The notes under the pieces are model-generated. The model was not told where the DNA came from. It saw nothing but the letters and a program-made list of their open reading frames with translations, and made no database searches. Made by a program: the position numbers and the translations under genes. This document shows, in pieces, positions 1 through 64,000 of a stretch of 64,000 nt of DNA (the first letter of the stretch is position 1; every line of letters begins with the position of its first letter). The stretch lies in the NCBI GenBank assembly GCA_903926565.1, contig CAIYJU010000210.1, positions 1 to 64,000 on the forward strand, written 5' to 3'. This DNA is from an uncultured Bacteroidales bacterium. Its GTDB lineage: Bacteria; Bacteroidota; Bacteroidia; Bacteroidales; FEN-979.

Positions 1-28
1 ATTAAAAAATACATTAAATGCCTCATAC

Positions 29-448
29 CTAAAGCTGTCTTAACATATAATTATCTTCCATGCTGCTCCACCGTATTTCATACCGGTCGCCTTTATAAAC
101 TTTGTAAACATTACCATGCGGACGATCGGGATCGATCAACAGGTACATGTTTTCAAGGCCGTGGATGACAAAGAGCTTTTCTACTCCCGGCATGATAGAA
201 AGCTGTTTCCAGGACTTGTTGTCAGCGCTGAGTTTTACTTCCAGGTTCATGTTGCAACGGTTGGAAAGGCTGATGGTACGTTTCAGAATTTCACCGCCTA
301 CCGCGCGCATAACCAGGGAGTCCAACAAAGTACTGTCAGGTGTATTAACCAGATAAACCGTATCAATCTGCTGGGCCCATGATTCGACTTGTATGAAAAA
401 GATGCAAAATACCAGCCCGGTAATTATTCTAATTCCCCCCGTTTTCAT
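29..448 (-). CDS. secreted protein of unknown function
   Basis: 139-residue protein that I do not recognise. The start was set at the ATG at 448 because it gives a clean Sec signal peptide (MKTGG, hydrophobic core, SWAQQ, probable cleavage near residue 25). A longer in-frame start at 529 would lie inside the preceding gene and bury the signal. The mature part is soluble-looking, rich in beta-type residues (DTVYLVNTPDS, YEIRWSSM), with a single Cys. It should be periplasmic or surface exposed. The stop of the upstream gene is one base away, so the two are almost certainly cotranscribed and translationally coupled. No catalytic motif is visible. Confidence 0.6.
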   Translation of the reverse strand: MKTGGIRIITGLVFCIFFIQVESWAQQIDTVYLVNTPDSTLLDSLVMRAVGGEILKRTISLSNRCNMNLEVKLSADNKSWKQLSIMPGVEKLFVIHGLENMYLLIDPDRPHGNVYKVYKGDRYEIRWSSMEDNYMLRQL

Positions 449-449
449 A

Positions 450-872
450 CTACTTTTCTTTTTCAGTTTTACCAAGAAGATATCCGGCAACGGCTCCCAA
501 AAGTCCCATGGCAGGCGCAATCTGGTCATTACTATATCCGGCGGTGATCAGAAATAGTGCAGATATGATGATCAGGGTAACCACGATAAACCTGACAATG
601 TTTTCTTCGCTTATTTTCTTTGTGAAGATCAGCACAGATTCCAGAAGGATAATAATCAATCCAAATCCAAGGACCATCATGGACAACTTATAGAAAACAG
701 CATTTTGGGTTGTTACTTCTTCAATATGGCTGGTTTTATCACTGGCAGGCACTTTGGAAGAGGTATTTTGTACTTGATGCATGTCAATAATGGCCTTGGC
801 AGTATCTTTCTGGGCAATGGCCATGGCTGTAAAAACGAACAGCATCAAAATTAAAAGTTGAAATTTTTTCAT
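450..872 (-). CDS. small integral membrane protein with signal peptide
   Basis: 140-residue protein of unknown function. An N-terminal signal-like segment (MKKFQLLILMLFVFTAMAIAQ) is followed by a polar linker of about 40 residues. Three hydrophobic segments follow, at about residues 62-84, 92-113 and 116-133, and the last is glycine-rich (GLLGAVAGYLLG). The C-terminus is short and charged (KTEKEK). This suggests an inner-membrane protein with a periplasmic N-terminal arm. It is the first gene of a two-gene minus-strand unit with the secreted protein downstream. No family was recognised. Confidence 0.6.
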   Translation of the reverse strand: MKKFQLLILMLFVFTAMAIAQKDTAKAIIDMHQVQNTSSKVPASDKTSHIEEVTTQNAVFYKLSMMVLGFGLIIILLESVLIFTKKISEENIVRFIVVTLIIISALFLITAGYSNDQIAPAMGLLGAVAGYLLGKTEKEK

Positions 873-1664
873 TGTAGTTTAATTTAATCATTCATTATCC
901 TGTACCTGCTTTTAACTTTTATCCCCTGTTTATGGATGAAAAACACTAATTATTAAATTTAGTAATGTCAATAAGTTCAGCTTCTCCAGCATGTTTATCT
1001 AATGCCTGGCTTGCTGGTCGACCTCAGAGAGTATCAAATAACTTACAGTTGTTGTCTGACTGTCTCCGGAAGTCAGTGGAGCAAGAAAAATAATAATAAA
1101 TACAACTTACTGGTTCATGGTTCATTACACAGGTGATTTACACTTTATTTAGACTAATAATAAACAAATTTAGGTATAAAAAGCCCTATTTGTTAAATTT
1201 TTTAACATAATTTATGAATTTATTTGACAGAACGAGAGTACCACCTGAAAACCAAATATTACAAAGAAATCTCCAAATAAGTTAGCAAAACAGCAAAACC
1301 AAGGGTGCAAAACCCTTTGGTCAGATACTGAAACCAGGCTGATTATTCCAGGCAAAAATTTCCTGCAGATTCAACTAAAAAGTCTCCCGGATTTTCGCAG
1401 AAAAAAGCACACATATTCGCGATAATTGAAGGATTGCTCCAGCTGCATGGTTTCAATTTTGGACAAACCCTTTTGTCAAAGTATAATCATAGTATAGTAT
1501 TTGTCCTGCCTTCGTCCAGCCGATCATATGGGTGCTCCCGACATGCCAGGGAGTTGCAGACGGGATCAATCCGCACCAACCAGTCTATTGCGGGATATTT
1601 TGGCAAACCTCCAGGCACATTTGGCACATTCAATTCGTCTGGCAAACTTAAGCTCAATCAAATT
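873..1664. other. 792-bp stretch without a supported gene
   Basis: A/T-rich intergenic DNA. No open frame here has coding character; a plus-strand frame starting at 1434 runs into the 3' end of the neighbouring gene and is low-complexity in composition. I see no tRNA fold, CRISPR-like periodicity or convincing terminator. It presumably contains the promoter of the minus-strand gene starting at 872, but I could not place one. Confidence 0.5.
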
Positions 1665-2321
1665 TTAAAATTTATAACTGAGCCCTACCCCATTTTTCGT
1701 AGTGCCAAAAGCTAATTTTTTCTGATACGAATTCAGGTCGGAACGGGCTTTTTCAATAAGGACGATTTCAGGAATTGAAAGAATAGCTCCGACGAAACAG
1801 ATACTTACTGCGGGTATCCAAAAGGAGGGAGATTGAAAAAATATTTCATTATGATATTCAGGGTCAGCCTTTTGAACAGAAAAAGATATCGCACCAGCCG
1901 CTACAGCTACCACCGGAATAATGTTCTGAATAATCGATAATGTCCTTGCCGATTTAATATTTTTCAGCATCCTGCTCCGCAACAGGGAATCTTCCGGGGA
2001 AAATTCCAGCATCTTTATCTGTTTACAGGCCCGGTCAGCCAGGATGGCACTGTTTGTCTGCATTCCGACACCCCCGATACCAACGAATAAACCGATGGCA
2101 AAACGGGTGGTCTCCCCATCCGTTTCCATATTCATCCCTGATAAAATTAAACCTCCTCCGATCACCTGTGAAAGAAGTGATACGACAGACATTCCAGTGG
2201 CGGAATTGAGTGTTTTATTGACATGATCTGCAGGCATGCCAATGCCTGCAGGATCCTTCACCTGCGCTGAAACAGCATTAAGGAAGATCATTGAGAAAAA
2301 CAGAATGCAGCACCTTTTCAT
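1665..2321 (-). CDS. membrane protein of unknown function
   Basis: 218 residues. It has a signal peptide (MKRCCILFFSMIFLNAVSAQ), then hydrophobic glycine-rich segments around residues 45-62 and 73-90, and two further candidate membrane helices at about 125-147 and 165-185. The C-terminus ends in an aromatic residue (GVGLSYKF), as many outer-membrane beta-strands do, but the hydrophobic stretches look helical, so an inner-membrane location is more likely. It stands alone between two non-coding stretches. No family recognised. Confidence 0.6.
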   Translation of the reverse strand: MKRCCILFFSMIFLNAVSAQVKDPAGIGMPADHVNKTLNSATGMSVVSLLSQVIGGGLILSGMNMETDGETTRFAIGLFVGIGGVGMQTNSAILADRACKQIKMLEFSPEDSLLRSRMLKNIKSARTLSIIQNIIPVVAVAAGAISFSVQKADPEYHNEIFFQSPSFWIPAVSICFVGAILSIPEIVLIEKARSDLNSYQKKLAFGTTKNGVGLSYKF

Positions 2322-2880
2322 ATCTCCGGGGTGTTATGGATATCAAAGATACGATCACTTAATAAGGATTGGAAATTAATAAATATAAGGAAACTCTGAT
2401 GATTATTGAAAAATGCAAGATCATCGGAGGTTTTCCCCATTAAATTTGACTTTGTTGCAAAAGTTACTTGTCACCCGGGAATGCGGCAATGCATTTTGTA
2501 TTTTTTGCAAATAAAATAATTAACAGTTGCGATTTTTAGAAAAATCGATCATTTTGACCAGTCATTGCCGGAGCAATCTTTTCGCCTTGCCTGGCTTATT
2601 GTTAAAAAGATAAGACGGGCAGAAGGAACCGGCTGAAGGTTGCCGTAATGGCCGGCCTTTCCGATAATCACCTCTGCAAGACAATTTTACCTGTTCTTTT
2701 TTTTTATCCCGCGGAACTTTGATCAGATAAATTCCATAATGTTATTCCCCTTTTAACGGAAAAAAAACGTCATTCACCGATTTCCGCCCCCCGCTCATCC
2801 ATCCGCCTGTAACACTGAATGTCATGCACCGTCATATTGCGGCAAATAACAAAAAGCAACCTTTAAAAAAATCAACAGCC
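2322..2880. other. 559-bp intergenic region with one possible structured RNA
   Basis: No coding frame is supported. A frame from 2824 is only an upstream extension of the next gene. The single notable element is a G/C-rich foldable segment around 2619-2677 followed by a run of nine T at 2697-2705, listed separately. Confidence 0.5.
2619..2705 (+). ncRNA. candidate structured RNA ending in a T-run
   Basis: The segment folds on paper. GCAGA at 2619-2623 can pair with TCTGC at 2673-2677. AAGG at 2623-2626 can pair with CCTT at 2656-2659, and CCGGC at 2629-2633 with GCCGG at 2651-2655, leaving an apical loop of about 17 nt. A tract of nine T follows at 2697-2705. G/C-rich local structure inside an A/T-rich spacer is why it is listed. 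It does not match the SRP or tmRNA cores I know, and no upstream promoter was identified. Confidence 0.18.
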
Positions 2881-3279
2881 ATGAAAACAATGATCCATAC
2901 AATGATTTTCCTGTTAACCATAAATGCAGGCCTTTCCTTTGGTGGAGTTGTAAAACATCCGTCGCATGTTGCAGGAGCATCGAAAAGTGAAGCGACAATT
3001 CAGATTAAAAAAGAGACTCTGCCATTGCCAGCAATGTTTGATCTCATTGACGGTGTCGAAGTCAAAACCTCTCCTGATTTATTGATCACAAGACTGGCAC
3101 CGACCCCGCCGGCAGAAGCTGAATTTGAAGAAATTACCTCGGCAGTTCAAATAAATCCGGCACTACTTTCTCCACAGGTTCCGATGGTTACCGATTTCGA
3201 TGACCAGGTGGCTTCATCTCCTGAAAAACCCTCCGGACTTGAACCGGTTTACCCGGCAGAGGCTGACTTTACTGAATAA
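2881..3279 (+). CDS. secreted acidic proline-rich protein of unknown function
   Basis: 132 residues. The ATG at 2881 starts a good signal peptide (MKTMIHTMIFLLTINAGLSFGG). An in-frame ATG at 2824 would add a 19-residue charged leader and is less likely. The mature part is short, acidic and rich in Pro, Ala and Glu, with a loosely repeated PPAEAEFEE / YPAEADFTE motif (residues about 97-105 and the C-terminus). That suggests an extended, surface or periplasmic low-complexity protein rather than an enzyme. Unknown function. Confidence 0.55.
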   Translation: MKTMIHTMIFLLTINAGLSFGGVVKHPSHVAGASKSEATIQIKKETLPLPAMFDLIDGVEVKTSPDLLITRLAPTPPAEAEFEEITSAVQINPALLSPQVPMVTDFDDQVASSPEKPSGLEPVYPAEADFTE

Positions 3280-3328
3280 CCGGAAAACACCAGCCAGCCA
3301 GCCCTGCAATATCAGGGTCAAAAAAAGA

Positions 3329-3359
3329 TTTGGTAATCATTTATTATTGCTTATCTTTG
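3329..3359 (+). promoter_or_regulatory. Bacteroidetes-type promoter of the rimP-nusA-infB operon
   Basis: TTTG (-33) at 3329-3332 and TATCTTTG (-7, consensus TAnnTTTG) at 3352-3359 are separated by exactly 19 bp, the spacing known for the primary sigma factor of this phylum. Transcription should start about 5 nt downstream, giving a leader of roughly 55 nt that contains the hairpin at 3385-3405. Confidence 0.75.
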
Positions 3360-3384
3360 CACACGATTTAATTCGGCAGGAAGC

Positions 3385-3405
3385 GGGGGGACGGAAAGTC
3401 CCCTC
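3385..3405 (+). promoter_or_regulatory. leader stem-loop before rimP
   Basis: GGGGGGAC at 3385-3392 pairs with GTCCCCTC at 3398-3405 (8 bp including one G-U), with loop GGAAA. It is followed by TTTTATT and lies inside the rimP leader, 15 nt before the start codon. It could act as an attenuator or as a fold controlling ribosome access; it is also the right size for a protein-binding leader. Confidence 0.5.
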
Positions 3406-3420
3406 TTTTATTAAATACCT

Positions 3421-3879
3421 ATGATCACGGATACCAAACTAATTAAACTGATTGAGTCACACCTTAAGAAAGGTGAAACCTTCCTGGTGGATGTGGTTGT
3501 CAAACCAGGCAACCAGATTTCAGTTTTCATTGATGGCGATCATGGCGTAACAATTGAGGATTGCAAGGAGTTAAGCTATTTTCTTAATGAAAGTCTTGAC
3601 CGTGAAACTGAAGACTTTGACCTGACAGTATCTTCAGCCGGTGCAGACCGCCCCCTGAAATTGCCCCGGCAATTCAGGAAAAACATTGGCAAAACCCTTG
3701 ATGTGGTAACCAAAACCGGCGATAAAATATCAGGCATCGTTATAAAGTCAACGGATGCCGGCATTGAACTGGAGATTCCGCCGCTTAAGAAATCCAAGAA
3801 AGAACAGGAAATTAAAATTGTATCGCTTAAATTCAGCGATATCAAAACCGCAAAAGAAGTAATCACTTTTAAACAGTAG
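3421..3879 (+). CDS. rimP: ribosome maturation factor RimP
   Basis: 152 residues, a normal length. RimP binds the 30S subunit and assists late maturation of its head in the cytoplasm. The N-terminal domain carries the family pattern around GDHGVTIEDCKELS (about residues 40-53) and the conserved VSSAGADRPLK segment (about 71-81; the usual form is SSPGxDRPL). A C-terminal Sm-like beta domain follows. It is the first gene of rimP-nusA-infB, a gene order conserved across bacteria, and ends 12 nt before nusA. Expression should come from the promoter at 3329-3359. Confidence 0.95.
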   Translation: MITDTKLIKLIESHLKKGETFLVDVVVKPGNQISVFIDGDHGVTIEDCKELSYFLNESLDRETEDFDLTVSSAGADRPLKLPRQFRKNIGKTLDVVTKTGDKISGIVIKSTDAGIELEIPPLKKSKKEQEIKIVSLKFSDIKTAKEVITFKQ

Positions 3880-3891
3880 AATTACCAAACA

Positions 3892-5127
3892 ATGGAACAT
3901 CTTAATTTAGTCGAAACCTTTTCAGAATTCAAGGAATTCAAAAACATCGACAGGGAAACCATGATGAGCATCCTGGAAGATGTGTTCAAACACATGCTGA
4001 CGAAAAGGTATGGGTCGTCCGAAAATTTCGACATCATTGTAAACATTGACAAAGGTGACCTTGAAATTTTCCGGTCACGTACCATCGTCGAAGATGGCGA
4101 AGTTGAAGACGAAAACACCCAGGTTCCCCTTTCGGAAGCCATCAAGGTTGAGCCGGATTTTGAAGTTGGAGAGGAGTTATCCGAAGAGATAAAACTCGGA
4201 AGTTTCGGACGCCGTGAAATTCTTGCCATTCGTCAGAATCTGATTTCGAAAATCCAGGAATACGAAAAAAATAATGTTTATGCCAAATACCGGGATAAGA
4301 TCGGTGAGATCATTTCCGGTGAGGTATACCAGGTTTGGAAAAAAGAGATCCTTGTGCTGGACGATGAGAGCATCGAGTTAATCCTCCCGAAATCAGAACA
4401 GATACCTTCCGACTTTTACAGGAAGGGTGATACCATCAGGGCGGTTGTTTCAAAGGTTGAAATGAAAAACAACAATCCGATCATCATACTTTCACGCACC
4501 TCGGAATCATTTCTGGAGCGACTGTTTGAGTCGGAAGTACCCGAAGTTTACGACGGACTGATTAACATTAAAAAGATTGTCAGGGTTCCGGGTGAACGTG
4601 CTAAAATTGCTGTTGAATCTTACGATGACCGTATTGATCCGGTTGGTGCCTGCGTCGGTATGAAAGGAAGCCGTATTCACGGGATTGTTCGTGAATTGAA
4701 AAATGAAAATATCGATGTAATCAACTATACATCAAATCCTTCACTGTTTATACAGCGTGCCTTAAGCCCTGCCAAAGTATCTTCAATCGTTATCATTGAA
4801 GAGGAAAAAAGAGCTGATGTTTATATGAAACCCGACCAGGTTTCTCTTGCAATCGGCAAAGGCGGATTTAACATTAAACTTGCCGGTAAATTAACAGGTT
4901 ATGAAATTGATGTTTACCGCGACACGGATGTAGACAACGAAGATGTTGATATCCAGGAATTTTCTGACGAAATCGATCAGTGGATCATTGATGAATTAAA
5001 ATCCATCGGCTGTGATACCGCAAAGAGTGTTTTGGATATGGATGTTGAGGAATTGGTGAAGCGTACCGACCTTGAAGAGGAGACGATCAATGAAGTCGTC
5101 CGTATTTTAAGATCGGAATTTGAATAA
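3892..5127 (+). CDS. nusA: transcription termination/antitermination factor NusA
   Basis: 411 residues. NusA binds RNA polymerase and nascent RNA and modulates pausing, termination and antitermination. Visible order: N-terminal polymerase-binding domain (about 1-125), S1 domain (about 130-200, GEIISGEVYQVWK), then two KH domains with the conserved segments VGACVGMKGSRI (about 252-263) and VSLAIGKGGFNIKLA (about 317-331). A short C-terminal helical region (about 350-411, ending DLEEETINEVVRILRSEFE) resembles a truncated acidic repeat. Length is typical for Bacteroidetes, shorter than the enterobacterial protein. Second gene of the rimP operon. Confidence 0.96.
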   Translation: MEHLNLVETFSEFKEFKNIDRETMMSILEDVFKHMLTKRYGSSENFDIIVNIDKGDLEIFRSRTIVEDGEVEDENTQVPLSEAIKVEPDFEVGEELSEEIKLGSFGRREILAIRQNLISKIQEYEKNNVYAKYRDKIGEIISGEVYQVWKKEILVLDDESIELILPKSEQIPSDFYRKGDTIRAVVSKVEMKNNNPIIILSRTSESFLERLFESEVPEVYDGLINIKKIVRVPGERAKIAVESYDDRIDPVGACVGMKGSRIHGIVRELKNENIDVINYTSNPSLFIQRALSPAKVSSIVIIEEEKRADVYMKPDQVSLAIGKGGFNIKLAGKLTGYEIDVYRDTDVDNEDVDIQEFSDEIDQWIIDELKSIGCDTAKSVLDMDVEELVKRTDLEEETINEVVRILRSEFE

Positions 5128-5134
5128 AAAACCA

Positions 5135-5142
5135 TAATTTTG
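5135..5142 (+). promoter_or_regulatory. possible internal -7 element abutting infB
   Basis: TAATTTTG matches the phylum -7 consensus TAnnTTTG and ends four bases before the infB ATG at 5147. No TTTG lies at the proper -33 distance. If used, it would give an essentially leaderless infB transcript in addition to the operon message. Confidence 0.3.
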
Positions 5143-5146
5143 CTGA

Positions 5147-8100
5147 ATGAGTGAAGGTATAACAACTACCAGGTTAAGCAAAGCTGCACGGGAATTTAAC
5201 ATTGGGATTAAAACCGCAGTGGACTTCCTTATTAAGAAGGGATTCCCCATGGACATGGATCCCAACGCGAAATTATCACCAGAGATGTATAGTTCTCTGA
5301 TGAAGGAATTCGCGTCGGAAAAACATGTTAAAGAAGAGGCAAAGAAGATCGGGCTGCAATTTACCGCGCATGAAACGATCACCATCGAAGATAAGAAAAC
5401 TGCATTCAAGGACCGTGAAAAGGAACTTGATGATCTGTTTATCAAGAATGTGTCGATGGAGTTCGAAAAGAAGCAACATGAAGTTGCCAAAAAGCCCAAA
5501 GAAGTTCCTGTAAAGGAGGCTCCCAAAGCAGAGATAAAACCTGAAGTTGTTCCTGTTGTTGAACCACCGAAGCCTGTTGTGCAGGTTACGGAGGAGAAAG
5601 CACCTGAGCCGGTGGCGGAAGAAATTCATGTTGCGCCAATTCCGGAGCCTGTTATCAATGTACCGGTTTCTGTTCCGGAAGAGCCTGTCCATGAAGAGGC
5701 ACCCATCACCCATCCACCTGTAAGTGAAGCGCCGGCAGAACATATTCCTTCACCGCCTGCAGAGGAACCAGTATCCCCGGTTGAACCTGAACCAGACCAA
5801 AAACCAACCAATGATTTAAAAATCGTAGGTAAAATGGACCTGGGGGTTTTTGATAAAAAATTATCCAAAAAGGTTAAAGTAAAACCAGCTCCTGCAGAAG
5901 AAGAGATTAAACCGCTACCTGTTACGGAATCCAAGCAAGCTGGTGAAGAATCTTTACCGGTGCCTGTTGAGCCATCGCTTCCCGCAGCAGAGCACCTGCC
6001 GGAAGAACCGGTTGTCCCTGAAATTATTGTACCTGTCCATGAATCCAATTTTCTGCCGACGGAACGTATAAAACTGGAAGGCCCGACAATCCTGGGTTCC
6101 ATTATATTGCCCGAACCAAAGAAATTTGAGAAGAAAAAACCCCAGCCTGTTGCTTCCTCTTCAGATGAAACACTGAAATCGAAAAAGAAGAAACGCAAAC
6201 GGATCAAACGCCAGGGTGAGGCTGGAACTGTATCCACCACAGCCAGCACTGACACGCCACGCCTTGCATTGCACAAACCGACACTGGCCAAGGACAAGAA
6301 ATTCCATAAGGACGTTCAGAAACCTGAGGTCACTTCCGAGGATATCGAAAAGCAGATCAAGGAGACCCTGGCCCGTCTGAGTCCGACAGGTAAGTCAAAA
6401 GCTTCAAAATACAGGAAAGCCAAACGTGATGCTGTCAGCCACCAGATGCACCAGGAGATGGAGCGAATGGAAGAGGGGAAACAGGTCATCCAGGTCACCG
6501 AATTCGTTACAGCCAACGAGCTTGCCTCCATGTTAAACGTACAGGTAACAGAGGTTATCTCGACCTGTATGGCATTGGGCATGTTTGTATCCATTAATCA
6601 GCGTCTTGATGCAGAAACCCTGACCCTTGTTGCCGAGGAATTCGGGCACAAGGTTGAATTTGTGAGTGTTGAAGTGCAGGAAGCCATCAAGCAAAATGAA
6701 CCTGACAGGCCGGAAGATTTAACAGACCGACCGCCAATTGTTACGGTTATGGGCCATGTTGACCACGGCAAGACCAAACTGCTCGATTTTATCCGCAGCA
6801 CAAATGTAGTAGCCGGCGAAGCAGGTGGAATTACACAGCACATTGGTGCATACGAAGTAATGCGCCCCGATGGCAAAAAGATCACATTTCTTGACACCCC
6901 TGGTCACGAGGCCTTTACGGCCATGCGTGCCCGTGGTGCCAGTGTTACAGATGTTGCCATCATTGTAATCGCATCCGACGAAACTGTCATGCCCCAAACC
7001 CGGGAAGCCGTTAATCATGCGCTTGCAGCAGGAGTACCCATTGTTTTCGCATTCAATAAAATGGATAAGAACAATGCCAACCCTGAAAAGATTCGTGAAG
7101 AATTATCAAAAATGAACATTCTTGTTGAAGAATGGGGCGGCAAATATCAGACTCAGGAGATCTCGGCAAAAGTTGGCACAAACGTTGAACTATTGCTGGA
7201 AAAGGTTTTACTGGAAGCTGAAATGTTAAGCCTGAAAGCAAATCCTGTGCGACTCGCAACAGGAACCGTAATTGAATCTTCGCTGGATAAAGGGCGTGGA
7301 TACGTGGCAAAACTCCTGGTTCAGAACGGCACCCTGCGTGTTGGCGATATCGTGCTGGCAGGAGCTACGTACGGCAAAGTTAAGGCAATGTACAATGAAC
7401 GTAACGTCCCCATCAAAGAAGCCGGTCCCTCCCAACCCATGCTGATGCTCGGGTTAAACGGAGCGCCCCAGGCAGGCGACGGGTTCAATGTGATGGCTGA
7501 TGAAAAAGAATCAAAAGCAATTGCTACCAAACGTTTGCAATTACAGCGCGAACAAGGATTGCGGACACAAAAACACATTACACTTGATGAAATCGGCCGC
7601 CGTATTGCAATTGGCGATTTCAAAGAGCTCAACATCATCGTCAAATGCGATGTGGATGGTTCTGTGGAAGCATTGTCCGATTCCCTGTTGAAATTGTCCA
7701 ATGAAGAGGTTATGGTGAATGTGATCCATAAATCTGTTGGTGCCATTACCGAATCGGATGTATTACTTGCCTCCGCGTCGAATGCAATCATTGTGGGATT
7801 CCAGGTCCGTCCTTCGGTAAATGCACGTAAACTTGCAGAAGCCGAACAGATCGACATCCGGTTATACTCCATCATTTACCAGGCCATTGAAGAGATCAAA
7901 GCCGCCATCGAAGGCATGTTATCCCCTGAAATTGAGGAGAAAATCATATGCAACATTGAAGTGCGCGATGTATTCAACATCACCAAAGTGGGTTCGGTTG
8001 CAGGATGTATGGTACTGGATGGTAAAGTTACCCGGAATACAAAAATCAGGGTTATCAGGGACGGAATTGTGGTCCATACCGGGAACCTCGGGTCATTGAA

Positions 8101-8233
8101 ACGATTCAAGGATGATGTCAAGGAAGTGCTGACCGGCTACGAATGCGGGTTAAACATTGATAAATTCAATGACATCAAAGTTGGCGACATCGTTGAAGGA
8201 TATGAATTGACCGAAGTAAAACGGAAACTCTAA
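5147..8233 (+). CDS. infB: translation initiation factor IF-2
   Basis: 1028 residues. GTPase that delivers initiator tRNA to the 30S subunit and promotes subunit joining. Order: a small N-terminal IF2N-like domain (about 1-55), then a long, low-complexity Pro/Glu/Val-rich linker (about 110-330) ending in a lysine-rich stretch ([12 protein letters not shown]), a second IF2N-type domain (about 440-500), the G domain with P-loop GHVDHGKTK (about 537-545), DTPGHEAF and NKMD motifs, and two further beta-barrel domains. The P-loop ends in TK where many bacteria have TS. The charged linker explains the large antisense open frames in this stretch, which are not genes. Last gene of the operon; it converges on purA with seven bases between stops. 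Confidence 0.97.
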
Positions 8234-8240
8234 GCGGGGA

Positions 8241-9530
<1,290 letters not shown>

Positions 9531-9541
9531 TCAACCGGAAT

Positions 9542-9994
9542 TTACTTCTTTGAATTCGAATGACCGTAAAATGTAAGCGCATAGTGGGTGACATTAACAT
9601 TGAATAAGGATTCAATGTGGGCTTTCACCTCTTCGATGCGGGGATCATAGAATTCAAGAACATCACCGGAATCCTCAAAGATAAAGTGATCATGCTGCCT
9701 CAACAACGTAGATTTTTCAAACTGCGCATAGTTTGTACCAAACTGGTGTTTGGTAACCAACCCGCAATCGAGAAGCAACTCGATCGTGTTATAGAGGGTT
9801 GCCCGGCTCACCCTGTATTTATGATTTTTCATCCGGATATACAACGTTTCAATATCAAAATGTCCCTCGGTGGCAAAAATCTCTTTTAAAATCGTGTAAC
9901 GCTCAGGTGTTTTACGATGCCCATGCCTTTCGAGATAGTCTGTAAAAAGACCTCTGGCAGTTTCAATTATGTCTTCAAGTGGTTTTTTGATCAT
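9542..9994 (-). CDS. Fur-family transcriptional regulator lacking the zinc-binding Cys pairs
   Basis: 150 residues. Fur/PerR/Zur proteins are metal-responsive dimeric repressors. The winged-helix part is clear ([14 protein letters not shown], then [20 protein letters not shown]). The dimerisation domain keeps the HDHFIF histidines of the regulatory metal site, but both CxxC motifs of the structural zinc site are absent. The position usually CxxCG reads EDSGDVLEF, and only one Cys remains. This is probably a divergent Fur subgroup rather than a damaged gene, since the frame is intact. It sits between spoT and purA on the same strand, 14 nt from purA. Confidence 0.88.
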
Positions 9995-10063
9995 ATAAGC
10001 AAATTTTCCGTAAAGATAAACAATTTATCAGTATTTAGAACGAATAAAAATAGATTTAATTAA

Positions 10064-12283
10064 TTAATTTACTCTTGTCACATGTGTAATTCCATCAACC
10101 AGATTAAGTTTACTTAAGGCATCATTCAGATTTGCCGTATTTTTAACGTATAAAGCAATGGACCCTTCAGTAAGTCCGTTGAATGCATCAATATGAAATG
10201 ACTTGATGTTAAGGTTCAGGTCGTTGGAAATAATGCGCGTGATTTCATTCATGAGACCCTGCCGGTCAATTCCGGTTACTTTAATCTCGGCCAGGAAGGA
10301 TATTGACTCATGATTTGCCCAGTTAACCCTTACCATGCTTTTTCCATAAACAGTCATTAACTCCTGTGCTTTGGCACAATTGGTGCGATGTATCTGCATT
10401 GGAAGTTTGTCGGACGTTAAAAGTCCGATGACCTCATCTCCCGGAATCGGGTTGCAGCAGGAGGAAACATTGTAATCGATGGCCAACGTGTCGGTATCTC
10501 CTGATTGCAAAGTTGATTCTTTGATTATTTTGTCCTGTGATGCTTCATCCTGTTCAACTGCACTTTCAGTCGTCGTACCCCTGGAGACATAATTCAGCCA
10601 GCCATTCCTGAAATTCGAAGCTGCAAAAAGCTTAACGTCCTTTACACCGATGGTTCCCTGCGAGACCGAAAAATAGAGATCAACAATGCTGTTGAAGTTA
10701 TTCGCTGCAAGGAATTTCTTGACGTTCCCTGTTGAAAAATCCAGTCCGATCTCAGCAAACCATTTTCCCAGCGTCTCTCTTCCTGATCTTGCATATTTCT
10801 TTTTTTCAGCTCTCACCGCCCATTTAATGCTCGTTTTAGCCCTGGTGGTAACGACATAGCTCAGCCACTCTTCTTTGGGAGCCTGCTTCATGGAAGTGAT
10901 AATCTCGACCTGCTGACCGTTTTTGAGCGTTTGTGTAATCGGCATCAGCTTTTTATCGACTTTTGCCCCGATACAGGTATTTCCCACCTCACTATGAATT
11001 GCATAAGCAAAATCGAGTACGGTAGCACTTGCCGGCAGAGAACGCAATTCTCCCTGAGGTGTAAAAACGGATATTTCGTCGAGAAAGAAGAAACCTTTAA
11101 CATCATCAATAAAGGACAATGCATCGGCATCCGGACTTTCAATCATCTCCTTGATGCGGTCGAGCCAGTTGTCGAGGCGGCTGTTAATATTCAGGGCCTC
11201 TTTGTATTTCCAGTGGGCTGCATAACCCTTTTCGGCAATTTCATCCATCCGGCGCGAGCGGATCTGTATCTCGACCCATTGACCTGTATGGCTCATCACG
11301 GTCGTATGCAGGGCTTCGTATCCATTGGCTTTCGGTATGGAAATCCAGTCGCGCAGCCTGTCCATGTTCGGACGATAAGAGTCAGTGATGACTGAATAGA
11401 CCTTCCAGCAATCAGATTTTTCGGTCTCGACAGGTGAATCAATGACAATCCTTACGGCAAAGATGTCGTAGATCTCCTCAAAAGGAACCTCCTTCTTCTG
11501 CATTTTTAACCAAATTGCAGCAATCGATTTTTCCCGGTCATGGATTTCAAACCTGATGCCTTTTTCAGCAAGCGCCTTTTTTATCGGATAGATAAATTTA
11601 TTGACAAACCGGGAACGGCTTTTGGCAGATTCCTTCAGCTTCCGGGAGATGGTATCATACACCGACGGCTCTGTGTATTTCAGTGCAAGGTCCTCAAGCT
11701 CACTTTTAATAGCATGCAATCCCAGCCGATGGGCAAGGGGGGCATAGAGGTAGATCGTTTCTGAGGAGATCTTGAGCTGCTTTTCGCGGGTCAGCGCATC
11801 AAGCGTTCTCATATTATGCAGCCTGTCGGCCAGTTTGACCAGGATGACGCGAACATCATCGGATAAAGTCAGCAGAATTTTCTTGAAATTTTCGGCATGG
11901 ATGGATGACGTCTGCTGAATGAAAATCCCCTTGATTTTCGTCAGCCCATCAATAATTGCGGCGACTTTATCACCGAACAGTCCCCTGATGTCCTCGATGG
12001 TATATTCCGTATCCTCAACCACATCATGCAGCAGGGCGCAGATAATGGATGTTGCCCCGAGTCCGATCTCTCCGGCGGCAATGGTTGCAACACTCAATGG
12101 ATGATAGATATAGGGCTCGCCGGTTTTCCTGCGCATATCCTTATGCGCTTCAAGGGCCATTTTAAACGCCTTGCGAACAACTTTTTTATCAACAGGATTA
12201 CGGGGTTTCCATAAGCGAAGAAGATTACGGTAACGTTTCAGTATTTCCCGTTTTTCCACCTCTGAATCTTGCTGATACTTCAT
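10064..12283 (-). CDS. spoT: bifunctional (p)ppGpp synthetase/hydrolase RelA/SpoT
   Basis: 739 residues from the ATG at 12283. A longer start at 12307 (747 residues) exists, but a TAATTTTG promoter element sits one base upstream of it, so transcription would begin past that codon and 12283 is preferred. Order: HD hydrolase domain with the catalytic motif HDVVEDT intact (about 86-92), synthetase domain (about 240-350, IYDIFAVRIVIDS), TGS domain (about 395-455, ISVFTPQGE), a zinc-finger-like segment SSCCNPIPGD (about 618-627) and a C-terminal ACT domain. Intact hydrolase and synthetase motifs indicate a bifunctional Rel that sets the stringent response. A fur gene and purA follow downstream. 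Confidence 0.95.
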   Translation of the reverse strand: MKYQQDSEVEKREILKRYRNLLRLWKPRNPVDKKVVRKAFKMALEAHKDMRRKTGEPYIYHPLSVATIAAGEIGLGATSIICALLHDVVEDTEYTIEDIRGLFGDKVAAIIDGLTKIKGIFIQQTSSIHAENFKKILLTLSDDVRVILVKLADRLHNMRTLDALTREKQLKISSETIYLYAPLAHRLGLHAIKSELEDLALKYTEPSVYDTISRKLKESAKSRSRFVNKFIYPIKKALAEKGIRFEIHDREKSIAAIWLKMQKKEVPFEEIYDIFAVRIVIDSPVETEKSDCWKVYSVITDSYRPNMDRLRDWISIPKANGYEALHTTVMSHTGQWVEIQIRSRRMDEIAEKGYAAHWKYKEALNINSRLDNWLDRIKEMIESPDADALSFIDDVKGFFFLDEISVFTPQGELRSLPASATVLDFAYAIHSEVGNTCIGAKVDKKLMPITQTLKNGQQVEIITSMKQAPKEEWLSYVVTTRAKTSIKWAVRAEKKKYARSGRETLGKWFAEIGLDFSTGNVKKFLAANNFNSIVDLYFSVSQGTIGVKDVKLFAASNFRNGWLNYVSRGTTTESAVEQDEASQDKIIKESTLQSGDTDTLAIDYNVSSCCNPIPGDEVIGLLTSDKLPMQIHRTNCAKAQELMTVYGKSMVRVNWANHESISFLAEIKVTGIDRQGLMNEITRIISNDLNLNIKSFHIDAFNGLTEGSIALYVKNTANLNDALSKLNLVDGITHVTRVN

Positions 12284-12308
12284 TTCCGGCTGTTTTCTGT
12301 ATACCATG

Positions 12309-12316
12309 CAAAATTA
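12309..12316 (-). promoter_or_regulatory. -7 element upstream of spoT
   Basis: On the minus strand TAATTTTG matches TAnnTTTG. Its distance implies a start site near 12303, downstream of the first possible ATG (12307) and about 20 nt before the ATG at 12283. No clear -33 element is seen. Confidence 0.45.
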
Positions 12317-12378
12317 ATTAAAATTTAGAATGAATTGAAATAATGAGCCAATATCTCCTTCAGGGGGAAGAAAATTAT

Positions 12379-12386
12379 TACTTTTG
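12379..12386 (+). promoter_or_regulatory. -7 element of the type B cargo gene
   Basis: TACTTTTG matches TAnnTTTG and lies 29 bp before the ATG at 12416, giving a leader of roughly 25 nt. Confidence 0.45.
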
Positions 12387-12415
12387 GCATTATTTTCCAT
12401 TGCCATCCGCCCCAT

Positions 12416-15034
12416 ATGTCCAGACGATTAAGGCTGTATCTGCTTTTACTCTTCATAGTGCCTCTGTTTTCCGCCCCGGTGCTGGTTTTTGCCACGCATC
12501 AACGGGCTGCGGAGATCACTTTCAGGCATTTGACGGAATACACTTATGAAATCACCATTACCTCCTACACATTCACGCCAAGTCCGGCCAATGCCTATCG
12601 CGACTATTTGCTGGTAAACTGGGGGGATAACACCTCCACGGAGATCCGGAGAGTGGCAATGACCAATCTGCCCGATGATATAACATATAACAAATACGTC
12701 GGAGAACATGACTTTCATGGTTCAGCAACGTACACGATATCGGTAGAAGATCCCAACCGCAATGGCGGGATACTCAACATTCCCAACTCTATCAATACAC
12801 CCTTATTCATATATTCTGAACTTACAATCAGCCCATTCATCGGCGGTTACGATAATTCACCGGTGCTTTTGATGCCCCCGGTTGACAACGGATGTGTTAA
12901 CCAGGTATTTTACCATAACCCCGGAGCTTACGATGCCGATGGTGACAGCCTGTCCTATAGGCTGGTACCCTGCCGCGGAGCTCTCGGGCAGGTCATCCCG
13001 GGATATACTTACCCGGAGGCCTCGAACAGCCTGACACTGAATGCCCTCACTGGCGACCTTATCTGGGACAGCCCGCAGCAGCAGGGTGAATACAACGTCG
13101 CCATCCTTATTGAAGAGTGGCGCAACGGTATTAAAATCGGGAGTGTGCTCCGCGATATGCAAATCATCATTGTTGCCTGCGATAACCGGCCGCCTGTGAT
13201 CCAAACAGTTACAGACACATGTGTTGAAGCGGGCAAAAACCTTCGGTTTCCCGTCAGGGCGTATGACCCCGACAGCAATTATGTTACGCTGACCGGAACG
13301 GGAGGTCCGTTTATTCTTGCTGAAAGCCCGGCCTCCATGGACTCCAACCCATCTACCGGCTACGGACATACACGAACAATTTTCCGTTGGAACACAGTTT
13401 GCAACCATGTGAAAAACCGCCCGTACCAGGTATTTTTCAAAGCCAGGGATGATGGAAAGCCAGTGAGCCTCGTTTCCATAAAAACCGTCAACATCCGGGT
13501 AATCGGGCCGGCGCCAAAAAATCTTTCGACAGCGCCCCTCGGAAACAATATTGCCTTGAGCTGGGACAATTATCAATGTTTAAATGCCAGTGGGTACTAC
13601 ATTTACCGCAAGGCAGACTCTACAGGCTACGTTCCCGGATATTGTGAATCCGGGGTGCCACCCTATCTGGGATATACCAGGATTGATATATTAACCGACA
13701 TTTCAAGAAAGACCTACCTTGATGACAACAAAGGAGCAGGGCTGCTGCGTGGTCTGAAATACTGCTACCTGGTGGTGGCTTATTATCCCGACAAAGCTGA
13801 AAGTTATGCATCAAATGAAGCGTGTGCCACATTGAAAAAAGATCTTGCAGTGATCACCAATGCCAGTATTACGCTAACAAATGAGCAAACAGGATCCGTC
13901 TACGTTGCATGGTCCAAACCTACCGAACTCGACACTGTGCAGATTCCCGGGCCTTACAAGTACCTTGTTTTGCGGTCCAGGTCAGATGCGCCCGGACTGT
14001 TTGTCCCGGTGGATTCTCTTTCAAATCTGAATGACACAATTTTGAACCTGTCAGGGCTCAATACGGTTCTCTATTCCTACCTTTACAGGATTGACCTGTA
14101 CAATGTCACACCGGGAAATCGCTTTCTGATCGGATCATCCCAGGTTGCCCCGACCATCTTTCTAAATGCCGGCCCGACTGATAAAATGATCAGGTTAACC
14201 TGGAACAACAACGTTCCATGGTCCAACCATCAGTTTGTAATTTACCGTAAAGGACCTGGCGGCAGCGTATTTGATTCGATCGGGATAAGTATTGCTCCGG
14301 GTTACAACGACAGCGGACTTGTTAATGGTCTAAGCTATTGTTACAAGCTAAAAAGTATTGGCAATTACTCTGCGTCAGGTTTTGTTGACCCGATCATTAA
14401 TTTCTCGCAGGAGGTGTGTGCTGTTCCCGTTGACAACGTCCCCCCCTGTCCTCCCATTCTAACGATAAAAACCATTTGTGAGGAATCAACCAATGTGCTT
14501 TCATGGCCGAGGCCTCCTGACAGCTGCCCGGCTGACATTGCGAAGTACTACATCTATTTTACGCATATCCAGGGAGAACCTATCCTTATTGACTCCATTC
14601 TGAACCCAACTGACACCGTTTACAACCACAAACAATCGAACACCATTGTGGGCTGTTATGGCATTACAGCCGTAGATTCCGTTGGCAACCTCAGCGCCAT
14701 GAGTAATATTATCTGTGTTGATCTCTCCGGATTCCAGGGATGCCGATTTTCGCTGCCGAACATTTTTACGCCAAACGGCGATCTGACCAATGATTTTTTC
14801 ATTCCATTTCCTGGTTATACCTCAGTAGACAATGTTGACATGAAGATTTTTGATCGTTGGGGCAAACTGGTTTTCGAAACCCGGGATCCGGCCATTCAAT
14901 GGGACGGCAATGATAAAACCACGAAACAGCCATGCAGTGACGGTACCTATTTTTACACCTGCGATGTGTTTGAAATCACCCTTGGTGGAAACACAAAACG
15001 AAATCTTCATGGTACTGTTACAATCCTGAGGTAG
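12416..15034 (+). CDS. secreted protein with T9SS type B (CHU_C / gliding-associated) C-terminal sorting domain
   Basis: 872 residues. A signal peptide ([20 protein letters not shown], cleavage before about residue 26) starts the protein. The body (about 30-780) has a PKD-like or Ig-like N-terminal part (VNWGDN) and repeated fibronectin III-like strands ([23 protein letters not shown]) with paired cysteines. The last 90 residues are a classic type B sorting domain: [35 protein letters not shown] and [13 protein letters not shown]. Such proteins cross the outer membrane by the type IX system and are kept at the surface or released. The ligand is unknown. It is a cargo for the T9SS genes at 44-61 kb. 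Confidence 0.93.
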
Positions 15035-15040
15035 ATTTCT

Positions 15041-15048
15041 TATCTTTG
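15041..15048 (+). promoter_or_regulatory. -7 element giving a probably leaderless lepA transcript
   Basis: TATCTTTG is a perfect TAnnTTTG element, identical to that of rimP. It ends five bases before the GTG start of lepA, so the predicted start site falls on or next to the start codon. No good -33 element is visible. Confidence 0.55.
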
Positions 15049-15053
15049 CACCC

Positions 15054-16844
15054 GTGAAAAATCTCCGTAACTTCTGTATAATTGCCCACATTGATCATGG
15101 CAAATCGACCCTGGCAGATCGTCTGCTGCAGTGGACTGATACTGTATCCGAACGCGATTCCAGGGAGCAGGTACTCGATGACATGGACCTTGAGCGTGAA
15201 CGGGGAATAACGATTAAAAGTCATGCGATTCAGATGAATTTTCCGCATAACGGGGAAGATTACGTTCTGAACCTTATCGACACACCCGGCCACGTTGACT
15301 TTTCTTACGAAGTATCACGGGCCATTGCCGCATGTGAAGGCGCGCTCCTGGTCGTTGATGCGACCCAGGGAATTCAGGCCCAGACCATTTCAAATCTTTA
15401 CCTGGCCATTGAACACAACCTGACCATCATTCCTGTTCTGAATAAAATAGACATGGATGCGGCCATGATTGAAGAGGTAAAAGACCAGATTGTGGACTTA
15501 CTGGGGTGTGATCATGATGAGATCCTGGCTGTCAGCGCAAAAGCAGGAATTGGCATCGACCAGGTCCTGGATGCCATCATCAGCCGGATTCCCTGCCCTA
15601 AAGGCGATCCCGAAGCTCCTTTACAGGCGCTTATCTTTGATTCATTGTTCAACCCTTTCAGGGGTGTTGTGGCCTATTTCAGAATTTTCAACGGCTCCAT
15701 AAAAAAAGGGGACCATGTGAAATTTGTGGCTACAGGCATGGACTACCGGGCCGATGAAGTTGGAATCTTACGCATGAAGCAGGAGGTTCGCAATACGGTT
15801 TATGCCGGTGATGTCGGCTATATCATTTCAGGAATAAAAAACAGCAAGGAGGTTCAGGTTGGCGATACCATCACCCATGTGAGCAATCCCTGTACTGAAA
15901 TCATTGAAGGATTCCTCGGGGTGAAGCCAATGGTTTTCGCCGGTATCTACCCGACTGACGCGGATGATTATGAAGTCTTACGCGATTCCCTTGAGAAGCT
16001 GAGGCTGAACGATGCAGCACTTTCTTTCGAACCTGAGGCTTCTGCTGCACTTGGTTTCGGCTTCCGCTGCGGCTTCCTCGGACTCCTTCACATGGAGATT
16101 GTGCAGGAACGACTTGACCGCGAGTTCGACATGGATGTGATCACCACCGTGCCAAACGTGTCATATAAAGTTTATACCACCAAAGGGGAGATGCTGGATG
16201 TGTACAATCCCTCCGGGTTGCCCGAACCCAATCATATTACCAAAATCGAAGAGCCCACCATTACCGCCAACATCATTACAAAATCAGAATACATCGGTTC
16301 CATAATGACACTTTGCGTTGGCAAACGCGGCGTTCTTAAAAACCAGGTTTATCTGACAACCGACCGGATCGAGTTAACTGTTGAACTGCCCCTTGGGGAA
16401 ATTGTATTTGATTTTTATGACAAGCTGAAGAGCATTTCAAAAGGGTATGCCTCTTTTGATTATCACCCGTCAGGATGGCAAACAGCCGACCTTATTAAAT
16501 TGGACATCCTCCTTAACGGGGAGATCGTGGATGCACTGTCGGCACTGATAACCAGGAATAATGCGTATGATTTTGGCCGTCGTTTCTGTGAAAAATTAAA
16601 GGAATTTATCCCAAGGCAGCAATACGACGTTGCCATCCAGGCGGCCATCGGAGCCAAGGTGATCTCCAGGGAAACTGTAAAGGCTCTCAGGAAAGATGTC
16701 ACTGCCAAATGCTACGGAGGCGACATTACCCGTAAACGCAAGCTGCTTGAAAAACAGAAAAAAGGGAAAAAACGCATGCGCCAGATTGGCAATGTTGAGG
16801 TTCCCCAAAAAGCATTCCTTGCTGTGCTTAAACTTGATTCCTGA
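15054..16844 (+). CDS. lepA: elongation factor 4 (LepA)
   Basis: 596 residues with a GTG start. The start is fixed by homology, since the family N-terminus is [18 protein letters not shown]. Ribosome-associated GTPase thought to act on stalled or initiating ribosomes. P-loop AHIDHGKST (about 11-19), switch [16 protein letters not shown] and NKID motifs are all present. The EF-G-like domains II, III and V and the LepA-specific C-terminal domain (about 490-596, with [22 protein letters not shown]) complete the protein. The C-terminus is full length. The promoter element at 15041-15048 leaves almost no untranslated leader. Confidence 0.97.
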
Positions 16845-16923
16845 TTTATTTCTGCCCCCTGTAACATTTCCTGTTTATTTGCGTCATGTGTGCAATAATG
16901 TCTAACCTAAAAATGATGCATTT

Positions 16924-17823
16924 ATGAAAACCAGTTTAAAAATCTCCCTGTTATTTACTATATTTCTGACAACCGCATTGATCACCAATGCACAAGATGA
17001 GAAAAAACATTCCCACCACAAACATGGCTGGCCGATGCATGACACTGCCCAGATGAAAGAGTTCACCTGTGCCATGGAAAATTTCAACATGGAAGATTTT
17101 CCATTTTGCAAGAGTAAAAAGAAGTACAATGGCCATTGGGCGGGTATTGAACTTGGGGTAAGTGGTTATGTCACCCCGGACTTTGACATGAATTTCAATC
17201 CCTCCTATCCATACATGAATATGAACACTGCACGGTCAATGACCGTGAACATCAATCCTTTTGAACTCAATCTCAATCTTTACAACAACAAAATCGGCTT
17301 TACGACCGGCCTGGGATTCCAGATCAGCAACTATTACTTTACCGACAACTATGTGATGCTTCAGGATTCCTCCACGCTTGTTGCTTATAAAGTTCAGGAT
17401 TCCCAGGGCAACCCGGTGAAATTGAAGGTAAACAAACTGGTGACATCGTACCTTACCCTTCCACTCTTTTTCGAATACCAGACCAATCCATACAGAAGGT
17501 TAAGCAGCTTTCATGTAACACTTGGCGTGGTTGCAGGTGTGCGTATCGGGTCATATACCAAGCAGGTTTACGAAGATGAAGGTCAGGCCTATTCGCTGGT
17601 TGATGAACAGGGGAACAAGGTTGCGACTTTTGATGTTGAACATCATTCTGTTCAGGACCGGGGAGCCTTCCATCTTAGCCCTTTCAAACTTGACGCTGCG
17701 TTTCGCGTTGGCTGGTCACATCTCAACCTTTTCAGCACCTACTCTCTGACACAGATGTTCCAGAAAAACCAGGGACCTGAGCTCTATCCTTTTACGGTCG
17801 GGATTACACTACTTGGCTGGTAA
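16924..17823 (+). CDS. outer-membrane beta-barrel protein (OMP_b-brl_2-like)
   Basis: 299 residues. Signal peptide MKTSLKISLLFTIFLTTALI...NAQ is followed by a histidine-rich stretch (KKHSHHKHGWPMHD, about residues 28-41) and a Cys-containing segment. From about residue 70 the pattern is alternating amphipathic strands (WAGIELGVSGYV, IGFTTGLGFQISNYYF, FHVTLGVVAGVRIG, LNLFSTYSLTQMF) ending in an outer-membrane-type strand, YPFTVGITLLGW. Such small barrels are common in Bacteroidetes and mostly uncharacterised. The His-rich N-terminus could bind metal, which is inference only. Confidence 0.75.
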   Translation: MKTSLKISLLFTIFLTTALITNAQDEKKHSHHKHGWPMHDTAQMKEFTCAMENFNMEDFPFCKSKKKYNGHWAGIELGVSGYVTPDFDMNFNPSYPYMNMNTARSMTVNINPFELNLNLYNNKIGFTTGLGFQISNYYFTDNYVMLQDSSTLVAYKVQDSQGNPVKLKVNKLVTSYLTLPLFFEYQTNPYRRLSSFHVTLGVVAGVRIGSYTKQVYEDEGQAYSLVDEQGNKVATFDVEHHSVQDRGAFHLSPFKLDAAFRVGWSHLNLFSTYSLTQMFQKNQGPELYPFTVGITLLGW

Positions 17824-17838
17824 GAATCGTAAAAAGGG

Positions 17839-19275
17839 TCAGGAACCTGTGAAAAACCGCTCTTCAAAATTAATCAGGAACAGTTTTTTTGTTGCACGCG
17901 TCACCGCAGTATAAAGCCAGCGCAGGAATTCCAGGTTCAGCATCTGATCAGTGAGGTATCCCTGGTCGATAAAGACCGTATCCCATTGCCCTCCCTGGGT
18001 TTTATGACAGGTGAGCGCATACGCGAACTTGATCTGAAGTGCGTTGAAATAGGGACTGGCCTTAACTTTTTCCATCCTTTCACGCCGTGACGGGATATCC
18101 TGAAAATCGGCCATGACCGCCTGAAAAAGCCTGTTGTTATCAGCCTGCGTAAGGGCAGCAGATTCCGACATCAGGGTGTCGAGGATGATTTTTACATCAA
18201 TCTCCTTTTCCTCCGGGTAATCAAGAAAGCGGATGGCAACATCGGCAAACCGGAACCCGTAAAGCTCCTCCACATTGCGGATCCTGAGCAATTCAACGAT
18301 ATCGCCGTTGGCGATGAAGCCGGCGGTGGATTCCAGGGGTAACCAGAAATAGTTGTTCTTTACAACCATGAGCAAATCGCCCGAGGATATCTCTTCTTCA
18401 AAAAAGAGGATTCTCCGGCGAATTTCCCTGTTATAGATGTTTGCACGCTTATTTGACCGGCAGATCACCACACTGTTCTGCTTTTGCGATCCTGACCAGG
18501 CATCATTCAATGAATCTTCAAGATCCTGGCCATTCAGCCGGCAAACATCCCTGTACCCGTCAATTGAAAATAGAGGGAATTCAACTTTTTGATTTTGTAT
18601 CTGCTGCCTTACCAGCGTTGCATTGACCAAAATTCCGGATTCTTTTGCCTGCCTGACAACTTCTGTTAATTCAAAAGTATCCAGGTTCAGATGGAATGCC
18701 CGTTTCAAAAATTCGTGGTCCAGGGCCGGGCTGTGATCGAGGCCAACGGGAGGCAGCTGGGCTGTATCTCCGATAAAGAGCATCCTGCAGTTCTCCCCGC
18801 TATATACGAACCGGAACAGGTCATCCAGGAGATTCCTGGATGAAAAGAGTGCTCCTTCGGCAGACATGGCGTGCTGGATCATCGAAGCTTCATCCACGAT
18901 AAACAAGGTATGCTTGTGGTAATTCGTCTGGAGTTTCAGTTCGATGAGCCCGTCCTTATTGGTGCGTGCAAAATAAATTTTGCGGTGGATGGTATTTGCC
19001 TCTTTCCTGGTATAACTTGTGAGGACTTTTGCAGCACGTCCGGTCGGAGCCAGTAGTGCAGTCCTTTTCCCTATTTTCGGGAGGACATCGACCAGCGCTT
19101 TCACGACCGTGGTCTTGCCTGTTCCTGCAAACCCGCGGAGGACAAACAACGCATTTTGCTGCTGCCATGAGATGGTTAAAAAAACGGCCAATTCTCCGAG
19201 CAACCTATCCTGACCTTCAGTAGGATCGTAAGGAAACTCCTCACGCAGCATGGTGATGACCCGCGTAAGATCCAT
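17839..19275 (-). CDS. RecD/Pif1-like superfamily 1 DNA helicase
   Basis: 478 residues. ATP-dependent DNA helicase of the RecD2 type. Motifs in order: Walker A GFAGTGKTT (48-56), motif Ia LLAPTGRAAKVL, Walker B LFIVDEASM, motif III GDTAQLPPVG, motif IV VVICRSNKRAN, the UvrD-like C-terminal motif ALTCHKTQGGQWDTVFID and the motif VI region WLYTAVTRA. It lacks the long N-terminal extension of classical RecD2 and has no RecB/RecC partner nearby, so it is probably a stand-alone helicase in repair or replication-fork maintenance. It lies five bases downstream of the permease gene on the same strand and may be cotranscribed with upp. Confidence 0.88.
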   Translation of the reverse strand: MDLTRVITMLREEFPYDPTEGQDRLLGELAVFLTISWQQQNALFVLRGFAGTGKTTVVKALVDVLPKIGKRTALLAPTGRAAKVLTSYTRKEANTIHRKIYFARTNKDGLIELKLQTNYHKHTLFIVDEASMIQHAMSAEGALFSSRNLLDDLFRFVYSGENCRMLFIGDTAQLPPVGLDHSPALDHEFLKRAFHLNLDTFELTEVVRQAKESGILVNATLVRQQIQNQKVEFPLFSIDGYRDVCRLNGQDLEDSLNDAWSGSQKQNSVVICRSNKRANIYNREIRRRILFFEEEISSGDLLMVVKNNYFWLPLESTAGFIANGDIVELLRIRNVEELYGFRFADVAIRFLDYPEEKEIDVKIILDTLMSESAALTQADNNRLFQAVMADFQDIPSRRERMEKVKASPYFNALQIKFAYALTCHKTQGGQWDTVFIDQGYLTDQMLNLEFLRWLYTAVTRATKKLFLINFEERFFTGS

Positions 19276-19280
19276 GAAAG

Positions 19281-20525
19281 TTATTCGTAACGAAGTGATT
19301 CGATCGGGTCAAGATTTGCAGCCTTCCTTGCCGGGATGATCCCGCTGATCAATGCAACGGCAAAACAGAGTACAACCCCTGTTAAAATCCAGATCCATGG
19401 CACGATGAATGCACTGCCGATCAGCAGTGAGATTATATTGCCGACCAGGATTCCAAGAACAATGCCAAGCAATCCACCCAGCTGGCCAATCACGATGGAT
19501 TCGACCAGGAACTGATTACGGATTACGCGTTTGGTAGCCCCTATTGCCTTGCGGATCCCGATTTCGCGTGTCCGTTCGGTAACGGAAACCAGCATAATGT
19601 TCATCAGCCCGATGGCTGCCCCGAGCAGGGTGATGAACCCGATGATGGTGGCAGCCATGGTTACATATTTTATGTTTTCAATCAACATCTTAGCTATGGT
19701 ATCACTTTTGGATATTTCAAACGTATCCTCTGCCCCTACCGGCACTTTCCTGATATTCCGCAGGATTGCTGTAGCTTCGCCGGTGGCTGCGTCAACCAGT
19801 TCAGGCCGTTTTGCCATTACATTGATATTGAATGACATGTTTGGCCTTGGGAAATTTACACGCACGTTGGTAACCGGTATAAAACAGGTGCGGTCACCAC
19901 TGAAACCCATGCTGGAACCTTTGGATTTCAACACCCCGATAACTTTAAATTTTCCCGGACCAATTGAGATAATTTTCCCGATAGGATCCTCGTTGTTTTT
20001 AAACAGGTCGGTTACCAGTGAGGCGCCAAGGATTGCGGAACTGAAACCGTAATAGACCTCATTTGCAGTAAAGTTCCGGCCAAATTCAACCTCATCCCCC
20101 GAGGTGATCAGGTAATTTTCGTCGGTGCCGATTACGCCCACATTGGGGTTGGTTTTTTTTGCTTCATACTTCAGGGTTGCGATTCCTGTGGCACGTGTGA
20201 ACACAGATGTAAACGCCGGAAATTCAAACCGTTCCTTAAACTCAAGGGCCTGGTTGTAGGTTATGGGTTCGTATCGCTTTTCTTTCTGGTCGCTTCCTCC
20301 CATGTGGATATTCATCGACCGATTGCGGATCGTGAGTGTGTTTGACCCCATCATGGAGAAGTTCTGCGTGAGGTAATATTTAATGGAATCCGTTGCTGTC
20401 AGAATGCCTACCAGCGCCATGATTCCAAAGGAGATGATCAGGATGGTAAGAATTGTCCGAAGCAAATGGCTCCTGATGGAAACCAGTGAGATGTTGATAT
20501 TTTCAAGAACCAGCGTGTTTTTCAT
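19281..20525 (-). CDS. ABC transporter permease of the MacB/FtsX family
   Basis: 414 residues. Type VII ABC (MacB-like) permease architecture: one N-terminal membrane helix (about 22-45), a large periplasmic MacB_PCD domain (about 46-270), then an FtsX domain with three helices (about 285-308, 335-358, 372-395) and conserved segments VTERTREIGIRKAIGAT and the C-terminal IPARKAANLDPIESLRYE. These permeases do not form a channel but transmit ATP-driven motion to periplasmic partners. Neither an ATPase nor a MacA adaptor is adjacent, so its partners must be encoded elsewhere. Eight bases separate it from upp. Confidence 0.9.
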   Translation of the reverse strand: MKNTLVLENINISLVSIRSHLLRTILTILIISFGIMALVGILTATDSIKYYLTQNFSMMGSNTLTIRNRSMNIHMGGSDQKEKRYEPITYNQALEFKERFEFPAFTSVFTRATGIATLKYEAKKTNPNVGVIGTDENYLITSGDEVEFGRNFTANEVYYGFSSAILGASLVTDLFKNNEDPIGKIISIGPGKFKVIGVLKSKGSSMGFSGDRTCFIPVTNVRVNFPRPNMSFNINVMAKRPELVDAATGEATAILRNIRKVPVGAEDTFEISKSDTIAKMLIENIKYVTMAATIIGFITLLGAAIGLMNIMLVSVTERTREIGIRKAIGATKRVIRNQFLVESIVIGQLGGLLGIVLGILVGNIISLLIGSAFIVPWIWILTGVVLCFAVALISGIIPARKAANLDPIESLRYE

Positions 20526-20533
20526 AATCGTGA

Positions 20534-21184
20534 TTAGTGTTTTTTTCCATAAGCCAGGTCGCCGGCATCTCCCAATCCCGGGACGATGTATGACTGGGCG
20601 GTCAGTTCATCATCCACCGCACCGACCCAGATTGTCATTTCCTGTTTTGAAATATTCTTCCTGACGTATTCGATCCCTTCCACATTCGCAATGGCCGCTA
20701 CGATATGCGTATGCAGCGGTTTACCATGTGAAATAAGTTCCTTATAAGCCAAAACCATCGATGACCCTGATGCAAGCATGGTATCACAGAGGATAACCAC
20801 CTTGTTTTCTATTTCCGTAACTGAAGCATATTCTATGCTTATTGAGAAGGAACCATCCTTGTGATGGCGACGAAACGCCGAGATGAATGCATTCTCAGAC
20901 TTGTCAAAAAAGTTCAGAAATCCGGTATGAAAGGGAAGGCCGGCGCGTAAAATAGTCGCCAGTACAGGATACTCTATCAACATCGGTACACTGGCAATGC
21001 CAAGTGGTGTAATTACTTCCCTGGTTTCATACACCAATTTTTTGCTTATTTCATACGCAAAAATCCCTCCCAACCGTTCGAGGTTGCTGCGAAACCTTAA
21101 ACTGTCCTTCTGAATTTCGGCATCGCGTAACTCAGAAATGAATTGATTCAGGATGGAATTACCCGATGATAGTATATTAATCAT
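20534..21184 (-). CDS. upp: uracil phosphoribosyltransferase
   Basis: 216 residues. Converts uracil and PRPP to UMP in pyrimidine salvage. Conserved features are TYPE-I PRTase folds with ATILRAGLPFHTG (about 75-88), the PRPP loop VVILCDTMLASGSSM (about 128-142), where D and T match the usual DPMLATGGS pattern, and the C-terminal uracil-binding segment VPGLGDAGDLAYG, the family hallmark. First gene of a minus-strand unit with the permease and helicase. A promoter element lies just upstream. Confidence 0.93.
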   Translation of the reverse strand: MINILSSGNSILNQFISELRDAEIQKDSLRFRSNLERLGGIFAYEISKKLVYETREVITPLGIASVPMLIEYPVLATILRAGLPFHTGFLNFFDKSENAFISAFRRHHKDGSFSISIEYASVTEIENKVVILCDTMLASGSSMVLAYKELISHGKPLHTHIVAAIANVEGIEYVRKNISKQEMTIWVGAVDDELTAQSYIVPGLGDAGDLAYGKKH

Positions 21185-21212
21185 GATTTTTTATTTTTAT
21201 GTTACACTATCA

Positions 21213-21220
21213 CAAAAATA
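21213..21220 (-). promoter_or_regulatory. -7 element of upp
   Basis: On the minus strand TATTTTTG matches TAnnTTTG, ending 28 bp before the upp ATG. It sits in the short gap after the FemAB-like gene, implying that upp has its own promoter. Confidence 0.5.
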
Positions 21221-21231
21221 GCACTTTTTAG

Positions 21232-22167
21232 CTACCTCCGCAGTTTATGCATAAAATAAACTGCTTTCTGCTCCACCTTTGAAAGCCTGCTGAAACGGAT
21301 TGCGGGATAAGGGACCTCTGTTGCGCCAAAACTCTTGTAGAATCGGCCAAGGTTCGGGTCGTTCCCGCCTTCAAAATCAAGCACCATGCTGCCTCCTGCA
21401 TTTTCGGCCAGAAATCTGTCGACCAGGAAAAACATCGCACCGTTTTCACGTGCTCCGCGCGAAGATGCTGCAAAAAGGAAGTAAACGCGGTTCTGATCCA
21501 CAAGAAAAAAGGCGCCGGCAGCGAGAATCCCCTCCTTTGTTTCGGATCCAAGCATGTAACCCATTTTACGTTCAAGGCAACAGGTGATTAATTGGTTTAA
21601 GGTTTTATAATGTTTTGCCTCAAGCTTTCCTTCACTATTACCAAAGTTCTCCCGGAACAAATCAATGAGTTGCTCCACGCCAACATTATTGGTAATGACC
21701 AGCCCGGCATCATTGGCCTTGCGTATGTTCCTCCTGGTATTCTGGGCGTAATGTCCAGTAAGTTCAGAGAAGGAAGGGCTTAAATCCAATTCATGGTTAA
21801 CACGCCATGTTATCACCCCGTCACCCTTGCCAGGCATGTTCCCGGAGTTCAGATGAATCTCTGTGAACCTGAACTTTTGAGGAACGGCCTTCATAAATTC
21901 ATCAACCTGAAGTTCCGTTATCACACCAGGTGAAAAAACACCGAGTTGCTGAGAAAAATAGGGCTGCGCCAGGTAGCTGACGGTCAGTTTCCGTTTGCGG
22001 GTGAGTGGAAAAACACGCTCATAATCTCCATCGACCAGTGCATCCCAGCCCGGACTGACCAGGTTAAGATACCATGAGCAGGCGTAAACCCTTCTGTTCA
22101 GTGAATGACTGATACAGTTATCCCATTTAACCAGGTCGATCTGAGTATGTTCAAGGTATTTTATCAT
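21232..22167 (-). CDS. FemAB/GNAT-fold acyltransferase-like protein
   Basis: 311 residues from the ATG at 22167. A start at 22221 would overlap the preceding gene by 46 nt, and the family typically begins MI-YL-H-EID--KWD-CI, as here. The fold is a pair of GNAT domains, with the FemAB-like segment LTGHYAQNTRRNIRKANDAG (about 135-154) and a C-terminal part containing AAGAFFLVDQNRVYFLFAASSRGARENGAMFFL and VLDFEGGNDPNLGRFYKSFGA. FemAB-like enzymes transfer aminoacyl groups, often to cell-envelope glycans. The substrate here is unknown. It is coupled to a polysaccharide deacetylase gene, which supports a cell-envelope polysaccharide role. Confidence 0.75.
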   Translation of the reverse strand: MIKYLEHTQIDLVKWDNCISHSLNRRVYACSWYLNLVSPGWDALVDGDYERVFPLTRKRKLTVSYLAQPYFSQQLGVFSPGVITELQVDEFMKAVPQKFRFTEIHLNSGNMPGKGDGVITWRVNHELDLSPSFSELTGHYAQNTRRNIRKANDAGLVITNNVGVEQLIDLFRENFGNSEGKLEAKHYKTLNQLITCCLERKMGYMLGSETKEGILAAGAFFLVDQNRVYFLFAASSRGARENGAMFFLVDRFLAENAGGSMVLDFEGGNDPNLGRFYKSFGATEVPYPAIRFSRLSKVEQKAVYFMHKLRR

Positions 22168-22175
22168 TTTCAGAA

Positions 22176-23483
22176 TCAGGTGGAAGCCTGTTTTACCATT
22201 TCCGCATACACTGATCTCCAACCTTCCCAGCGGCCGGTGTCTCCAAGGCTTTCATTGTGCCAGAGGCTCACGAATTCGCCATTCACGGATTTGATTGTTT
22301 TGATCATGTCAGCAATTTTCTCCCGGCTTTCAACTGTGCTAAGACGCAGGTAATCCTTCATCGTTACATCCATCAGCGAAACAGGATGGATAATAAGGCT
22401 GGAAACTTCATCCCTTCCTATGTCAAAAAAGGAGAATGGCATTGCGATGCCAGCCCTGAATCCGGGATGAGATGCATATCCCATGGAGTAGTCATCCTTA
22501 ATTCCAAATTGCATAAGTGTCCGATACGTTTTAGGCATGGACAATTTAAGAAAATGCTGCCTGCTGATGCTCACATCACGGTTCAGTGCCGCAGACAACC
22601 CTTCGTACTCATCCTCAAATTTTACCAGGTGCCTGCCTGAGGACAACGATGGGTGAATACCTACGCTCCCGTGCTTATCCAGGTCCTGCAACAGCCTGGT
22701 GAATTTTCGGGATGTGACCGTAACATTATTGTCATTCATTCCATAATCAGCAAAAAGAACAAAGTATAACGGAAAGTTTGCATAAGATTCATGGGCACTT
22801 TCGATAAAATCATAATTATCGTAAGGATCGGGGGCCAGGCCTGCCAGGACTTTCAATCTTGCTGTAATTTCCGGGAGCTTTAAACGCATGACAGACCGTC
22901 CGATGCCGCCCAGGGTCCGGGTGAATGAACGTCCATGATAACACCAAGCATGGTCAATATCAATGGTCGGGACATAGCGGTATTCCGGACGACGGACCTT
23001 CAATCCCGGATAGTGGCTGATCAGCAGGTTTTCCAGCATCCCGGTCCAGAGATGGACGATGGGAATCCCGAGGAACCTGCCCTTCCAGGCGATGCTTTCA
23101 GTGGCAGGGTATCGCCCGTAATTATCCTTCTTATGCGAATGATACTCTTCAAAACGGCTGACCATATAAAATGCAGCAGCAAAGGGATCAAATGGCAACG
23201 CAGACAAGGGATGAGTCATTCCGAACAGGACCGGCACCCCGTTGAAACCGGTACATTCCACATCATGGTGGATGAACGTTGTCTGGAAGAGGAGATCAGA
23301 TGCCTGAATATAAAGACCATCACCCAAAGGTTGTGGGGAATATACTATTTTCGGGCCGGAATAGCTGATGAATTCTTCCCTTGAGGCCGTTAATCTTACG
23401 TCGATTCCAAGCATCCCTGTAACCATGAGATTGGATATGTACGTGAGGCGGTTTGAAATCAATGAAGTAAGAATAAGCAGCAT
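22176..23483 (-). CDS. polysaccharide deacetylase family protein
   Basis: 435 residues. The N-terminal domain (about 1-130) is the DUF7033-type extension common to Bacteroidetes proteins of this family. The catalytic NodB-like part follows, with the TIDIDHAWCYHGRS motif (about 172-185; Asp-Asp of the metal site), GIHPSLSSGRH (His motif, about 276-286), and DYSMGYASHPGFRAGIAMPFSFFDI near the end. Such enzymes remove N-acetyl groups from envelope glycans. There is no signal peptide, so the substrate may be a cytoplasmic lipid-linked precursor. The start is close to the downstream FemAB-like gene, eight bases away. Confidence 0.8.
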   Translation of the reverse strand: MLLILTSLISNRLTYISNLMVTGMLGIDVRLTASREEFISYSGPKIVYSPQPLGDGLYIQASDLLFQTTFIHHDVECTGFNGVPVLFGMTHPLSALPFDPFAAAFYMVSRFEEYHSHKKDNYGRYPATESIAWKGRFLGIPIVHLWTGMLENLLISHYPGLKVRRPEYRYVPTIDIDHAWCYHGRSFTRTLGGIGRSVMRLKLPEITARLKVLAGLAPDPYDNYDFIESAHESYANFPLYFVLFADYGMNDNNVTVTSRKFTRLLQDLDKHGSVGIHPSLSSGRHLVKFEDEYEGLSAALNRDVSISRQHFLKLSMPKTYRTLMQFGIKDDYSMGYASHPGFRAGIAMPFSFFDIGRDEVSSLIIHPVSLMDVTMKDYLRLSTVESREKIADMIKTIKSVNGEFVSLWHNESLGDTGRWEGWRSVYAEMVKQAST

Positions 23484-23534
23484 AACAGCGCATGGTTTGT
23501 TGCAGCCAAATTACGCAAAAAACAAAAACTTTCG

Positions 23535-23542
23535 TACTTTTG
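23535..23542 (+). promoter_or_regulatory. -7 element of dnaX
   Basis: TACTTTTG matches TAnnTTTG, 32 bp before the dnaX ATG at 23575. The -33 region is not convincing. Confidence 0.45.
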
Positions 23543-23574
23543 ACTAATAATTAAGAATAGAAGGAAACACGTTC

Positions 23575-25353
23575 ATGGAGAACTTTATTGTATCGGCAAG
23601 GAAATACCGTCCGCAGACTTTTGACACGGTGGTTGGGCAAAAGTCCATCACCAACACATTGAAAAATGCCATTAAAAACAACCAGCTTGCCCAGGCATTT
23701 CTCTTTTGCGGGCCAAGGGGTGTTGGTAAAACAACCTGTGCCAGGATACTTGCCAAGACGATCAACTGCGGACACCTGGCCCCCGCCCTGGAAGCCTGTG
23801 ATGAATGTGACTCGTGTGTTTCGTTCAATGAAAACGCATCCTTCAATATTTACGAGCTTGACGGAGCCTCAAACAACTCGGTAGACGACATCCGCACCCT
23901 GGTTGACCAGGTACGCATTCCGCCCCAGATGGGCAGGTACAAGGTCTATATCATCGATGAAGTCCACATGCTTTCGGCTTCTGCATTCAATGCCTTTCTG
24001 AAAACGCTGGAGGAACCGCCTGCCTATGCAAAATTCATCCTGGCAACCACAGAGAAGCATAAAATCCTTCCAACCATTCTTTCAAGGTGCCAGATATTTG
24101 ATTTCAAGCGTATTACCGTAGAAGATATTGCGGGGCATCTGCATCATGTGGCAGACAAGGAACACATCAGCGCCGATGATAACGCCCTGCACATCATTGC
24201 GCAAAAGGCTGACGGTGCCATGCGGGATGCACTCTCGATCTTTGATCAGCTTGTCAGTTTTGCCGGGGATAAATTAACATACGACACCGTTCTGGAAAAC
24301 CTGAATGTGCTTGACTATGAATACTTTTTCAAGATCACAGACCAGATTCTGCTGGGAGATATTTCAGGCACCCTGTTGACCATCAACGACATCATTGACA
24401 AAGGGTTTGAAGGCCAGCATTTTCTGACCGGCTTCGGGGAACACCTCCGTAATATCCTGGTTTGCAAAGATGCTGCAACAGCCCGGTTACTTGAAACCGC
24501 TCCGTCCATAAGGAACCATTACGTGGAGCAATCAGGCCGATGTACGGTCAGCCTCCTTTTATCATTGCTTGACAACAACAACCGTTGTGATCTGAACTAC
24601 AAAACCAGCAACAACAAGCGTTTACATCTTGAAATTTCGCTAATGCAGATGTGTGCCCTGACGACATTCAACACATCTTCACCGCCCGCTTCGCCAGTAC
24701 CGATAGCTGGTCCCGGCAAACTTCCTGTCAGGGAAACAACGCCACAAGCCCCGGTTGCTGCAGGTGTTCCGGCTCCGGCGGTGATCCAGCCGCCACCTGC
24801 AGAGGCAAAGGCCCCTGTTCAACAAGAACCGCCAGAGCCACCGGCGGCAAAGAAGCCGCAGGAAACTGTTAAAATGAGAGATATTAAAAATGATTTTACC
24901 AGTATTACATCCATAAAAAAACCAGTACCAAAAGATGGCATTGAAGAGTTAACCGCTGAGGGTGAAGTGGCAAGGAGTGAAATTGCGACTCCATTTACAC
25001 AAACAGAATTAATCATCCATTGGGATGATTATGCTGAAAAACTGAAACATGATTCACCGCACCTCTATTCGACTTTAAAGAATTCGCGGCCGGTGTTAAC
25101 CGAGGGATGGGTTATTAACTTCACCCTTGAAAACAAAGTCCTCGACGATGAGCTCTCGCTCAGAAAAACCGAAATGATGGAGTTTTTACGCAACAATCTG
25201 AACAACTTCAGAATCCAGCTTCAGACGACCATTGCAGAAATCCATAAAACCCTGAAACCCTATACAGACAAGGAAAAATTTGACCTGATGGCAGGAAAGA
25301 ATCCGATGCTGCGGACCCTCAGGGAGGAGCTGGATTTGGAAATTGAATACTAA
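23575..25353 (+). CDS. dnaX: DNA polymerase III subunit gamma/tau
   Basis: 592 residues. Clamp-loader ATPase of the replicative polymerase. Walker A GPRGVGKTT (46-54), zinc-binding cysteines (C64, then CDECDSC at about 75-81), DEXX box YIIDEVHML, sensor 1 TTEKHKILPTILSRCQIF with the arginine finger SRC, and the lid domain. A proline/alanine-rich linker (about 375-440) leads to a C-terminal tau-like domain (about 470-592). No slippery heptamer for programmed frameshifting was seen, so a separate short gamma form is not evident. Convergent or divergent neighbours are unrelated. Confidence 0.95.
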   Translation: MENFIVSARKYRPQTFDTVVGQKSITNTLKNAIKNNQLAQAFLFCGPRGVGKTTCARILAKTINCGHLAPALEACDECDSCVSFNENASFNIYELDGASNNSVDDIRTLVDQVRIPPQMGRYKVYIIDEVHMLSASAFNAFLKTLEEPPAYAKFILATTEKHKILPTILSRCQIFDFKRITVEDIAGHLHHVADKEHISADDNALHIIAQKADGAMRDALSIFDQLVSFAGDKLTYDTVLENLNVLDYEYFFKITDQILLGDISGTLLTINDIIDKGFEGQHFLTGFGEHLRNILVCKDAATARLLETAPSIRNHYVEQSGRCTVSLLLSLLDNNNRCDLNYKTSNNKRLHLEISLMQMCALTTFNTSSPPASPVPIAGPGKLPVRETTPQAPVAAGVPAPAVIQPPPAEAKAPVQQEPPEPPAAKKPQETVKMRDIKNDFTSITSIKKPVPKDGIEELTAEGEVARSEIATPFTQTELIIHWDDYAEKLKHDSPHLYSTLKNSRPVLTEGWVINFTLENKVLDDELSLRKTEMMEFLRNNLNNFRIQLQTTIAEIHKTLKPYTDKEKFDLMAGKNPMLRTLREELDLEIEY

Positions 25354-25358
25354 CTGTG

Positions 25359-25399
25359 GTGACGTGTAACTTGTGTCACGTGACCCGTGACCCGTCAGC
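25359..25399. repeat. short degenerate tandem/inverted repeat after dnaX
   Basis: GTGAC at 25359-25363 is inverted against GTCAC at 25375-25379. Two exact heptamers CGTGACC follow at 25379-25385 and 25386-25392, then a variant CGTCAGC. Intergenic, six bases after the dnaX stop codon. Confidence 0.5.
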
Positions 25400-25471
25400 G
25401 GTAAGGTGCAGCATATATACACCCTAAACAGGAGTTAACCTGGATCTTCTGACACTTAAAACAGGACCAGC

Positions 25472-26404
25472 ATGATATTTTGCATCGGGGAAACTGTTCT
25501 TGACATTATTTTCCAGGGAGACCAGCCACTGGCAGCGATACCGGGCGGCTCCATGCTGAACACGGCTGTTTCACTTGGCCGGGCAGGGATACCTGTAAAT
25601 TTCATCAGTGATTTCGGGAACGATCATGCGGGAGATATCATTCAGAATTTCTTGCTGCAAAATGGTGTATCAACAGAATATATCTCCCGGTACAGCAACG
25701 GAAAAACTGCCGTGGCTCTTGCATTTCTGGATTCTCAAAAGAATGCCGCATACTCATTTTACAAAATTTTCCCTGAGGAACGGCTTACGGAAGTCCTCCC
25801 TTCAGCAGAATCAGGGGATATTGTGCTTTTTGGATCCTTTTATGCACTTACCGGTCCTGTTCGCTCAAAACTCATTGATTTTGTTGCCGGTGCAAAATCC
25901 AACGGGGCATTCATCATCTATGATCCTAACTTCCGGTCTGCGCATCTCAGCGAATTGGATACACTGAAGCCATGGATCCTGGAAAACATCCGCATGGCCG
26001 ACCTTGTCAGGGGGTCGGATGAGGACTTCAGGAATATCTTTGGCGTAACCGACTCACACCAGGCTTTTCAGTGTGTTAAAAATGCCGGCTGTCCCTTACT
26101 GATATATACGAAAAACAGTGAAGGGGTTGAGGTGGTTTCCGATGATTATACGCAAAACAGTGTTGTTCCGTCAATTCCTGTTATAAGTACCATCGGGGCG
26201 GGTGATGCATTCAATGCCGGGATCATCTGCGGGCTGACCACCCTGACGGGGTTTAGCACCCTGACGGGGTCAAGCACCCTGACGGGGTCGGACTTGGATC
26301 AACTTGTCGAATACGGGATCCTGTTTTCATCAAATGTCTGCCAAAGCATGGACAACTATATTTCCCATGACTTTGCAGCTACCCACCTAAATAAATCACC
26401 ATAA
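25472..26404 (+). CDS. PfkB-family carbohydrate kinase
   Basis: 310 residues. ATP-dependent sugar kinase of the ribokinase fold, closest in look to fructokinases. N-terminal GETVLDIIF, the substrate-site PGGSMLNTAVSLGRAG (about 28-43), and the C-terminal PfkB signature STIGAGDAFNAGI (about 235-247) with catalytic Asp in GAGDAF. Odd feature: directly after the GAGDAF helix, residues 257-272 consist of a tandem TLTGFS-TLTGSS-TLTGS insertion created by the DNA repeat at 26240-26288. It falls in the loop before the last helix, so the fold should tolerate it. The substrate cannot be assigned. It stands alone between dnaX and the CoA-binding gene. Confidence 0.88.
   Translation: MIFCIGETVLDIIFQGDQPLAAIPGGSMLNTAVSLGRAGIPVNFISDFGNDHAGDIIQNFLLQNGVSTEYISRYSNGKTAVALAFLDSQKNAAYSFYKIFPEERLTEVLPSAESGDIVLFGSFYALTGPVRSKLIDFVAGAKSNGAFIIYDPNFRSAHLSELDTLKPWILENIRMADLVRGSDEDFRNIFGVTDSHQAFQCVKNAGCPLLIYTKNSEGVEVVSDDYTQNSVVPSIPVISTIGAGDAFNAGIICGLTTLTGFSTLTGSSTLTGSDLDQLVEYGILFSSNVCQSMDNYISHDFAATHLNKSP
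26240..26288 (+). repeat. 18-bp tandem repeat (13-bp core ACCCTGACGGGGT, 3 copies) inside the PfkB gene
   Basis: Exact 13-bp cores at 26240-26252, 26258-26270 and 26276-26288 are separated by 5-bp spacers TTAGC and CAAGC. The core has ACCC and GGGT ends that can pair across TGACG. The same core and the same 18-bp period occur at 45928-45994. Confidence 0.95.
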
Positions 26405-26479
26405 TGCGGGGATTTTACACCCTTTGATCGGGTTTTCTTTTTAATTTTAGCCGTTTATTTCATGTATAAAAAATGACCG

Positions 26480-26935
26480 ATGAAAGCAACAAAAGCCGCT
26501 ATTGACTCATTTCTTGCGATCCGCAGGGTCGCAGTTGCAGGAGTTTCAAGGGATCCAAAGAAATTCGGGCATCTGGTTTTCAAGCAGCTGAAGGAGAAGG
26601 GGTTCGAAGTTTACCCGATCAACCCGGAGAGTGATCAGATTGGAGGGGTTCAATGCTTCCACAGTGTGAGTGCATTGCCACTCAACGTACACAGCCTGCT
26701 GATAATAACGCCAAAAAAACAGACAAAAAGCGTGGTGACAGAAGCTGTTGCGAAAGGGATCGACAATATCTGGATCCAGCAGATGTCGGACACCCCCGAA
26801 GCAATTGAACTGGCCATGTCACACCCCATCAACCTGGTCACCGGTGAGTGCATCCTGATGCACCTTGACCCGGTAACCGGCATTCACAAATTTCATCGCA
26901 CGGTTAAAAAGCTTTTCGGGCTCTATCCCCGATGA
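26480..26935 (+). CDS. CoA-binding (Rossmann) domain protein, YccU type
   Basis: 151 residues, one CoA_binding domain. N-terminal RRVAVAGVSRDPKKFGHLVF (about 14-33) is the nucleotide-binding loop, followed by GFEVYPINPESDQIGGVQCF and a C-terminal GIDNIWIQQMSD...NLVTGECILMHLDPVTG. These small proteins bind CoA or acyl-CoA and lack the catalytic domains of succinyl-CoA synthetase. Their role is not settled. No signal peptide, so cytoplasmic. It precedes tRNA-Val and has no operon partner. Confidence 0.9.
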   Translation: MKATKAAIDSFLAIRRVAVAGVSRDPKKFGHLVFKQLKEKGFEVYPINPESDQIGGVQCFHSVSALPLNVHSLLIITPKKQTKSVVTEAVAKGIDNIWIQQMSDTPEAIELAMSHPINLVTGECILMHLDPVTGIHKFHRTVKKLFGLYPR

Positions 26936-27004
26936 AACTTTGCGCTGATTCACATTTATTTGAGCCGAAATTTAAAACAAATCAAAGAATCCTTGCCTGG
27001 ACGC

Positions 27005-27034
27005 TTGGATGTATAAAAAAAGTTATTACATTTG
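27005..27034 (+). promoter_or_regulatory. promoter of tRNA-Val
   Basis: TACATTTG at 27027-27034 matches TAnnTTTG, and TTG at 27005-27007 lies at the -33 position with 19 bp between. The tRNA begins 14 bp downstream of the -7 element. Confidence 0.6.
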
Positions 27035-27047
27035 CACCCTCAATTGA

Positions 27048-27122
27048 GGGAGCATAGCTCAGCCGGTTCAGAGCATCTGCCTTACAAGCAGAGGGTCACA
27101 GGTTCGAATCCTGTTGCTCCCA
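27048..27122 (+). tRNA. tRNA-Val (anticodon TAC)
   Basis: 75 nt. Acceptor GGGAGCA pairs with TGCTCCC. The D arm is GCTC...GAGC, and the anticodon stem TCTGC/GCAGA holds loop CTTACAA (anticodon TAC, valine). The T arm is ACAGG-TTCGAAT-CCTGT, and the discriminator base is A. CCA is not encoded. An intrinsic terminator follows immediately. It marks the left edge of the accessory region. Confidence 0.97.
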
Positions 27123-27127
27123 CAGGT

Positions 27128-27163
27128 AAAAAAAGGTTTCAGAAATTCTGAAACCTTTTTTTT
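27128..27163 (+). terminator. intrinsic terminator of tRNA-Val
   Basis: GGTTTCAG (27135-27142) pairs with CTGAAACC (27148-27155) around loop AAATT. The stem is flanked by an A-run and followed by eight T (27156-27163). The A-run makes it potentially bidirectional. Confidence 0.9.
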
Positions 27164-27297
27164 GCCTATCCTATCCAGGCACTCATTTTCTACTGTGCCA
27201 TATCAGCTATCTATATCACACGATTTTTCCATGACTAACTTTTCGCACCCCTTTTGAGAAAATTATTGTACAAAGTCGCATTGATTCAAAAACCTTG

Positions 27298-27332
27298 TAT
27301 ATTTGCAATTCGCGATTCGCGTATCGCGAATT
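27298..27332 (+). promoter_or_regulatory. -7 element plus 26-bp palindromic operator of the toxin-antitoxin pair
   Basis: TATATTTG (27298-27305) is a -7 element. Directly over the expected start site lies a perfect palindrome: AATTCGCGAT (27307-27316), spacer TCGCGT, ATCGCGAATT (27323-27332). CGCG occurs three times in it. The placement suggests an autoregulatory repressor site; the first gene downstream has a helix-turn-helix-like N-terminus. Confidence 0.6.
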
Positions 27333-27344
27333 AAATACAACCTG

Positions 27345-27857
27345 ATGAAAAAGCACAATGGGATGAGACCCCAGGATGTGGTCATTCTACTGAAAATAGC
27401 CACTCTAAAGGATAAAGTGTGGAATGGAAAAAACCTTTACACTACATTGTTTATCAGCCCTTCAGAGGTTAGTGAATCCCTCAATCGTTCTATGATTGCA
27501 GGATTGCTTGATGCTGGCAAACGAAAACTTATGAGGCAGGCATTCCTTGAATTTCTGGAACATGGTCTTAAATATGTTTATCCGCAACAACCCGGAGCGC
27601 TTGTCAGAGGGATGCCAACAGCCCATTCAGCACCACCATTAAATAAAATTATTCAAAGCCAGGAGTTCTACGTATGGCCTGATCCGCTGGGAGAACAGCG
27701 GGGACAGGCTATTGAACCTCTTCATCCCGGGGTGGTGGAAGCAGCCAGACTGGATGCTGAATTATATGAACTATTATCATTGATTGATGCCCTGAGGATC
27801 GGAAGATCAAGAGAACAGGCAATCGCAATCCAGGAGTTATCAAATCGAATCGGTTAA
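27345..27857 (+). CDS. putative antitoxin/HTH partner of an AbiEii-type nucleotidyltransferase
   Basis: 170 residues from the ATG at 27345. An upstream in-frame start at 27303 would lie inside the promoter and operator. The N-terminus (GMRPQDVVILLKIATL, about 6-21, then LYTTLFISPSEVSESLNRSMIAGLLD, about 33-58) reads as a winged helix-turn-helix. The rest has the family segments YPQQPGALVRGMPTAHSAPP and FYVWPDPLGEQRGQAIEPLHPG. From memory of the family, such proteins precede nucleotidyltransferases of the AbiEii/type IV toxin group. The next gene, four bases away, is such a protein but deleted. This gene itself is intact, so it may persist as a free repressor or solitary antitoxin. Confidence 0.7.
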   Translation: MKKHNGMRPQDVVILLKIATLKDKVWNGKNLYTTLFISPSEVSESLNRSMIAGLLDAGKRKLMRQAFLEFLEHGLKYVYPQQPGALVRGMPTAHSAPPLNKIIQSQEFYVWPDPLGEQRGQAIEPLHPGVVEAARLDAELYELLSLIDALRIGRSREQAIAIQELSNRIG

Positions 27858-27861
27858 TACT

Positions 27862-28288
27862 ATGGACAGAAAAATTGATATAGAAAGCATCATCGAAGTA
27901 GCTGCTGCCCTTGGCGAACTCATGGTTCAAGGAAGGGTTTGAGCATATAGAGATAGTCACGCTGAAAAAAACTACTGCGATCCGAATATTGCCTGTCGCA
28001 TATTTTCTCTCCACTAAGTTTGAGGCATTCCACAGCAGGGGAAAGGATCCACGAACCAGTCATGATCTTGAAGACATCATATTTGTAATGGATAACCGGC
28101 TCAATATGGTAGAAGAAATTCTTACTTCACCTCAGCATGTTTTGCACCATCTCCAATTCGAATTCACAAAATTGTTAAGTCCGACAATGGAAGAAGCCGT
28201 TTATGGTCACATGAATCCATTGTCAAGGAAAGACAGGTTTCCGCTGCTAATGAACAAGTTACATGAAGTTATAAATCCTAAAAGATAG
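27862..28288 (+). pseudogene. AbiEii-like nucleotidyltransferase with deleted catalytic core
   Basis: The ATG at 27862 starts MDRKIDIESIIEVAAALGEL, the usual N-terminus of this family, which then hits a TGA at about 27940. A second frame, open from about 27911 to 28288, carries the family C-terminal half: NSWFKEGFEH, ILPVAYFLSTKFEAFHSRGK and DPRTSHDLEDIIFVMDNR. The part normally between them, holding the GG and DxD metal-binding nucleotidyltransferase motifs, is missing. The deletion, apparently around 27911-27925 and, from typical family length, about 65-90 codons long, also shifts the frame. It cannot be catalytically active. The neighbouring antitoxin-like gene is intact. Confidence 0.75.
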
Positions 28289-28908
28289 TGTTCAAACAGT
28301 AACGGCAAAGCTACTTACAACGACAGGGCTTCCTGCTGGTAGGGCGCTGTAGCTTGGAACTGTCAAGGGCGACCTTCTTTAGGGACTGCCGATTTCAGTG
28401 TATTCAGATTGGAAGTCAACCTGACCAACACCCGTTGACAACGATTAAACTGACCTTGCCCGTGTCGGCTTTCACCTTATTCTGCGACCAGCCATCTATA
28501 TTGAATATGGCTGTGTAGGCCATCACAACAAACAAAACTGCCGCCAATTGGTGCTTTTTCATAATATACCGGTCTTCATTTTTAAAGGACTACATTGCTT
28601 TATGGTGTTCAACAAAATGTTTACCTTTGAAAGTGCGTGTTTCATAAGATACAGGAGGTGATTTAACCGTAATACACTGTGTTTATTTTAACATTCATCG
28701 ACTGATAATTCCAGGAATATTTTAAAACCAATTACCTTACCTGAATCTTCACACAGATTACCCATGTTTCACACATACCTAATCTTAATTTGCCGATCAG
28801 ACGCCCGATATTACAGATTTGCGGTAAATTGATTTATTTGTCATAATTTTTCAACAGGAATAAGCATATTAATCTGAACAACAATAGATACACTCGAGAA
28901 CTCCCCTT
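28289..28908. other. 620-bp decayed intergenic region
   Basis: Apart from a short signal-peptide stub on the minus strand (28416-28562), no frame has coding character. An isolated TACCTTTG at 28622-28629 resembles a -7 element but has no gene behind it. The stretch looks like a graveyard of lost accessory genes. Confidence 0.5.
28416..28562 (-). pseudogene. signal-peptide stub of a lost secreted protein
   Basis: 48 codons from the ATG at 28562: MKKHQLAAVLFVVMAYTAIF, then NIDGWSQNKVKADTGK and a stop at 28416. The N-terminus is a convincing signal peptide with a likely cleavage after GWS, yet almost no mature protein remains, and the downstream frame is full of stops. It is probably the 5' remnant of a secreted protein. 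A genuine 20-residue secreted peptide is possible but less likely. Confidence 0.35.
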
Positions 28909-28950
28909 ATGTTTGATAAAAGAAAAAGGTTATTTAAAAGTCAATCGCAT

Positions 28951-29904
28951 ATGCACAAAAACCGTTTTAAAAAAAACAAACATGCGCATTGCATTGTCCT
29001 TCTGCTCCTGTTAACGACATGTTTTATATCGTCGTGCACCGATCACAAGGCCAATCCCGGTCAAAGAAATTCAACGACCGGAAATTACGATTATAAAAGA
29101 ACAACGCTGTTGCTTAACACCGTTGAGGAGGCTGCTGAAATTTTTCAGAACGAGGGCCTTGAGGCACTGAAAGCATACGAAAAAACTCAGATATCTAATG
29201 GTATCTATTTCTATATCTACAGGAATAGTGATGCATTTTGCATTTACCATGGCGAAGACAGCATAAAAATCAACCGCGTGGTGACAGACCAGACAGACCT
29301 TTTCGGCAAGCCTATTCACAACCTGATATTAGAAGCTTTGTCTGACACCATCAACAACCCCGATGCGTGGGCCCACTTTAACTGGCCGCGCCCTGACAAT
29401 ATTTTTCCTACATGGAAAACAGCCTGTCATCGGAAAGTTGTGTTGAAGGACGGTTCTGATGGTTATATTGGTGCGGGCATGTATGGCTATATTTCTGAAA
29501 AGGAATTCATTAAAATTTCCGTCAAAAAAGCATGCACTTTACTTTCCGTTAAGGGGGATTCCTCTCTTGAATACATACAGGCACCCCAATCGCCTTTTGT
29601 GTTTTTCGATTGTTTTATTTTCATTTATGATTTTAATGGCAACTCAATCATTGACCCGAGTTACAAAAAAGAGTCAAAATCAAACCTGCTGTTATTCAGG
29701 GATGCAACCAACCATTTTCCTTTCAAGGCAATAGCAGAGGAGTTGAAAACGACAGATGAAACATGGAATATACTTCAGTTTACCTCACCAGAGTCAATGA
29801 ATATCAGAAAAAAAGTGATCTATTGCCGTAAAACAAAGCTCAGAAACAAATATGTCATTGTTGGCTCTATGATAGATGCTCCCCAATCTACCTGGTTTAA
29901 ATAG
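28951..29904 (+). CDS. lipoprotein with Cache-like sensor domains
   Basis: 317 residues from the ATG at 28951; an in-frame ATG at 28909 would add 14 residues to an already long basic n-region. The lipobox FISSC places the lipidated Cys at residue 29. The rest resembles a double Cache ligand-binding fold: helix (about 44-70), then strands IYFYIYRNSDAFCIYHG, DLFGKPIHNLILEAL and GSDGYIGAGMYGYI. A second half-domain follows with FFDCFIFIYDFNGNSIIDPS and KYVIVGSMI. Free Cache lipoproteins are thought to bind small ligands in the periplasm. It ends nine bases before an NCS2 nucleobase permease, so the pair may sense and import a purine or pyrimidine. Confidence 0.6.
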   Translation: MHKNRFKKNKHAHCIVLLLLLTTCFISSCTDHKANPGQRNSTTGNYDYKRTTLLLNTVEEAAEIFQNEGLEALKAYEKTQISNGIYFYIYRNSDAFCIYHGEDSIKINRVVTDQTDLFGKPIHNLILEALSDTINNPDAWAHFNWPRPDNIFPTWKTACHRKVVLKDGSDGYIGAGMYGYISEKEFIKISVKKACTLLSVKGDSSLEYIQAPQSPFVFFDCFIFIYDFNGNSIIDPSYKKESKSNLLLFRDATNHFPFKAIAEELKTTDETWNILQFTSPESMNIRKKVIYCRKTKLRNKYVIVGSMIDAPQSTWFK

Positions 29905-29913
29905 TTATTATAT

Positions 29914-31266
29914 ATGGAAAAGAACGAAATACTTTATTCGCAAAATCAGGTGCCTCCTGTTGGAAAACTGATATTTCTTAGTTTACAGCAGGCCGTGCTC
30001 ATACTTACAACCTCCATTTTGCCGGCAATCTTCATTAAAGAAATCAGCGGCGATATCGCTTTAAGCATCTCTTTTGTGAGCGTGACGCTGATCGTGTCGG
30101 GGATTGGTTCTATTTTGCAGGGTTTTAAAATTAAAGGTTTTGGTTCAGGTTATCTCTGTCCAAATGTGTGTGGCCCCTCCTATTTCAGCCTGTCACTCCA
30201 GGCCTTCTGGATGGGGGGATTCCCGCTGATGCGCGGGATGATTATTTTTGCAGGCATTATAGAAATGGCGCTTGCTCCTGTGGTAAAGTACCTGCGTAAT
30301 TTATTTCCTCCCGTGGTGGTTGGAATTGTTGTTGCCAACGTGGGTATCAGTATTATCCCCCTTATTTTTGCGAATTTCTGCGGTTCACCATACTCAAGCG
30401 ATATTATTCTCTGGCAGGATGTAGCCACGGCTATTGTTACTTTACTCCTGATTACTTCTCTGAATATCTGGGGCAAAGGAAATTTCAAATTATTTTGCCT
30501 CCTTATCGGGATATCGATCGGCTGGCTGCTCTATATATTAATTATTCCTTCTGAAAATTTAAACTATGTAAGCCTGCCGGGAATACCTATGTTCGCCATA
30601 CCCAGGATGCCTTTCAATTTTTTCGAGCTCCAGTTTAACTGGAGTCTGATGTTCCCGTTTTTAATCATTTCACTTTGCGGCAGTTTAAAAACTTTCGGCA
30701 ACCTGGCAGCTGCTCAGAAAATAACCACTCCTGAAATAACAGAGATGGACATGAAACCTATAGCCGGAGGCCTTTGGGCTGATGGATTCACAACATCCCT
30801 TTCGGGAGTGCTGGGGGCGATGGCAGTCGACACCTCATCAGGTAATGTCGGGCTGGCCGCAGCAACCAAGGCAGTGAGCCGATGGATAGGAATCGTAGCG
30901 GGCATTATGGTACTTATCGCTGGATTTTTCACAAGGATATCACTGCTTATTTCCATCATTCCACCTCCTGTTGTTGGAGCGGCTCTTACATTTGCCATTG
31001 TTTTTATGGTAATAACCGGATTCCAGGAGATATTCTCAGTGAAACTGGATCAAAAAAAGATAGCCGTTGTGGGATTGTCGATAATCTTTAGTTTGTGCAC
31101 ACAGTTTGTGCCCGAGCTTTTTGCCTATCTGCCCAAATCACTGCAAATTATTTTCAGCAACTCATTAACATCATCCACACTGCTGGCCATCCTTCTGTAT
31201 CAGTTTTTTCATCTGGACAATACGTATGCCCTGATTTCAAAAAAACTAAGACTTTACTTTTCCTGA
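29914..31266 (+). CDS. NCS2 family uracil/xanthine permease
   Basis: 450 residues with about 12-14 membrane segments. Nucleobase/cation symporter-2 proteins import uracil, xanthine, uric acid or related bases with protons or sodium. Visible marks: the first-helix motif region QQAVLILTTSILPAI, GSGYLCPNVCGPSYFSLSLQ (about 77-96, with the conserved substrate-site segment), FPPVVVGIVVANVGISIIP (TM4-5), the FKTFGN-like segment LKTFGNLAAAQK (about 259-270), then DGFTTSLSGVLGAMAVDTSSGNVGLAAATKAVSR (NCS2 signature region). The substrate cannot be told from sequence. It is adjacent to the Cache lipoprotein on the same strand, probably cotranscribed. Confidence 0.88.
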   Translation: MEKNEILYSQNQVPPVGKLIFLSLQQAVLILTTSILPAIFIKEISGDIALSISFVSVTLIVSGIGSILQGFKIKGFGSGYLCPNVCGPSYFSLSLQAFWMGGFPLMRGMIIFAGIIEMALAPVVKYLRNLFPPVVVGIVVANVGISIIPLIFANFCGSPYSSDIILWQDVATAIVTLLLITSLNIWGKGNFKLFCLLIGISIGWLLYILIIPSENLNYVSLPGIPMFAIPRMPFNFFELQFNWSLMFPFLIISLCGSLKTFGNLAAAQKITTPEITEMDMKPIAGGLWADGFTTSLSGVLGAMAVDTSSGNVGLAAATKAVSRWIGIVAGIMVLIAGFFTRISLLISIIPPPVVGAALTFAIVFMVITGFQEIFSVKLDQKKIAVVGLSIIFSLCTQFVPELFAYLPKSLQIIFSNSLTSSTLLAILLYQFFHLDNTYALISKKLRLYFS

Positions 31267-31298
31267 CCTGAAATTCCTCCCTGCGAATTCATCATCTT

Positions 31299-31814
31299 TC
31301 ATGATGAGTGCAAGAATAAACCGGTTGGTTGAGCCGTTCTTGCTAAGATGTTCCAGCTCACATCTCCATGACCCGACCAGCTTTCACTGTTCATTTTTCT
31401 GACAGATTCCAAAACACCCGTATCTGCCGGTCCGTCAAGTTCGGGATAATACCTTACCGCTTCATAGTCCCCGGATTGCCAGTGATAATGTCCATCAGAA
31501 ATAAAAAGTTCGCAATGGAGCTTTCTCAATACATTCAGCAGCCAGATCCCGGATGACTTCCCTCCTCCCCCGCACCCGCCGCCATATCTCACATGAATGA
31601 TGTGGGAAAGCCTTGCCTTCAACGGAATTAATTTCTCTCCGCATAGGGATTCATTGCATGAGAAGGCATAAATCACCGGCATCGTAAATGATCCGATCTT
31701 ATTGGAATCGATCCGGATTTTCAGGAACAGTACCCTCCCAGTGGCAACGCTACCCTCGGGGAAATCAAGGATCCCGGGATGACGGGCAGTACCTATTGGC
31801 GCGAGTTCTTTCAT
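31299..31814 (-). CDS. orphan protein, probably 5'-truncated
   Basis: 171 residues from the only ATG (31814), with no recognised family. The reading frame is open upstream to a stop at 32079-32081, adding about 88 codons that look protein-like (SDIFLYSDYFPWKHSTFLD, PIIWDDLRTLVSLES) but contain no ATG, GTG or TTG. This suggests that the gene lost its 5' end or is frameshifted. The annotated part is globular, with five or so Cys (FSCNESLCGEK, GGGCGGGGKSSG). The gene converges on the NCS2 permease. Function unknown. Confidence 0.4.
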   Translation of the reverse strand: MKELAPIGTARHPGILDFPEGSVATGRVLFLKIRIDSNKIGSFTMPVIYAFSCNESLCGEKLIPLKARLSHIIHVRYGGGCGGGGKSSGIWLLNVLRKLHCELFISDGHYHWQSGDYEAVRYYPELDGPADTGVLESVRKMNSESWSGHGDVSWNILARTAQPTGLFLHSS

Positions 31815-32226
31815 TGATTCCAGGGAAACAAGGGTTCTGAGATCGTCCCATATTATTGGAGTGTCAAGAAAGGTTGAATGTTTCCACGGAAAATAATCGG
31901 AATAGAGGAAAATGTCGGAAGGAGGCGAAGATGCTCTTTTGACTCCGTGTTGTAAATGGACATCAGGGAGTGGAAAATTACCATACCCCTCGATAACATA
32001 AAGCAGATAACTTTGAAGTCGGCCATTCCGGCCTTCGGGGATTGTGAGAACCTGGGGGATTATCGTTTCACGATAGATTTAGCCGGTGGCCACCGGATGG
32101 TCATTACAGGTGAATTTAAATCGCAAATACCTGATTATTGGTATTATGAGCACAAGGTTTCGGTTTAAACCCGGTTCTGCCTGTTGTTGGACTCGTCCTC
32201 CTCTTCCTTTGCTTCAGGTATTTATA

Positions 32227-32282
32227 TTTACTCATCATATTGAGTAAATTATCTCAATACATTGAGTAAATTATTATATTTG
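32227..32282 (+). promoter_or_regulatory. repeat operator and -7 element before the DUF4143 ATPase
   Basis: TTTACTCA (32227-32234) and TGAGTAAA (32241-32248) form an inverted repeat with a 6-bp spacer. CTCAAT-AC-ATTGAG (32253-32266) is a second palindrome. A 14-bp direct repeat ATTGAGTAAATTAT occurs at 32239-32252 and 32261-32274, 22 bp apart (two helical turns). The -7 element TATATTTG (32275-32282) follows at once. The sites overlap the core promoter and so most likely repress. Confidence 0.6.
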
Positions 32283-32295
32283 CAAAAACATCATC

Positions 32296-33477
32296 ATGTT
32301 TCAGCGCCCATATTATACGAAAATCCAGAAAAGGCTTCAATTGAAACGTAAGTTCATCCAGGTTCTGATGGGTCCCCGCCAGGTTGGAAAAACGACGATT
32401 GTCAGGCAGTTACTGGAAAAATATTCGTTTCCCTGGCATTATGCATCTGCGGATGAAGCAACTCAACCTCTCTGGTTACAACAGCAATGGGAGACAATCC
32501 GGCTGAAGGCACGGTCGGCAGAATCGTCAGAAGCATTGCTGGTGATCGATGAGATACAGAAAATTCCTGATTGGAGCAACCAGGTTAAAATCCATTGGGA
32601 CAAAGACAGCTTTGATCATATTCCGATAAAACTTATCCTGCTCGGCTCATCACAACTCATGCTGCAAAAGGGATTAAGTGAATCGCTGGCCGGGCGTTTT
32701 GAAGTGATTTATATTCCCCACTGGTCATTCAATGAGATGCATGATGCCTTTGGTTTTACAGCAGATGATTTTATCTGGTTCGGAGGATATCCGGGCCCGG
32801 CCGACCTGATCACCGACGAAAGCCGCTGGAAGGAGTACATCCGTCATTCGTTAATTGAAACAACGCTGATGCGGGATATATTGTTAATGGTGAGAATTGA
32901 CAAACCTGTGTTACTTCGCAACCTTTTCGACCTGGCCTGTGCCTGGTCGGGACAGATCCTGTCGTACAACAAAATCCTCGGACAATTGAAGGATGCCGGG
33001 AATACAACTACATTGGCCCATTACCTGAAGCTTCTTAAAGGTGCCGGCATGATCAGGGGATTGGAGAAATATTCTCCTTCAACCATCCGTCAGCGTGCCT
33101 CCAGTCCAAAATTCCAGGTATTCAATATGGCACTGATGTCGGCATTGAGTACAATGAAACATCAGGAACTATCCGGTCAACCGGAAATATATGGCAGATG
33201 GGTTGAATCGGCCATAGGAACTCACCTGCTCAACCAATCCATTACAGAAAACATAAACCTTTACTACTGGAGGGAGGGCAACCACGAAGTGGACTTCGTT
33301 TTGCAAAAGGGTGATAAAACGATTGGCATAGAAGTGAAAAGCGGACGCAATAAACAATCCACGGGCATTCCTGCCTTTGACCAGCATTTCAATCCTGCGA
33401 AAATCCTGCTTGTCGGCAGGGAAGGGATCCCGGTTGAAGAATTTCTGGCTACACCAATTTCCAACTTATTCGGTTAA
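32296..33477 (+). CDS. AAA+ ATPase with DUF4143 domain
   Basis: 393 residues. N-terminal AAA_14 domain with Walker A MGPRQVGKTTI (about 25-35) and Walker B LLVIDEIQKI (about 83-92), then sensor LILLGSSQLML. The C-terminal DUF4143 half ends in a restriction-nuclease-like segment, EVDFVLQKGDKTIGIEVKSG (about 334-353), with the Asp...Glu-x-Lys arrangement typical of PD-(D/E)xK folds. These proteins are widespread and patchily distributed in bacteria and archaea. Their role is unknown, and toxin-antitoxin-like or mobile-element associations have been suggested. It stands alone behind a complex repeat operator. Confidence 0.82.
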   Translation: MFQRPYYTKIQKRLQLKRKFIQVLMGPRQVGKTTIVRQLLEKYSFPWHYASADEATQPLWLQQQWETIRLKARSAESSEALLVIDEIQKIPDWSNQVKIHWDKDSFDHIPIKLILLGSSQLMLQKGLSESLAGRFEVIYIPHWSFNEMHDAFGFTADDFIWFGGYPGPADLITDESRWKEYIRHSLIETTLMRDILLMVRIDKPVLLRNLFDLACAWSGQILSYNKILGQLKDAGNTTTLAHYLKLLKGAGMIRGLEKYSPSTIRQRASSPKFQVFNMALMSALSTMKHQELSGQPEIYGRWVESAIGTHLLNQSITENINLYYWREGNHEVDFVLQKGDKTIGIEVKSGRNKQSTGIPAFDQHFNPAKILLVGREGIPVEEFLATPISNLFG

Positions 33478-33579
33478 TTCAACTGAATATTCCCGGTAAT
33501 TCAAAGAAGTGGTTCTCAGGAAACGAAAATAATTTCCTGGCATGATTATACCACGTCATAGTTTGGCGTAGTCCGGGAT

Positions 33580-33587
33580 TATTTTTG
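33580..33587 (+). promoter_or_regulatory. -7 element of the 120-residue orphan gene
   Basis: TATTTTTG matches TAnnTTTG, ending 18 bp before the ATG at 33606. This supports that start over an upstream TTG at 33585, which lies inside the element. Confidence 0.45.
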
Positions 33588-33605
33588 CCGGACAACATCA
33601 ACGAC

Positions 33606-33968
33606 ATGAGCCCGATTGACCTTTTGCTGGAAGAATTAAATGAATTATTCAGAAAAGTTGATTCCTTTTTCGATGAAGCCTTTGTCAAAACCAGGACCAG
33701 GCAAATCTACACTAGCGATGGCACAGTCAAACTTAAGTCAGTTCACAGACTGGAGATCGCAAACAGAACCGTTACGATTCATACAAAGGAATCATCAAAA
33801 ATCGCCTGCACCAAAAAGCCGGAAAACGGAACCCCGGCCCCATTCTCTGTTTTCGGACTGAACAGTATCGTGCCGGGTCACGAAAAATCGCTGGTCAGGA
33901 TCATGGAGGAGAATTCAAACCAGAATAACATTCTGAAAACACAGGTAAACAGGCCTGTTGGGGAATAA
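33606..33968 (+). CDS. small cytoplasmic orphan protein
   Basis: 120 residues from the ATG at 33606; an upstream TTG at 33585 would lie within the promoter. No signal peptide or membrane segment. The N-terminus is an amphipathic helix (PIDLLLEELNELFRKVDSFFDEAF, two stretches), then a basic beta-rich middle (QIYTSDGTVKLKSVHRLEI, NRTVTIHTKESS) and a polar C-terminus. I do not recognise it. The promoter match and frame length make it probably real. Confidence 0.5.
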   Translation: MSPIDLLLEELNELFRKVDSFFDEAFVKTRTRQIYTSDGTVKLKSVHRLEIANRTVTIHTKESSKIACTKKPENGTPAPFSVFGLNSIVPGHEKSLVRIMEENSNQNNILKTQVNRPVGE

Positions 33969-34481
33969 GAGATAAGTTGACAGAATATTCTTTTTACGAT
34001 AATTTGCTTGCTGTGGAATGAAAGCATACCGTTGTTTCCCATTTGGACAATCATTATGCTGACCTTCCTGGTATGGGTCTGCATCAGCAGCAAAAAGGAT
34101 TAACCCGCCTATTCAGGTATTGTCAGAGCCACAGCCGGGATCAGGGAGGTTATTCGAATTAAATAAATGCCGGATGTTGTAATATTCGGCTATAACATTA
34201 GCCTATTATATTGACTTATTTACAATGGTTAATTCCTCACACTAAAACTATTAATAAAAATATTTTTCTGGCGTTTTGTCGAAATTAAATATTTTATTTG
34301 TATATTCGTTTCACAATACATATACATGTCACATAAGGGTCTGGTTGATCATTGTATGTTGGTTACAACTTGCCTGTATCTTCACCATTGACCTATTTCC
34401 GTACCTGATCATGGACCTGATATACTTGAAATGGGGCCGCCGAAAACCAGCAAGAGTAGGCTCAATCTAAATACGTTCATT
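33969..34481. other. 513-bp A/T-rich spacer before the three-gene cassette
   Basis: Strongly A/T-rich. The open frames here, for example a plus frame from 34276, lack coding character. Promoter elements for the cassette must lie in its 3' half, but no clean TAnnTTTG was found there. No repeats, tRNA or integrase site seen. Confidence 0.45.
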
Positions 34482-35282
34482 ATGAGTAGTGTCGCAAATC
34501 TTTATGCCAATGAAATAAAGAAGCAATTTAAAGTCCTTTACGCAAATTGGGAACCGGGTGGGCCAGTAAGTCTGGGGGACTATGGAATTATGGCAGGAAA
34601 TATCTTTATTCCCAAAGGGAATCTTACAAATGATTTTGACGAATTTAAAGGAGGTGTTATCGAAATCACACAAGACCCCCAGAAGGATCATAAAGAATTC
34701 ACCTCTGAAGGAGGTGTGGATATCAACCTTGTTGCAAAAGGGTCGGGCACCATACAAGGAGTTTCAGCCAAAGCAGCATTAGAGATAACATTCTCACATA
34801 AAGATGCAATATTTTTTAATGCTGCAGGATGCAGTACAACGCGAATTTCAAATAAAACGGAAATTGGCACTTTATTGAAGAAAATAATGAAAGATGGCAG
34901 ATGGTCAAAAGAATATTGTGTCGTGACAGACTTAGTTTCTTCTGGGCAAACTATCATCGCCATTTCTGCAGGCAACAATGCTGGAATATCATTCGGAGCA
35001 GAAAGTCCAGGCATCGAAAACATCAATTTGGCAGATGCCACCGTGAAATTAAGCTTAACCACACAGAGAAGTATAGGATATAAAATTGAAGCTCTTGAAG
35101 GCCTGACCCTTTTACTTGGATTATGCAAATTGAAAAATCCATTTATCTGGTGGGGTGGAGGATTTAATCCCCGGACACTAAGAATGACAACTTCCATGAT
35201 TGATAAAATCGAAGATGCTCCGGGAATAGTTACGGAGCAAAGCCCGGATGAGCTTATTTTTGGTCAACTGGGTAAAGAATAA
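34482..35282 (+). CDS. possible gasdermin-like pore-forming protein
   Basis: 266 residues from the ATG at 34482; an upstream ATG at 34431 adds an unlikely 17-residue leader. No signal peptide, cytoplasmic. Not identified by a known motif, but the layout resembles the gasdermin pore-forming domain. A short N-terminal helix (NLYANEIKKQFK) is followed by early strands (VSLGDYGIMAGNIFIP) and a Gly/Ser-rich segment (VDINLVAKGSGTIQG, about 77-91). Next comes a helix after a long strand pair, then YCVVTDLVSSGQTIIAIS (about 145-162), close to the metazoan YVVTEVVETVQEV pattern, and KLSLTTQRSIGYKIEAL (about 189-205), like the VTIPKG...LAFRVRQL end of that domain. A tail of about 55 residues follows, a possible inhibitory peptide. 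First gene of a cassette with a protease. Function is inference. Confidence 0.45.
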   Translation: MSSVANLYANEIKKQFKVLYANWEPGGPVSLGDYGIMAGNIFIPKGNLTNDFDEFKGGVIEITQDPQKDHKEFTSEGGVDINLVAKGSGTIQGVSAKAALEITFSHKDAIFFNAAGCSTTRISNKTEIGTLLKKIMKDGRWSKEYCVVTDLVSSGQTIIAISAGNNAGISFGAESPGIENINLADATVKLSLTTQRSIGYKIEALEGLTLLLGLCKLKNPFIWWGGGFNPRTLRMTTSMIDKIEDAPGIVTEQSPDELIFGQLGKE

Positions 35283-35321
35283 GGATTTTAAACATAACAA
35301 TTTTGAAAACACCCTATTCCT

Positions 35322-37334
35322 ATGATTCAGAAGGCTCCACCATTCAGAAAATTAAGAGGGTACGCATTCGATCCGTCCCTTTCGCAAAAGATTGATACTG
35401 CATTCATCAATTTACTGACTTACAAGATTCCCTGGGAAGAAAATCTAAAAGAAGGCCCAATTGGTGAATATGTTGAAGTCATCGATTATGATCCGACGAC
35501 ACAGACCTGGTATATTCCAGTTGACCTGAATAACAACTACATTCTGGCCCAGGATGGTCTCTTCCCGAGTGAAAGCAATCCACAATATCATCAGCAAATG
35601 TGCTATGCTGTTGCTATGACGACCATAATGAACTTCGAAAAAGCGCTGGGCAGACCAATAATGTGGAGCCCGCATCAAATTTTCCAAAATAAAAATAATC
35701 AGACCTCCAGTGACCCTGAGTATGTTAAAACATTGAGGATTTATCCGCATGCCATTCGCGATGCGAATGCTTTTTATAGTCCTCAGAAAAAGGCACTTCT
35801 GTTTGGCTATTTTTCAACAAAATCAAACAATACAAACGATCTCCTTCCAAATGCCCTGGTATTTACCTGTTTAAGCCATGACATCATTGCACATGAAACC
35901 ACACATGCAATTCTCGACGGCATACACAGTAAATATTCGGAAGATACAAATCCTGATGTCCTGGCATTCCATGAAGCAATCGCTGACATTGTAGCACTTT
36001 TCCAGCACTTTACTTTTCCTGAAGTACTTACCCATCAGATTGCAAAGACCAGAGGTGACCTTTCCACACAAAACTTATTAGGAGAACTGGCGCAACAATT
36101 TGGTTCAGCAGTTGGCAATTATGGTGCCCTTCGCGATGCTATCGGAGTAACTGACAAGGACACGAAGATATGGCATGCCAAGGTGCCAAATGGACTTGAA
36201 TATCAAAATGAAAAAGAACCCCATAATCGGGGTGCTATTTTAGTATCAGCGGTATTTGATACGTTTTTGACCATTTACAGAAACAGGACAGCCGATTTGC
36301 TTCGGATTGCAACCGGAGGCTCCGGCATTCTGCCAGAAGGATATTTGCATCCTGATCTTGTAAACCGCCTGGCAAAAGAAGCATCAAAATCAGCACAACA
36401 TGTTTTAAATATGTGCATCCGGGCACTGGATTATTGTCCCCCTGTCGACATTACCTTTGGTGATTATCTCAGGGGGATTATTACTGCAGACATAGACCTC
36501 GAAGAAGAAGACAGTTGTGAATACCGCTTAGCATTCATTGATTCGTTTCGGAAAAGAGGTATATATCCGGAGGGGATAAAAAGTCTTTCTGAAGATAGCT
36601 TAAAGTATTCCGCGCCCGTTGCTCAAAATATTGGGTCATCTGTATCCGTTCTCTCGGATTTTTTAAGAAAATTCAGCAATGAGATGGCCTTCACTTTCGA
36701 TCGGAAAATAATATTTGATATCACCAAGAAATATATAAAAGGAGATATTCAAGGAAATAACGAAAACGACTTTTTCGCTCTGCATAGCAGAATTGCCGGG
36801 AAATTCAGCACAAGAGAATTTGAGAAACTAACCGGATTGGTTTTCTCCGAGACATATAAAGAATTCGGTGTAAATCCCTCACCCTCATATGGCACAGCAT
36901 TTCCTTCATTCTATATCCGCTCATTAAAACTGGCTTCCCGCGTTGGACCAAAAGGCAATAAAACCAATCAAATCATTATTACCCTGTCTCAGAATGCTCA
37001 CTTTGTTGTGGTTAAAGAAGATTCTGGTAAAGTTCATTTTCAACCCAGGGGTTCATCATTAAATGAGGAACCGGAAAATCATCCATTAACCCTGATGGGA
37101 GGAGTTACGTTAATCTTTGACCTGGACAAAATGTCTCTGAAATATTGCATTAGCAAACCAATCCTTGACCAGGACAGCCTACCGGCTGGCATGAAAATAA
37201 ACGAGAAAAGGATATTGGCACTCTACAATTATCTGACAGGTTATAAAGCAAATTCAAGTGCATTTGCAGCGTATTTTGTTCCTGAACAAGGGACCACGTT
37301 ACTTGAACCATTTTCAATGTTACATAGACTATAA
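35322..37334 (+). CDS. cytoplasmic gluzincin metallopeptidase (HETTH)
   Basis: 670 residues. The zinc-binding HExxH motif is HETTH (191-195) in SHDIIAHETTHAILDGIHSK, and FHEAIADIVALFQHF (217-231) supplies the third ligand, Glu218, with the following Asp. Glu after HExxH by about 23 residues is the gluzincin (thermolysin/M4-like) arrangement. There is no signal peptide or propeptide of secreted M4 enzymes, so it acts inside the cell. About 450 residues beyond the catalytic domain are unassigned and may hold a sensor or substrate-binding region. It starts 39 nt after the putative pore former and precedes the MBL gene. It is a plausible activator of the former by cleavage, but that is inference. 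Confidence 0.7.
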   Translation: MIQKAPPFRKLRGYAFDPSLSQKIDTAFINLLTYKIPWEENLKEGPIGEYVEVIDYDPTTQTWYIPVDLNNNYILAQDGLFPSESNPQYHQQMCYAVAMTTIMNFEKALGRPIMWSPHQIFQNKNNQTSSDPEYVKTLRIYPHAIRDANAFYSPQKKALLFGYFSTKSNNTNDLLPNALVFTCLSHDIIAHETTHAILDGIHSKYSEDTNPDVLAFHEAIADIVALFQHFTFPEVLTHQIAKTRGDLSTQNLLGELAQQFGSAVGNYGALRDAIGVTDKDTKIWHAKVPNGLEYQNEKEPHNRGAILVSAVFDTFLTIYRNRTADLLRIATGGSGILPEGYLHPDLVNRLAKEASKSAQHVLNMCIRALDYCPPVDITFGDYLRGIITADIDLEEEDSCEYRLAFIDSFRKRGIYPEGIKSLSEDSLKYSAPVAQNIGSSVSVLSDFLRKFSNEMAFTFDRKIIFDITKKYIKGDIQGNNENDFFALHSRIAGKFSTREFEKLTGLVFSETYKEFGVNPSPSYGTAFPSFYIRSLKLASRVGPKGNKTNQIIITLSQNAHFVVVKEDSGKVHFQPRGSSLNEEPENHPLTLMGGVTLIFDLDKMSLKYCISKPILDQDSLPAGMKINEKRILALYNYLTGYKANSSAFAAYFVPEQGTTLLEPFSMLHRL

Positions 37335-37365
37335 TATAATTTGAAATTTAAAAAAACCTGATCCT

Positions 37366-38823
37366 ATGGCAGATCCAAATTCCCCGAAGATTGTTGTCAG
37401 AATGTACAAGACCGGCACCGGTGATTTTTTCCTTTTAAGGATAGATAAAATGGATGGAAAAAAGTTTAATATCTTACTGGATTGCGGCAGTTATAAATTT
37501 GACAAGACCCGTTTGGATGAAATTATTGATGACATGCATGCACTTACTGATGGCATCATTGATTTGTTGATTGTTACCCATGAACATGAAGATCACATAA
37601 GTGGTTTTGAAACTGCTAAGGATAAATTTTCAAAACTTATTACATTTAAAAACGTTTGGTTTGCCTGGACGGAAGATAAAGATGACCCATTTGCGAATGA
37701 CCTAAGGGAACATCATTCAAAGATTCGTCTGGCAATTTATAATGCATATGAAAAGGTGTCAAAATTGATGGATAATGAAAATTTAAGGACCCTCTACCAG
37801 GGAGAGAGGAACTATGCAGATATTAAGCACCTAAAAGAGACGTTTATCAGCAGCATGGATTGGCTCAACTCACTCAACTATGTTACCCCTCCTGCGCATC
37901 AAATTGCAGGGACAACAATGGTGGATAAATTCAGGTCATGGGGTATTATTAAAGATGATACCGTTGTTGAATTTCGGGAGCCTGGAGAAATCTACAATGG
38001 TTTCAGTGAAATTGAAGGAATCAGGTTTTTAATCCTCGGACCGCCTAAAAATCTTAAGGATCTCTTTGATGAAGGGAAAACTGATGATTATTATAAAAAA
38101 CGGGAGAAACCCAGTGGATTCAATTTTGAGTTCATAGACGCACTTGTAAATGACAAGGAAGGAACTGCCATTTCCTATCCTTTTGAAACGGATTATATTG
38201 TCACGGATTTTCAGAAATACATGGAGAAATATACCAATCAGGAAAAATGGCGGAGTATAGAGAGTGATTGGCTTCTGAATGTAGGAAATCTCGCCATTCG
38301 GCTTGAAAGATGCCTGAATAATACAAGTCTCGCATTTGCTTTGCAATTAAAATCAAACGAACATGTACTGTTATTCACTGGGGATGCCGAATATGGAAAT
38401 TGGAGTAGTTGGTACAACAAACTTTTCTGGGATATTCAAACAAATGGGATTACAAGTCAAAGAGACATTAACTACCTGCTGAAAAATACAGTTTTTTACA
38501 AGGTAGGACATCACTTGTCGCAGAATGGGACTCCAAAAGAAAAAGGAATTGATTTAATGACCAGTCCCGTCTTTGCAGCTATGGTATCACTGGACCTGGA
38601 TATTATCCATCCAAAATGGAGAAACACCATGCCATGCGACTATCTCGGTGCAGCTTTGATTGAAAAAACAAAGGGAAATATTTACTTTTCAGGAGATCAT
38701 AATAAGATTATTAATAACATTCAAACTGCCCGGGTAAATATCTCCCGAAAGAACATTGATCAGATTAACAGCGTATGTAAGCCTTTTTTGGATAAAAATT
38801 TCGTGGAAGTTGAAATTAACTGA
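37366..38823 (+). CDS. MBL-fold metallohydrolase (ComEC/Rec2-type MBL)
   Basis: 485 residues. Metallo-beta-lactamase fold: ILLDCGS (about 36-42), the zinc motif THEHEDH (71-77; HxHxDH), a further metal Asp in LLFTGDAEYGNW (about 337-348) and the C-terminal metal His in YKVGHHLSQNGTP (about 380-392). An insertion of about 200 residues between the first and second halves is long for the family. No membrane segment, so it is not a ComEC protein, although the MBL resembles that branch, which tends to act on nucleic acid or nucleotides. Third gene of the cassette, 31 nt after the peptidase. Function unknown. Confidence 0.72.
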   Translation: MADPNSPKIVVRMYKTGTGDFFLLRIDKMDGKKFNILLDCGSYKFDKTRLDEIIDDMHALTDGIIDLLIVTHEHEDHISGFETAKDKFSKLITFKNVWFAWTEDKDDPFANDLREHHSKIRLAIYNAYEKVSKLMDNENLRTLYQGERNYADIKHLKETFISSMDWLNSLNYVTPPAHQIAGTTMVDKFRSWGIIKDDTVVEFREPGEIYNGFSEIEGIRFLILGPPKNLKDLFDEGKTDDYYKKREKPSGFNFEFIDALVNDKEGTAISYPFETDYIVTDFQKYMEKYTNQEKWRSIESDWLLNVGNLAIRLERCLNNTSLAFALQLKSNEHVLLFTGDAEYGNWSSWYNKLFWDIQTNGITSQRDINYLLKNTVFYKVGHHLSQNGTPKEKGIDLMTSPVFAAMVSLDLDIIHPKWRNTMPCDYLGAALIEKTKGNIYFSGDHNKIINNIQTARVNISRKNIDQINSVCKPFLDKNFVEVEIN

Positions 38824-39322
38824 TTTCTTCAAAACAGGATTCATTTTCATTAATTCACAGGTTTAAGATTCAACGTTACTGCGGATCTCATTTGAGTGTG
38901 TAGAATTCTGTTTTAGCTTTTATCACCAAAATCCCCCAACTTCTCTGCCAGCTTCCTCTTCTCATCAATCTCAAAATCAGCCAGGTAATTTTGGATTGCC
39001 AGAACAGACTTATGTCCCAACGACTCATTGAGATACTCCACACTGGCACCTGTACTAGTGTCTTAGTCCATATGACACTGAAAGATGAGATCAGAGAGGC
39101 CCACAGGAGGGCGCGGCTGCTGTAAGAATAACAGTGAGCAAATCAATCACCTTGTAAACTCCAGGAATGAAAATGGCGGCAAATATTATTCCATCATTGA
39201 TGCATCGTAAAAGATAAAAAATAATTGTGTAACATTTTAGAGTAACAATGGTCCTATTTTTGTTGTGAAAACGGAAATAAACTCTTCCCACTTTCAATAT
39301 TTAATCTTAAAAAACTGATAAA
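38824..39322. other. intergenic region carrying a recombinase remnant
   Basis: Apart from the recombinase C-terminal stump (38913-39050, minus), nothing is coding. AGTGTC at 39057-39062 is inverted against GACACT at 39074-39079, close to the truncation point. A short plus-strand frame after it (MTLKDEIREAHRRARLL, then stop at about 39124) might be another gene fragment. Confidence 0.5.
38913..39050 (-). pseudogene. C-terminal fragment of a tyrosine recombinase/integrase
   Basis: 45 codons ending in TAA at 38913. The translation, from GASVEYLNESLGHKSVLAI to KLGDFGDKS, matches the end of phage-type integrases: LGHKS is the conserved LGH motif, followed by NYLADFE carrying the catalytic-tyrosine region (NYL). 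The upstream catalytic parts are absent, and the sequence before 39050 is unrelated. It is a relic of an integrated mobile element at the right edge of the accessory region. Confidence 0.7.
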
Positions 39323-39838
39323 ATGAAAACAGCTTTCAGGACATTATTTTTATTTGCGGCCATTTCGGCCTTTACGTTTACAGCATGTCAAAAGGGTCCT
39401 GAGGGGCCCCAGGGACCCGCCGGACAAAGTGCACCGGTCTATTATTCCGAATGGTTCTCACCAGCTGCCTGGTCGGGTGGTTCGGGCGAGTGGTTTTTTG
39501 CGGCAAGTGCCCCCGATCTCACAGAGGATATTGTTGAGCGCGGCGTGATACTGGCTTATGTCTGGCTGGCCGGCGATATCTATGGAGCAACGACGGTGCG
39601 CCCCCTGCCGGCTTATGCAGTAGGTGCAAACTGGGACTTTCTGATACACCAGTACGGAAGCATTGAATTCGAAACCGACATGTTTGCACCACCGGTGACC
39701 GCCCATAAATTCCGGTTTATTGCCATCCCGGGCACCATCCCTGCCTTAAAATCAGGATCACCCGGATACAGGAGCAAAGAGGAGCTGAAGAGCATGTCGT
39801 ACAAGGAGGTTTGTAAACTCTACAACATCCCTGAATAG
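39323..39838 (+). CDS. lipoprotein with short collagen-like motif
   Basis: 171 residues. Signal peptide with lipobox FTAC (Cys 22), then a collagen-like GPEGPQGPAG (about 25-34) and a globular domain of about 130 residues (SEWFSPAAWSGG, VLAYVWLAGDIYGATTV, HKFRFIAIPG). The Gly-Pro motif after the lipidated Cys is a recurring feature of Bacteroidetes envelope lipoproteins and probably acts as a spacer. The role is unknown. It stands alone, convergent with the two-component system. Confidence 0.75.
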   Translation: MKTAFRTLFLFAAISAFTFTACQKGPEGPQGPAGQSAPVYYSEWFSPAAWSGGSGEWFFAASAPDLTEDIVERGVILAYVWLAGDIYGATTVRPLPAYAVGANWDFLIHQYGSIEFETDMFAPPVTAHKFRFIAIPGTIPALKSGSPGYRSKEELKSMSYKEVCKLYNIPE

Positions 39839-39847
39839 GGACCTATC

Positions 39848-40543
39848 TCAGGGCACATTAAAAATGAACCCGACCCCAAAAACATTTTCAATGCGTAAAT
39901 CCGGATCTTCCTTCAGGTATTTCCGGATTTTCGTAATGAAAACATCCAGGCTCCTGCCGAAAAAATAATCATTCTCTCCCCAAAGGTCTGTCAGCAGATC
40001 CTCCCGTTTGATGATGTTGTTGCGGTGGGTATATAAATAGCAGAGAATTTCACTCTCCCTTGCTGTGATTCGTTTGGTTTTACCACTTATTGTCAAGGAT
40101 TGATTGTGGTGATCGAATGTAAAATTTCCGAGTGAAATAAATTCAGTTCTGCTGTCGCCTCTGTTTTCCGGGAGCCGGCGAATCACTGCCTTGATTTTCC
40201 AGAGCAGCTCCTCTTCATCAAAGGGTTTTGTGATATAATCATCCGCATCAAGGCCATAACCCTTCAATTTATCCTCCTTCAGTGACTTTGCCGTGATAAA
40301 GATGATTGGCATTTTCCTGTCCTGCAACCTCACCGCTTTTGCCACTGAAAAGCCATCCACTTTCGGCATCATAACATCCAGCAGGCACAGATCAAACCGG
40401 CTGCCCTGAAATGCCTTTAATGCCAGCTCCCCGTCTTTGCAAAGCTTTACCACAAAGCCTTCCGTCTCAAGGTAATCAACCAGGAGGACCCCCAGGTTAA
40501 GGTCATCTTCGGCAAGCAATATTCTGAACACTTCTTCAGACAT
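39848..40543 (-). CDS. OmpR-family response regulator
   Basis: 231 residues. Receiver domain with acidic pocket (LLAEDD, about 9-14), phospho-acceptor Asp56 in LLDVMMPKVDG and conserved Lys in DDYITKPFD (about 102-110). The C-terminal winged helix (about 135-231) has the OmpR/PhoB pattern TARESEILCYLYTHRNNIIKRE...DVFITKIRKYLKEDP. It overlaps the upstream kinase gene by eight bases, so translation is coupled. From memory it resembles RprY of Bacteroides. A pair of 11-bp-spaced direct repeats upstream of the kinase gene may be its own binding site. Confidence 0.92.
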   Translation of the reverse strand: MSEEVFRILLAEDDLNLGVLLVDYLETEGFVVKLCKDGELALKAFQGSRFDLCLLDVMMPKVDGFSVAKAVRLQDRKMPIIFITAKSLKEDKLKGYGLDADDYITKPFDEEELLWKIKAVIRRLPENRGDSRTEFISLGNFTFDHHNQSLTISGKTKRITARESEILCYLYTHRNNIIKREDLLTDLWGENDYFFGRSLDVFITKIRKYLKEDPDLRIENVFGVGFIFNVP

Positions 40544-41798
40544 TGGGAAATTGAATTATGAATGTTGTGCCCTCTCCTTTTTCACTCCGAAGTTCAATTG
40601 TTCCATTATGAAGTTCCACAACCTTTTTGACATAGGTCAGGCCCAGACCGAATCCCTTAACATCATGCACATCACCGGCAGGAACCCTGAAAAATTTATC
40701 AAATACGCTCTTTTGATATTCCTTTGCGATACCAATACCTTTATCGGATAGAGCAACTACAAGTTTTTGCCCGGCATTGGATGTTCGGACGGTTAGTTCA
40801 GGCTTATCGCCGGAGTATTTGATGGCATTGTCGATCAGGTTGCACAATCCATTTACAAGATGCGTCCTGTCTCCAATAATCGCCACGCTTCCGGCTTCCA
40901 GGTTTAACTTCAGGTTCCCTTGCTTATTATCAATCTGCAGGCTCATACACTTCACCGCTTCATTAACAAGTTCATGGAAATTCAGTTCTGTTTTTCGCAA
41001 AGAGATCTCACCCCGTTCAAGGGCCGACATGCTCAACACCTGTTCAACCTGAAGTCTTAATTTCTCATTCTCCTGCAGGATTATTTCCGAGTAATGTTTA
41101 TTTTTCGGATCCTGGTTTACTGCTGAATCCTTTAACAACATCCTGCCGGCCAAAGCAATATTTGTCAGGGGAGTTTTAAATTCATGGGTCATGTTGTTTA
41201 AAAAGCAGGCGGCATGTTCGGCTATTTGTTTCTCCCGCATGAGCAACAGGATGGTTCGCCAGAACATAATAAGAACCACCAGGATCAGGATAACAGAGGT
41301 GATGAACATGGCCCCCATTTCAGCAATAACGTATTGGTTTTTCTCCGGAAATGTGAGTTTCAATTCAACTCCGGTATCGCTATCTTCACCATCCAGAGGT
41401 TTATTATACACATTACCTGCAGTACCACTTTCATTTATTGTCGACAGGTAGCCGGGTTTTACAACCACAAAAGCGTAGTCGATGCGAAAGTTGTACAGCT
41501 TCATGTAATAATTAAACAGCGAATCTATTTTATGTACTTCATTCTTTCCTAATTTCACGACTGGCCCTGCCGTGCGATCCATATCAGCACAGGCTCCGAT
41601 TTTCCGGCAGGTCTCCTTATCAGAACGCAGTGCATCCGTTGTTCGTGACAGTACCATATTGGCTTTTTCATTGAACAGCTCTTCCTTTATTTCTGCTGTC
41701 CGGAAAATCCAGTTCACCTGGATGATCAGCACAATGAGCAATGCGATCGAAGAGATTGCAATAAGGAGATATGTGCGGTTCTTTTTCATTTCAGACAT
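40536..41798 (-). CDS. sensor histidine kinase
   Basis: 420 residues from the ATG at 41798, which has GGAG eight bases upstream; an ATG at 41840 would add 14 residues and lacks a site, and an ATG at 41789 is also possible. Two membrane helices (about 9-28 and 155-178) enclose a periplasmic sensor domain of about 125 residues. The cytoplasmic part has the H box HEFKTPLTNIALAG (about 205-218), N box CNLIDNAIKYS, G1 SDKGIGI and G2 GFGLGLTYV. A normal full kinase. It phosphorylates the regulator encoded directly after it (eight-base overlap). Signal unknown. It resembles RprX of Bacteroides. Confidence 0.93.
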   Translation of the reverse strand: MSEMKKNRTYLLIAISSIALLIVLIIQVNWIFRTAEIKEELFNEKANMVLSRTTDALRSDKETCRKIGACADMDRTAGPVVKLGKNEVHKIDSLFNYYMKLYNFRIDYAFVVVKPGYLSTINESGTAGNVYNKPLDGEDSDTGVELKLTFPEKNQYVIAEMGAMFITSVILILVVLIMFWRTILLLMREKQIAEHAACFLNNMTHEFKTPLTNIALAGRMLLKDSAVNQDPKNKHYSEIILQENEKLRLQVEQVLSMSALERGEISLRKTELNFHELVNEAVKCMSLQIDNKQGNLKLNLEAGSVAIIGDRTHLVNGLCNLIDNAIKYSGDKPELTVRTSNAGQKLVVALSDKGIGIAKEYQKSVFDKFFRVPAGDVHDVKGFGLGLTYVKKVVELHNGTIELRSEKGEGTTFIIQFPNV

Positions 41799-41854
41799 CA
41801 AAATTACTCCTTTTCCATGGTATAAACACAGCGTTAACAAGTCATTAACAAGTC
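41799..41854 (-). promoter_or_regulatory. -7-like element with phased direct repeats upstream of the kinase gene
   Basis: TAATTTTG (minus, 41799-41806) matches TAnnTTTG but touches the start codon. Upstream, TTAACAAGTC occurs at 41834-41843 and 41845-41854, an 11-bp period and therefore the same face of the helix. That is the arrangement bound by OmpR-family dimers. Autoregulation is inferred. Confidence 0.45.
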
Positions 41855-41879
41855 GGCACCTGTATTGAATTATAATTCC

Positions 41880-41887
41880 TACTTTTG
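41880..41887 (+). promoter_or_regulatory. -7 element of tamL
   Basis: TACTTTTG matches TAnnTTTG, 65 bp before the tamL ATG, in the divergent region with the kinase gene. No -33 element is apparent. Confidence 0.4.
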
Positions 41888-41952
41888 TTTTCGGAAAAAA
41901 TCAGGAAACATACCGGGTGGTTATGTCTTGCCGGTAATGGCGGGATGATGGT

Positions 41953-44331
41953 ATGTTAACAAACAGCATTTGGAAATTGAACACGAGATATTTAGCCGGT
42001 ATTTGTTATTTCATAGTGGTTATGCTCATCCTGGGAGGTTGTAACGTTACAAAAAACCTTGACTCCAGCGAGCATTTGCTGATTAAAAACAAGTTGAAGA
42101 TATCGGACCGGAAGGTTCTTTCAGAAGAGCTGGAACCCTACCTTCAACAAAAGCCCAACAGCAAACTCTTTGGCTTGTTCCGCACCAATATTGCTTTTTA
42201 CAATATGGGCAGCAAAGGAAAGGACACCAAATTCAAGAAGTGGCTCCGGACCAAGGTCGGCGACGAGCCTGTTCTCCTCGACACCAGCCTTACAACGGTT
42301 TCGATCAAGCAAATGACCATGTACCTGGGTAACAAAGGGTATTTCCATTCAGCCATCAGCGATACGATTATTTATAAAAAGAAGAAAGCCGTTGTGCATT
42401 ACCGGGTTGAAGTATCAAAACCTTATATTATCCGGAACCTGTTTTATTCTGTTGCCGATACCCAGCTCGCGGTTTTCGTTTATCAGGACACATCAAAAAG
42501 CCTGATTAAAAAGGGTAAAAATTTCGACGCCTATCTGTTGGATGAAGAACGTACACGGATTACCGGCAACCTCCAGAATTACGGTTTTTTCCGATTTTCA
42601 AGCATTTACATTAAATACAGGATCGATACGAATTTCAGGCAGCGGCAATGTGACATCACACTTGAAATCATCAATAAAGTGATGCCCTCGTTCGACAATT
42701 TCACAACCATCAGGCAGATTCCCCACAAGCGATACTTTATTAATAAAATATATATTTACCCTGAATTCGACCACCTTGTGACTTTTTCAGGCACTTATGA
42801 CACGCTGGTGAAGTCATTTCAAAGCCCGGCAAAGGGGCAGCCCTGCAATACCTACTATTTTCTCTACCAGGACCGGTTCAAGGTCAAACCGAGAACCATC
42901 ACCCAATCAATATTCATAACCCCAAGTTCTAACTATAACCTCCTGGATGTCAACCAGACATATTCTCAACTTTCGAGCCTGCAGGTCTTTAAATACATCA
43001 ACATTCAATTCAGGGAAGTTGAGGAAGGGAAGGATTTTTTACTTCGTTCACAGGACCTTGTTGATTGCCATGTTGAACTATCCCGTGCTCCGGCACAATC
43101 GTTTTCAGTGACCACTGATGGTACAAATTCAGGAGGAGCGTTCGGTGTTCAGGGCAATCTTGGATACCAGAACCGCAATGTTTTCAGAGGAGCCCAGTTA
43201 TTCCGGATCAACCTGAATGGTTCATTGCAGATGCAGGCAACGGATGGATCGGCTGGCGATGCGTTTTTCAACACGATACAATTGGGGGTAAATGCCGGCC
43301 TCACATTTCCCCAGTTTCTGATACCGATAAAGCCAGAGAAACTGCCAAAAAGATTCAAGCCAAAAACCACCGTCACCATCGGGTATAACTTTCAGCACCA
43401 GCAGCATTATGATCAGCATATTTCAAATATCGTCTTTGGATATAGCTGGGCACAGAATGATCTGATCAAACACACACTAAATCCTGCGGAGGTCTCTCTT
43501 GTTAAAGTATATACTGACGCCTACTTCGATTCAGTCATGAATGCTGAGAAAGACAACCGGTTGAAGAATCAGTATACGGACCACATGGTCGCCGGTTTGA
43601 AATACACCTTTATATTCAGCAATCAGCAGCTCAGTAAAGTAAAGAACTTTTTCTATATCAGGGCCAACTTTGAAACCGGAGGGAACCTGATTTATGCCTT
43701 TGACAAGATCCTAAACCGTCCGACCCAGGATAACGGCTCCTACCTGCTTTTCGGTTTGCCCTATTCACAATATGTGCGGCCTGACATTGACTTCAGACAT
43801 TACAACGTGTACCCGAATAACTTTTCGCTGGTTTACCGTTTCTACGGGGGTATTGGAATTCCTTACGGGAACTCTTCGTTACTGCCATTTGAAAAAGCAT
43901 TTTTCGCAGGGGGTGCCAATGGAATGCGCGGCTGGAAGATGTACACACTCGGACCCGGAAGCTATAAAAATGTAGACGGCAGTGCAACTTTCAACCAGAT
44001 CGGAGACATTCAGCTGGAGGCAAACATTGAATACCGGTTCCCGGTTTACAACTGGATTCGTGGCGCTGTATTTTTGGATGCCGGAAATATCTGGCTGCTT
44101 CAGGAATCTCAGGATCTGCCAGGCGGAAAGTTCACTTTTCCGGGCTTCTTCAGCCAGATCGCCCTTGATGCCGGCTTAGGGATCCGCTTCGATTTTGATT
44201 TCTTCATCTTCCGGTTTGACCCCGCAATCAGCCTTCGCGTCCCAACCTATCCTGAAGGAGACCGCTGGTATTTCAACAAGATGCAACTATCTGATATCGT
44301 TTGGAATTTCGGGATCGGATATCCATTCTAG
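41953..44331 (+). CDS. tamL: TamA/BamA-family outer-membrane lipoprotein (TamL-like)
   Basis: 792 residues. Omp85-superfamily beta-barrel. The signal peptide ends in a lipobox (LILGGC, Cys30), so the protein is lipidated, the feature of the TamL branch known from Bacteroidetes. After a short linker (SSEHLLIKNKLKIS) come POTRA-like repeats (about 60-420, for example TSLTTVSIKQMTMYLGNKGYF and SNYNLLDVNQTYSQLSSLQVFKYI), then a barrel (about 440-792) with the conserved GGANGMRGW segment, corresponding to the VRGF motif of the family, and the strand end WNFGIGYPF. It is thought to act with TamB in outer-membrane assembly or lipid transport. No tamB is adjacent. Confidence 0.85.
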   Translation: MLTNSIWKLNTRYLAGICYFIVVMLILGGCNVTKNLDSSEHLLIKNKLKISDRKVLSEELEPYLQQKPNSKLFGLFRTNIAFYNMGSKGKDTKFKKWLRTKVGDEPVLLDTSLTTVSIKQMTMYLGNKGYFHSAISDTIIYKKKKAVVHYRVEVSKPYIIRNLFYSVADTQLAVFVYQDTSKSLIKKGKNFDAYLLDEERTRITGNLQNYGFFRFSSIYIKYRIDTNFRQRQCDITLEIINKVMPSFDNFTTIRQIPHKRYFINKIYIYPEFDHLVTFSGTYDTLVKSFQSPAKGQPCNTYYFLYQDRFKVKPRTITQSIFITPSSNYNLLDVNQTYSQLSSLQVFKYINIQFREVEEGKDFLLRSQDLVDCHVELSRAPAQSFSVTTDGTNSGGAFGVQGNLGYQNRNVFRGAQLFRINLNGSLQMQATDGSAGDAFFNTIQLGVNAGLTFPQFLIPIKPEKLPKRFKPKTTVTIGYNFQHQQHYDQHISNIVFGYSWAQNDLIKHTLNPAEVSLVKVYTDAYFDSVMNAEKDNRLKNQYTDHMVAGLKYTFIFSNQQLSKVKNFFYIRANFETGGNLIYAFDKILNRPTQDNGSYLLFGLPYSQYVRPDIDFRHYNVYPNNFSLVYRFYGGIGIPYGNSSLLPFEKAFFAGGANGMRGWKMYTLGPGSYKNVDGSATFNQIGDIQLEANIEYRFPVYNWIRGAVFLDAGNIWLLQESQDLPGGKFTFPGFFSQIALDAGLGIRFDFDFFIFRFDPAISLRVPTYPEGDRWYFNKMQLSDIVWNFGIGYPF

Positions 44332-44346
44332 ATGAAGGATGGGCTG

Positions 44347-45672
44347 TTAACGTTTGATTGAATTAAAGAAGTTCACAGCAATCAGCCGGTCATACAGTGA
44401 GCCTGTTTCATGGTAATAGACATAGGCTGAATAGTCGTTTTCCGTTTCCCAGTGACTGCCTTCGATGAGGGTCTCATCATAAGGCATTTTCCCTTTCTCT
44501 TTAAAAACATAGATATAGTTGTAGTATCCCTGTTTCAGGAAGAGGTTCAGCTCATATCCTTTATGCGCAGGGTTAAAATACATCCGGCTGTTTTCATTTG
44601 CCTGCCAGTGGGTGAGTTCTCCGAGCACATGAAATGTTCCGGTGGATATCAATGAAGGATAAGGGAGGAAGAAATGAACCCAGGCATAATCCGCTTCCGT
44701 ATTGCTGCTTTCTGCATGATCTTCGTTTTTTATAAAAAAACGCCCGTTGAGGTCTGTTTCAAGTGCATACTGTTTGAAGGTGCGTGGTTCATCGGCCAGC
44801 AGATAAACCTGATTGGTCGTATCATATGCAATTCTGGCAATCCGTTCCGACTGGTACTGAAGGCTTTTTATATCAAAATTCCGGTACTGATTGCCTCCGT
44901 TGAATGAAATGGCTTCATCGAAACGATAATCCAGTTCATCCGTTCTCGCAAAACGGGGTTTTGTCAGATTAAGTGAATTGTCCCACCTGCCATTCTGCAT
45001 CAGGACGACCTTAATTTCCCGCCCCACATCAATCACCTGAAAGCCGTTTAAACGAACGACGAAGTCGACCTGCTGACGTGAGTACCTGCCAGATATCTGC
45101 CCGCTCTGCTCAACTTTACCGGCCACCACCACCGGTGAAGCTTCAGTGACCATGAACCGCACAGTAAACGCCAGTTGGGCCGGATCATCATAATAGACCA
45201 CCATCAGGTAGTTTCCCGAGAGTTTCGGTCTCATGTTATCAGTTGGGAAAATGGTTCTGAAATGTGTATATCTTACGGTTGTATTGTACGAATATTCGTA
45301 CTGGTCGATGTTCTCCTCGCGATAGCCATCAATAAAGTCCGAAACGGTAAGATCAGAAGATGTACGCCAGTCTGATTCACAATGAATAATGGTGAATTTA
45401 TACCTCTTGATATCAGCATCCAGGTCATCGAACTGAACAGAGAGCCTGTCGGCTGAATTCAACTGGATGATCGGGGGTGACAATTCAAAACCCTCTTTAA
45501 ATACCTGGATCGTCTTCACTGACGGGTCATAGCAAATTGTTTCATTCGGGACCGCCTGTGCATAGCTGGCAGATTTAATGAGAACAATGAACAAACCCAG
45601 AAGCAACCTGTAATATACTACATGATTCGGGTACATTTCGCAGAATTTGAATTCCCGTTGATTTTCAGGCAT
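44347..45672 (-). CDS. type IX secretion system plug protein-like (DUF5103)
   Basis: 441 residues. The family, formerly DUF5103, is now described as the T9SS plug, a periplasmic partner of the SprA translocon. Start 45672 overlaps the SpoU gene stop by eight bases; an ATG at 45636 gives a more compact signal peptide (VVYYRLLLGLFIVLIKSASYAQ) and may be the true one. The mature protein has the family segments YDPSVKTIQVFKEG, YKFTIIHCESDW, DGYREENIDQYEYSYNTTVRYTH and a C-terminal half with AGTFHVLGEL-like strands and YKGYELNLFLKQGYYNYIYVF. Full length. It is part of the T9SS gene set scattered over 44-61 kb. Confidence 0.85.
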   Translation of the reverse strand: MPENQREFKFCEMYPNHVVYYRLLLGLFIVLIKSASYAQAVPNETICYDPSVKTIQVFKEGFELSPPIIQLNSADRLSVQFDDLDADIKRYKFTIIHCESDWRTSSDLTVSDFIDGYREENIDQYEYSYNTTVRYTHFRTIFPTDNMRPKLSGNYLMVVYYDDPAQLAFTVRFMVTEASPVVVAGKVEQSGQISGRYSRQQVDFVVRLNGFQVIDVGREIKVVLMQNGRWDNSLNLTKPRFARTDELDYRFDEAISFNGGNQYRNFDIKSLQYQSERIARIAYDTTNQVYLLADEPRTFKQYALETDLNGRFFIKNEDHAESSNTEADYAWVHFFLPYPSLISTGTFHVLGELTHWQANENSRMYFNPAHKGYELNLFLKQGYYNYIYVFKEKGKMPYDETLIEGSHWETENDYSAYVYYHETGSLYDRLIAVNFFNSIKR

Positions 45673-46522
45673 TTGGATTGGGTTTTACTCTCCGGAATTC
45701 GGCACAAATAATTGCGGTGGCGACAGAAGCGTTGAGTGACTCGGCTTTACCATTAACAGAAGAGCCAAATGATGGAATAAATATTTTATTTGTTATGAAT
45801 GGCGCCAATTCCGGTGAAATTCCGCGTGCTTCATTGCCAATCACGATCACACCCTGATTGGAGAGAGTTTGATCATAGAGAGAGTCACCTTCGAGGAATG
45901 TTCCATAGACGGGCACCTCATCCCTGCACCCTGACGGGGTGGGTGACCCTGACGGGGTGGGCGACCCTGACGGGGTGGGTGACCCTGACGGGGTCCCCCC
46001 AAGCACTTCAACGAGATTACAACTCAAAACCTTCACCCTGGCAATGGAGCCCATCGTAGCCTGAACCACCTTCGGATTGTAAACATCAACGCAATTTTGT
46101 GAACAGAGCACAGTTTCAATCCCAAACCAGTCGGCAATACGGATGATGGTTCCAAGGTTGCCGGGGTCTCGGATGTCGTCGAGCGCCAGTGAAAGGGAGT
46201 TTGAGAAATCGTGCATGCCTGAAACTGTATGATCAGGTACCGGTATATTGACCACAGCCATCACCTGGCTTGGGGTGGAGAGTGCAGATATCCTTTCCAT
46301 CTCACGGGCAGTTGTTTCAAAAACAGGTATTTTTTTCGCACTGACCATGGAATGGTTTTCAGCAATCCATTCTCCGGAAGCATAGATCCCCGTGATTAAA
46401 AATTCACTGCTCACCATATCCATAACCAGTTTATGCCCCTCTGCAATAAACTGGCCATGTTCCTCCCGGAACTTCTTTAATTTGAGGGCAGCGATGTGTT
46501 TAACCTGGCTTTGTGTCAACAT
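45665..46522 (-). CDS. TrmH/SpoU-family RNA 2'-O-methyltransferase with an inserted repeat
   Basis: 285 residues. SPOUT methyltransferase using S-adenosylmethionine, probably acting on rRNA ribose. N-terminal substrate-binding domain (about 1-95), then motif 1 ALDDIRDPGNLGTIIRIADWFG (about 110-131), motif 2 VIVIGNEARGIS (about 227-238) and motif 3 SSVNGKAESLNASVATAI (about 256-273) of the knot. Residues 177-199 are a TPSGSP tandem insertion encoded by the repeat at 45928-45994. It falls between a helix and a strand of the catalytic domain, a surface loop. The start codon directly follows a terminator T-run. It overlaps the plug-protein gene by eight bases. Confidence 0.88.
   Translation of the reverse strand: MLTQSQVKHIAALKLKKFREEHGQFIAEGHKLVMDMVSSEFLITGIYASGEWIAENHSMVSAKKIPVFETTAREMERISALSTPSQVMAVVNIPVPDHTVSGMHDFSNSLSLALDDIRDPGNLGTIIRIADWFGIETVLCSQNCVDVYNPKVVQATMGSIARVKVLSCNLVEVLGGTPSGSPTPSGSPTPSGSPTPSGCRDEVPVYGTFLEGDSLYDQTLSNQGVIVIGNEARGISPELAPFITNKIFIPSFGSSVNGKAESLNASVATAIICAEFRRVKPNPNA
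45928..45994 (+). repeat. 18-bp tandem repeat (13-bp core ACCCTGACGGGGT, 4 copies) inside the SpoU gene
   Basis: Exact cores at 45928-45940, 45946-45958, 45964-45976 and 45982-45994, with spacers GGGTG, GGCG and GGGTG-type sequence keeping the period at 18. Same core and period as the array at 26240-26288, but here the gene is on the opposite strand, so it is read as TPSGSP instead of TLTGSS. Confidence 0.95.
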
Positions 46523-46555
46523 AAAAAAAATCCCGAAACCTTTTGGATTCCGGGA
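46523..46555 (-). terminator. intrinsic terminator of rpsF-rpsR-rplI abutting the SpoU start codon
   Basis: On the minus strand TCCCGGAATCC / GGTTTCGGGA (46531-46555) makes an imperfect stem (five base pairs, then mismatch and further pairs), followed by eight T (46523-46530). The ATG of the SpoU gene begins at the next base, 46522. Confidence 0.6.
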
Positions 46556-46580
46556 TAAAATTACAAATTTTCAATAAGAA

Positions 46581-47030
46581 CTATTCAGCGAAGACCTCAA
46601 GGCTGATTTCAACCTGAACATCTTTGTGGAGATGGATTTTTGCTTTGTAGGAACCCAATTCCTTAATATGCTCATGATCAACATGAATTTTCTTGCGGTC
46701 AACATCGAAATCAAATTGTTCTTTCAATGCCTGGGCAACCTGGATTGCATTCACTGATCCGAAAATTTTACCGCTTTCTGCAGCTTTGGCGCCGATTTTT
46801 ACGGTCAGGTTTTTAAGGCTGTCTGACAAATCTTCTGCAGATTTCCTGATTTTAGCCTCTTTGTGTGCTTTTTGTTTCAGCGTTTCTGCCAGAATCTTTT
46901 TGTTGGATTCTGTGGCAAGAATTGCAATGCCCTGCGGAATAAGATAGTTCCTGGCATATCCGGGCTTAACATTTACCTTTTCGTTCGTATAGCCCAGGTT
47001 GAGGACGTCTTGTTTTAAAATTACTTCCAT
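46581..47030 (-). CDS. rplI: 50S ribosomal protein L9
   Basis: 149 residues, full length. L9 binds 23S rRNA near the L1 stalk and helps maintain reading frame. N-terminal MEVILKQDVLNLGYTNEKVNVKPGYARNYLIPQGIA is the signature domain, followed by a long helix (about 42-75) and a C-terminal domain. Third gene of rpsF-rpsR-rplI, 14 nt after rpsR. Followed by the terminator at 46523-46555. Confidence 0.97.
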   Translation of the reverse strand: MEVILKQDVLNLGYTNEKVNVKPGYARNYLIPQGIAILATESNKKILAETLKQKAHKEAKIRKSAEDLSDSLKNLTVKIGAKAAESGKIFGSVNAIQVAQALKEQFDFDVDRKKIHVDHEHIKELGSYKAKIHLHKDVQVEISLEVFAE

Positions 47031-47043
47031 GGTTCGTGCCTCC

Positions 47044-47316
47044 TTATTTTAATAAATCTCCTACGTAGGGCATGAGGGCGATGTGCCTTGCCCGTTTAAC
47101 TGCTTGTGCTACTTTGCGCTGATATTTGGTAGATGTACCGGTAATGCGGCGCGGAAGCAGCTTCCCCTGCTCATTTACAAATTTCAGGAGGAAGTCAGCG
47201 TCTTTGAAATCGATGTATTTGATGCCGCTTTTCTTAAAACGACAATATTTTTTTCTTTTGGTATCGACCGCTATCGGGGTCAGATACTTTATTTCACCTT
47301 GTTGTTGCGTTGCCAT
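47044..47316 (-). CDS. rpsR: 30S ribosomal protein S18
   Basis: 90 residues from the ATG at 47316 ([12 protein letters not shown]); an in-frame TTG two codons upstream is not needed. Basic protein binding 16S rRNA next to S6. Family segments [35 protein letters not shown] and [25 protein letters not shown] are all present. Cys in KKYCRF is the only one. Second gene of the operon, directly after rpsF. Confidence 0.97.
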
Positions 47317-47340
47317 GATCAAAAAGTTTTTGGATGGTTA

Positions 47341-47694
47341 TTATTCTTTTACTTCCTTTGCGGCCTTGGACCGGGCACGTTTCTTCTCGCTGTAGGCGAG
47401 CATGTGCTTGTCAAAAACCACCGTTAAAAAGCGGAGAATCCGCTCATCACGTTTAAAGGTCACTTCCCACTCCTTGATCAGTGTAGGTTCAGCCTTGAAT
47501 TCGATCAGATGATAGAACCCTGTTGCCTTTTTCTGAATTGGATAGGCGAGCTTGCGCAGCCCCCAATGATCCTCGTGAACTATCTCAGCACCTTTGCTGA
47601 CGAGGAATTTCTGATACTTTTCTACCGTTTCCTTCATCTGTTCATCAGACAAAACGGGAGTCATAATGAAAACGGTTTCGTACTGTTTTAACAT
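47341..47694 (-). CDS. rpsF: 30S ribosomal protein S6
   Basis: 117 residues. S6 forms a heterodimer with S18 on the 30S platform. N-terminal LKQYETVFIMTPVLSDEQMKETVEKY and GLRKLAYPIQKKATGFYHLIEF are typical; the C-terminus is basic. The order rpsF-rpsR-rplI lacks ssb, usual for Bacteroidetes. A promoter with good -33 and -7 elements lies just upstream. Confidence 0.97.
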   Translation of the reverse strand: MLKQYETVFIMTPVLSDEQMKETVEKYQKFLVSKGAEIVHEDHWGLRKLAYPIQKKATGFYHLIEFKAEPTLIKEWEVTFKRDERILRFLTVVFDKHMLAYSEKKRARSKAAKEVKE

Positions 47695-47738
47695 TTCTCG
47701 TTGATTTTAATTAGTGTATAGATTTTTAAAAAGGACTG

Positions 47739-47770
47739 CAAAATTACGAAAATTATATTAATCTACCAAA
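47739..47770 (-). promoter_or_regulatory. promoter of rpsF-rpsR-rplI
   Basis: Read on the minus strand, TTTG (47770-47767) is followed after 20 bp by TAATTTTG (47746-47739), both matching the phylum consensus. The leader to the rpsF ATG is about 40 nt. Confidence 0.65.
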
Positions 47771-47783
47771 AGACAAACTTCTC

Positions 47784-47791
47784 TATATTTG
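47784..47791 (+). promoter_or_regulatory. -7 element of the 611-residue membrane protein gene
   Basis: TATATTTG matches TAnnTTTG, 16 bp before the ATG at 47808. The spacing implies a leader of only about 12 nt. Confidence 0.45.
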
Positions 47792-47807
47792 ACAATTAAA
47801 AAAATTC

Positions 47808-49643
47808 ATGGTTCACACAAAACCCATAAATATTGTTCTGTTCTGCATGATTGCCTTCATGCTGGCCTTCTTTCTGAGCATGCGGGTGTTCAACGACGGT
47901 GTTCCGGGGTGGAAAAGCATCATTACAAGCGACGGTCGCGGCTACTACGCCTATTTACCAGCGTTGATCATCGACCACGATGCCACATTTTCAAAGGTAG
48001 CGGAGCGGGAGGCAAAACTCCTTGGATACCGGCACTACAAGCCGGGATACCTTGTGAAATCCGGAAATCATTCCATGAACAAGTACTTTGCGGGTGAGGC
48101 ATTGCTTCTGCTGCCTTTCTTTTTAGCCGGGACCTTCTTTGCATGGATATCCGGGGGCGAGATCAATGGATTCTCCTTTTTCTTCCAGTTTTTCATAGGA
48201 CTTGGGACCCTCTTCTACCTGTTTGCAGGGTTGAATTTTCTAAAAAAGATCCTTGAGCACTTCCATATCAGACCTGGTGTGGTTACCCTGACGCTTATCT
48301 CAATCCTGTTTGGCACCAATTTGTTTTATTACAGTTTGTGGCAGCCAACCATGTCGCACGTTTTCTCATTTTTCGCCATCAACGGATTCCTTTGGTTCAC
48401 CGTCATTGCAATTCAGAACCGGAAGGTTAAATCTGCCTTATGGATGGGGCTGTTCCTCGGCCTGGCTGGCCTGATACGTCCGACAAACCTGGCCGTTATC
48501 CTGTTGGTCCCCTTTATGTTTGAAAACAGGTTAATGTTGAGACAGTTTTTACATAAAGCCCGGTCCGAAAAGCTCCCCATTCTGATATTCACACTCTCCT
48601 TCCTGGCGATTCTCTCCAGCCAGGTAATGCTTTGGTACATGCAAACAGGTCATTTTGCCGTTTGGTCCTATCAGAACGAGGGGTTTAATTTCAGCAGGCC
48701 CGAGATCATTAATGTATTGTTCAGTTGGAAGAAAGGACTTTTCATTTACACTCCACTGATCCTGGTCGCATTATTTGGCCTTATTCCATTGGTAATCAGG
48801 AGCAGAATGCGATTTATCAGCATGGCAGGATTCCTGATGCTGAGTACATACGTTATTGCCAGCTGGTGGAACTGGTACTATGGCGATGGGTTCGGATTAC
48901 GGCCCTTTATCGATTACTATGGAATTTACGCCATCCTGCTCGCCCTGCTCATGAATGCCGGACGTTTCAGGGCCAATGTCTACGTATATATCGTCATCCT
49001 CTCCCCTTTCATCCTGCTGAACCTGGTGCAAACATGGCAGTATACCCACCAGGTGATCCAGCCCAACAGCATGAATAAAGCTAAATTCCGTCAAGTATTT
49101 ATGCGTACTGATTCAGCGGTGATAAATTGCCTGGGAGGCAATGAAGAGATTGCCAGCTTCAATATAAACCTGCATCAGCCTGCCGGCGTATTTCCTAATG
49201 GTTTTGAGAAACCGGCTGAAGGCTGGAATACCAATTCGATTGTTGAAACACGACGGGCATACTCCGGCAACCATGCCGGTTACCTTGATTCGTTGCATCA
49301 ATTCAGTCCCGGCATTGCAATCAGGGTGGGGCAGCTGTCAAAATTGCCGGCGGCTTGCTATGTTACCGGTGAGCTAATGGTTTGGGACAGTACCAGGGGA
49401 GCCAGTAACGGAGCACTCGTTGTGCTGAGTTCAGACTCCATTCACCCCGGGGAAAACTGGTGGCAGGGATTTAAATTGAATGATGTGCCGCAGGAAAGTT
49501 TAAAGACCTGGAGAAAATGCACCTTCTCATTGATGCTGCCGGAGTTTTCGAACCCGGATGGCATCCTTAAGGTTTACATCTGGAATACCGGGAAGAAGCC
49601 GATGCTGGTGGATGATTTTGTGGTGAGGTTTTATGGGAAGTGA
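47808..49643 (+). CDS. polytopic membrane protein, GT-C glycosyltransferase-like
   Basis: 611 residues with about 11 membrane segments in the first 430 residues. The N-terminus has one helix then a loop with SDGRGYYAYLP (about 41-51), the kind of acidic loop seen in GT-C glycosyltransferases, and further segments such as WQPTMSHVFSFFAINGFLWF and GLAGLIRPTNLAVILLVPF, a lipid-linked-sugar enzyme-like pattern. The last 180 residues are a soluble domain (strands VGQLSKLPAACYVTGELMVWD, WRKCTFSLMLPEF), probably periplasmic and carbohydrate-binding-like. A role in protein or glycan glycosylation is an inference. No partner genes nearby. Confidence 0.65.
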   Translation: MVHTKPINIVLFCMIAFMLAFFLSMRVFNDGVPGWKSIITSDGRGYYAYLPALIIDHDATFSKVAEREAKLLGYRHYKPGYLVKSGNHSMNKYFAGEALLLLPFFLAGTFFAWISGGEINGFSFFFQFFIGLGTLFYLFAGLNFLKKILEHFHIRPGVVTLTLISILFGTNLFYYSLWQPTMSHVFSFFAINGFLWFTVIAIQNRKVKSALWMGLFLGLAGLIRPTNLAVILLVPFMFENRLMLRQFLHKARSEKLPILIFTLSFLAILSSQVMLWYMQTGHFAVWSYQNEGFNFSRPEIINVLFSWKKGLFIYTPLILVALFGLIPLVIRSRMRFISMAGFLMLSTYVIASWWNWYYGDGFGLRPFIDYYGIYAILLALLMNAGRFRANVYVYIVILSPFILLNLVQTWQYTHQVIQPNSMNKAKFRQVFMRTDSAVINCLGGNEEIASFNINLHQPAGVFPNGFEKPAEGWNTNSIVETRRAYSGNHAGYLDSLHQFSPGIAIRVGQLSKLPAACYVTGELMVWDSTRGASNGALVVLSSDSIHPGENWWQGFKLNDVPQESLKTWRKCTFSLMLPEFSNPDGILKVYIWNTGKKPMLVDDFVVRFYGK

Positions 49644-49695
49644 ACGGGTGAGCGGGTGAGCAGGTTAACGGGTGAGCAGGTTAGCGGGTGAACGG
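49640..49695 (+). repeat. octanucleotide tandem repeat between convergent genes
   Basis: Seven contiguous 8-bp units of consensus GTGAGCGG (variants GTGAACGG, GTGAGCAG, GTTAACGG, GTTAGCGG). The stop codon TGA of the preceding gene (49641-49643) is part of the first unit, and the array ends 14 bp from the ispF stop codon. Confidence 0.9.
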
Positions 49696-49709
49696 GAAAA
49701 GTGTTTATG

Positions 49710-50192
49710 CTAGTTTTCACCTTTGAATAAGAGAACCACTGCATAAGCTGAGATACCCTCCTCGCGGCCGATGAAGCCGAGGTTCTCACTGGTTTTTGCT
49801 TTGATGGAGAGTTGCCCCGGGTCTGTTTTCATCAGTTCCGACAGCGTGTCGGTCATTGCCGGAATGCGGGCGCTGATCTTCGGGTTCTGCAGAACAATGG
49901 TGCAATCAATATTGCCAATGACAAATCCTTTGTCTCCAATCATTTCCATGGTACGGGCAAGAAGCAGTTTACTGTCTATATCCTTATAAACAGGAGAAGT
50001 GTCAGGGAACTGGCTTCCGATGTCACGCAGTCCTGCCGCGCCCAATAAGGCATCAATGATGGCATGGATCAATACATCGGCATCGGAATGGCCTGTTGCA
50101 CCTTTTTCATGAGGAATCAACACCCCGCCCAGCCAGAATTTGCGGTCGAATTCAAGTTTGTGTGTGTCAAAACCAAAACCGATCCGGAACAT
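49710..50192 (-). CDS. ispF: 2-C-methyl-D-erythritol 2,4-cyclodiphosphate synthase
   Basis: 160 residues from the ATG at 50192; an upstream ATG at 50219 would add an unusual leader (PQFTTLPP). Non-mevalonate isoprenoid pathway, zinc-dependent cyclisation. Family N-terminus RIGFGFDTHKLE with the metal Asp8 and His10, then the zinc His in HSDADVLIHAIIDALLGAAGLRDIGSQFPDT, and the C-terminal IKAKTSENLGFIGREEGI. Full length. Stops two bases after the porV stop region; the genes are on the same strand. Confidence 0.96.
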   Translation of the reverse strand: MFRIGFGFDTHKLEFDRKFWLGGVLIPHEKGATGHSDADVLIHAIIDALLGAAGLRDIGSQFPDTSPVYKDIDSKLLLARTMEMIGDKGFVIGNIDCTIVLQNPKISARIPAMTDTLSELMKTDPGQLSIKAKTSENLGFIGREEGISAYAVVLLFKGEN

Positions 50193-50220
50193 AGGGGGTA
50201 AAGTGGTAAACTGGGGCAAA

Positions 50221-51426
50221 TTAGTTTGTAGCTGATTTTGCCGGGGCTTTGGCGTTGTCGAAATTAAACAACAGTGTAAATTGCAATGTATGCTGCAACG
50301 GGTTGTTGGTTTTGACCGGGATCAGGTAGGAAAAATCGAGGCCAAAAACATTGTACCGCAATCCGCCGCCGACGGTAAAAAACTGCCGGTCACCTTTGTA
50401 AACTGATTCATAAAAATAGCCGGCACGGATTGAAAACAATTTATTGTACCAGTACTCAGCCGCAACTGCAATGTTGATTTCCTGCATCTCTTCGGTAAAA
50501 CCGTAAGGTGCATCATAAAACGACTGTATCATTCCTTTCACAGGTGAAACATCCGGATCCATCCCTTTTACAATGACCCGTTTTTTCTGCACGCTGTCAT
50601 ATTCATAAACAGGAGGTGTGGGCACCAGCAGCTTGATCAGATCCAGGGAAATCGCAATCCGGTTGTAATCATCGATATCCATGGTAAATGAAGGACCAAG
50701 ACGTAAAGTTGTCGGGATAAAATCCCTTACAATGGACGAACTGCTGTACGACATTTTCGACCCGATATTGGAAATATTGAGACCAAAGTCGATGAATGCC
50801 TTTGACAATCCTTTGATCTCCATTTCATGATGATAGTAGAGGGCTACATCGGCGGCCACTGAAGTACCTGGCTGCACATTCATATTGTTGACATCAACCG
50901 GAACGAGGTTAGAATAGACAAACCGGCCGGCGATTGCACCTGAAAACTCCCTTGAAAACTTTCGTGCATAAGTCGCATCGATCGCCCATTCATTGGGTTT
51001 AACCAAAACTGTGTTGGTTCCGTAATCATCTGTAAACTGAACAGAACCCATGGAGAAAAAGCGCAAAGACCCGGCAATTGCCTGTTTATCACCAAGTTTA
51101 CCATAACCAACTACAGAGTAAAGTCCAATATCATTGACCAACTGGCGTAACCAGGGCACGTACCCGATGCCAAATCCAAAAGTTTTATCAATAAATGCAT
51201 ATTTGGCAGGATTCCAGAACATGGAATAGGCATCCGGCATGGTTGACACGCCAACATTGCCCATACCCCCCGCACGGGCATCAGGAGAGATCGTTAAAAA
51301 CGGGACGGCTGTAGAGATAACCCTGCTTCCGTCTTTTTGTTCCGTATAAGTGGTACCGCCACCCTGCCCAAAAGTAAAAGACACGATAAATACGCTCAAT
51401 AAGAAAATAGAAAATCTGATCTTCAT
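50221..51426 (-). CDS. porV: type IX secretion outer-membrane shuttle PorV (LptO)
   Basis: 401 residues. FadL-like barrel that carries cargo proteins from the SprA translocon to the PorU sortase. Signal peptide MKIRFSIFLLSVFIVSFTFG, then the family opening VPFLTISPDARAGGMGNVGVSTMPDAYSMFWNPAKYAF (about 42-79). A barrel with strands such as SIRAGYFYESVYKGDRQFFTVGGGLRYNVFGLDFSYLIPV and the terminal HTLQFTLLFNF follows. Full length. It lies downstream of the two porU genes on the same strand, after a hairpin cluster, and has its own promoter element, then ispF. Confidence 0.93.
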   Translation of the reverse strand: MKIRFSIFLLSVFIVSFTFGQGGGTTYTEQKDGSRVISTAVPFLTISPDARAGGMGNVGVSTMPDAYSMFWNPAKYAFIDKTFGFGIGYVPWLRQLVNDIGLYSVVGYGKLGDKQAIAGSLRFFSMGSVQFTDDYGTNTVLVKPNEWAIDATYARKFSREFSGAIAGRFVYSNLVPVDVNNMNVQPGTSVAADVALYYHHEMEIKGLSKAFIDFGLNISNIGSKMSYSSSSIVRDFIPTTLRLGPSFTMDIDDYNRIAISLDLIKLLVPTPPVYEYDSVQKKRVIVKGMDPDVSPVKGMIQSFYDAPYGFTEEMQEINIAVAAEYWYNKLFSIRAGYFYESVYKGDRQFFTVGGGLRYNVFGLDFSYLIPVKTNNPLQHTLQFTLLFNFDNAKAPAKSATN

Positions 51427-51470
51427 CTGTTAAATTCTAAATAAATAATAATTTGATGACAAAAAGGTTG

Positions 51471-51478
51471 CAAAATTA
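51471..51478 (-). promoter_or_regulatory. -7 element of porV
   Basis: TAATTTTG on the minus strand matches TAnnTTTG, 44 bp before the porV ATG, and lies on the porV side of the hairpin cluster. porV can thus be transcribed independently of porU. Confidence 0.45.
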
Positions 51479-51571
51479 ACGTTTTTAGTTTTGAGATATT
51501 GCTTTACATATAAATTAGTTCATAATCAAATCCTGACCCCACACTAAATCCATCTTTACCCCACCCTATAT

Positions 51572-51624
51572 CCCTCCCCAAAAAGGGAGGGACTTACTCC
51601 CCCTTCCCTTCTTGGGGAAGGGGG
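51572..51624. repeat. G/C-rich double hairpin between porU2 and porV
   Basis: CCCTCCC (51572-51578) pairs with GGGAGGG (51585-51591). CCCCCTTCCC (51599-51608) pairs with GGGAAGGGGG (51615-51624), a perfect 10-bp stem with a five- to six-base loop. Further G-runs follow to 51638. Such hairpin clusters occur as dispersed repeats in Bacteroidetes intergenic DNA; here they could end porU transcription or stabilise 3' ends. Confidence 0.7.
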
Positions 51625-51642
51625 CTGGGGGGAAGGGGTAAT

Positions 51643-54600
51643 TTATCTCACAATCATAAGTTTCTGAGCCGTTACTGAAGTAGCCCCGTTCGCGGCTGTA
51701 AATAAAACTTTATACGGATAGAGCCCATTGCTGAGTTTTTTCCCGTTCGAATCCGTGCCATCCCATGATATCATTTCTGCAGCGGATGCCATGAAATTCG
51801 GGGAGCCTTGTTCCAGTTTCGCAACCATGATTCCTTTCAGATTATAGATTTGTATCTGAACACTCAAAGCGCCTCCGTCAAACGGTTGGGGCTCATAGAT
51901 GAAATTGGTATGATCCACCAACGGGTTAGGTGCATTCCTGACATTTTTCACCATCAGCGTTGAATTACCAGGAACAACAAAAGTGATCACCTTCACCGAT
52001 GAGTTATCAAACATATCCCAGGCTTTCAGACTCAATGTATGGGTGCCGGGTGCAAGGCCGTCAAGCGGATAAGCGACTGTTCCCCTCGTAAACGAATTGA
52101 ACTCAGCCAGATAATAATCATTCAACACCATTGCGCTGGAACGGTCGTTATCCAGAACAGCTTCAATTTCATGACCAATACCAAGTCCCAGGCTGTTTAT
52201 TCCATTGGTATCATAGAGATCAACCAGCAATATGGCTGCATTCCCGGTTTCGCCACCACTGACAAAAGACCTGTCATCCAGGTAAAGGGCAATATCGGGC
52301 CCGGGGTTTACTGCACTGATGGATTCATCCCTGCCTCCGATAACTACAAGATCAGAATATCCTGAGGCTTCATCCTGATCATTCCAGGCAAAGTAACTCA
52401 GTTTCCCTTTTCCAAACTGAAGTGCGATATTTCTCGGAACCACAAATGAATATTGAAACTCTCCTGACTCAACGGGGACATCTCCTTTAAACAGCAAACT
52501 GTTTTGCACCGCAAACTGGGCGGGATATGATTCATTGTTTTCAGGCCGGTTCCCGAGGGTTGTATTCGTAACCGGTTTGTCATACACTTTGCAGTTCACC
52601 GTTCCGGTAAATGATGTCACCTTTTGCCCGCCTCCGTCTTCAACCCTGCCCTTCACGGTAACAGTTGACATTCCTTTGAGGGTATCATAAGAATAGAGGG
52701 GTTTCCCGTTAACCTCAGTTGTTTTTACATTATAACCGGAGAAGGCGATGCTTTGAGCGGGGTCTCCCAGTAAAACAAAATTGCGAAGCTGGGCATTGTT
52801 GCTGATATCATTCTTTGACAGCCGGATCAAATCCCCCATCCTGAGATATTGGCCATCTGTTCCCTTGTCCATCAGATGATAAAAGAAACTCGTGTTAAGC
52901 TGGATGTTATTTCCAGCGAAAGAGAGCCTGGTTGTTGAGTAAAGTCCGATGGCTCCGCCGTTCGGGTGAAGGATCAGCATCTCTCCTGCAGTATATCTTT
53001 CGGGATTGTCAAACCTGCTGAATTCACAGGTTGCCGTAACAAACACGGGGAGCCTGTCTTTATTCTTCCAGGCAAGGATGTCGGTTGTGGTCAGCACCTG
53101 TTCAAAGCTCCAGCCGGTCTCACCGCCGTGTCCCGTATAGTTTACAATCAGTGAGCCTTTGTTCACTGCATCGTTCAGCGCCCGGTTGGCTTCCGGGAAG
53201 CGCTCTCCACCCGGAATTTTAACCAGCTGATACGCATCAAGATAAATTTTATTCACGTTGAACAACGGATACTTCTGCTTTACAAGTGCACACAACTCTT
53301 CAGCCTGCTGAAAATGAAGGTTCTGGTTCTCATCATCTGCCACGAACGTCAGGATATTCCGCCAGTCAGATTTCACCGGAAAGCCAGTGGATGAATACCT
53401 GATAATTTTATCTACCATGGTCTGAGCCTCTTCAATGGTCGAAACCGGCAGCCTGCCGATGCCTATGTCAATCGAACCATTGGCTTCCTGGCCCGCATTG
53501 TCGGCCATGATGCCGAAATAGTCGTCGGTCACATAGGTTTTGGTTGAATTAAGGGATTCAAAAGACTGGAATGTCGGAACGAGGTTATTATTCCCGGGAA
53601 TGCGGTTTTTGGGATCATAAGAACCATCACCGAAAAGGAGCAGGTACTTTGGGCGGGATTCTCCGGTTCCCCGGTCATACAGCATTTTAACAAAATCGCG
53701 GATGGCTGTTGGATCGCCCTGGCCGCAGGCAAATTCATTAAAAACCTGTGTCGTCGTTACAACCCTGTATGACAGTCCGTTGTGTTCCTGATGAAATTGC
53801 CCCAGCTGCACTGCCTGATTAAGAAACAAGGGGTTTGTCACAATGATGACGGTTGCAGGCTGCAAGGCATGAAGATTCTGGTTCGTGACCCGTCCGGCAT
53901 AGCGGATGGGGTAAAAAACCGAACCATCAAAGGCAATGAATTCTCGCAGGCTGTCGGTGGCACGGCTGAACTTTAACACTCCATTCGCCAGGGTCGTCAC
54001 AATGGAGAATGTAGAAGCGGGATTTGACACATCCCATACGTTGATCGAAGAGCCGGCATTTTTCATAGAGAATTCGGTAATTTTACCAGGCCCGACGACC
54101 GTAACATCTCTGAAAATCATCTGGGAATCAGTCCAAACCAGATTTCGTCTGCCAATGACTTCGATGTAATTGAGCCATCCCTTTGAATTGGAGGTGGGCA
54201 TGTTGTATGAGAGCGTGATTGTTTGATCCGGTGTAGGATCGGCAATTGTTGTGATTTTGGCTTTATGCAATCCGGCCAGCGTATATTCCTTGGGGTTCGT
54301 AGAATCGATTTTAAGCGAGTCAATTGTTAAACCCGACTGCGACAAGTAGTAATAACTGGGAACCGGCGCATTTGCGGCAACACTCCACCTGATTTTTACC
54401 GGAGCCAGGGAGTCGATATTCGGAAAATTGAATGGAAATGTCCGCTGACTTTGAACGTTATCAAAGACTTCGCCATACCACTCCCTTCCGGATCTGATCA
54501 GGTTCTGACTATCAAGTTCGTGTAATAAAAAATCGTCGAAAACTGAAGAGTAGCTGTTTGGCAGATCAGGCATGACAGGCAACGGCTGAATTCGTTTGCC

Positions 54601-55050
54601 CGGTCCCTGGTCGAAATTCAGAAAATAGAAGGTGGAGTCGGAATAGAGGTTTCGCTGGTGTGAATAGAGGCGGGACAACCTTTCATAAGTCCACTTATCA
54701 GCACGTTCACCATAAAATAGTATATAATCCGACTGATCAAAATGACCGTCACCATTGTCAACTACCTGGATGGATATTTCCCTCAGGTCGTCAATCCTGG
54801 GGGCTGAGTTCACTTCCGACAGCATTCCCGGACCATTCCCGAACAACCGGATTTTAGCTATGTCGATTGCTGAAGGGTCAACTCCCATGGTAACCAAATC
54901 CTGAAACGTGATTATGTGGATTCCCTGACGGGTGATGGCCAGCTTATACCATTCTCCCGCAGCCAGAACAGAAGAATCGGCATGAGGTACTGAAGCTGAT
55001 ACTATAACCGGCAAAAAAGAGAACAATAGAATAAATAGATTTTTCACCAT
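51643..55050 (-). CDS. porU: PorU-like T9SS sortase, second copy
   Basis: 1135 residues from the ATG at 55050, the only start giving a signal peptide (MVKNLFILLFSFLPVIVSAS). Gingipain-type (C25) peptidase fold: His641 in NYTGHGGETGW and Cys675 in FVTATCEFSRFDNP form the dyad. The C-terminus is a type A T9SS sorting domain (RNAPNPLVDHT..., SNGLYPYKVLF, AQKLMIVR), as in genuine PorU. PorU removes sorting domains from cargo and links it to surface lipopolysaccharide. Compared with the neighbouring copy it lacks the N-terminal 165-residue domain and starts directly at SVLAAGEWYKLAI. It starts 28 nt after the other porU. Confidence 0.88.
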   Translation of the reverse strand: MVKNLFILLFSFLPVIVSASVPHADSSVLAAGEWYKLAITRQGIHIITFQDLVTMGVDPSAIDIAKIRLFGNGPGMLSEVNSAPRIDDLREISIQVVDNGDGHFDQSDYILFYGERADKWTYERLSRLYSHQRNLYSDSTFYFLNFDQGPGKRIQPLPVMPDLPNSYSSVFDDFLLHELDSQNLIRSGREWYGEVFDNVQSQRTFPFNFPNIDSLAPVKIRWSVAANAPVPSYYYLSQSGLTIDSLKIDSTNPKEYTLAGLHKAKITTIADPTPDQTITLSYNMPTSNSKGWLNYIEVIGRRNLVWTDSQMIFRDVTVVGPGKITEFSMKNAGSSINVWDVSNPASTFSIVTTLANGVLKFSRATDSLREFIAFDGSVFYPIRYAGRVTNQNLHALQPATVIIVTNPLFLNQAVQLGQFHQEHNGLSYRVVTTTQVFNEFACGQGDPTAIRDFVKMLYDRGTGESRPKYLLLFGDGSYDPKNRIPGNNNLVPTFQSFESLNSTKTYVTDDYFGIMADNAGQEANGSIDIGIGRLPVSTIEEAQTMVDKIIRYSSTGFPVKSDWRNILTFVADDENQNLHFQQAEELCALVKQKYPLFNVNKIYLDAYQLVKIPGGERFPEANRALNDAVNKGSLIVNYTGHGGETGWSFEQVLTTTDILAWKNKDRLPVFVTATCEFSRFDNPERYTAGEMLILHPNGGAIGLYSTTRLSFAGNNIQLNTSFFYHLMDKGTDGQYLRMGDLIRLSKNDISNNAQLRNFVLLGDPAQSIAFSGYNVKTTEVNGKPLYSYDTLKGMSTVTVKGRVEDGGGQKVTSFTGTVNCKVYDKPVTNTTLGNRPENNESYPAQFAVQNSLLFKGDVPVESGEFQYSFVVPRNIALQFGKGKLSYFAWNDQDEASGYSDLVVIGGRDESISAVNPGPDIALYLDDRSFVSGGETGNAAILLVDLYDTNGINSLGLGIGHEIEAVLDNDRSSAMVLNDYYLAEFNSFTRGTVAYPLDGLAPGTHTLSLKAWDMFDNSSVKVITFVVPGNSTLMVKNVRNAPNPLVDHTNFIYEPQPFDGGALSVQIQIYNLKGIMVAKLEQGSPNFMASAAEMISWDGTDSNGKKLSNGLYPYKVLFTAANGATSVTAQKLMIVR

Positions 55051-55078
55051 GGTAGAACTTGCTGACAAAGGTACGAAT

Positions 55079-58000
55079 TTAACGGACAACCACCAACTTT
55101 GAGGTTTGGCGGTGCGTGGCTCCGCCCGGAACATTCAGTTCTACTGAATAAACATACAATCCGGAACTGATTTTACCCCCATCATCCTGGGTCCCGTCCC
55201 ACTGGATGGATGCCGCACGGTATCCCTGCGAATAAAGTGTCTGTTTCAGGGTTTTTACCGGACTGCCATTGTTGGTAAAAATTCTTATTTCAACTTCCAG
55301 AGGCTGTCCAACCTGGTTGGTTTCCCAAGCAAAAGTTGTATGGTCTGTCATGGGGTTTGGAAAGCTGATAAGGTTTCTGAAGGCAAATTCACCTGATGAA
55401 ACTACAATAAAATCGATGCTGGCTTCTGTAGAGTTGTTATGGACGTCCCACACTTTTACAGTAATCTGATGCGGACCGTCGCTCAGTGAACTGACAGGAT
55501 AGCTGATTTCACCACTCTTAAATGTATTCAGATCGGAAACATAATAATCATTCAGGATCATGGGATCTGTGGTTTTGCCATCAAGCACCGCGGTGATGTC
55601 GTGACCAATGCCATTGCCCACCGCGTTTACCCCTGATGTGTCGCTCACATCGACAAGCAGGACAGGGTTATCGCTTGTGATCCCCCCTGACCGGAAGTTC
55701 CTGTCATTCATGAAAAGCGCCAGCTGAGGTCCTGCATCATCAGGCAGGGCCCCGTTGTTATAACCTCCAACCTGAATCTTATCATCATACCCGTTCGCAT
55801 CCGTTTCAGCACTTCGGGCATAATAGCTTATCTTGCCAACACCAAATTGATAGGCAATATCTTTTGGAACAATGAACGTAAAAGAGAAAGAGCCGTTTGT
55901 CACCGCAACCTGCCCTTTATAAACCGGATTCTTCTGCAAATAAAACTGAACCGGAGGAAAATCGCCGGAATTGGCTTTGGTCCAGTTTTCGGTCGCTTTG
56001 TCAAACACTGTTGGGAATATTGTTCCTGAAAAACCAGTAGCTTTTTCGCCTGACAGATCGCGGACTTCTCCTGTAATTGTAACTTCTGAGAGCGCTTTAA
56101 GCGTGTCGGGCACTGATGAAGGATCATGTGCATTGATGGAAGTTGTAACCACATTCAGATCAGGATAGGCCATCTGCATGGCCGGATCGCCCAGCAATAC
56201 GAAGGCATGAATATTTGCAGAACTCCCCATATCAGTTTTGGCAGCCATGAGCAGTTCCCCCAGTTTCATGTACCGTCCGGCCGATTTTTTAAATACGTTG
56301 TTGTAAAAATTAACCAGCAGGGATTTATTCGTACCGGCAAATGTGAGACGGGTTGTTGTAAAAAGTGCGATTCCCCCGCCCTGGCTATTCAGAAACACCC
56401 ATTCACCTGCCGAAACACGCCCCGGATCATCAAACCGGCTGAATTCGCACGTAGCAGTAACAAACACCGGCATGTTGCTGAAATTCCTCCAGCCCTGGAT
56501 GTCAGGAACCTCAAGGATCCGCTCATGGGCCCATCCAACCTCTCCGCCATGTCCGACATAGTTCATAATCAGGGAACCCTTCCCAACTCTTTTGTTGATT
56601 ACTTCATTCACATCAGGGTACCGGGCTCCGCCCGGAGTTGAAACCATGGTATAGGCATCAGAATATATCTTGTCAACATTGTACTTCTTGTAGGATGTTT
56701 CGATGATGCGGGCCAGGTCTTCGGAATCGTCGATAAAGAGATTTCCGCCTTCATTCTGGTCATCACCAACAAAGGTTACCACATTACGCCAGTCGTTTTT
56801 CACACTATTATCAAGGGAACAATAGTTTAATACTTTATCAACAGCTGATCTGGCCTGTTCCGGGCTATCAACAGGAAATCGTCCGATCCCGATATCCAGT
56901 GTTCCTTTTGCAGCCTGTCCCTCGTTGGCATCAAGTAATCCGAAATAGTCGTCTGAAACAAAGGAAGATACAGGCGAAAGCGACTCCAGCGATTCGTAGG
57001 AGGGAATGAAGTTTGTGTTGTTTTGCAATCGTCCTTTAAAGTCATAAGAACCGTCACCAAACAGCAGCAGATATTTGGGTTCTTTGCCTTTTTGCGCCTT
57101 ATCGTACATCATTCTCACGAAATCACGGATGGCCGTGATATCCTGGGCACCTGAGGAAAATTCGTTATAGATTTGCTCCGGGGTGGTGATTAAAACCGAC
57201 ATTCCGCTGTTCGACTGATGAAAAGCCGCCAGGCGTTCAGCTTCACCCAAAAATGACGAATGGGATACAATCAGATATTCAGGCACTTCCGCTCCATGAA
57301 GATCCTGGTTTGCAACTTTGCCGATATATTCAGCCGTATAAAAAGCCGTGCCGTCGAATGCAAGGAATTCACGGAGTGAATCTGTTTCGAGCCTGAATTT
57401 GTAATAACCTCCGCCGGCAGTTGCATCGACCAGACAGATACCTCCACCGTCAGTGACGTCCCATATCTGTAAATTCTGGCTATTTCCATTCATATTGAAT
57501 TCTGTAACCTTACCGGCACCTGTTCCGGCAGCAGAGCGAAATGACATTTGCGACCCTGACATGGTGAGCAAACGACCCGCGTTTACTTCGAGGTAGTTCA
57601 GGTATCCTATTGAACTTGAAGAACTTTGCTTGTAGGTCAACGTCACATCAACCAACGGATTTGAAGGGAGAAAAGCTGCTGTAGCCGCTTTTTGTTTTGC
57701 AAAGTCATTCTCAAATCCCTCAGAAACCTGGTCGATGTTGATTGTCATCAGCGTATTTCCCTGTGCCGACACTTTGAAGTTGGTAGGTCCCGTAATGGAA
57801 CGCGCTGCAACAAATGCTTTGACAGATACCTGGCTTTGATTGTCAATATTCGGGAAGTTAAAGGAATAAGTTCTCACAGAGTTGATGTCGAATGTTTTTT
57901 TATCCCACCATTCCCGGCCTGATTTGATCAGGTTGATATCATCTTTTTCATAAGCAGCATAATCCTGAAACTTATCTGCAACAAAATTAGCAGGTTTTGT

Positions 58001-58936
58001 TGTTGAGGATTTTACGGCAATACGTTTTCCGGGCCCTTTGTCGAAATTAAGGTAATAATACATCCGGTCGGAATAGATATTTTTTTTGCAATGGAACAAG
58101 TGGTCTGTCGGATTATAATCCCAATGATCCGGGCCCTGGCCATAAAAGAGCAGGTAATCACCGGGATCAAAACGGCCATCCTGTTCGCCTGAAACGTAGA
58201 TTGAATTTTCCATCAGATCATCAACCCGGGGTGCAGAATTGGCCTCAGGGAGCATGCCACCCCCATTTCCGTAAATACGCAGATTACGGGGATCGATGCC
58301 GGTTATGCTGATGCCTGCAGCTTTAAGATCGTCATACGTCAGCCTGCAAATCCCGTTTGAACTCACTGCAAACTTGTACCATGTCCCCGATGCCAGCACA
58401 GAATTTGGCGCATATGCAACTGCCGATTTAACAGATGATCCTGACTTTACAACCACGATTTTTAATTCAATGGTAAAGGAAAGCAATCGTTCAGGTTTCC
58501 CGGTGGTCATGTTTAGGCGCAAAGGAACCAGGCTGACATTCAGCGAAGGTTTCTTTCTTGTGATCAGCAACTGATGGGATGGTGAGATCTCCGGAGTTAA
58601 ATTCTCCAGTCCTTTCACTCGTGCCATATCGGACTCTGTCAAACTTTCGTAGACCTGGTCGCCGATAATTACTTCAGCAAGCGAATCATGGTCAGGGTTA
58701 AACGAAAAATTCTTCATAAATACAGGCAGCAAACCATGTTCTTCCTGTATAACTGATCCCTGAAATGACAATATATTTTCAGAAGGGGAATCGATGCTTC
58801 CGGCTGCCCTCGGAGCATTCCAAGCAATGGAATATTTTTTTATCATCCCCGGCCCGCCGGCCATCACTGAGATTGCTGACAAAAACGTCAGAACGATAAA
58901 CAGGGCGGAAGCTGAACAATGTTTTCTTGTGTACAT
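55079..58936 (-). CDS. porU: PorU T9SS sortase, long copy
   Basis: 1285 residues with signal peptide (ALFIVLTFLSAISVMAG). An N-terminal domain (about 25-185, strands EVIIGDQVYESLTE, LLSFTIELKIVVVK) precedes the segment VLASGTWYKFAVSSNGICRLTYDDL, which both copies share. The C25-type catalytic part has His796 in NYVGHGGEVGW and Cys830 in FVTATCEFSRFDD; Ig-like strands and a C-terminal type A sorting domain follow (SFPNPMTDHTTFAWETN, SSGLYVYSVEL, TSKLVVVR). Function as for PorU. Two intact paralogues in tandem in one genome segment are unusual, as most T9SS organisms encode one. Confidence 0.92.
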   Translation of the reverse strand: MYTRKHCSASALFIVLTFLSAISVMAGGPGMIKKYSIAWNAPRAAGSIDSPSENILSFQGSVIQEEHGLLPVFMKNFSFNPDHDSLAEVIIGDQVYESLTESDMARVKGLENLTPEISPSHQLLITRKKPSLNVSLVPLRLNMTTGKPERLLSFTIELKIVVVKSGSSVKSAVAYAPNSVLASGTWYKFAVSSNGICRLTYDDLKAAGISITGIDPRNLRIYGNGGGMLPEANSAPRVDDLMENSIYVSGEQDGRFDPGDYLLFYGQGPDHWDYNPTDHLFHCKKNIYSDRMYYYLNFDKGPGKRIAVKSSTTKPANFVADKFQDYAAYEKDDINLIKSGREWWDKKTFDINSVRTYSFNFPNIDNQSQVSVKAFVAARSITGPTNFKVSAQGNTLMTINIDQVSEGFENDFAKQKAATAAFLPSNPLVDVTLTYKQSSSSSIGYLNYLEVNAGRLLTMSGSQMSFRSAAGTGAGKVTEFNMNGNSQNLQIWDVTDGGGICLVDATAGGGYYKFRLETDSLREFLAFDGTAFYTAEYIGKVANQDLHGAEVPEYLIVSHSSFLGEAERLAAFHQSNSGMSVLITTPEQIYNEFSSGAQDITAIRDFVRMMYDKAQKGKEPKYLLLFGDGSYDFKGRLQNNTNFIPSYESLESLSPVSSFVSDDYFGLLDANEGQAAKGTLDIGIGRFPVDSPEQARSAVDKVLNYCSLDNSVKNDWRNVVTFVGDDQNEGGNLFIDDSEDLARIIETSYKKYNVDKIYSDAYTMVSTPGGARYPDVNEVINKRVGKGSLIMNYVGHGGEVGWAHERILEVPDIQGWRNFSNMPVFVTATCEFSRFDDPGRVSAGEWVFLNSQGGGIALFTTTRLTFAGTNKSLLVNFYNNVFKKSAGRYMKLGELLMAAKTDMGSSANIHAFVLLGDPAMQMAYPDLNVVTTSINAHDPSSVPDTLKALSEVTITGEVRDLSGEKATGFSGTIFPTVFDKATENWTKANSGDFPPVQFYLQKNPVYKGQVAVTNGSFSFTFIVPKDIAYQFGVGKISYYARSAETDANGYDDKIQVGGYNNGALPDDAGPQLALFMNDRNFRSGGITSDNPVLLVDVSDTSGVNAVGNGIGHDITAVLDGKTTDPMILNDYYVSDLNTFKSGEISYPVSSLSDGPHQITVKVWDVHNNSTEASIDFIVVSSGEFAFRNLISFPNPMTDHTTFAWETNQVGQPLEVEIRIFTNNGSPVKTLKQTLYSQGYRAASIQWDGTQDDGGKISSGLYVYSVELNVPGGATHRQTSKLVVVR

Positions 58937-59016
58937 GTGCTGGTATCAATATTTATAAACAGACACTATTTCCTGAAATATGGTTGCTGCCTGACACGAA
59001 TATTATAAAATAAAAT

Positions 59017-59090
59017 GCAAGCGCAACAATTTTAACGCTTGCTGTTAGTTAATATTGTCGATGGCCGGTTTAGCATGTCCATTATTTTTG
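59017..59090 (+). promoter_or_regulatory. divergent porU/porP control region: inverted repeat and porP -7 element
   Basis: GCAAGCG (59017-59023) is inverted against CGCTTGC (59036-59042) with a 12-bp A/T spacer. TATTTTTG (59083-59090) is a -7 element 41 bp before porP. The inverted repeat is symmetrically placed between divergent T9SS genes and may bind a shared regulator. Confidence 0.4.
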
Positions 59091-59131
59091 TAATATTGTA
59101 AGCCTTAATTAATCAGGATACAGCATCATTC

Positions 59132-60121
59132 ATGATCAGACGATTTGCGGTTATCGTATTGCTCACAATTCCGTTCTTGTTAGGGGACCTGTATGCCCAG
59201 GATCCCGAATTCTCGCAATTCTATGCCAATCCCCTTTATCTGAATCCTGCCCTTGCCGGGGTTACTGTATGTCCGAAGGTCAATGCCAATTATCGCAACC
59301 AGTGGCCTGCGATTGGCAAGGCGTTCATCACCTACAATGCATCTTATGACCAGTACGTCAGTTTTCTTCATGGCGGGCTCGGTTTGGTGATAACGGCCGA
59401 CCGGGCCGGAAGTGGCAACCTGAATACGACTGCAATCAGCCTGATGTACGCATATAAATTCAATCTGAGTTCACATCTTCAGGCCAGCGGCGCACTTAAA
59501 GTCGGCTATTACCAGCGCAGGCTGGTGTGGGATAATTTAACGTTTGAAGACATGATCGATCCGGTCAACGGCTTTGTCAAGATTACTAAGGAAAAACAAC
59601 CTGATAATCTTAGCGTGGGGGTCCCTGATTTCTCAACCGGGATATTTCTTGCTTACGACGATCTGGTATATGGCGGTATTGCGGTAGATCATATTACCCA
59701 GCCAAAAATCGGCTTTTATGCTGACAATGAAACCAAACTTTCCATGAAATACACAATTCATGTCGGTTCAGTAATCAGTCTTCATAAAAATGGCAGTTCC
59801 GAAGAGCGTGAATTTTCAATATCACCGAACATCCTTTATCAGCAGCAGTTCAAATTCCATCAATTAAATATCGGCTTATATCTTACGGTTGATCCATTTA
59901 TTGGTGGTGTCTGGCTCAGGCATAATTTCGAAAATGCGGATGCAATCATTCCAATGATAGGTCTTCACTATCAGAGTCTGCGCATCGGCTACAGTTATGA
60001 CTTCACCATCAGCAAGCTTAAAAGCGCATCCGGCGGGGCTCACGAAGTCTCAGCCTCCTGGCAATTCCCTTGTCTTGAAAAAAGAAGACATATCAGGGCA
60101 ATAAAATGCCCGCGGTTTTAG
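59132..60121 (+). CDS. porP: PorP/SprF family type IX secretion membrane protein
   Basis: 329 residues. Outer-membrane protein of the T9SS, and partner of type B cargo in gliding organisms. Signal peptide LFLLGDLYAQ-like end followed by the hallmark QDPEFSQFYANPLYLNPALAG (about 23-43). Barrel strands include HGGLGLVITADRAGSGN, SGALKVGYYQRRL, DFSTGIFLAYDDLVYGGIAVDHITQPKI and RIGYSYDFTISKL near the end. The short basic C-terminus (KKRRHIRAIKCPRF) is normal. Upstream of gldJ with 61 nt between, divergent from porU. Confidence 0.93.
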   Translation: MIRRFAVIVLLTIPFLLGDLYAQDPEFSQFYANPLYLNPALAGVTVCPKVNANYRNQWPAIGKAFITYNASYDQYVSFLHGGLGLVITADRAGSGNLNTTAISLMYAYKFNLSSHLQASGALKVGYYQRRLVWDNLTFEDMIDPVNGFVKITKEKQPDNLSVGVPDFSTGIFLAYDDLVYGGIAVDHITQPKIGFYADNETKLSMKYTIHVGSVISLHKNGSSEEREFSISPNILYQQQFKFHQLNIGLYLTVDPFIGGVWLRHNFENADAIIPMIGLHYQSLRIGYSYDFTISKLKSASGGAHEVSASWQFPCLEKRRHIRAIKCPRF

Positions 60122-60134
60122 TTATCTATTAATA

Positions 60135-60166
60135 TTTGCTTAATTTGAGTAATTCACGTAGGTTTG
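60135..60166 (+). promoter_or_regulatory. promoter of gldJ
   Basis: TTTG (60135-60138) and TAGGTTTG (60159-60166) are separated by 20 bp, a close match to the phylum consensus. The ATG of gldJ is 17 bp downstream, so gldJ can be transcribed separately from porP. Confidence 0.7.
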
Positions 60167-60182
60167 CAAAAATTTTCAACGG

Positions 60183-61661
60183 ATGAGAATTAACAGAATT
60201 TTTCAGGTAAGTGTCCTCGCAGCCGCCATACTCATGGTAACAGGTTGTAAGAAAGAAGCATCACGTTCCACCGGCTGGGAGTATAACAATCCCAAAAACG
60301 GGGGATTTGAAAAATCTCAGTTTGCTGATCAGGAAACCGGTCCCGGACTGGTATTCGTTGAAGGTGGTACTTTTACCATGGGAGCGACTCAGGATGATGT
60401 GATGTTTGAATGGAACAACAGTCCGCGCAGGGTTACCGTTGCCAGTTTTTATATGGATGAGACAGAGGTAAGCAACCTCGATTATCTTGAATACCTTTAC
60501 TGGCTGAACCGTGTATATGCAACTGACTACCCCGGAGTTTACCGTAAAGCCCTTCCCGACTCCCTGGTGTGGCGTCAGAAACTGGCATACAATGAACCCC
60601 TCCTTGAGTACTATTTCCGTCATCCGGCATACCGGAACTATCCTGTTGTGGGTGTTTCATGGGTACAGGCCAATGATTACTGCCAGTGGAGAACCGACCG
60701 TGTGAATGAGATGATGCTCATCAGACGTGGGATTCTTACAATGGATCCTGCCCAGAAGAATGAAAACAACTTTAATACCGAAGCATATCTTGCCGGCCAA
60801 TATGAAGGACTTCCCGACCGGCAGCTCCCAGACCTGAACCCCAATGGAACGGGTACCCGGAAAGTGAAGATGGAAGACGGTATTCTGCTTCCAAAATACA
60901 GGCTGCCAACTGAAGCTGAATGGGAATACGCCTCACTTGGCCTGATCGGCAATACGCTTTACGAAAGGGTTGTTGAACGCAAAAACTATCCCTGGAACGG
61001 AAACTATGTACGCACCAATGAATCAAGGTACTACGGCAGTTTTATGGATAATTTCAAACGTGGCAAAGGTGACTACATGGGTGTTGCAGGCAACCTCAAT
61101 GATGGTGCAGATGTTCCATCCGCATGTGGTTCCTATTTCCCGAACGATTATGGCCTTTACAACATGGCAGGAAATGTAAGTGAATGGGTACTCGACGTTT
61201 ACCGTCCGTTAAATTCTTATGAAGTTTCAGATCTCAGGCCATTCCGTGGCAATGTGTTTAAAACACCTGTCAGGGATGCAGAAGGATTCCTGGCTGAAAA
61301 AGACAGCCTTGGACATATGAAATACCGCGATATTACAACTGCAGAGGCTGCAAACCGGAAAAATTACCGTCAGGCAGACAACATCAATTATCTTGACGGC
61401 GACTTCGCCTCAAGCATCAACAATGAATCCTGGCTGGCCGGCGCCAAAGACTCAACGGCTTCAACAAATCAGATGTACCAGTATGGCATCAGCTCCCTGA
61501 TCACAGATCATGCACGCGTTTACAAAGGCGGAAGCTGGCGGGATGAGGCCTTTTATCTTAGCCCTGGCACGCGCCGTTACCTCGACGAAAATGAGGCAAC
61601 AGATGCAATAGGTTTCCGTTGCGCCATGACCCGTGTCGGCGGATCTATTGCCGGAAGGTAA
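60183..61661 (+). CDS. gldJ: gliding motility/T9SS lipoprotein GldJ
   Basis: 492 residues. Lipoprotein (lipobox MVTGC, Cys22) with the formylglycine-generating-enzyme fold. GldJ and GldK share this fold and form the periplasmic ring or track of the T9SS. Visible: GLVFVEGGTFTMGATQDD (about 54-71), FYMDETEVSNLDYLEYLYWLNRVY, YPVVGVSWVQANDYCQWRTDRVNEMM, RLPTEAEWEYASLG (about 242-255), AGNVSEWVLDVYRP and the end GGSWRDEAF...DAIGFRCAM. Length fits GldJ. From memory, in Flavobacterium gldJ neighbours porU and porV, supporting GldJ over GldK, as does the absence of gldL/M/N downstream. murF follows after a terminator. Confidence 0.9.
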   Translation: MRINRIFQVSVLAAAILMVTGCKKEASRSTGWEYNNPKNGGFEKSQFADQETGPGLVFVEGGTFTMGATQDDVMFEWNNSPRRVTVASFYMDETEVSNLDYLEYLYWLNRVYATDYPGVYRKALPDSLVWRQKLAYNEPLLEYYFRHPAYRNYPVVGVSWVQANDYCQWRTDRVNEMMLIRRGILTMDPAQKNENNFNTEAYLAGQYEGLPDRQLPDLNPNGTGTRKVKMEDGILLPKYRLPTEAEWEYASLGLIGNTLYERVVERKNYPWNGNYVRTNESRYYGSFMDNFKRGKGDYMGVAGNLNDGADVPSACGSYFPNDYGLYNMAGNVSEWVLDVYRPLNSYEVSDLRPFRGNVFKTPVRDAEGFLAEKDSLGHMKYRDITTAEAANRKNYRQADNINYLDGDFASSINNESWLAGAKDSTASTNQMYQYGISSLITDHARVYKGGSWRDEAFYLSPGTRRYLDENEATDAIGFRCAMTRVGGSIAGR

Positions 61662-61678
61662 TCATTATGAAAAAAACT

Positions 61679-61713
61679 AAAACCCCGTTTCGTAAAGGAG
61701 CGGGGTTTTTTAT
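61679..61713 (+). terminator. intrinsic terminator after gldJ abutting murF
   Basis: AAAACCCCG (61679-61687) pairs with CGGGGTTTT (61701-61709), loop of 13 nt, followed by a T-run to 61711. The murF ATG is at 61714, leaving no room for a separate promoter or ribosome-binding site between. Confidence 0.8.
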
Positions 61714-63012
61714 ATGGATCAAATGATCAGCAAGATTTATTCGCTCTTCCTTTCACATCCGCTTGTATCAACAGACAGCCGCCAGGTAAAACCAGGCTCC
61801 ATTTTCTTTGCCTTGCGGGGTGAATCATTTAACGGCAACAAATATGCCCTGAAGGCCCTGGAATCAGGTGCGGTTTGTGCCATCGTGGATGATCCTGAAT
61901 GTGCGGAGAACAGCTCCTGCATCCTTGTTGACAATGTGCTTTCAACGCTGCAAGCCCTGGCAAAACACCACCGCATGCAATTCGACATTCCTCTCATCGG
62001 GATTACCGGAACAAATGGCAAAACCACAACAAAAGAACTCATATACAAGGTACTGTCAAAAAAATACGTCACCCTGGCTACTGCCGGCAACCTGAACAAC
62101 CATATCGGTGTGCCTCTTACCTTGCTGAACCTGACCAGGGAAACAGAAATCGCCATTATTGAAATGGGTGCAAACCATCCCGGCGAGATTGAATTTCTTT
62201 GCAATATCGCCCGGCCAAACTATGGGTTGATCACAAACATCGGAAAGGCGCACCTGGAAGGATTTGGCGGCCTGGAAGGTGTTATCCGCACCAAAACTGA
62301 AATGTACCGTTTCATTCAGGATCGTGGAGGGGAAATTTTCATCAATCATGATGACGAACTGCTGAATGACCATGCCACGGGCATGAAAACCATCAGCTAC
62401 GGCAGTTCTCCCGGTGACGACCTGGTATCAGGCAACATCACTGCATCACCGGCAGTATCAATGGACCTTCATTTTCGCAATGGAACTGATCTGAGGGTTG
62501 AATCGCAGCTTTATGGGCTCTACAATGCACAAAACATCCTTGCCGCAGCCTGTATCGGACATCATTTCGATGTCTTTCCGGAAGAGATAAAATCGGCTGT
62601 TGAGGATTACAGGGCTGGCAATAACCGCTCACAGATGCAGAAAACAGACCACAATCTGCTGATAATGGATGCCTATAACGCCAATCCAACCAGCATGAGG
62701 GCTGCGATAGAAACATTTTCAGCCTCCGAATACCAGGAAAAAGTATTAATACTTGGCGACATGCTTGAACTGGGTGTCGATTCTGACGAGGAACACCAGG
62801 AAATTCTTGCGCTTGCCGATCAGCTTTTATTCGCCAATGTCTATCTTGTCGGACCAATATTCACCCGGTTAAATACCAGGCGCGGCAACCTCTGTTTTCA
62901 GGACAGCGACCTGGCCAGGATGTGGCTGGAACATCATAAAATTACTGATTCGACCGTGCTGATCAAAGGCTCGCGCGGCATCCGGCTTGAGAAACTGGTT
63001 GACGTGTTGTAG
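61714..63012 (+). CDS. murF: UDP-N-acetylmuramoyl-tripeptide--D-alanyl-D-alanine ligase
   Basis: 432 residues. Adds D-Ala-D-Ala to the UDP-MurNAc tripeptide, the last cytoplasmic step of the peptidoglycan precursor. N-terminal [27 protein letters not shown] loop [13 protein letters not shown] (96-108), central ligase domain with [16 protein letters not shown] and [14 protein letters not shown], and the C-terminal domain with [15 protein letters not shown]. Start at 61714 is preferred on family length; an ATG at 61723 is also possible. The start lies immediately after a terminator. Followed by anmK with 37 nt between. Confidence 0.95.
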
Positions 63013-63049
63013 GAGCGTTAGTTTGTCTTCATTTTAACATCATATCTAC

Positions 63050-64000
63050 GTGATATACAAGGCTATAGGATTAATGTCGGGCACCAGTCTTGACGGACTC
63101 GATCTTGCTTTCTGTGAATTCAATAATGATAACGAACGCTGGACATACCGGATTCTGTGTGCCGAAACTGTTCCTTACACCCCACACTGGACAACGGTAT
63201 TATCAACACTTGAATCCGGGAGTGCCCTGGATTTTGTTACGGCCGATGTAGAATACGGACACCTTATCGGAGGAGTGACAAACGACTTTATCAAACGAAA
63301 CAGCCTGGTTCCGGATTTTATCGCATCGCATGGTCATACCATCTTTCACCAGCCAAACCAAAGGATCACAAGTCAGATCGGCCGCGGATCGGCAATTGCT
63401 GCTGAGACCGGATTTCATGTCATTTGTGATTTCCGTTCACTGGATGTTGCACTGGGTGGACAGGGAGCGCCGCTTGTTCCCATCGGGGACCTGCTGTTGT
63501 TCAATGGATTTGATTTCTGCCTGAATATCGGCGGTTTTGCAAATATTTCCCATCAGGTTGGGGATAAACGCATTGCATACGACATTTGTCCTGCCAATAT
63601 TGTGATGAACCGACTTGCAATGGAGATGGGTTATGACTATGATCCCGGAGGCAAGTTGGCAGCAGGAGGCACGATCAACCAAAAACTACTTGACGATCTG
63701 AATGTCCTGCCCTATTATGCAAAAACCCCTCCCAAATCACTTGGCAAAGAGTGGGTTTTGGAGAACATATTTCCGTTGCTGAAACAATCATCCCAGCCTG
63801 TGGCAGACAAGCTTACTACTGTTTGCGAACACATTGCCATGCAGGTTGCAGCCGCCACAAATTTACAAACACCGGCAAAAATCCTCATTACCGGTGGCGG
63901 GGCATTTAATGACTATCTGATCAGCCGGATTCGCCATCATTCGGTTCACCATCTCATCATCCCCGATGCGCTTACCATTAATTTCAAGGAAGCATTGATC
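63050..64000 (+). CDS. anmK: anhydro-N-acetylmuramic acid kinase (3'-truncated by the window edge)
   Basis: 317 residues from a GTG start at 63050 (VIYKAIGLMSGTSLDGLDLAF); the frame runs off the end at 64000. Recycles 1,6-anhydro-MurNAc into MurNAc-6-P with ATP in peptidoglycan turnover. The N-terminal phosphate loop GLMSGTSLDGLDLA is characteristic, followed by the conserved SHGHTIFHQP, GGQGAPLVPIGDLLLF and LNIGGFANIS (about 85-170), and ITGGGAFNDYLI near the visible end. About 40-50 residues are presumably missing. It follows murF closely and likely shares its transcript, a sensible pairing for wall metabolism. Confidence 0.93.
   Translation, partial: MIYKAIGLMSGTSLDGLDLAFCEFNNDNERWTYRILCAETVPYTPHWTTVLSTLESGSALDFVTADVEYGHLIGGVTNDFIKRNSLVPDFIASHGHTIFHQPNQRITSQIGRGSAIAAETGFHVICDFRSLDVALGGQGAPLVPIGDLLLFNGFDFCLNIGGFANISHQVGDKRIAYDICPANIVMNRLAMEMGYDYDPGGKLAAGGTINQKLLDDLNVLPYYAKTPPKSLGKEWVLENIFPLLKQSSQPVADKLTTVCEHIAMQVAAATNLQTPAKILITGGGAFNDYLISRIRHHSVHHLIIPDALTINFKEALI

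Follow-up and report, generated by a model that had tools for sequence, protein, structure and literature searches.

A gasdermin-like gene beside a conserved gluzincin-MBL pair: a putative protease-triggered self-destruct cassette in an uncultured Bacteroidales bacterium

Do three adjoining genes in the genome of an uncultured Bacteroidales bacterium encode a single cell-death module under the control of a protease, and does the first of them belong to it? In the window, i.e. the whole stretch of 64,000 nucleotides that was analysed (contig CAIYJU010000210.1), the three genes follow one another on the + strand, as read from the open reading frames. Gene 1 (P1, 34482-35282) encodes a putative gasdermin-like pore former of 266 amino acids (PGIVTEQSPDELIFGQLGKE) with a domain of ~225 amino acids, a variable linker and a short C-terminal tail; an alternative ATG upstream at 34431 would give 283 amino acids. 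Gene 2 (35322-37334) encodes a metalloprotease of 670 amino acids and gene 3 (37366-38823) a hydrolase of the metallo-beta-lactamase (MBL) fold with 485 amino acids. The gaps of 39 and 31 nt, like the coordinates, were confirmed as given in the initial annotation, which had also described the cassette as A/T-richer than its neighbours. Its G+C content is 39.3% compared with 44.8% for the window, and the underlying hand counts (19/60 at 36721-36780 and 34/60 at 16021-16080) proved exact. The 12 listed 4.4-kb stretches of lowest G+C, taken in 200-nt steps, start at 33201 to 35401, in or around the cassette. The recombinase stump claimed for the flank was found on the minus strand at 38913-39062, read from 39062 to 38913: its translation of 49 residues was recognised by eye as the C-terminal end of a tyrosine recombinase, probably a relic of mobility. 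A tRNA-Val gene is located at 27048-27123. Among the matches listed, no convincing attachment repeats of this tRNA were found around the island or at the cassette end, and tRNA was the sole RNA family matched at gathering score between 26900 and 41000. No signal peptide was apparent by eye at the N-terminus of any of the three proteins, in agreement with the earlier reading.

By its motifs, gene 2 is a thermolysin-like gluzincin, which bears out the class proposed from its HETTH sequence. The zinc ligands and the catalytic glutamate of the Peptidase_M4 type (HExxH + E) are kept in 97/97 proteases, and the HExxH...E...D pattern, with the spacing of thermolysin-type gluzincins (Peptidase_M4/M36), corresponds to H191, E192, H195, E218 and D222, each invariant in 97/97 pairs. 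Searches with the single protein named no family and matched no curated peptidase family above threshold. In the PDB, the gene 2 profile came closest to neutral protease and thermolysin; these matches cover the active-site region, and their E-values of 0.07-0.4 are not significant alone; Peptidase_M4 and M36 were each weakly matched by 2 of 20 protease members (best E 0.024 and 0.011, respectively, both below the family thresholds). PADLOC models searched against 20 protease members at E 0.1 gave no match. In contrast to the thermolysin-type gluzincins, gene 2 stays below their family thresholds, has no apparent secretion signal and carries an extra C-terminal region and an MBL partner. Its conserved core spans residues ~6-430, and the C-terminal region is more variable. 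The single sequence retrieved zero relatives from genome contigs, whereas the alignment-based scan succeeded; among 100 relatives of the window's genome, gene 2 was present in that genome alone.

Gene 3 is, to judge from its profile matches, an MBL of the kind used in the Lamassu, DRT and Avs1 anti-phage defence systems. The PADLOC matches to LmuA (1.6e-18), RTasMBL (3.9e-11) and Avs1a (1.4e-6) support its initial assignment to the MBL enzymes of conflict systems, while the NCBIfam models Avs1a and 6A-MBL were matched far under their equivalog cut-offs. Weak profile matches in the PDB include a ComEC chain (E 0.028), ranked behind many other MBL enzymes. The residues H72, H74, D76, H77, D340, H382 and H383 are invariant in 97/97 pairs; thus both motifs named in the initial annotation, HETTH and MBL, are present and conserved in relatives, and both enzymes of the pair look active. 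Between the metal motifs, the gene 3 family has two segments of low conservation (~105-200 and 228-295), and no NTPase, helicase or RT fusion was seen in the protein of the window. In PMC12799240, relatives of the Lamassu, DRT and Avs1 MBLs are described as pro-nucleases that are opened by a partner protease. According to that source, two insertions in the Hachiman MBL pro-nuclease appear to block the active site until a trypsin-like partner cuts them, the AVAST MBL/protease works like that of Hachiman, the nuclease of Canu is activated by a caspase complex, and "other diverse families" of proteases are mentioned beside such MBL nucleases (PMC12799240). Given these two variable segments and the precedent of Hachiman, AVAST and Canu, we infer that gene 3 may be gated by the gluzincin. 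It is better read as a second effector, probably of nuclease type, that would be opened by the protease.

Genes 2 and 3 form a conserved unit, a fixed pair across many phyla. Relatives of the protease were collected from 115 plasmid records (tblastn) and by an alignment scan with one genome per species, which returned at least 576 related stretches; the best 80 of 576 were kept. Duplicate loci (L001-L008) and two gene 1 loci (L016 and L029) were dropped before counting. The resulting 100 loci comprise the window, plasmid matches and genome matches, and lean to close kin, as the genome matches are the best 80 of 576. By simple adjacency of open reading frames, an MBL gene lies directly behind the protease gene in 95/100 loci, and in 98/100 after three overlapping or split reading frames were resolved: the start predicted for the MBL frame lay too far upstream in L099 and L086, where the domain itself follows the protease after 65 and 18 nt, respectively, and the MBL of L028 is divided between two frames and begins 59 nt behind the protease. 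Since the contig ends behind the protease gene in the remaining two (L052 and L071), the MBL is found in 98/98 loci that have room for it. In further plasmid loci, mostly more distant, the pair occurs in 6/8; no MBL was found in the surrounding stretch examined of L152 (distant, E 9e-17) or of L155, where the protease lies in two overlapping frames. Tree and distance calculations took in 97 of the 100 loci. The phyla in the protease tree include Bacteroidota, Pseudomonadota, Acidobacteriota, Planctomycetota, Verrucomicrobiota and Chloroflexota, and the pairwise distances of protease and MBL are correlated (Mantel r 0.73; maximum 0.14 in 1000 permutations). Chance adjacency of the two genes was considered and rejected. 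Known defence genes, whose presence in the neighbourhood had been suggested as a check, were seen in single loci, namely CBASS in L015 and DUF1837 and a helicase in L011; among 70 downstream genes scanned, HamA was found in one, JAB in three, Prok-E2 in two and ThiF in two.

The slot before the protease is swappable, and gene 1 fills in the window a slot that in some other loci holds a patatin. The Pfam tallies cover 71/86 upstream and 70/86 downstream nearest genes. Patatin is by far the commonest upstream family (22/71 scanned; the next family reaches 3), and a custom profile placed it directly upstream of the protease in 21/100 loci, one of them (L035) as a contig-cut fragment only; six further loci have a patatin elsewhere in the stretch. 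Two more upstream genes (L038 and L058) are patatin-like by eye. In 4/100 loci the protease is fused to a subtilase-type N-terminus, which is Pfam S8 in L012 and 52-63% identical to that of L012 in L014, L024 and L028. An AAA ATPase holds the slot in 2/100 loci, Tle1-like genes (DUF2235) account for 2/71 upstream and 3/70 downstream genes, and L154, outside the 100 loci, has a phospholipase D-like gene by annotation. Counting L038 and L058, a recognised third gene lies directly upstream or is fused in 30/100 loci; none was recognised in ~70. The clade of the protease tree that includes the window has 12 rows; in four of the others the partner is a patatin, and in seven none was assigned. Gene 1 itself accompanies the pair in the window only (1/100 loci). 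Thus, of the initial claim that the three genes co-occur as a module, the part on genes 2 and 3 stood (98/100) and the part on gene 1 did not (1/100). Patatin-like phospholipases are known as effectors of defence systems, of the CapV type in CBASS. In homologous loci they would provide the attack on the membrane from the slot that is taken by a gasdermin-like protein in the window.

The initial annotation had read gene 1 as a pore former. As a single sequence, the window protein had no match in the family, PADLOC or other searches; the family profile, in turn, points to a remote relative of bacterial gasdermin. The family was collected from plasmids and genomes, and 12 loci were examined besides the window. 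Its profiles (A3/A4), searched against 177,635 PDB sequences, had a sole match up to E 10, the bacterial gasdermin (bGSDM) 7n50, at E 0.4 with eight rows and 0.018 with nine. When 13 family members were compared with PADLOC, the sole family matched was bGSDM, with two members giving E-values of 0.0014 and 0.049. When genomes were searched with the bGSDM model, it recovered one of these two genes (in G225, E 0.016) and had no match in the window's genome; Pfam gave nothing relevant for the family. A profile-profile comparison, proposed initially as a check, gave a divided answer. Against the pieces of 7n50 and 7n52 combined, hhalign returned probabilities of 49-85% (E 2e-4 to 6e-6, varying with the rows), a result biased in favour, as the 7n50 piece had been picked through the family's own PDB match. 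Against L134 and L135 alone, which are bGSDMs by the PADLOC model, there was no alignment (0.6%). Adding these two to the solved pieces gave 17-30%, with a score of 30.2, where 100 shuffles reached no more than 21.4 and the reversed bGSDM alignment 23.2, and the single pieces gave 35% (7n50) and 5% (7n52). Without the most diverged row the score was 36.2; 200 column shuffles did not exceed 20.2, the reversed control scored 17.5, and unrelated profiles reached at most 13.3 and 14.2 in two runs. From these profile comparisons, we consider the gene 1 family probably homologous to gasdermin.

Described features of bGSDMs are a palmitoylated N-terminal cysteine as lipidation site and a short C-terminal inhibitory peptide (PMC10989679). 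Gene 1 resembles them in its size class (~250-270 amino acids), in a profile likeness to solved bGSDMs over ~140 residues, in a short tail after a variable linker and in protease genes nearby. It differs in lying far below the family thresholds, in adjoining a metalloprotease and an MBL in the window, and in the N-terminal cysteine, which is absent from the first 12 residues in 13/13 family rows (with the start positions of L120 and L133 set by hand) and also from the PADLOC-level bGSDMs L134 and L135. Identities among the window, L116 and L130 are 7/19, 8/21 and 9/19 in the tail and 7/26, 6/26 and 9/26 in the linker.

Relatives of gene 1 turned up in five further genomes when 395 of the phylum were searched and in seven when 395 of the class were searched; three genomes belong to both sets. 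One partial match (L128/L133) came from the 299 genomes searched in the phylum to which G500 (Rhodoferax) belongs. No gene 1 was found in ten genomes that carry the protease-MBL pair, in a search with no positive control. Viral contigs held no relatives of the gene 1 family or of bGSDM, and no bGSDM was found on plasmids. A caspase or CHAT gene lies near the gene 1 relative in 5/12 other loci, a count from a neighbour scan that covers L016, L029, L118, L119, L120 and L129, and one neighbour in L117. In L120 a Peptidase_C14 gene follows 23 nt downstream, and in L129 an operon-like run includes a ThsB-like TIR gene and Peptidase_C14. L118 has a run with SIR2_2-EAD11, nSTAND1 and CHAT genes, L119 has divergent CHAT and nSTAND1 genes, and in L016 a CHAT gene lies ~2.5 kb off on the opposite strand. 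These neighbours, together with the family profile, lend support to this part of the initial reading. A neighbour in L029 that looks TIR-like by eye had no Pfam match, the scanned neighbour in L117 has a weak HEPN match, and L132 is a very diverged member of the family.

Because a thermolysin-like protease, an enzyme of DNA-cutting type and a gasdermin-like gene are brought together, the cassette is probably a new make of anti-virus self-destruct system. On balance, we lean towards a protease-triggered cell-suicide module of the abortive-infection type that would act through two arms, one a nuclease and the other directed at the membrane. For it we infer a trigger, cleavage, nuclease and pore activity, and phage protection. 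As the switch, the gluzincin would become active in the cytosol in response to the trigger. This signal is probably phage-related and would be detected either through the variable C-terminal part of the protease itself or through a partner from the host. Following the precedent of HamM, Avs1a and CanC, the activated protease may cut the MBL in one or both variable segments and thereby open the nuclease site. By analogy with bGSDM and with the patatin in the same slot, it might also remove the short C-terminal tail of the gene 1 product, which would then form membrane pores. More tentatively, and as a possibility to which we give somewhat less than even weight, a single metalloprotease in the cytosol would release two lethal activities together, the gated nuclease and a pore of gasdermin type. 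The cassette would then belong to a widespread class of gluzincin-MBL defences that can exchange gasdermin-like proteins, patatins, phospholipase D and subtilases for one another.

The place of gene 1 is where other explanations compete. The pair could by itself make up a complete two-gene defence, a nuclease with its protease as in Canu, and gene 1 could have been acquired independently and serve a different purpose. This explanation fits the presence of gene 1 beside the pair in the window alone, the ~70 loci of 100 in which no third gene was recognised directly upstream, and the loci whose proteases are closest (L030, L040 and L042), in which no third gene is apparent by eye; moreover, the gene 1 relatives in L116, L117, L130 and L131 have no obvious protease by eye. 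However, genes 1 and 2 lie on the same strand with a gap of 39 nt, a patatin holds the same slot in 21/100 loci and the gene 1 family recurs with other proteases (5/12 loci), so that we regard the two-gene explanation as rather unlikely. Alternatively, the gene 1 product might serve the protease as regulator, inhibitor or sensor, its likeness to gasdermin being due to chance or its pore formation lost. The weak, family-level similarity, the negative hhalign result with two other bGSDMs and the missing N-terminal cysteine would agree with such a role. Yet gasdermin is the single match across PDB and PADLOC, colinear and well above the shuffled scores (36.2 compared with at most 20.2 in 200 shuffles), patatin replaces gene 1 in homologous loci, and the family is found in caspase, CHAT and STAND neighbourhoods, which makes a regulatory role improbable.

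Two further explanations deny the cassette a defensive function, and to both we attach very little weight. Housekeeping or secreted proteolysis, with a thermolysin-like nutrient protease beside an unrelated metabolic MBL, would account for the fold class of the protease and nothing else. Against it, the N-terminus is not signal-peptide-like by eye, curated peptidase families remain unmatched above threshold, the MBL partner is constant and of defence kind, and single loci lie in plasmid and defence-gene settings (CBASS in L015; DUF1837 and a helicase in L011). The metabolic MBL and secreted thermolysin readings were both rejected. Patatin and Tle1-like lipases also act as secreted effectors. 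This fact, together with the AT-rich island and its recombinase stump, would be consistent with offensive or decaying mobile cargo, a toxin-type island. However, no secretion genes were noticed in passing beside the cassette; the tested catalytic residues are all intact, and the protease partner resembles that of activated self-killing systems. The suicide module with two arms is the reading that we prefer.

Compared with HamM/protease-HamA (Hachiman), Avs1a/Avs1b (AVAST), the Lamassu and DRT variants and Canu, as described in PMC12799240, the cassette has the same kind of MBL beside an intracellular protease, with two variable segments. In contrast to the HamM, Avs1a and CanC pairs, its protease is, by motif, a gluzincin and not trypsin-like or a caspase, and the MBL of the window has no NTPase, helicase or RT fusion; gluzincin-MBL loci often add an upstream patatin, gasdermin-like or other gene. 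The gene order, with the MBL downstream of the protease, is like that of Canu and unlike that of the trypsin systems (PMC12799240). No description of the gluzincin-MBL composition was found in the open-licence literature, and an earlier notice in the supplement of PMC12799240 is possible. If the more tentative idea of one protease with two outputs is true, the cassette would amount to "pyroptosis plus DNA shredding" in a bacterium, with a gasdermin relative run by a metalloprotease. If our main reading is true, gluzincins would be a third protease class beside the trypsin- and caspase-gated MBL nucleases in bacterial immunity, and the gasdermin family would gain a divergent branch that is invisible to single-sequence searches. 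In many phyla, membrane-attack effectors would have been exchanged before one conserved protease-nuclease switch. The gluzincin-MBL class is directly testable, since it is common, with at least 576 related stretches, and its protease is unmatched by PADLOC models.

Proteins of about 600 amino acids resembling Amidohydro_2 are encoded next after the metallo-beta-lactamase-fold (MBL) hydrolase in the loci L021, L036, L064, L070, L073, L074 and L092, and in the Pfam tally Amidohydro_2 was found in 7 of 70 genes downstream of MBL. These seven proteins are mutually related, sharing 37–69% identity with the L064 member that served as reference in blastp, and the family is possibly a further optional component of protease-MBL loci. 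On several plasmids (L009, L010, L013, L025 and L027) the protease-MBL pair has ubiquitin-like pathway genes in its vicinity, annotated as ThiF, Mov34/JAB and multiubiquitin.

The PADLOC model for bacterial gasdermins (bGSDM) matched two proteins of 233 amino acids, in L134 (1498–2199, plus strand) and L135 (1522–2223, minus strand), with E-values of about 1e-27 and 2e-25. Neither contains a cysteine at any position. While the studied bGSDMs are described as lipidated on cysteine, such a modification is therefore not possible in these two proteins. A very diverged relative of the gasdermin-like gene 1 (306 amino acids, E = 1.7e-10) is encoded in L132 (6118–7038, minus strand), within a cluster of unknown genes.

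In the window, an AAA_14/DUF4143 ATPase (32296–33477) lies upstream of the cassette within the same accessory stretch. Two small genes (27303–28288) directly behind tRNA-Val look, by eye only, like a nucleotidyltransferase-type two-gene unit.
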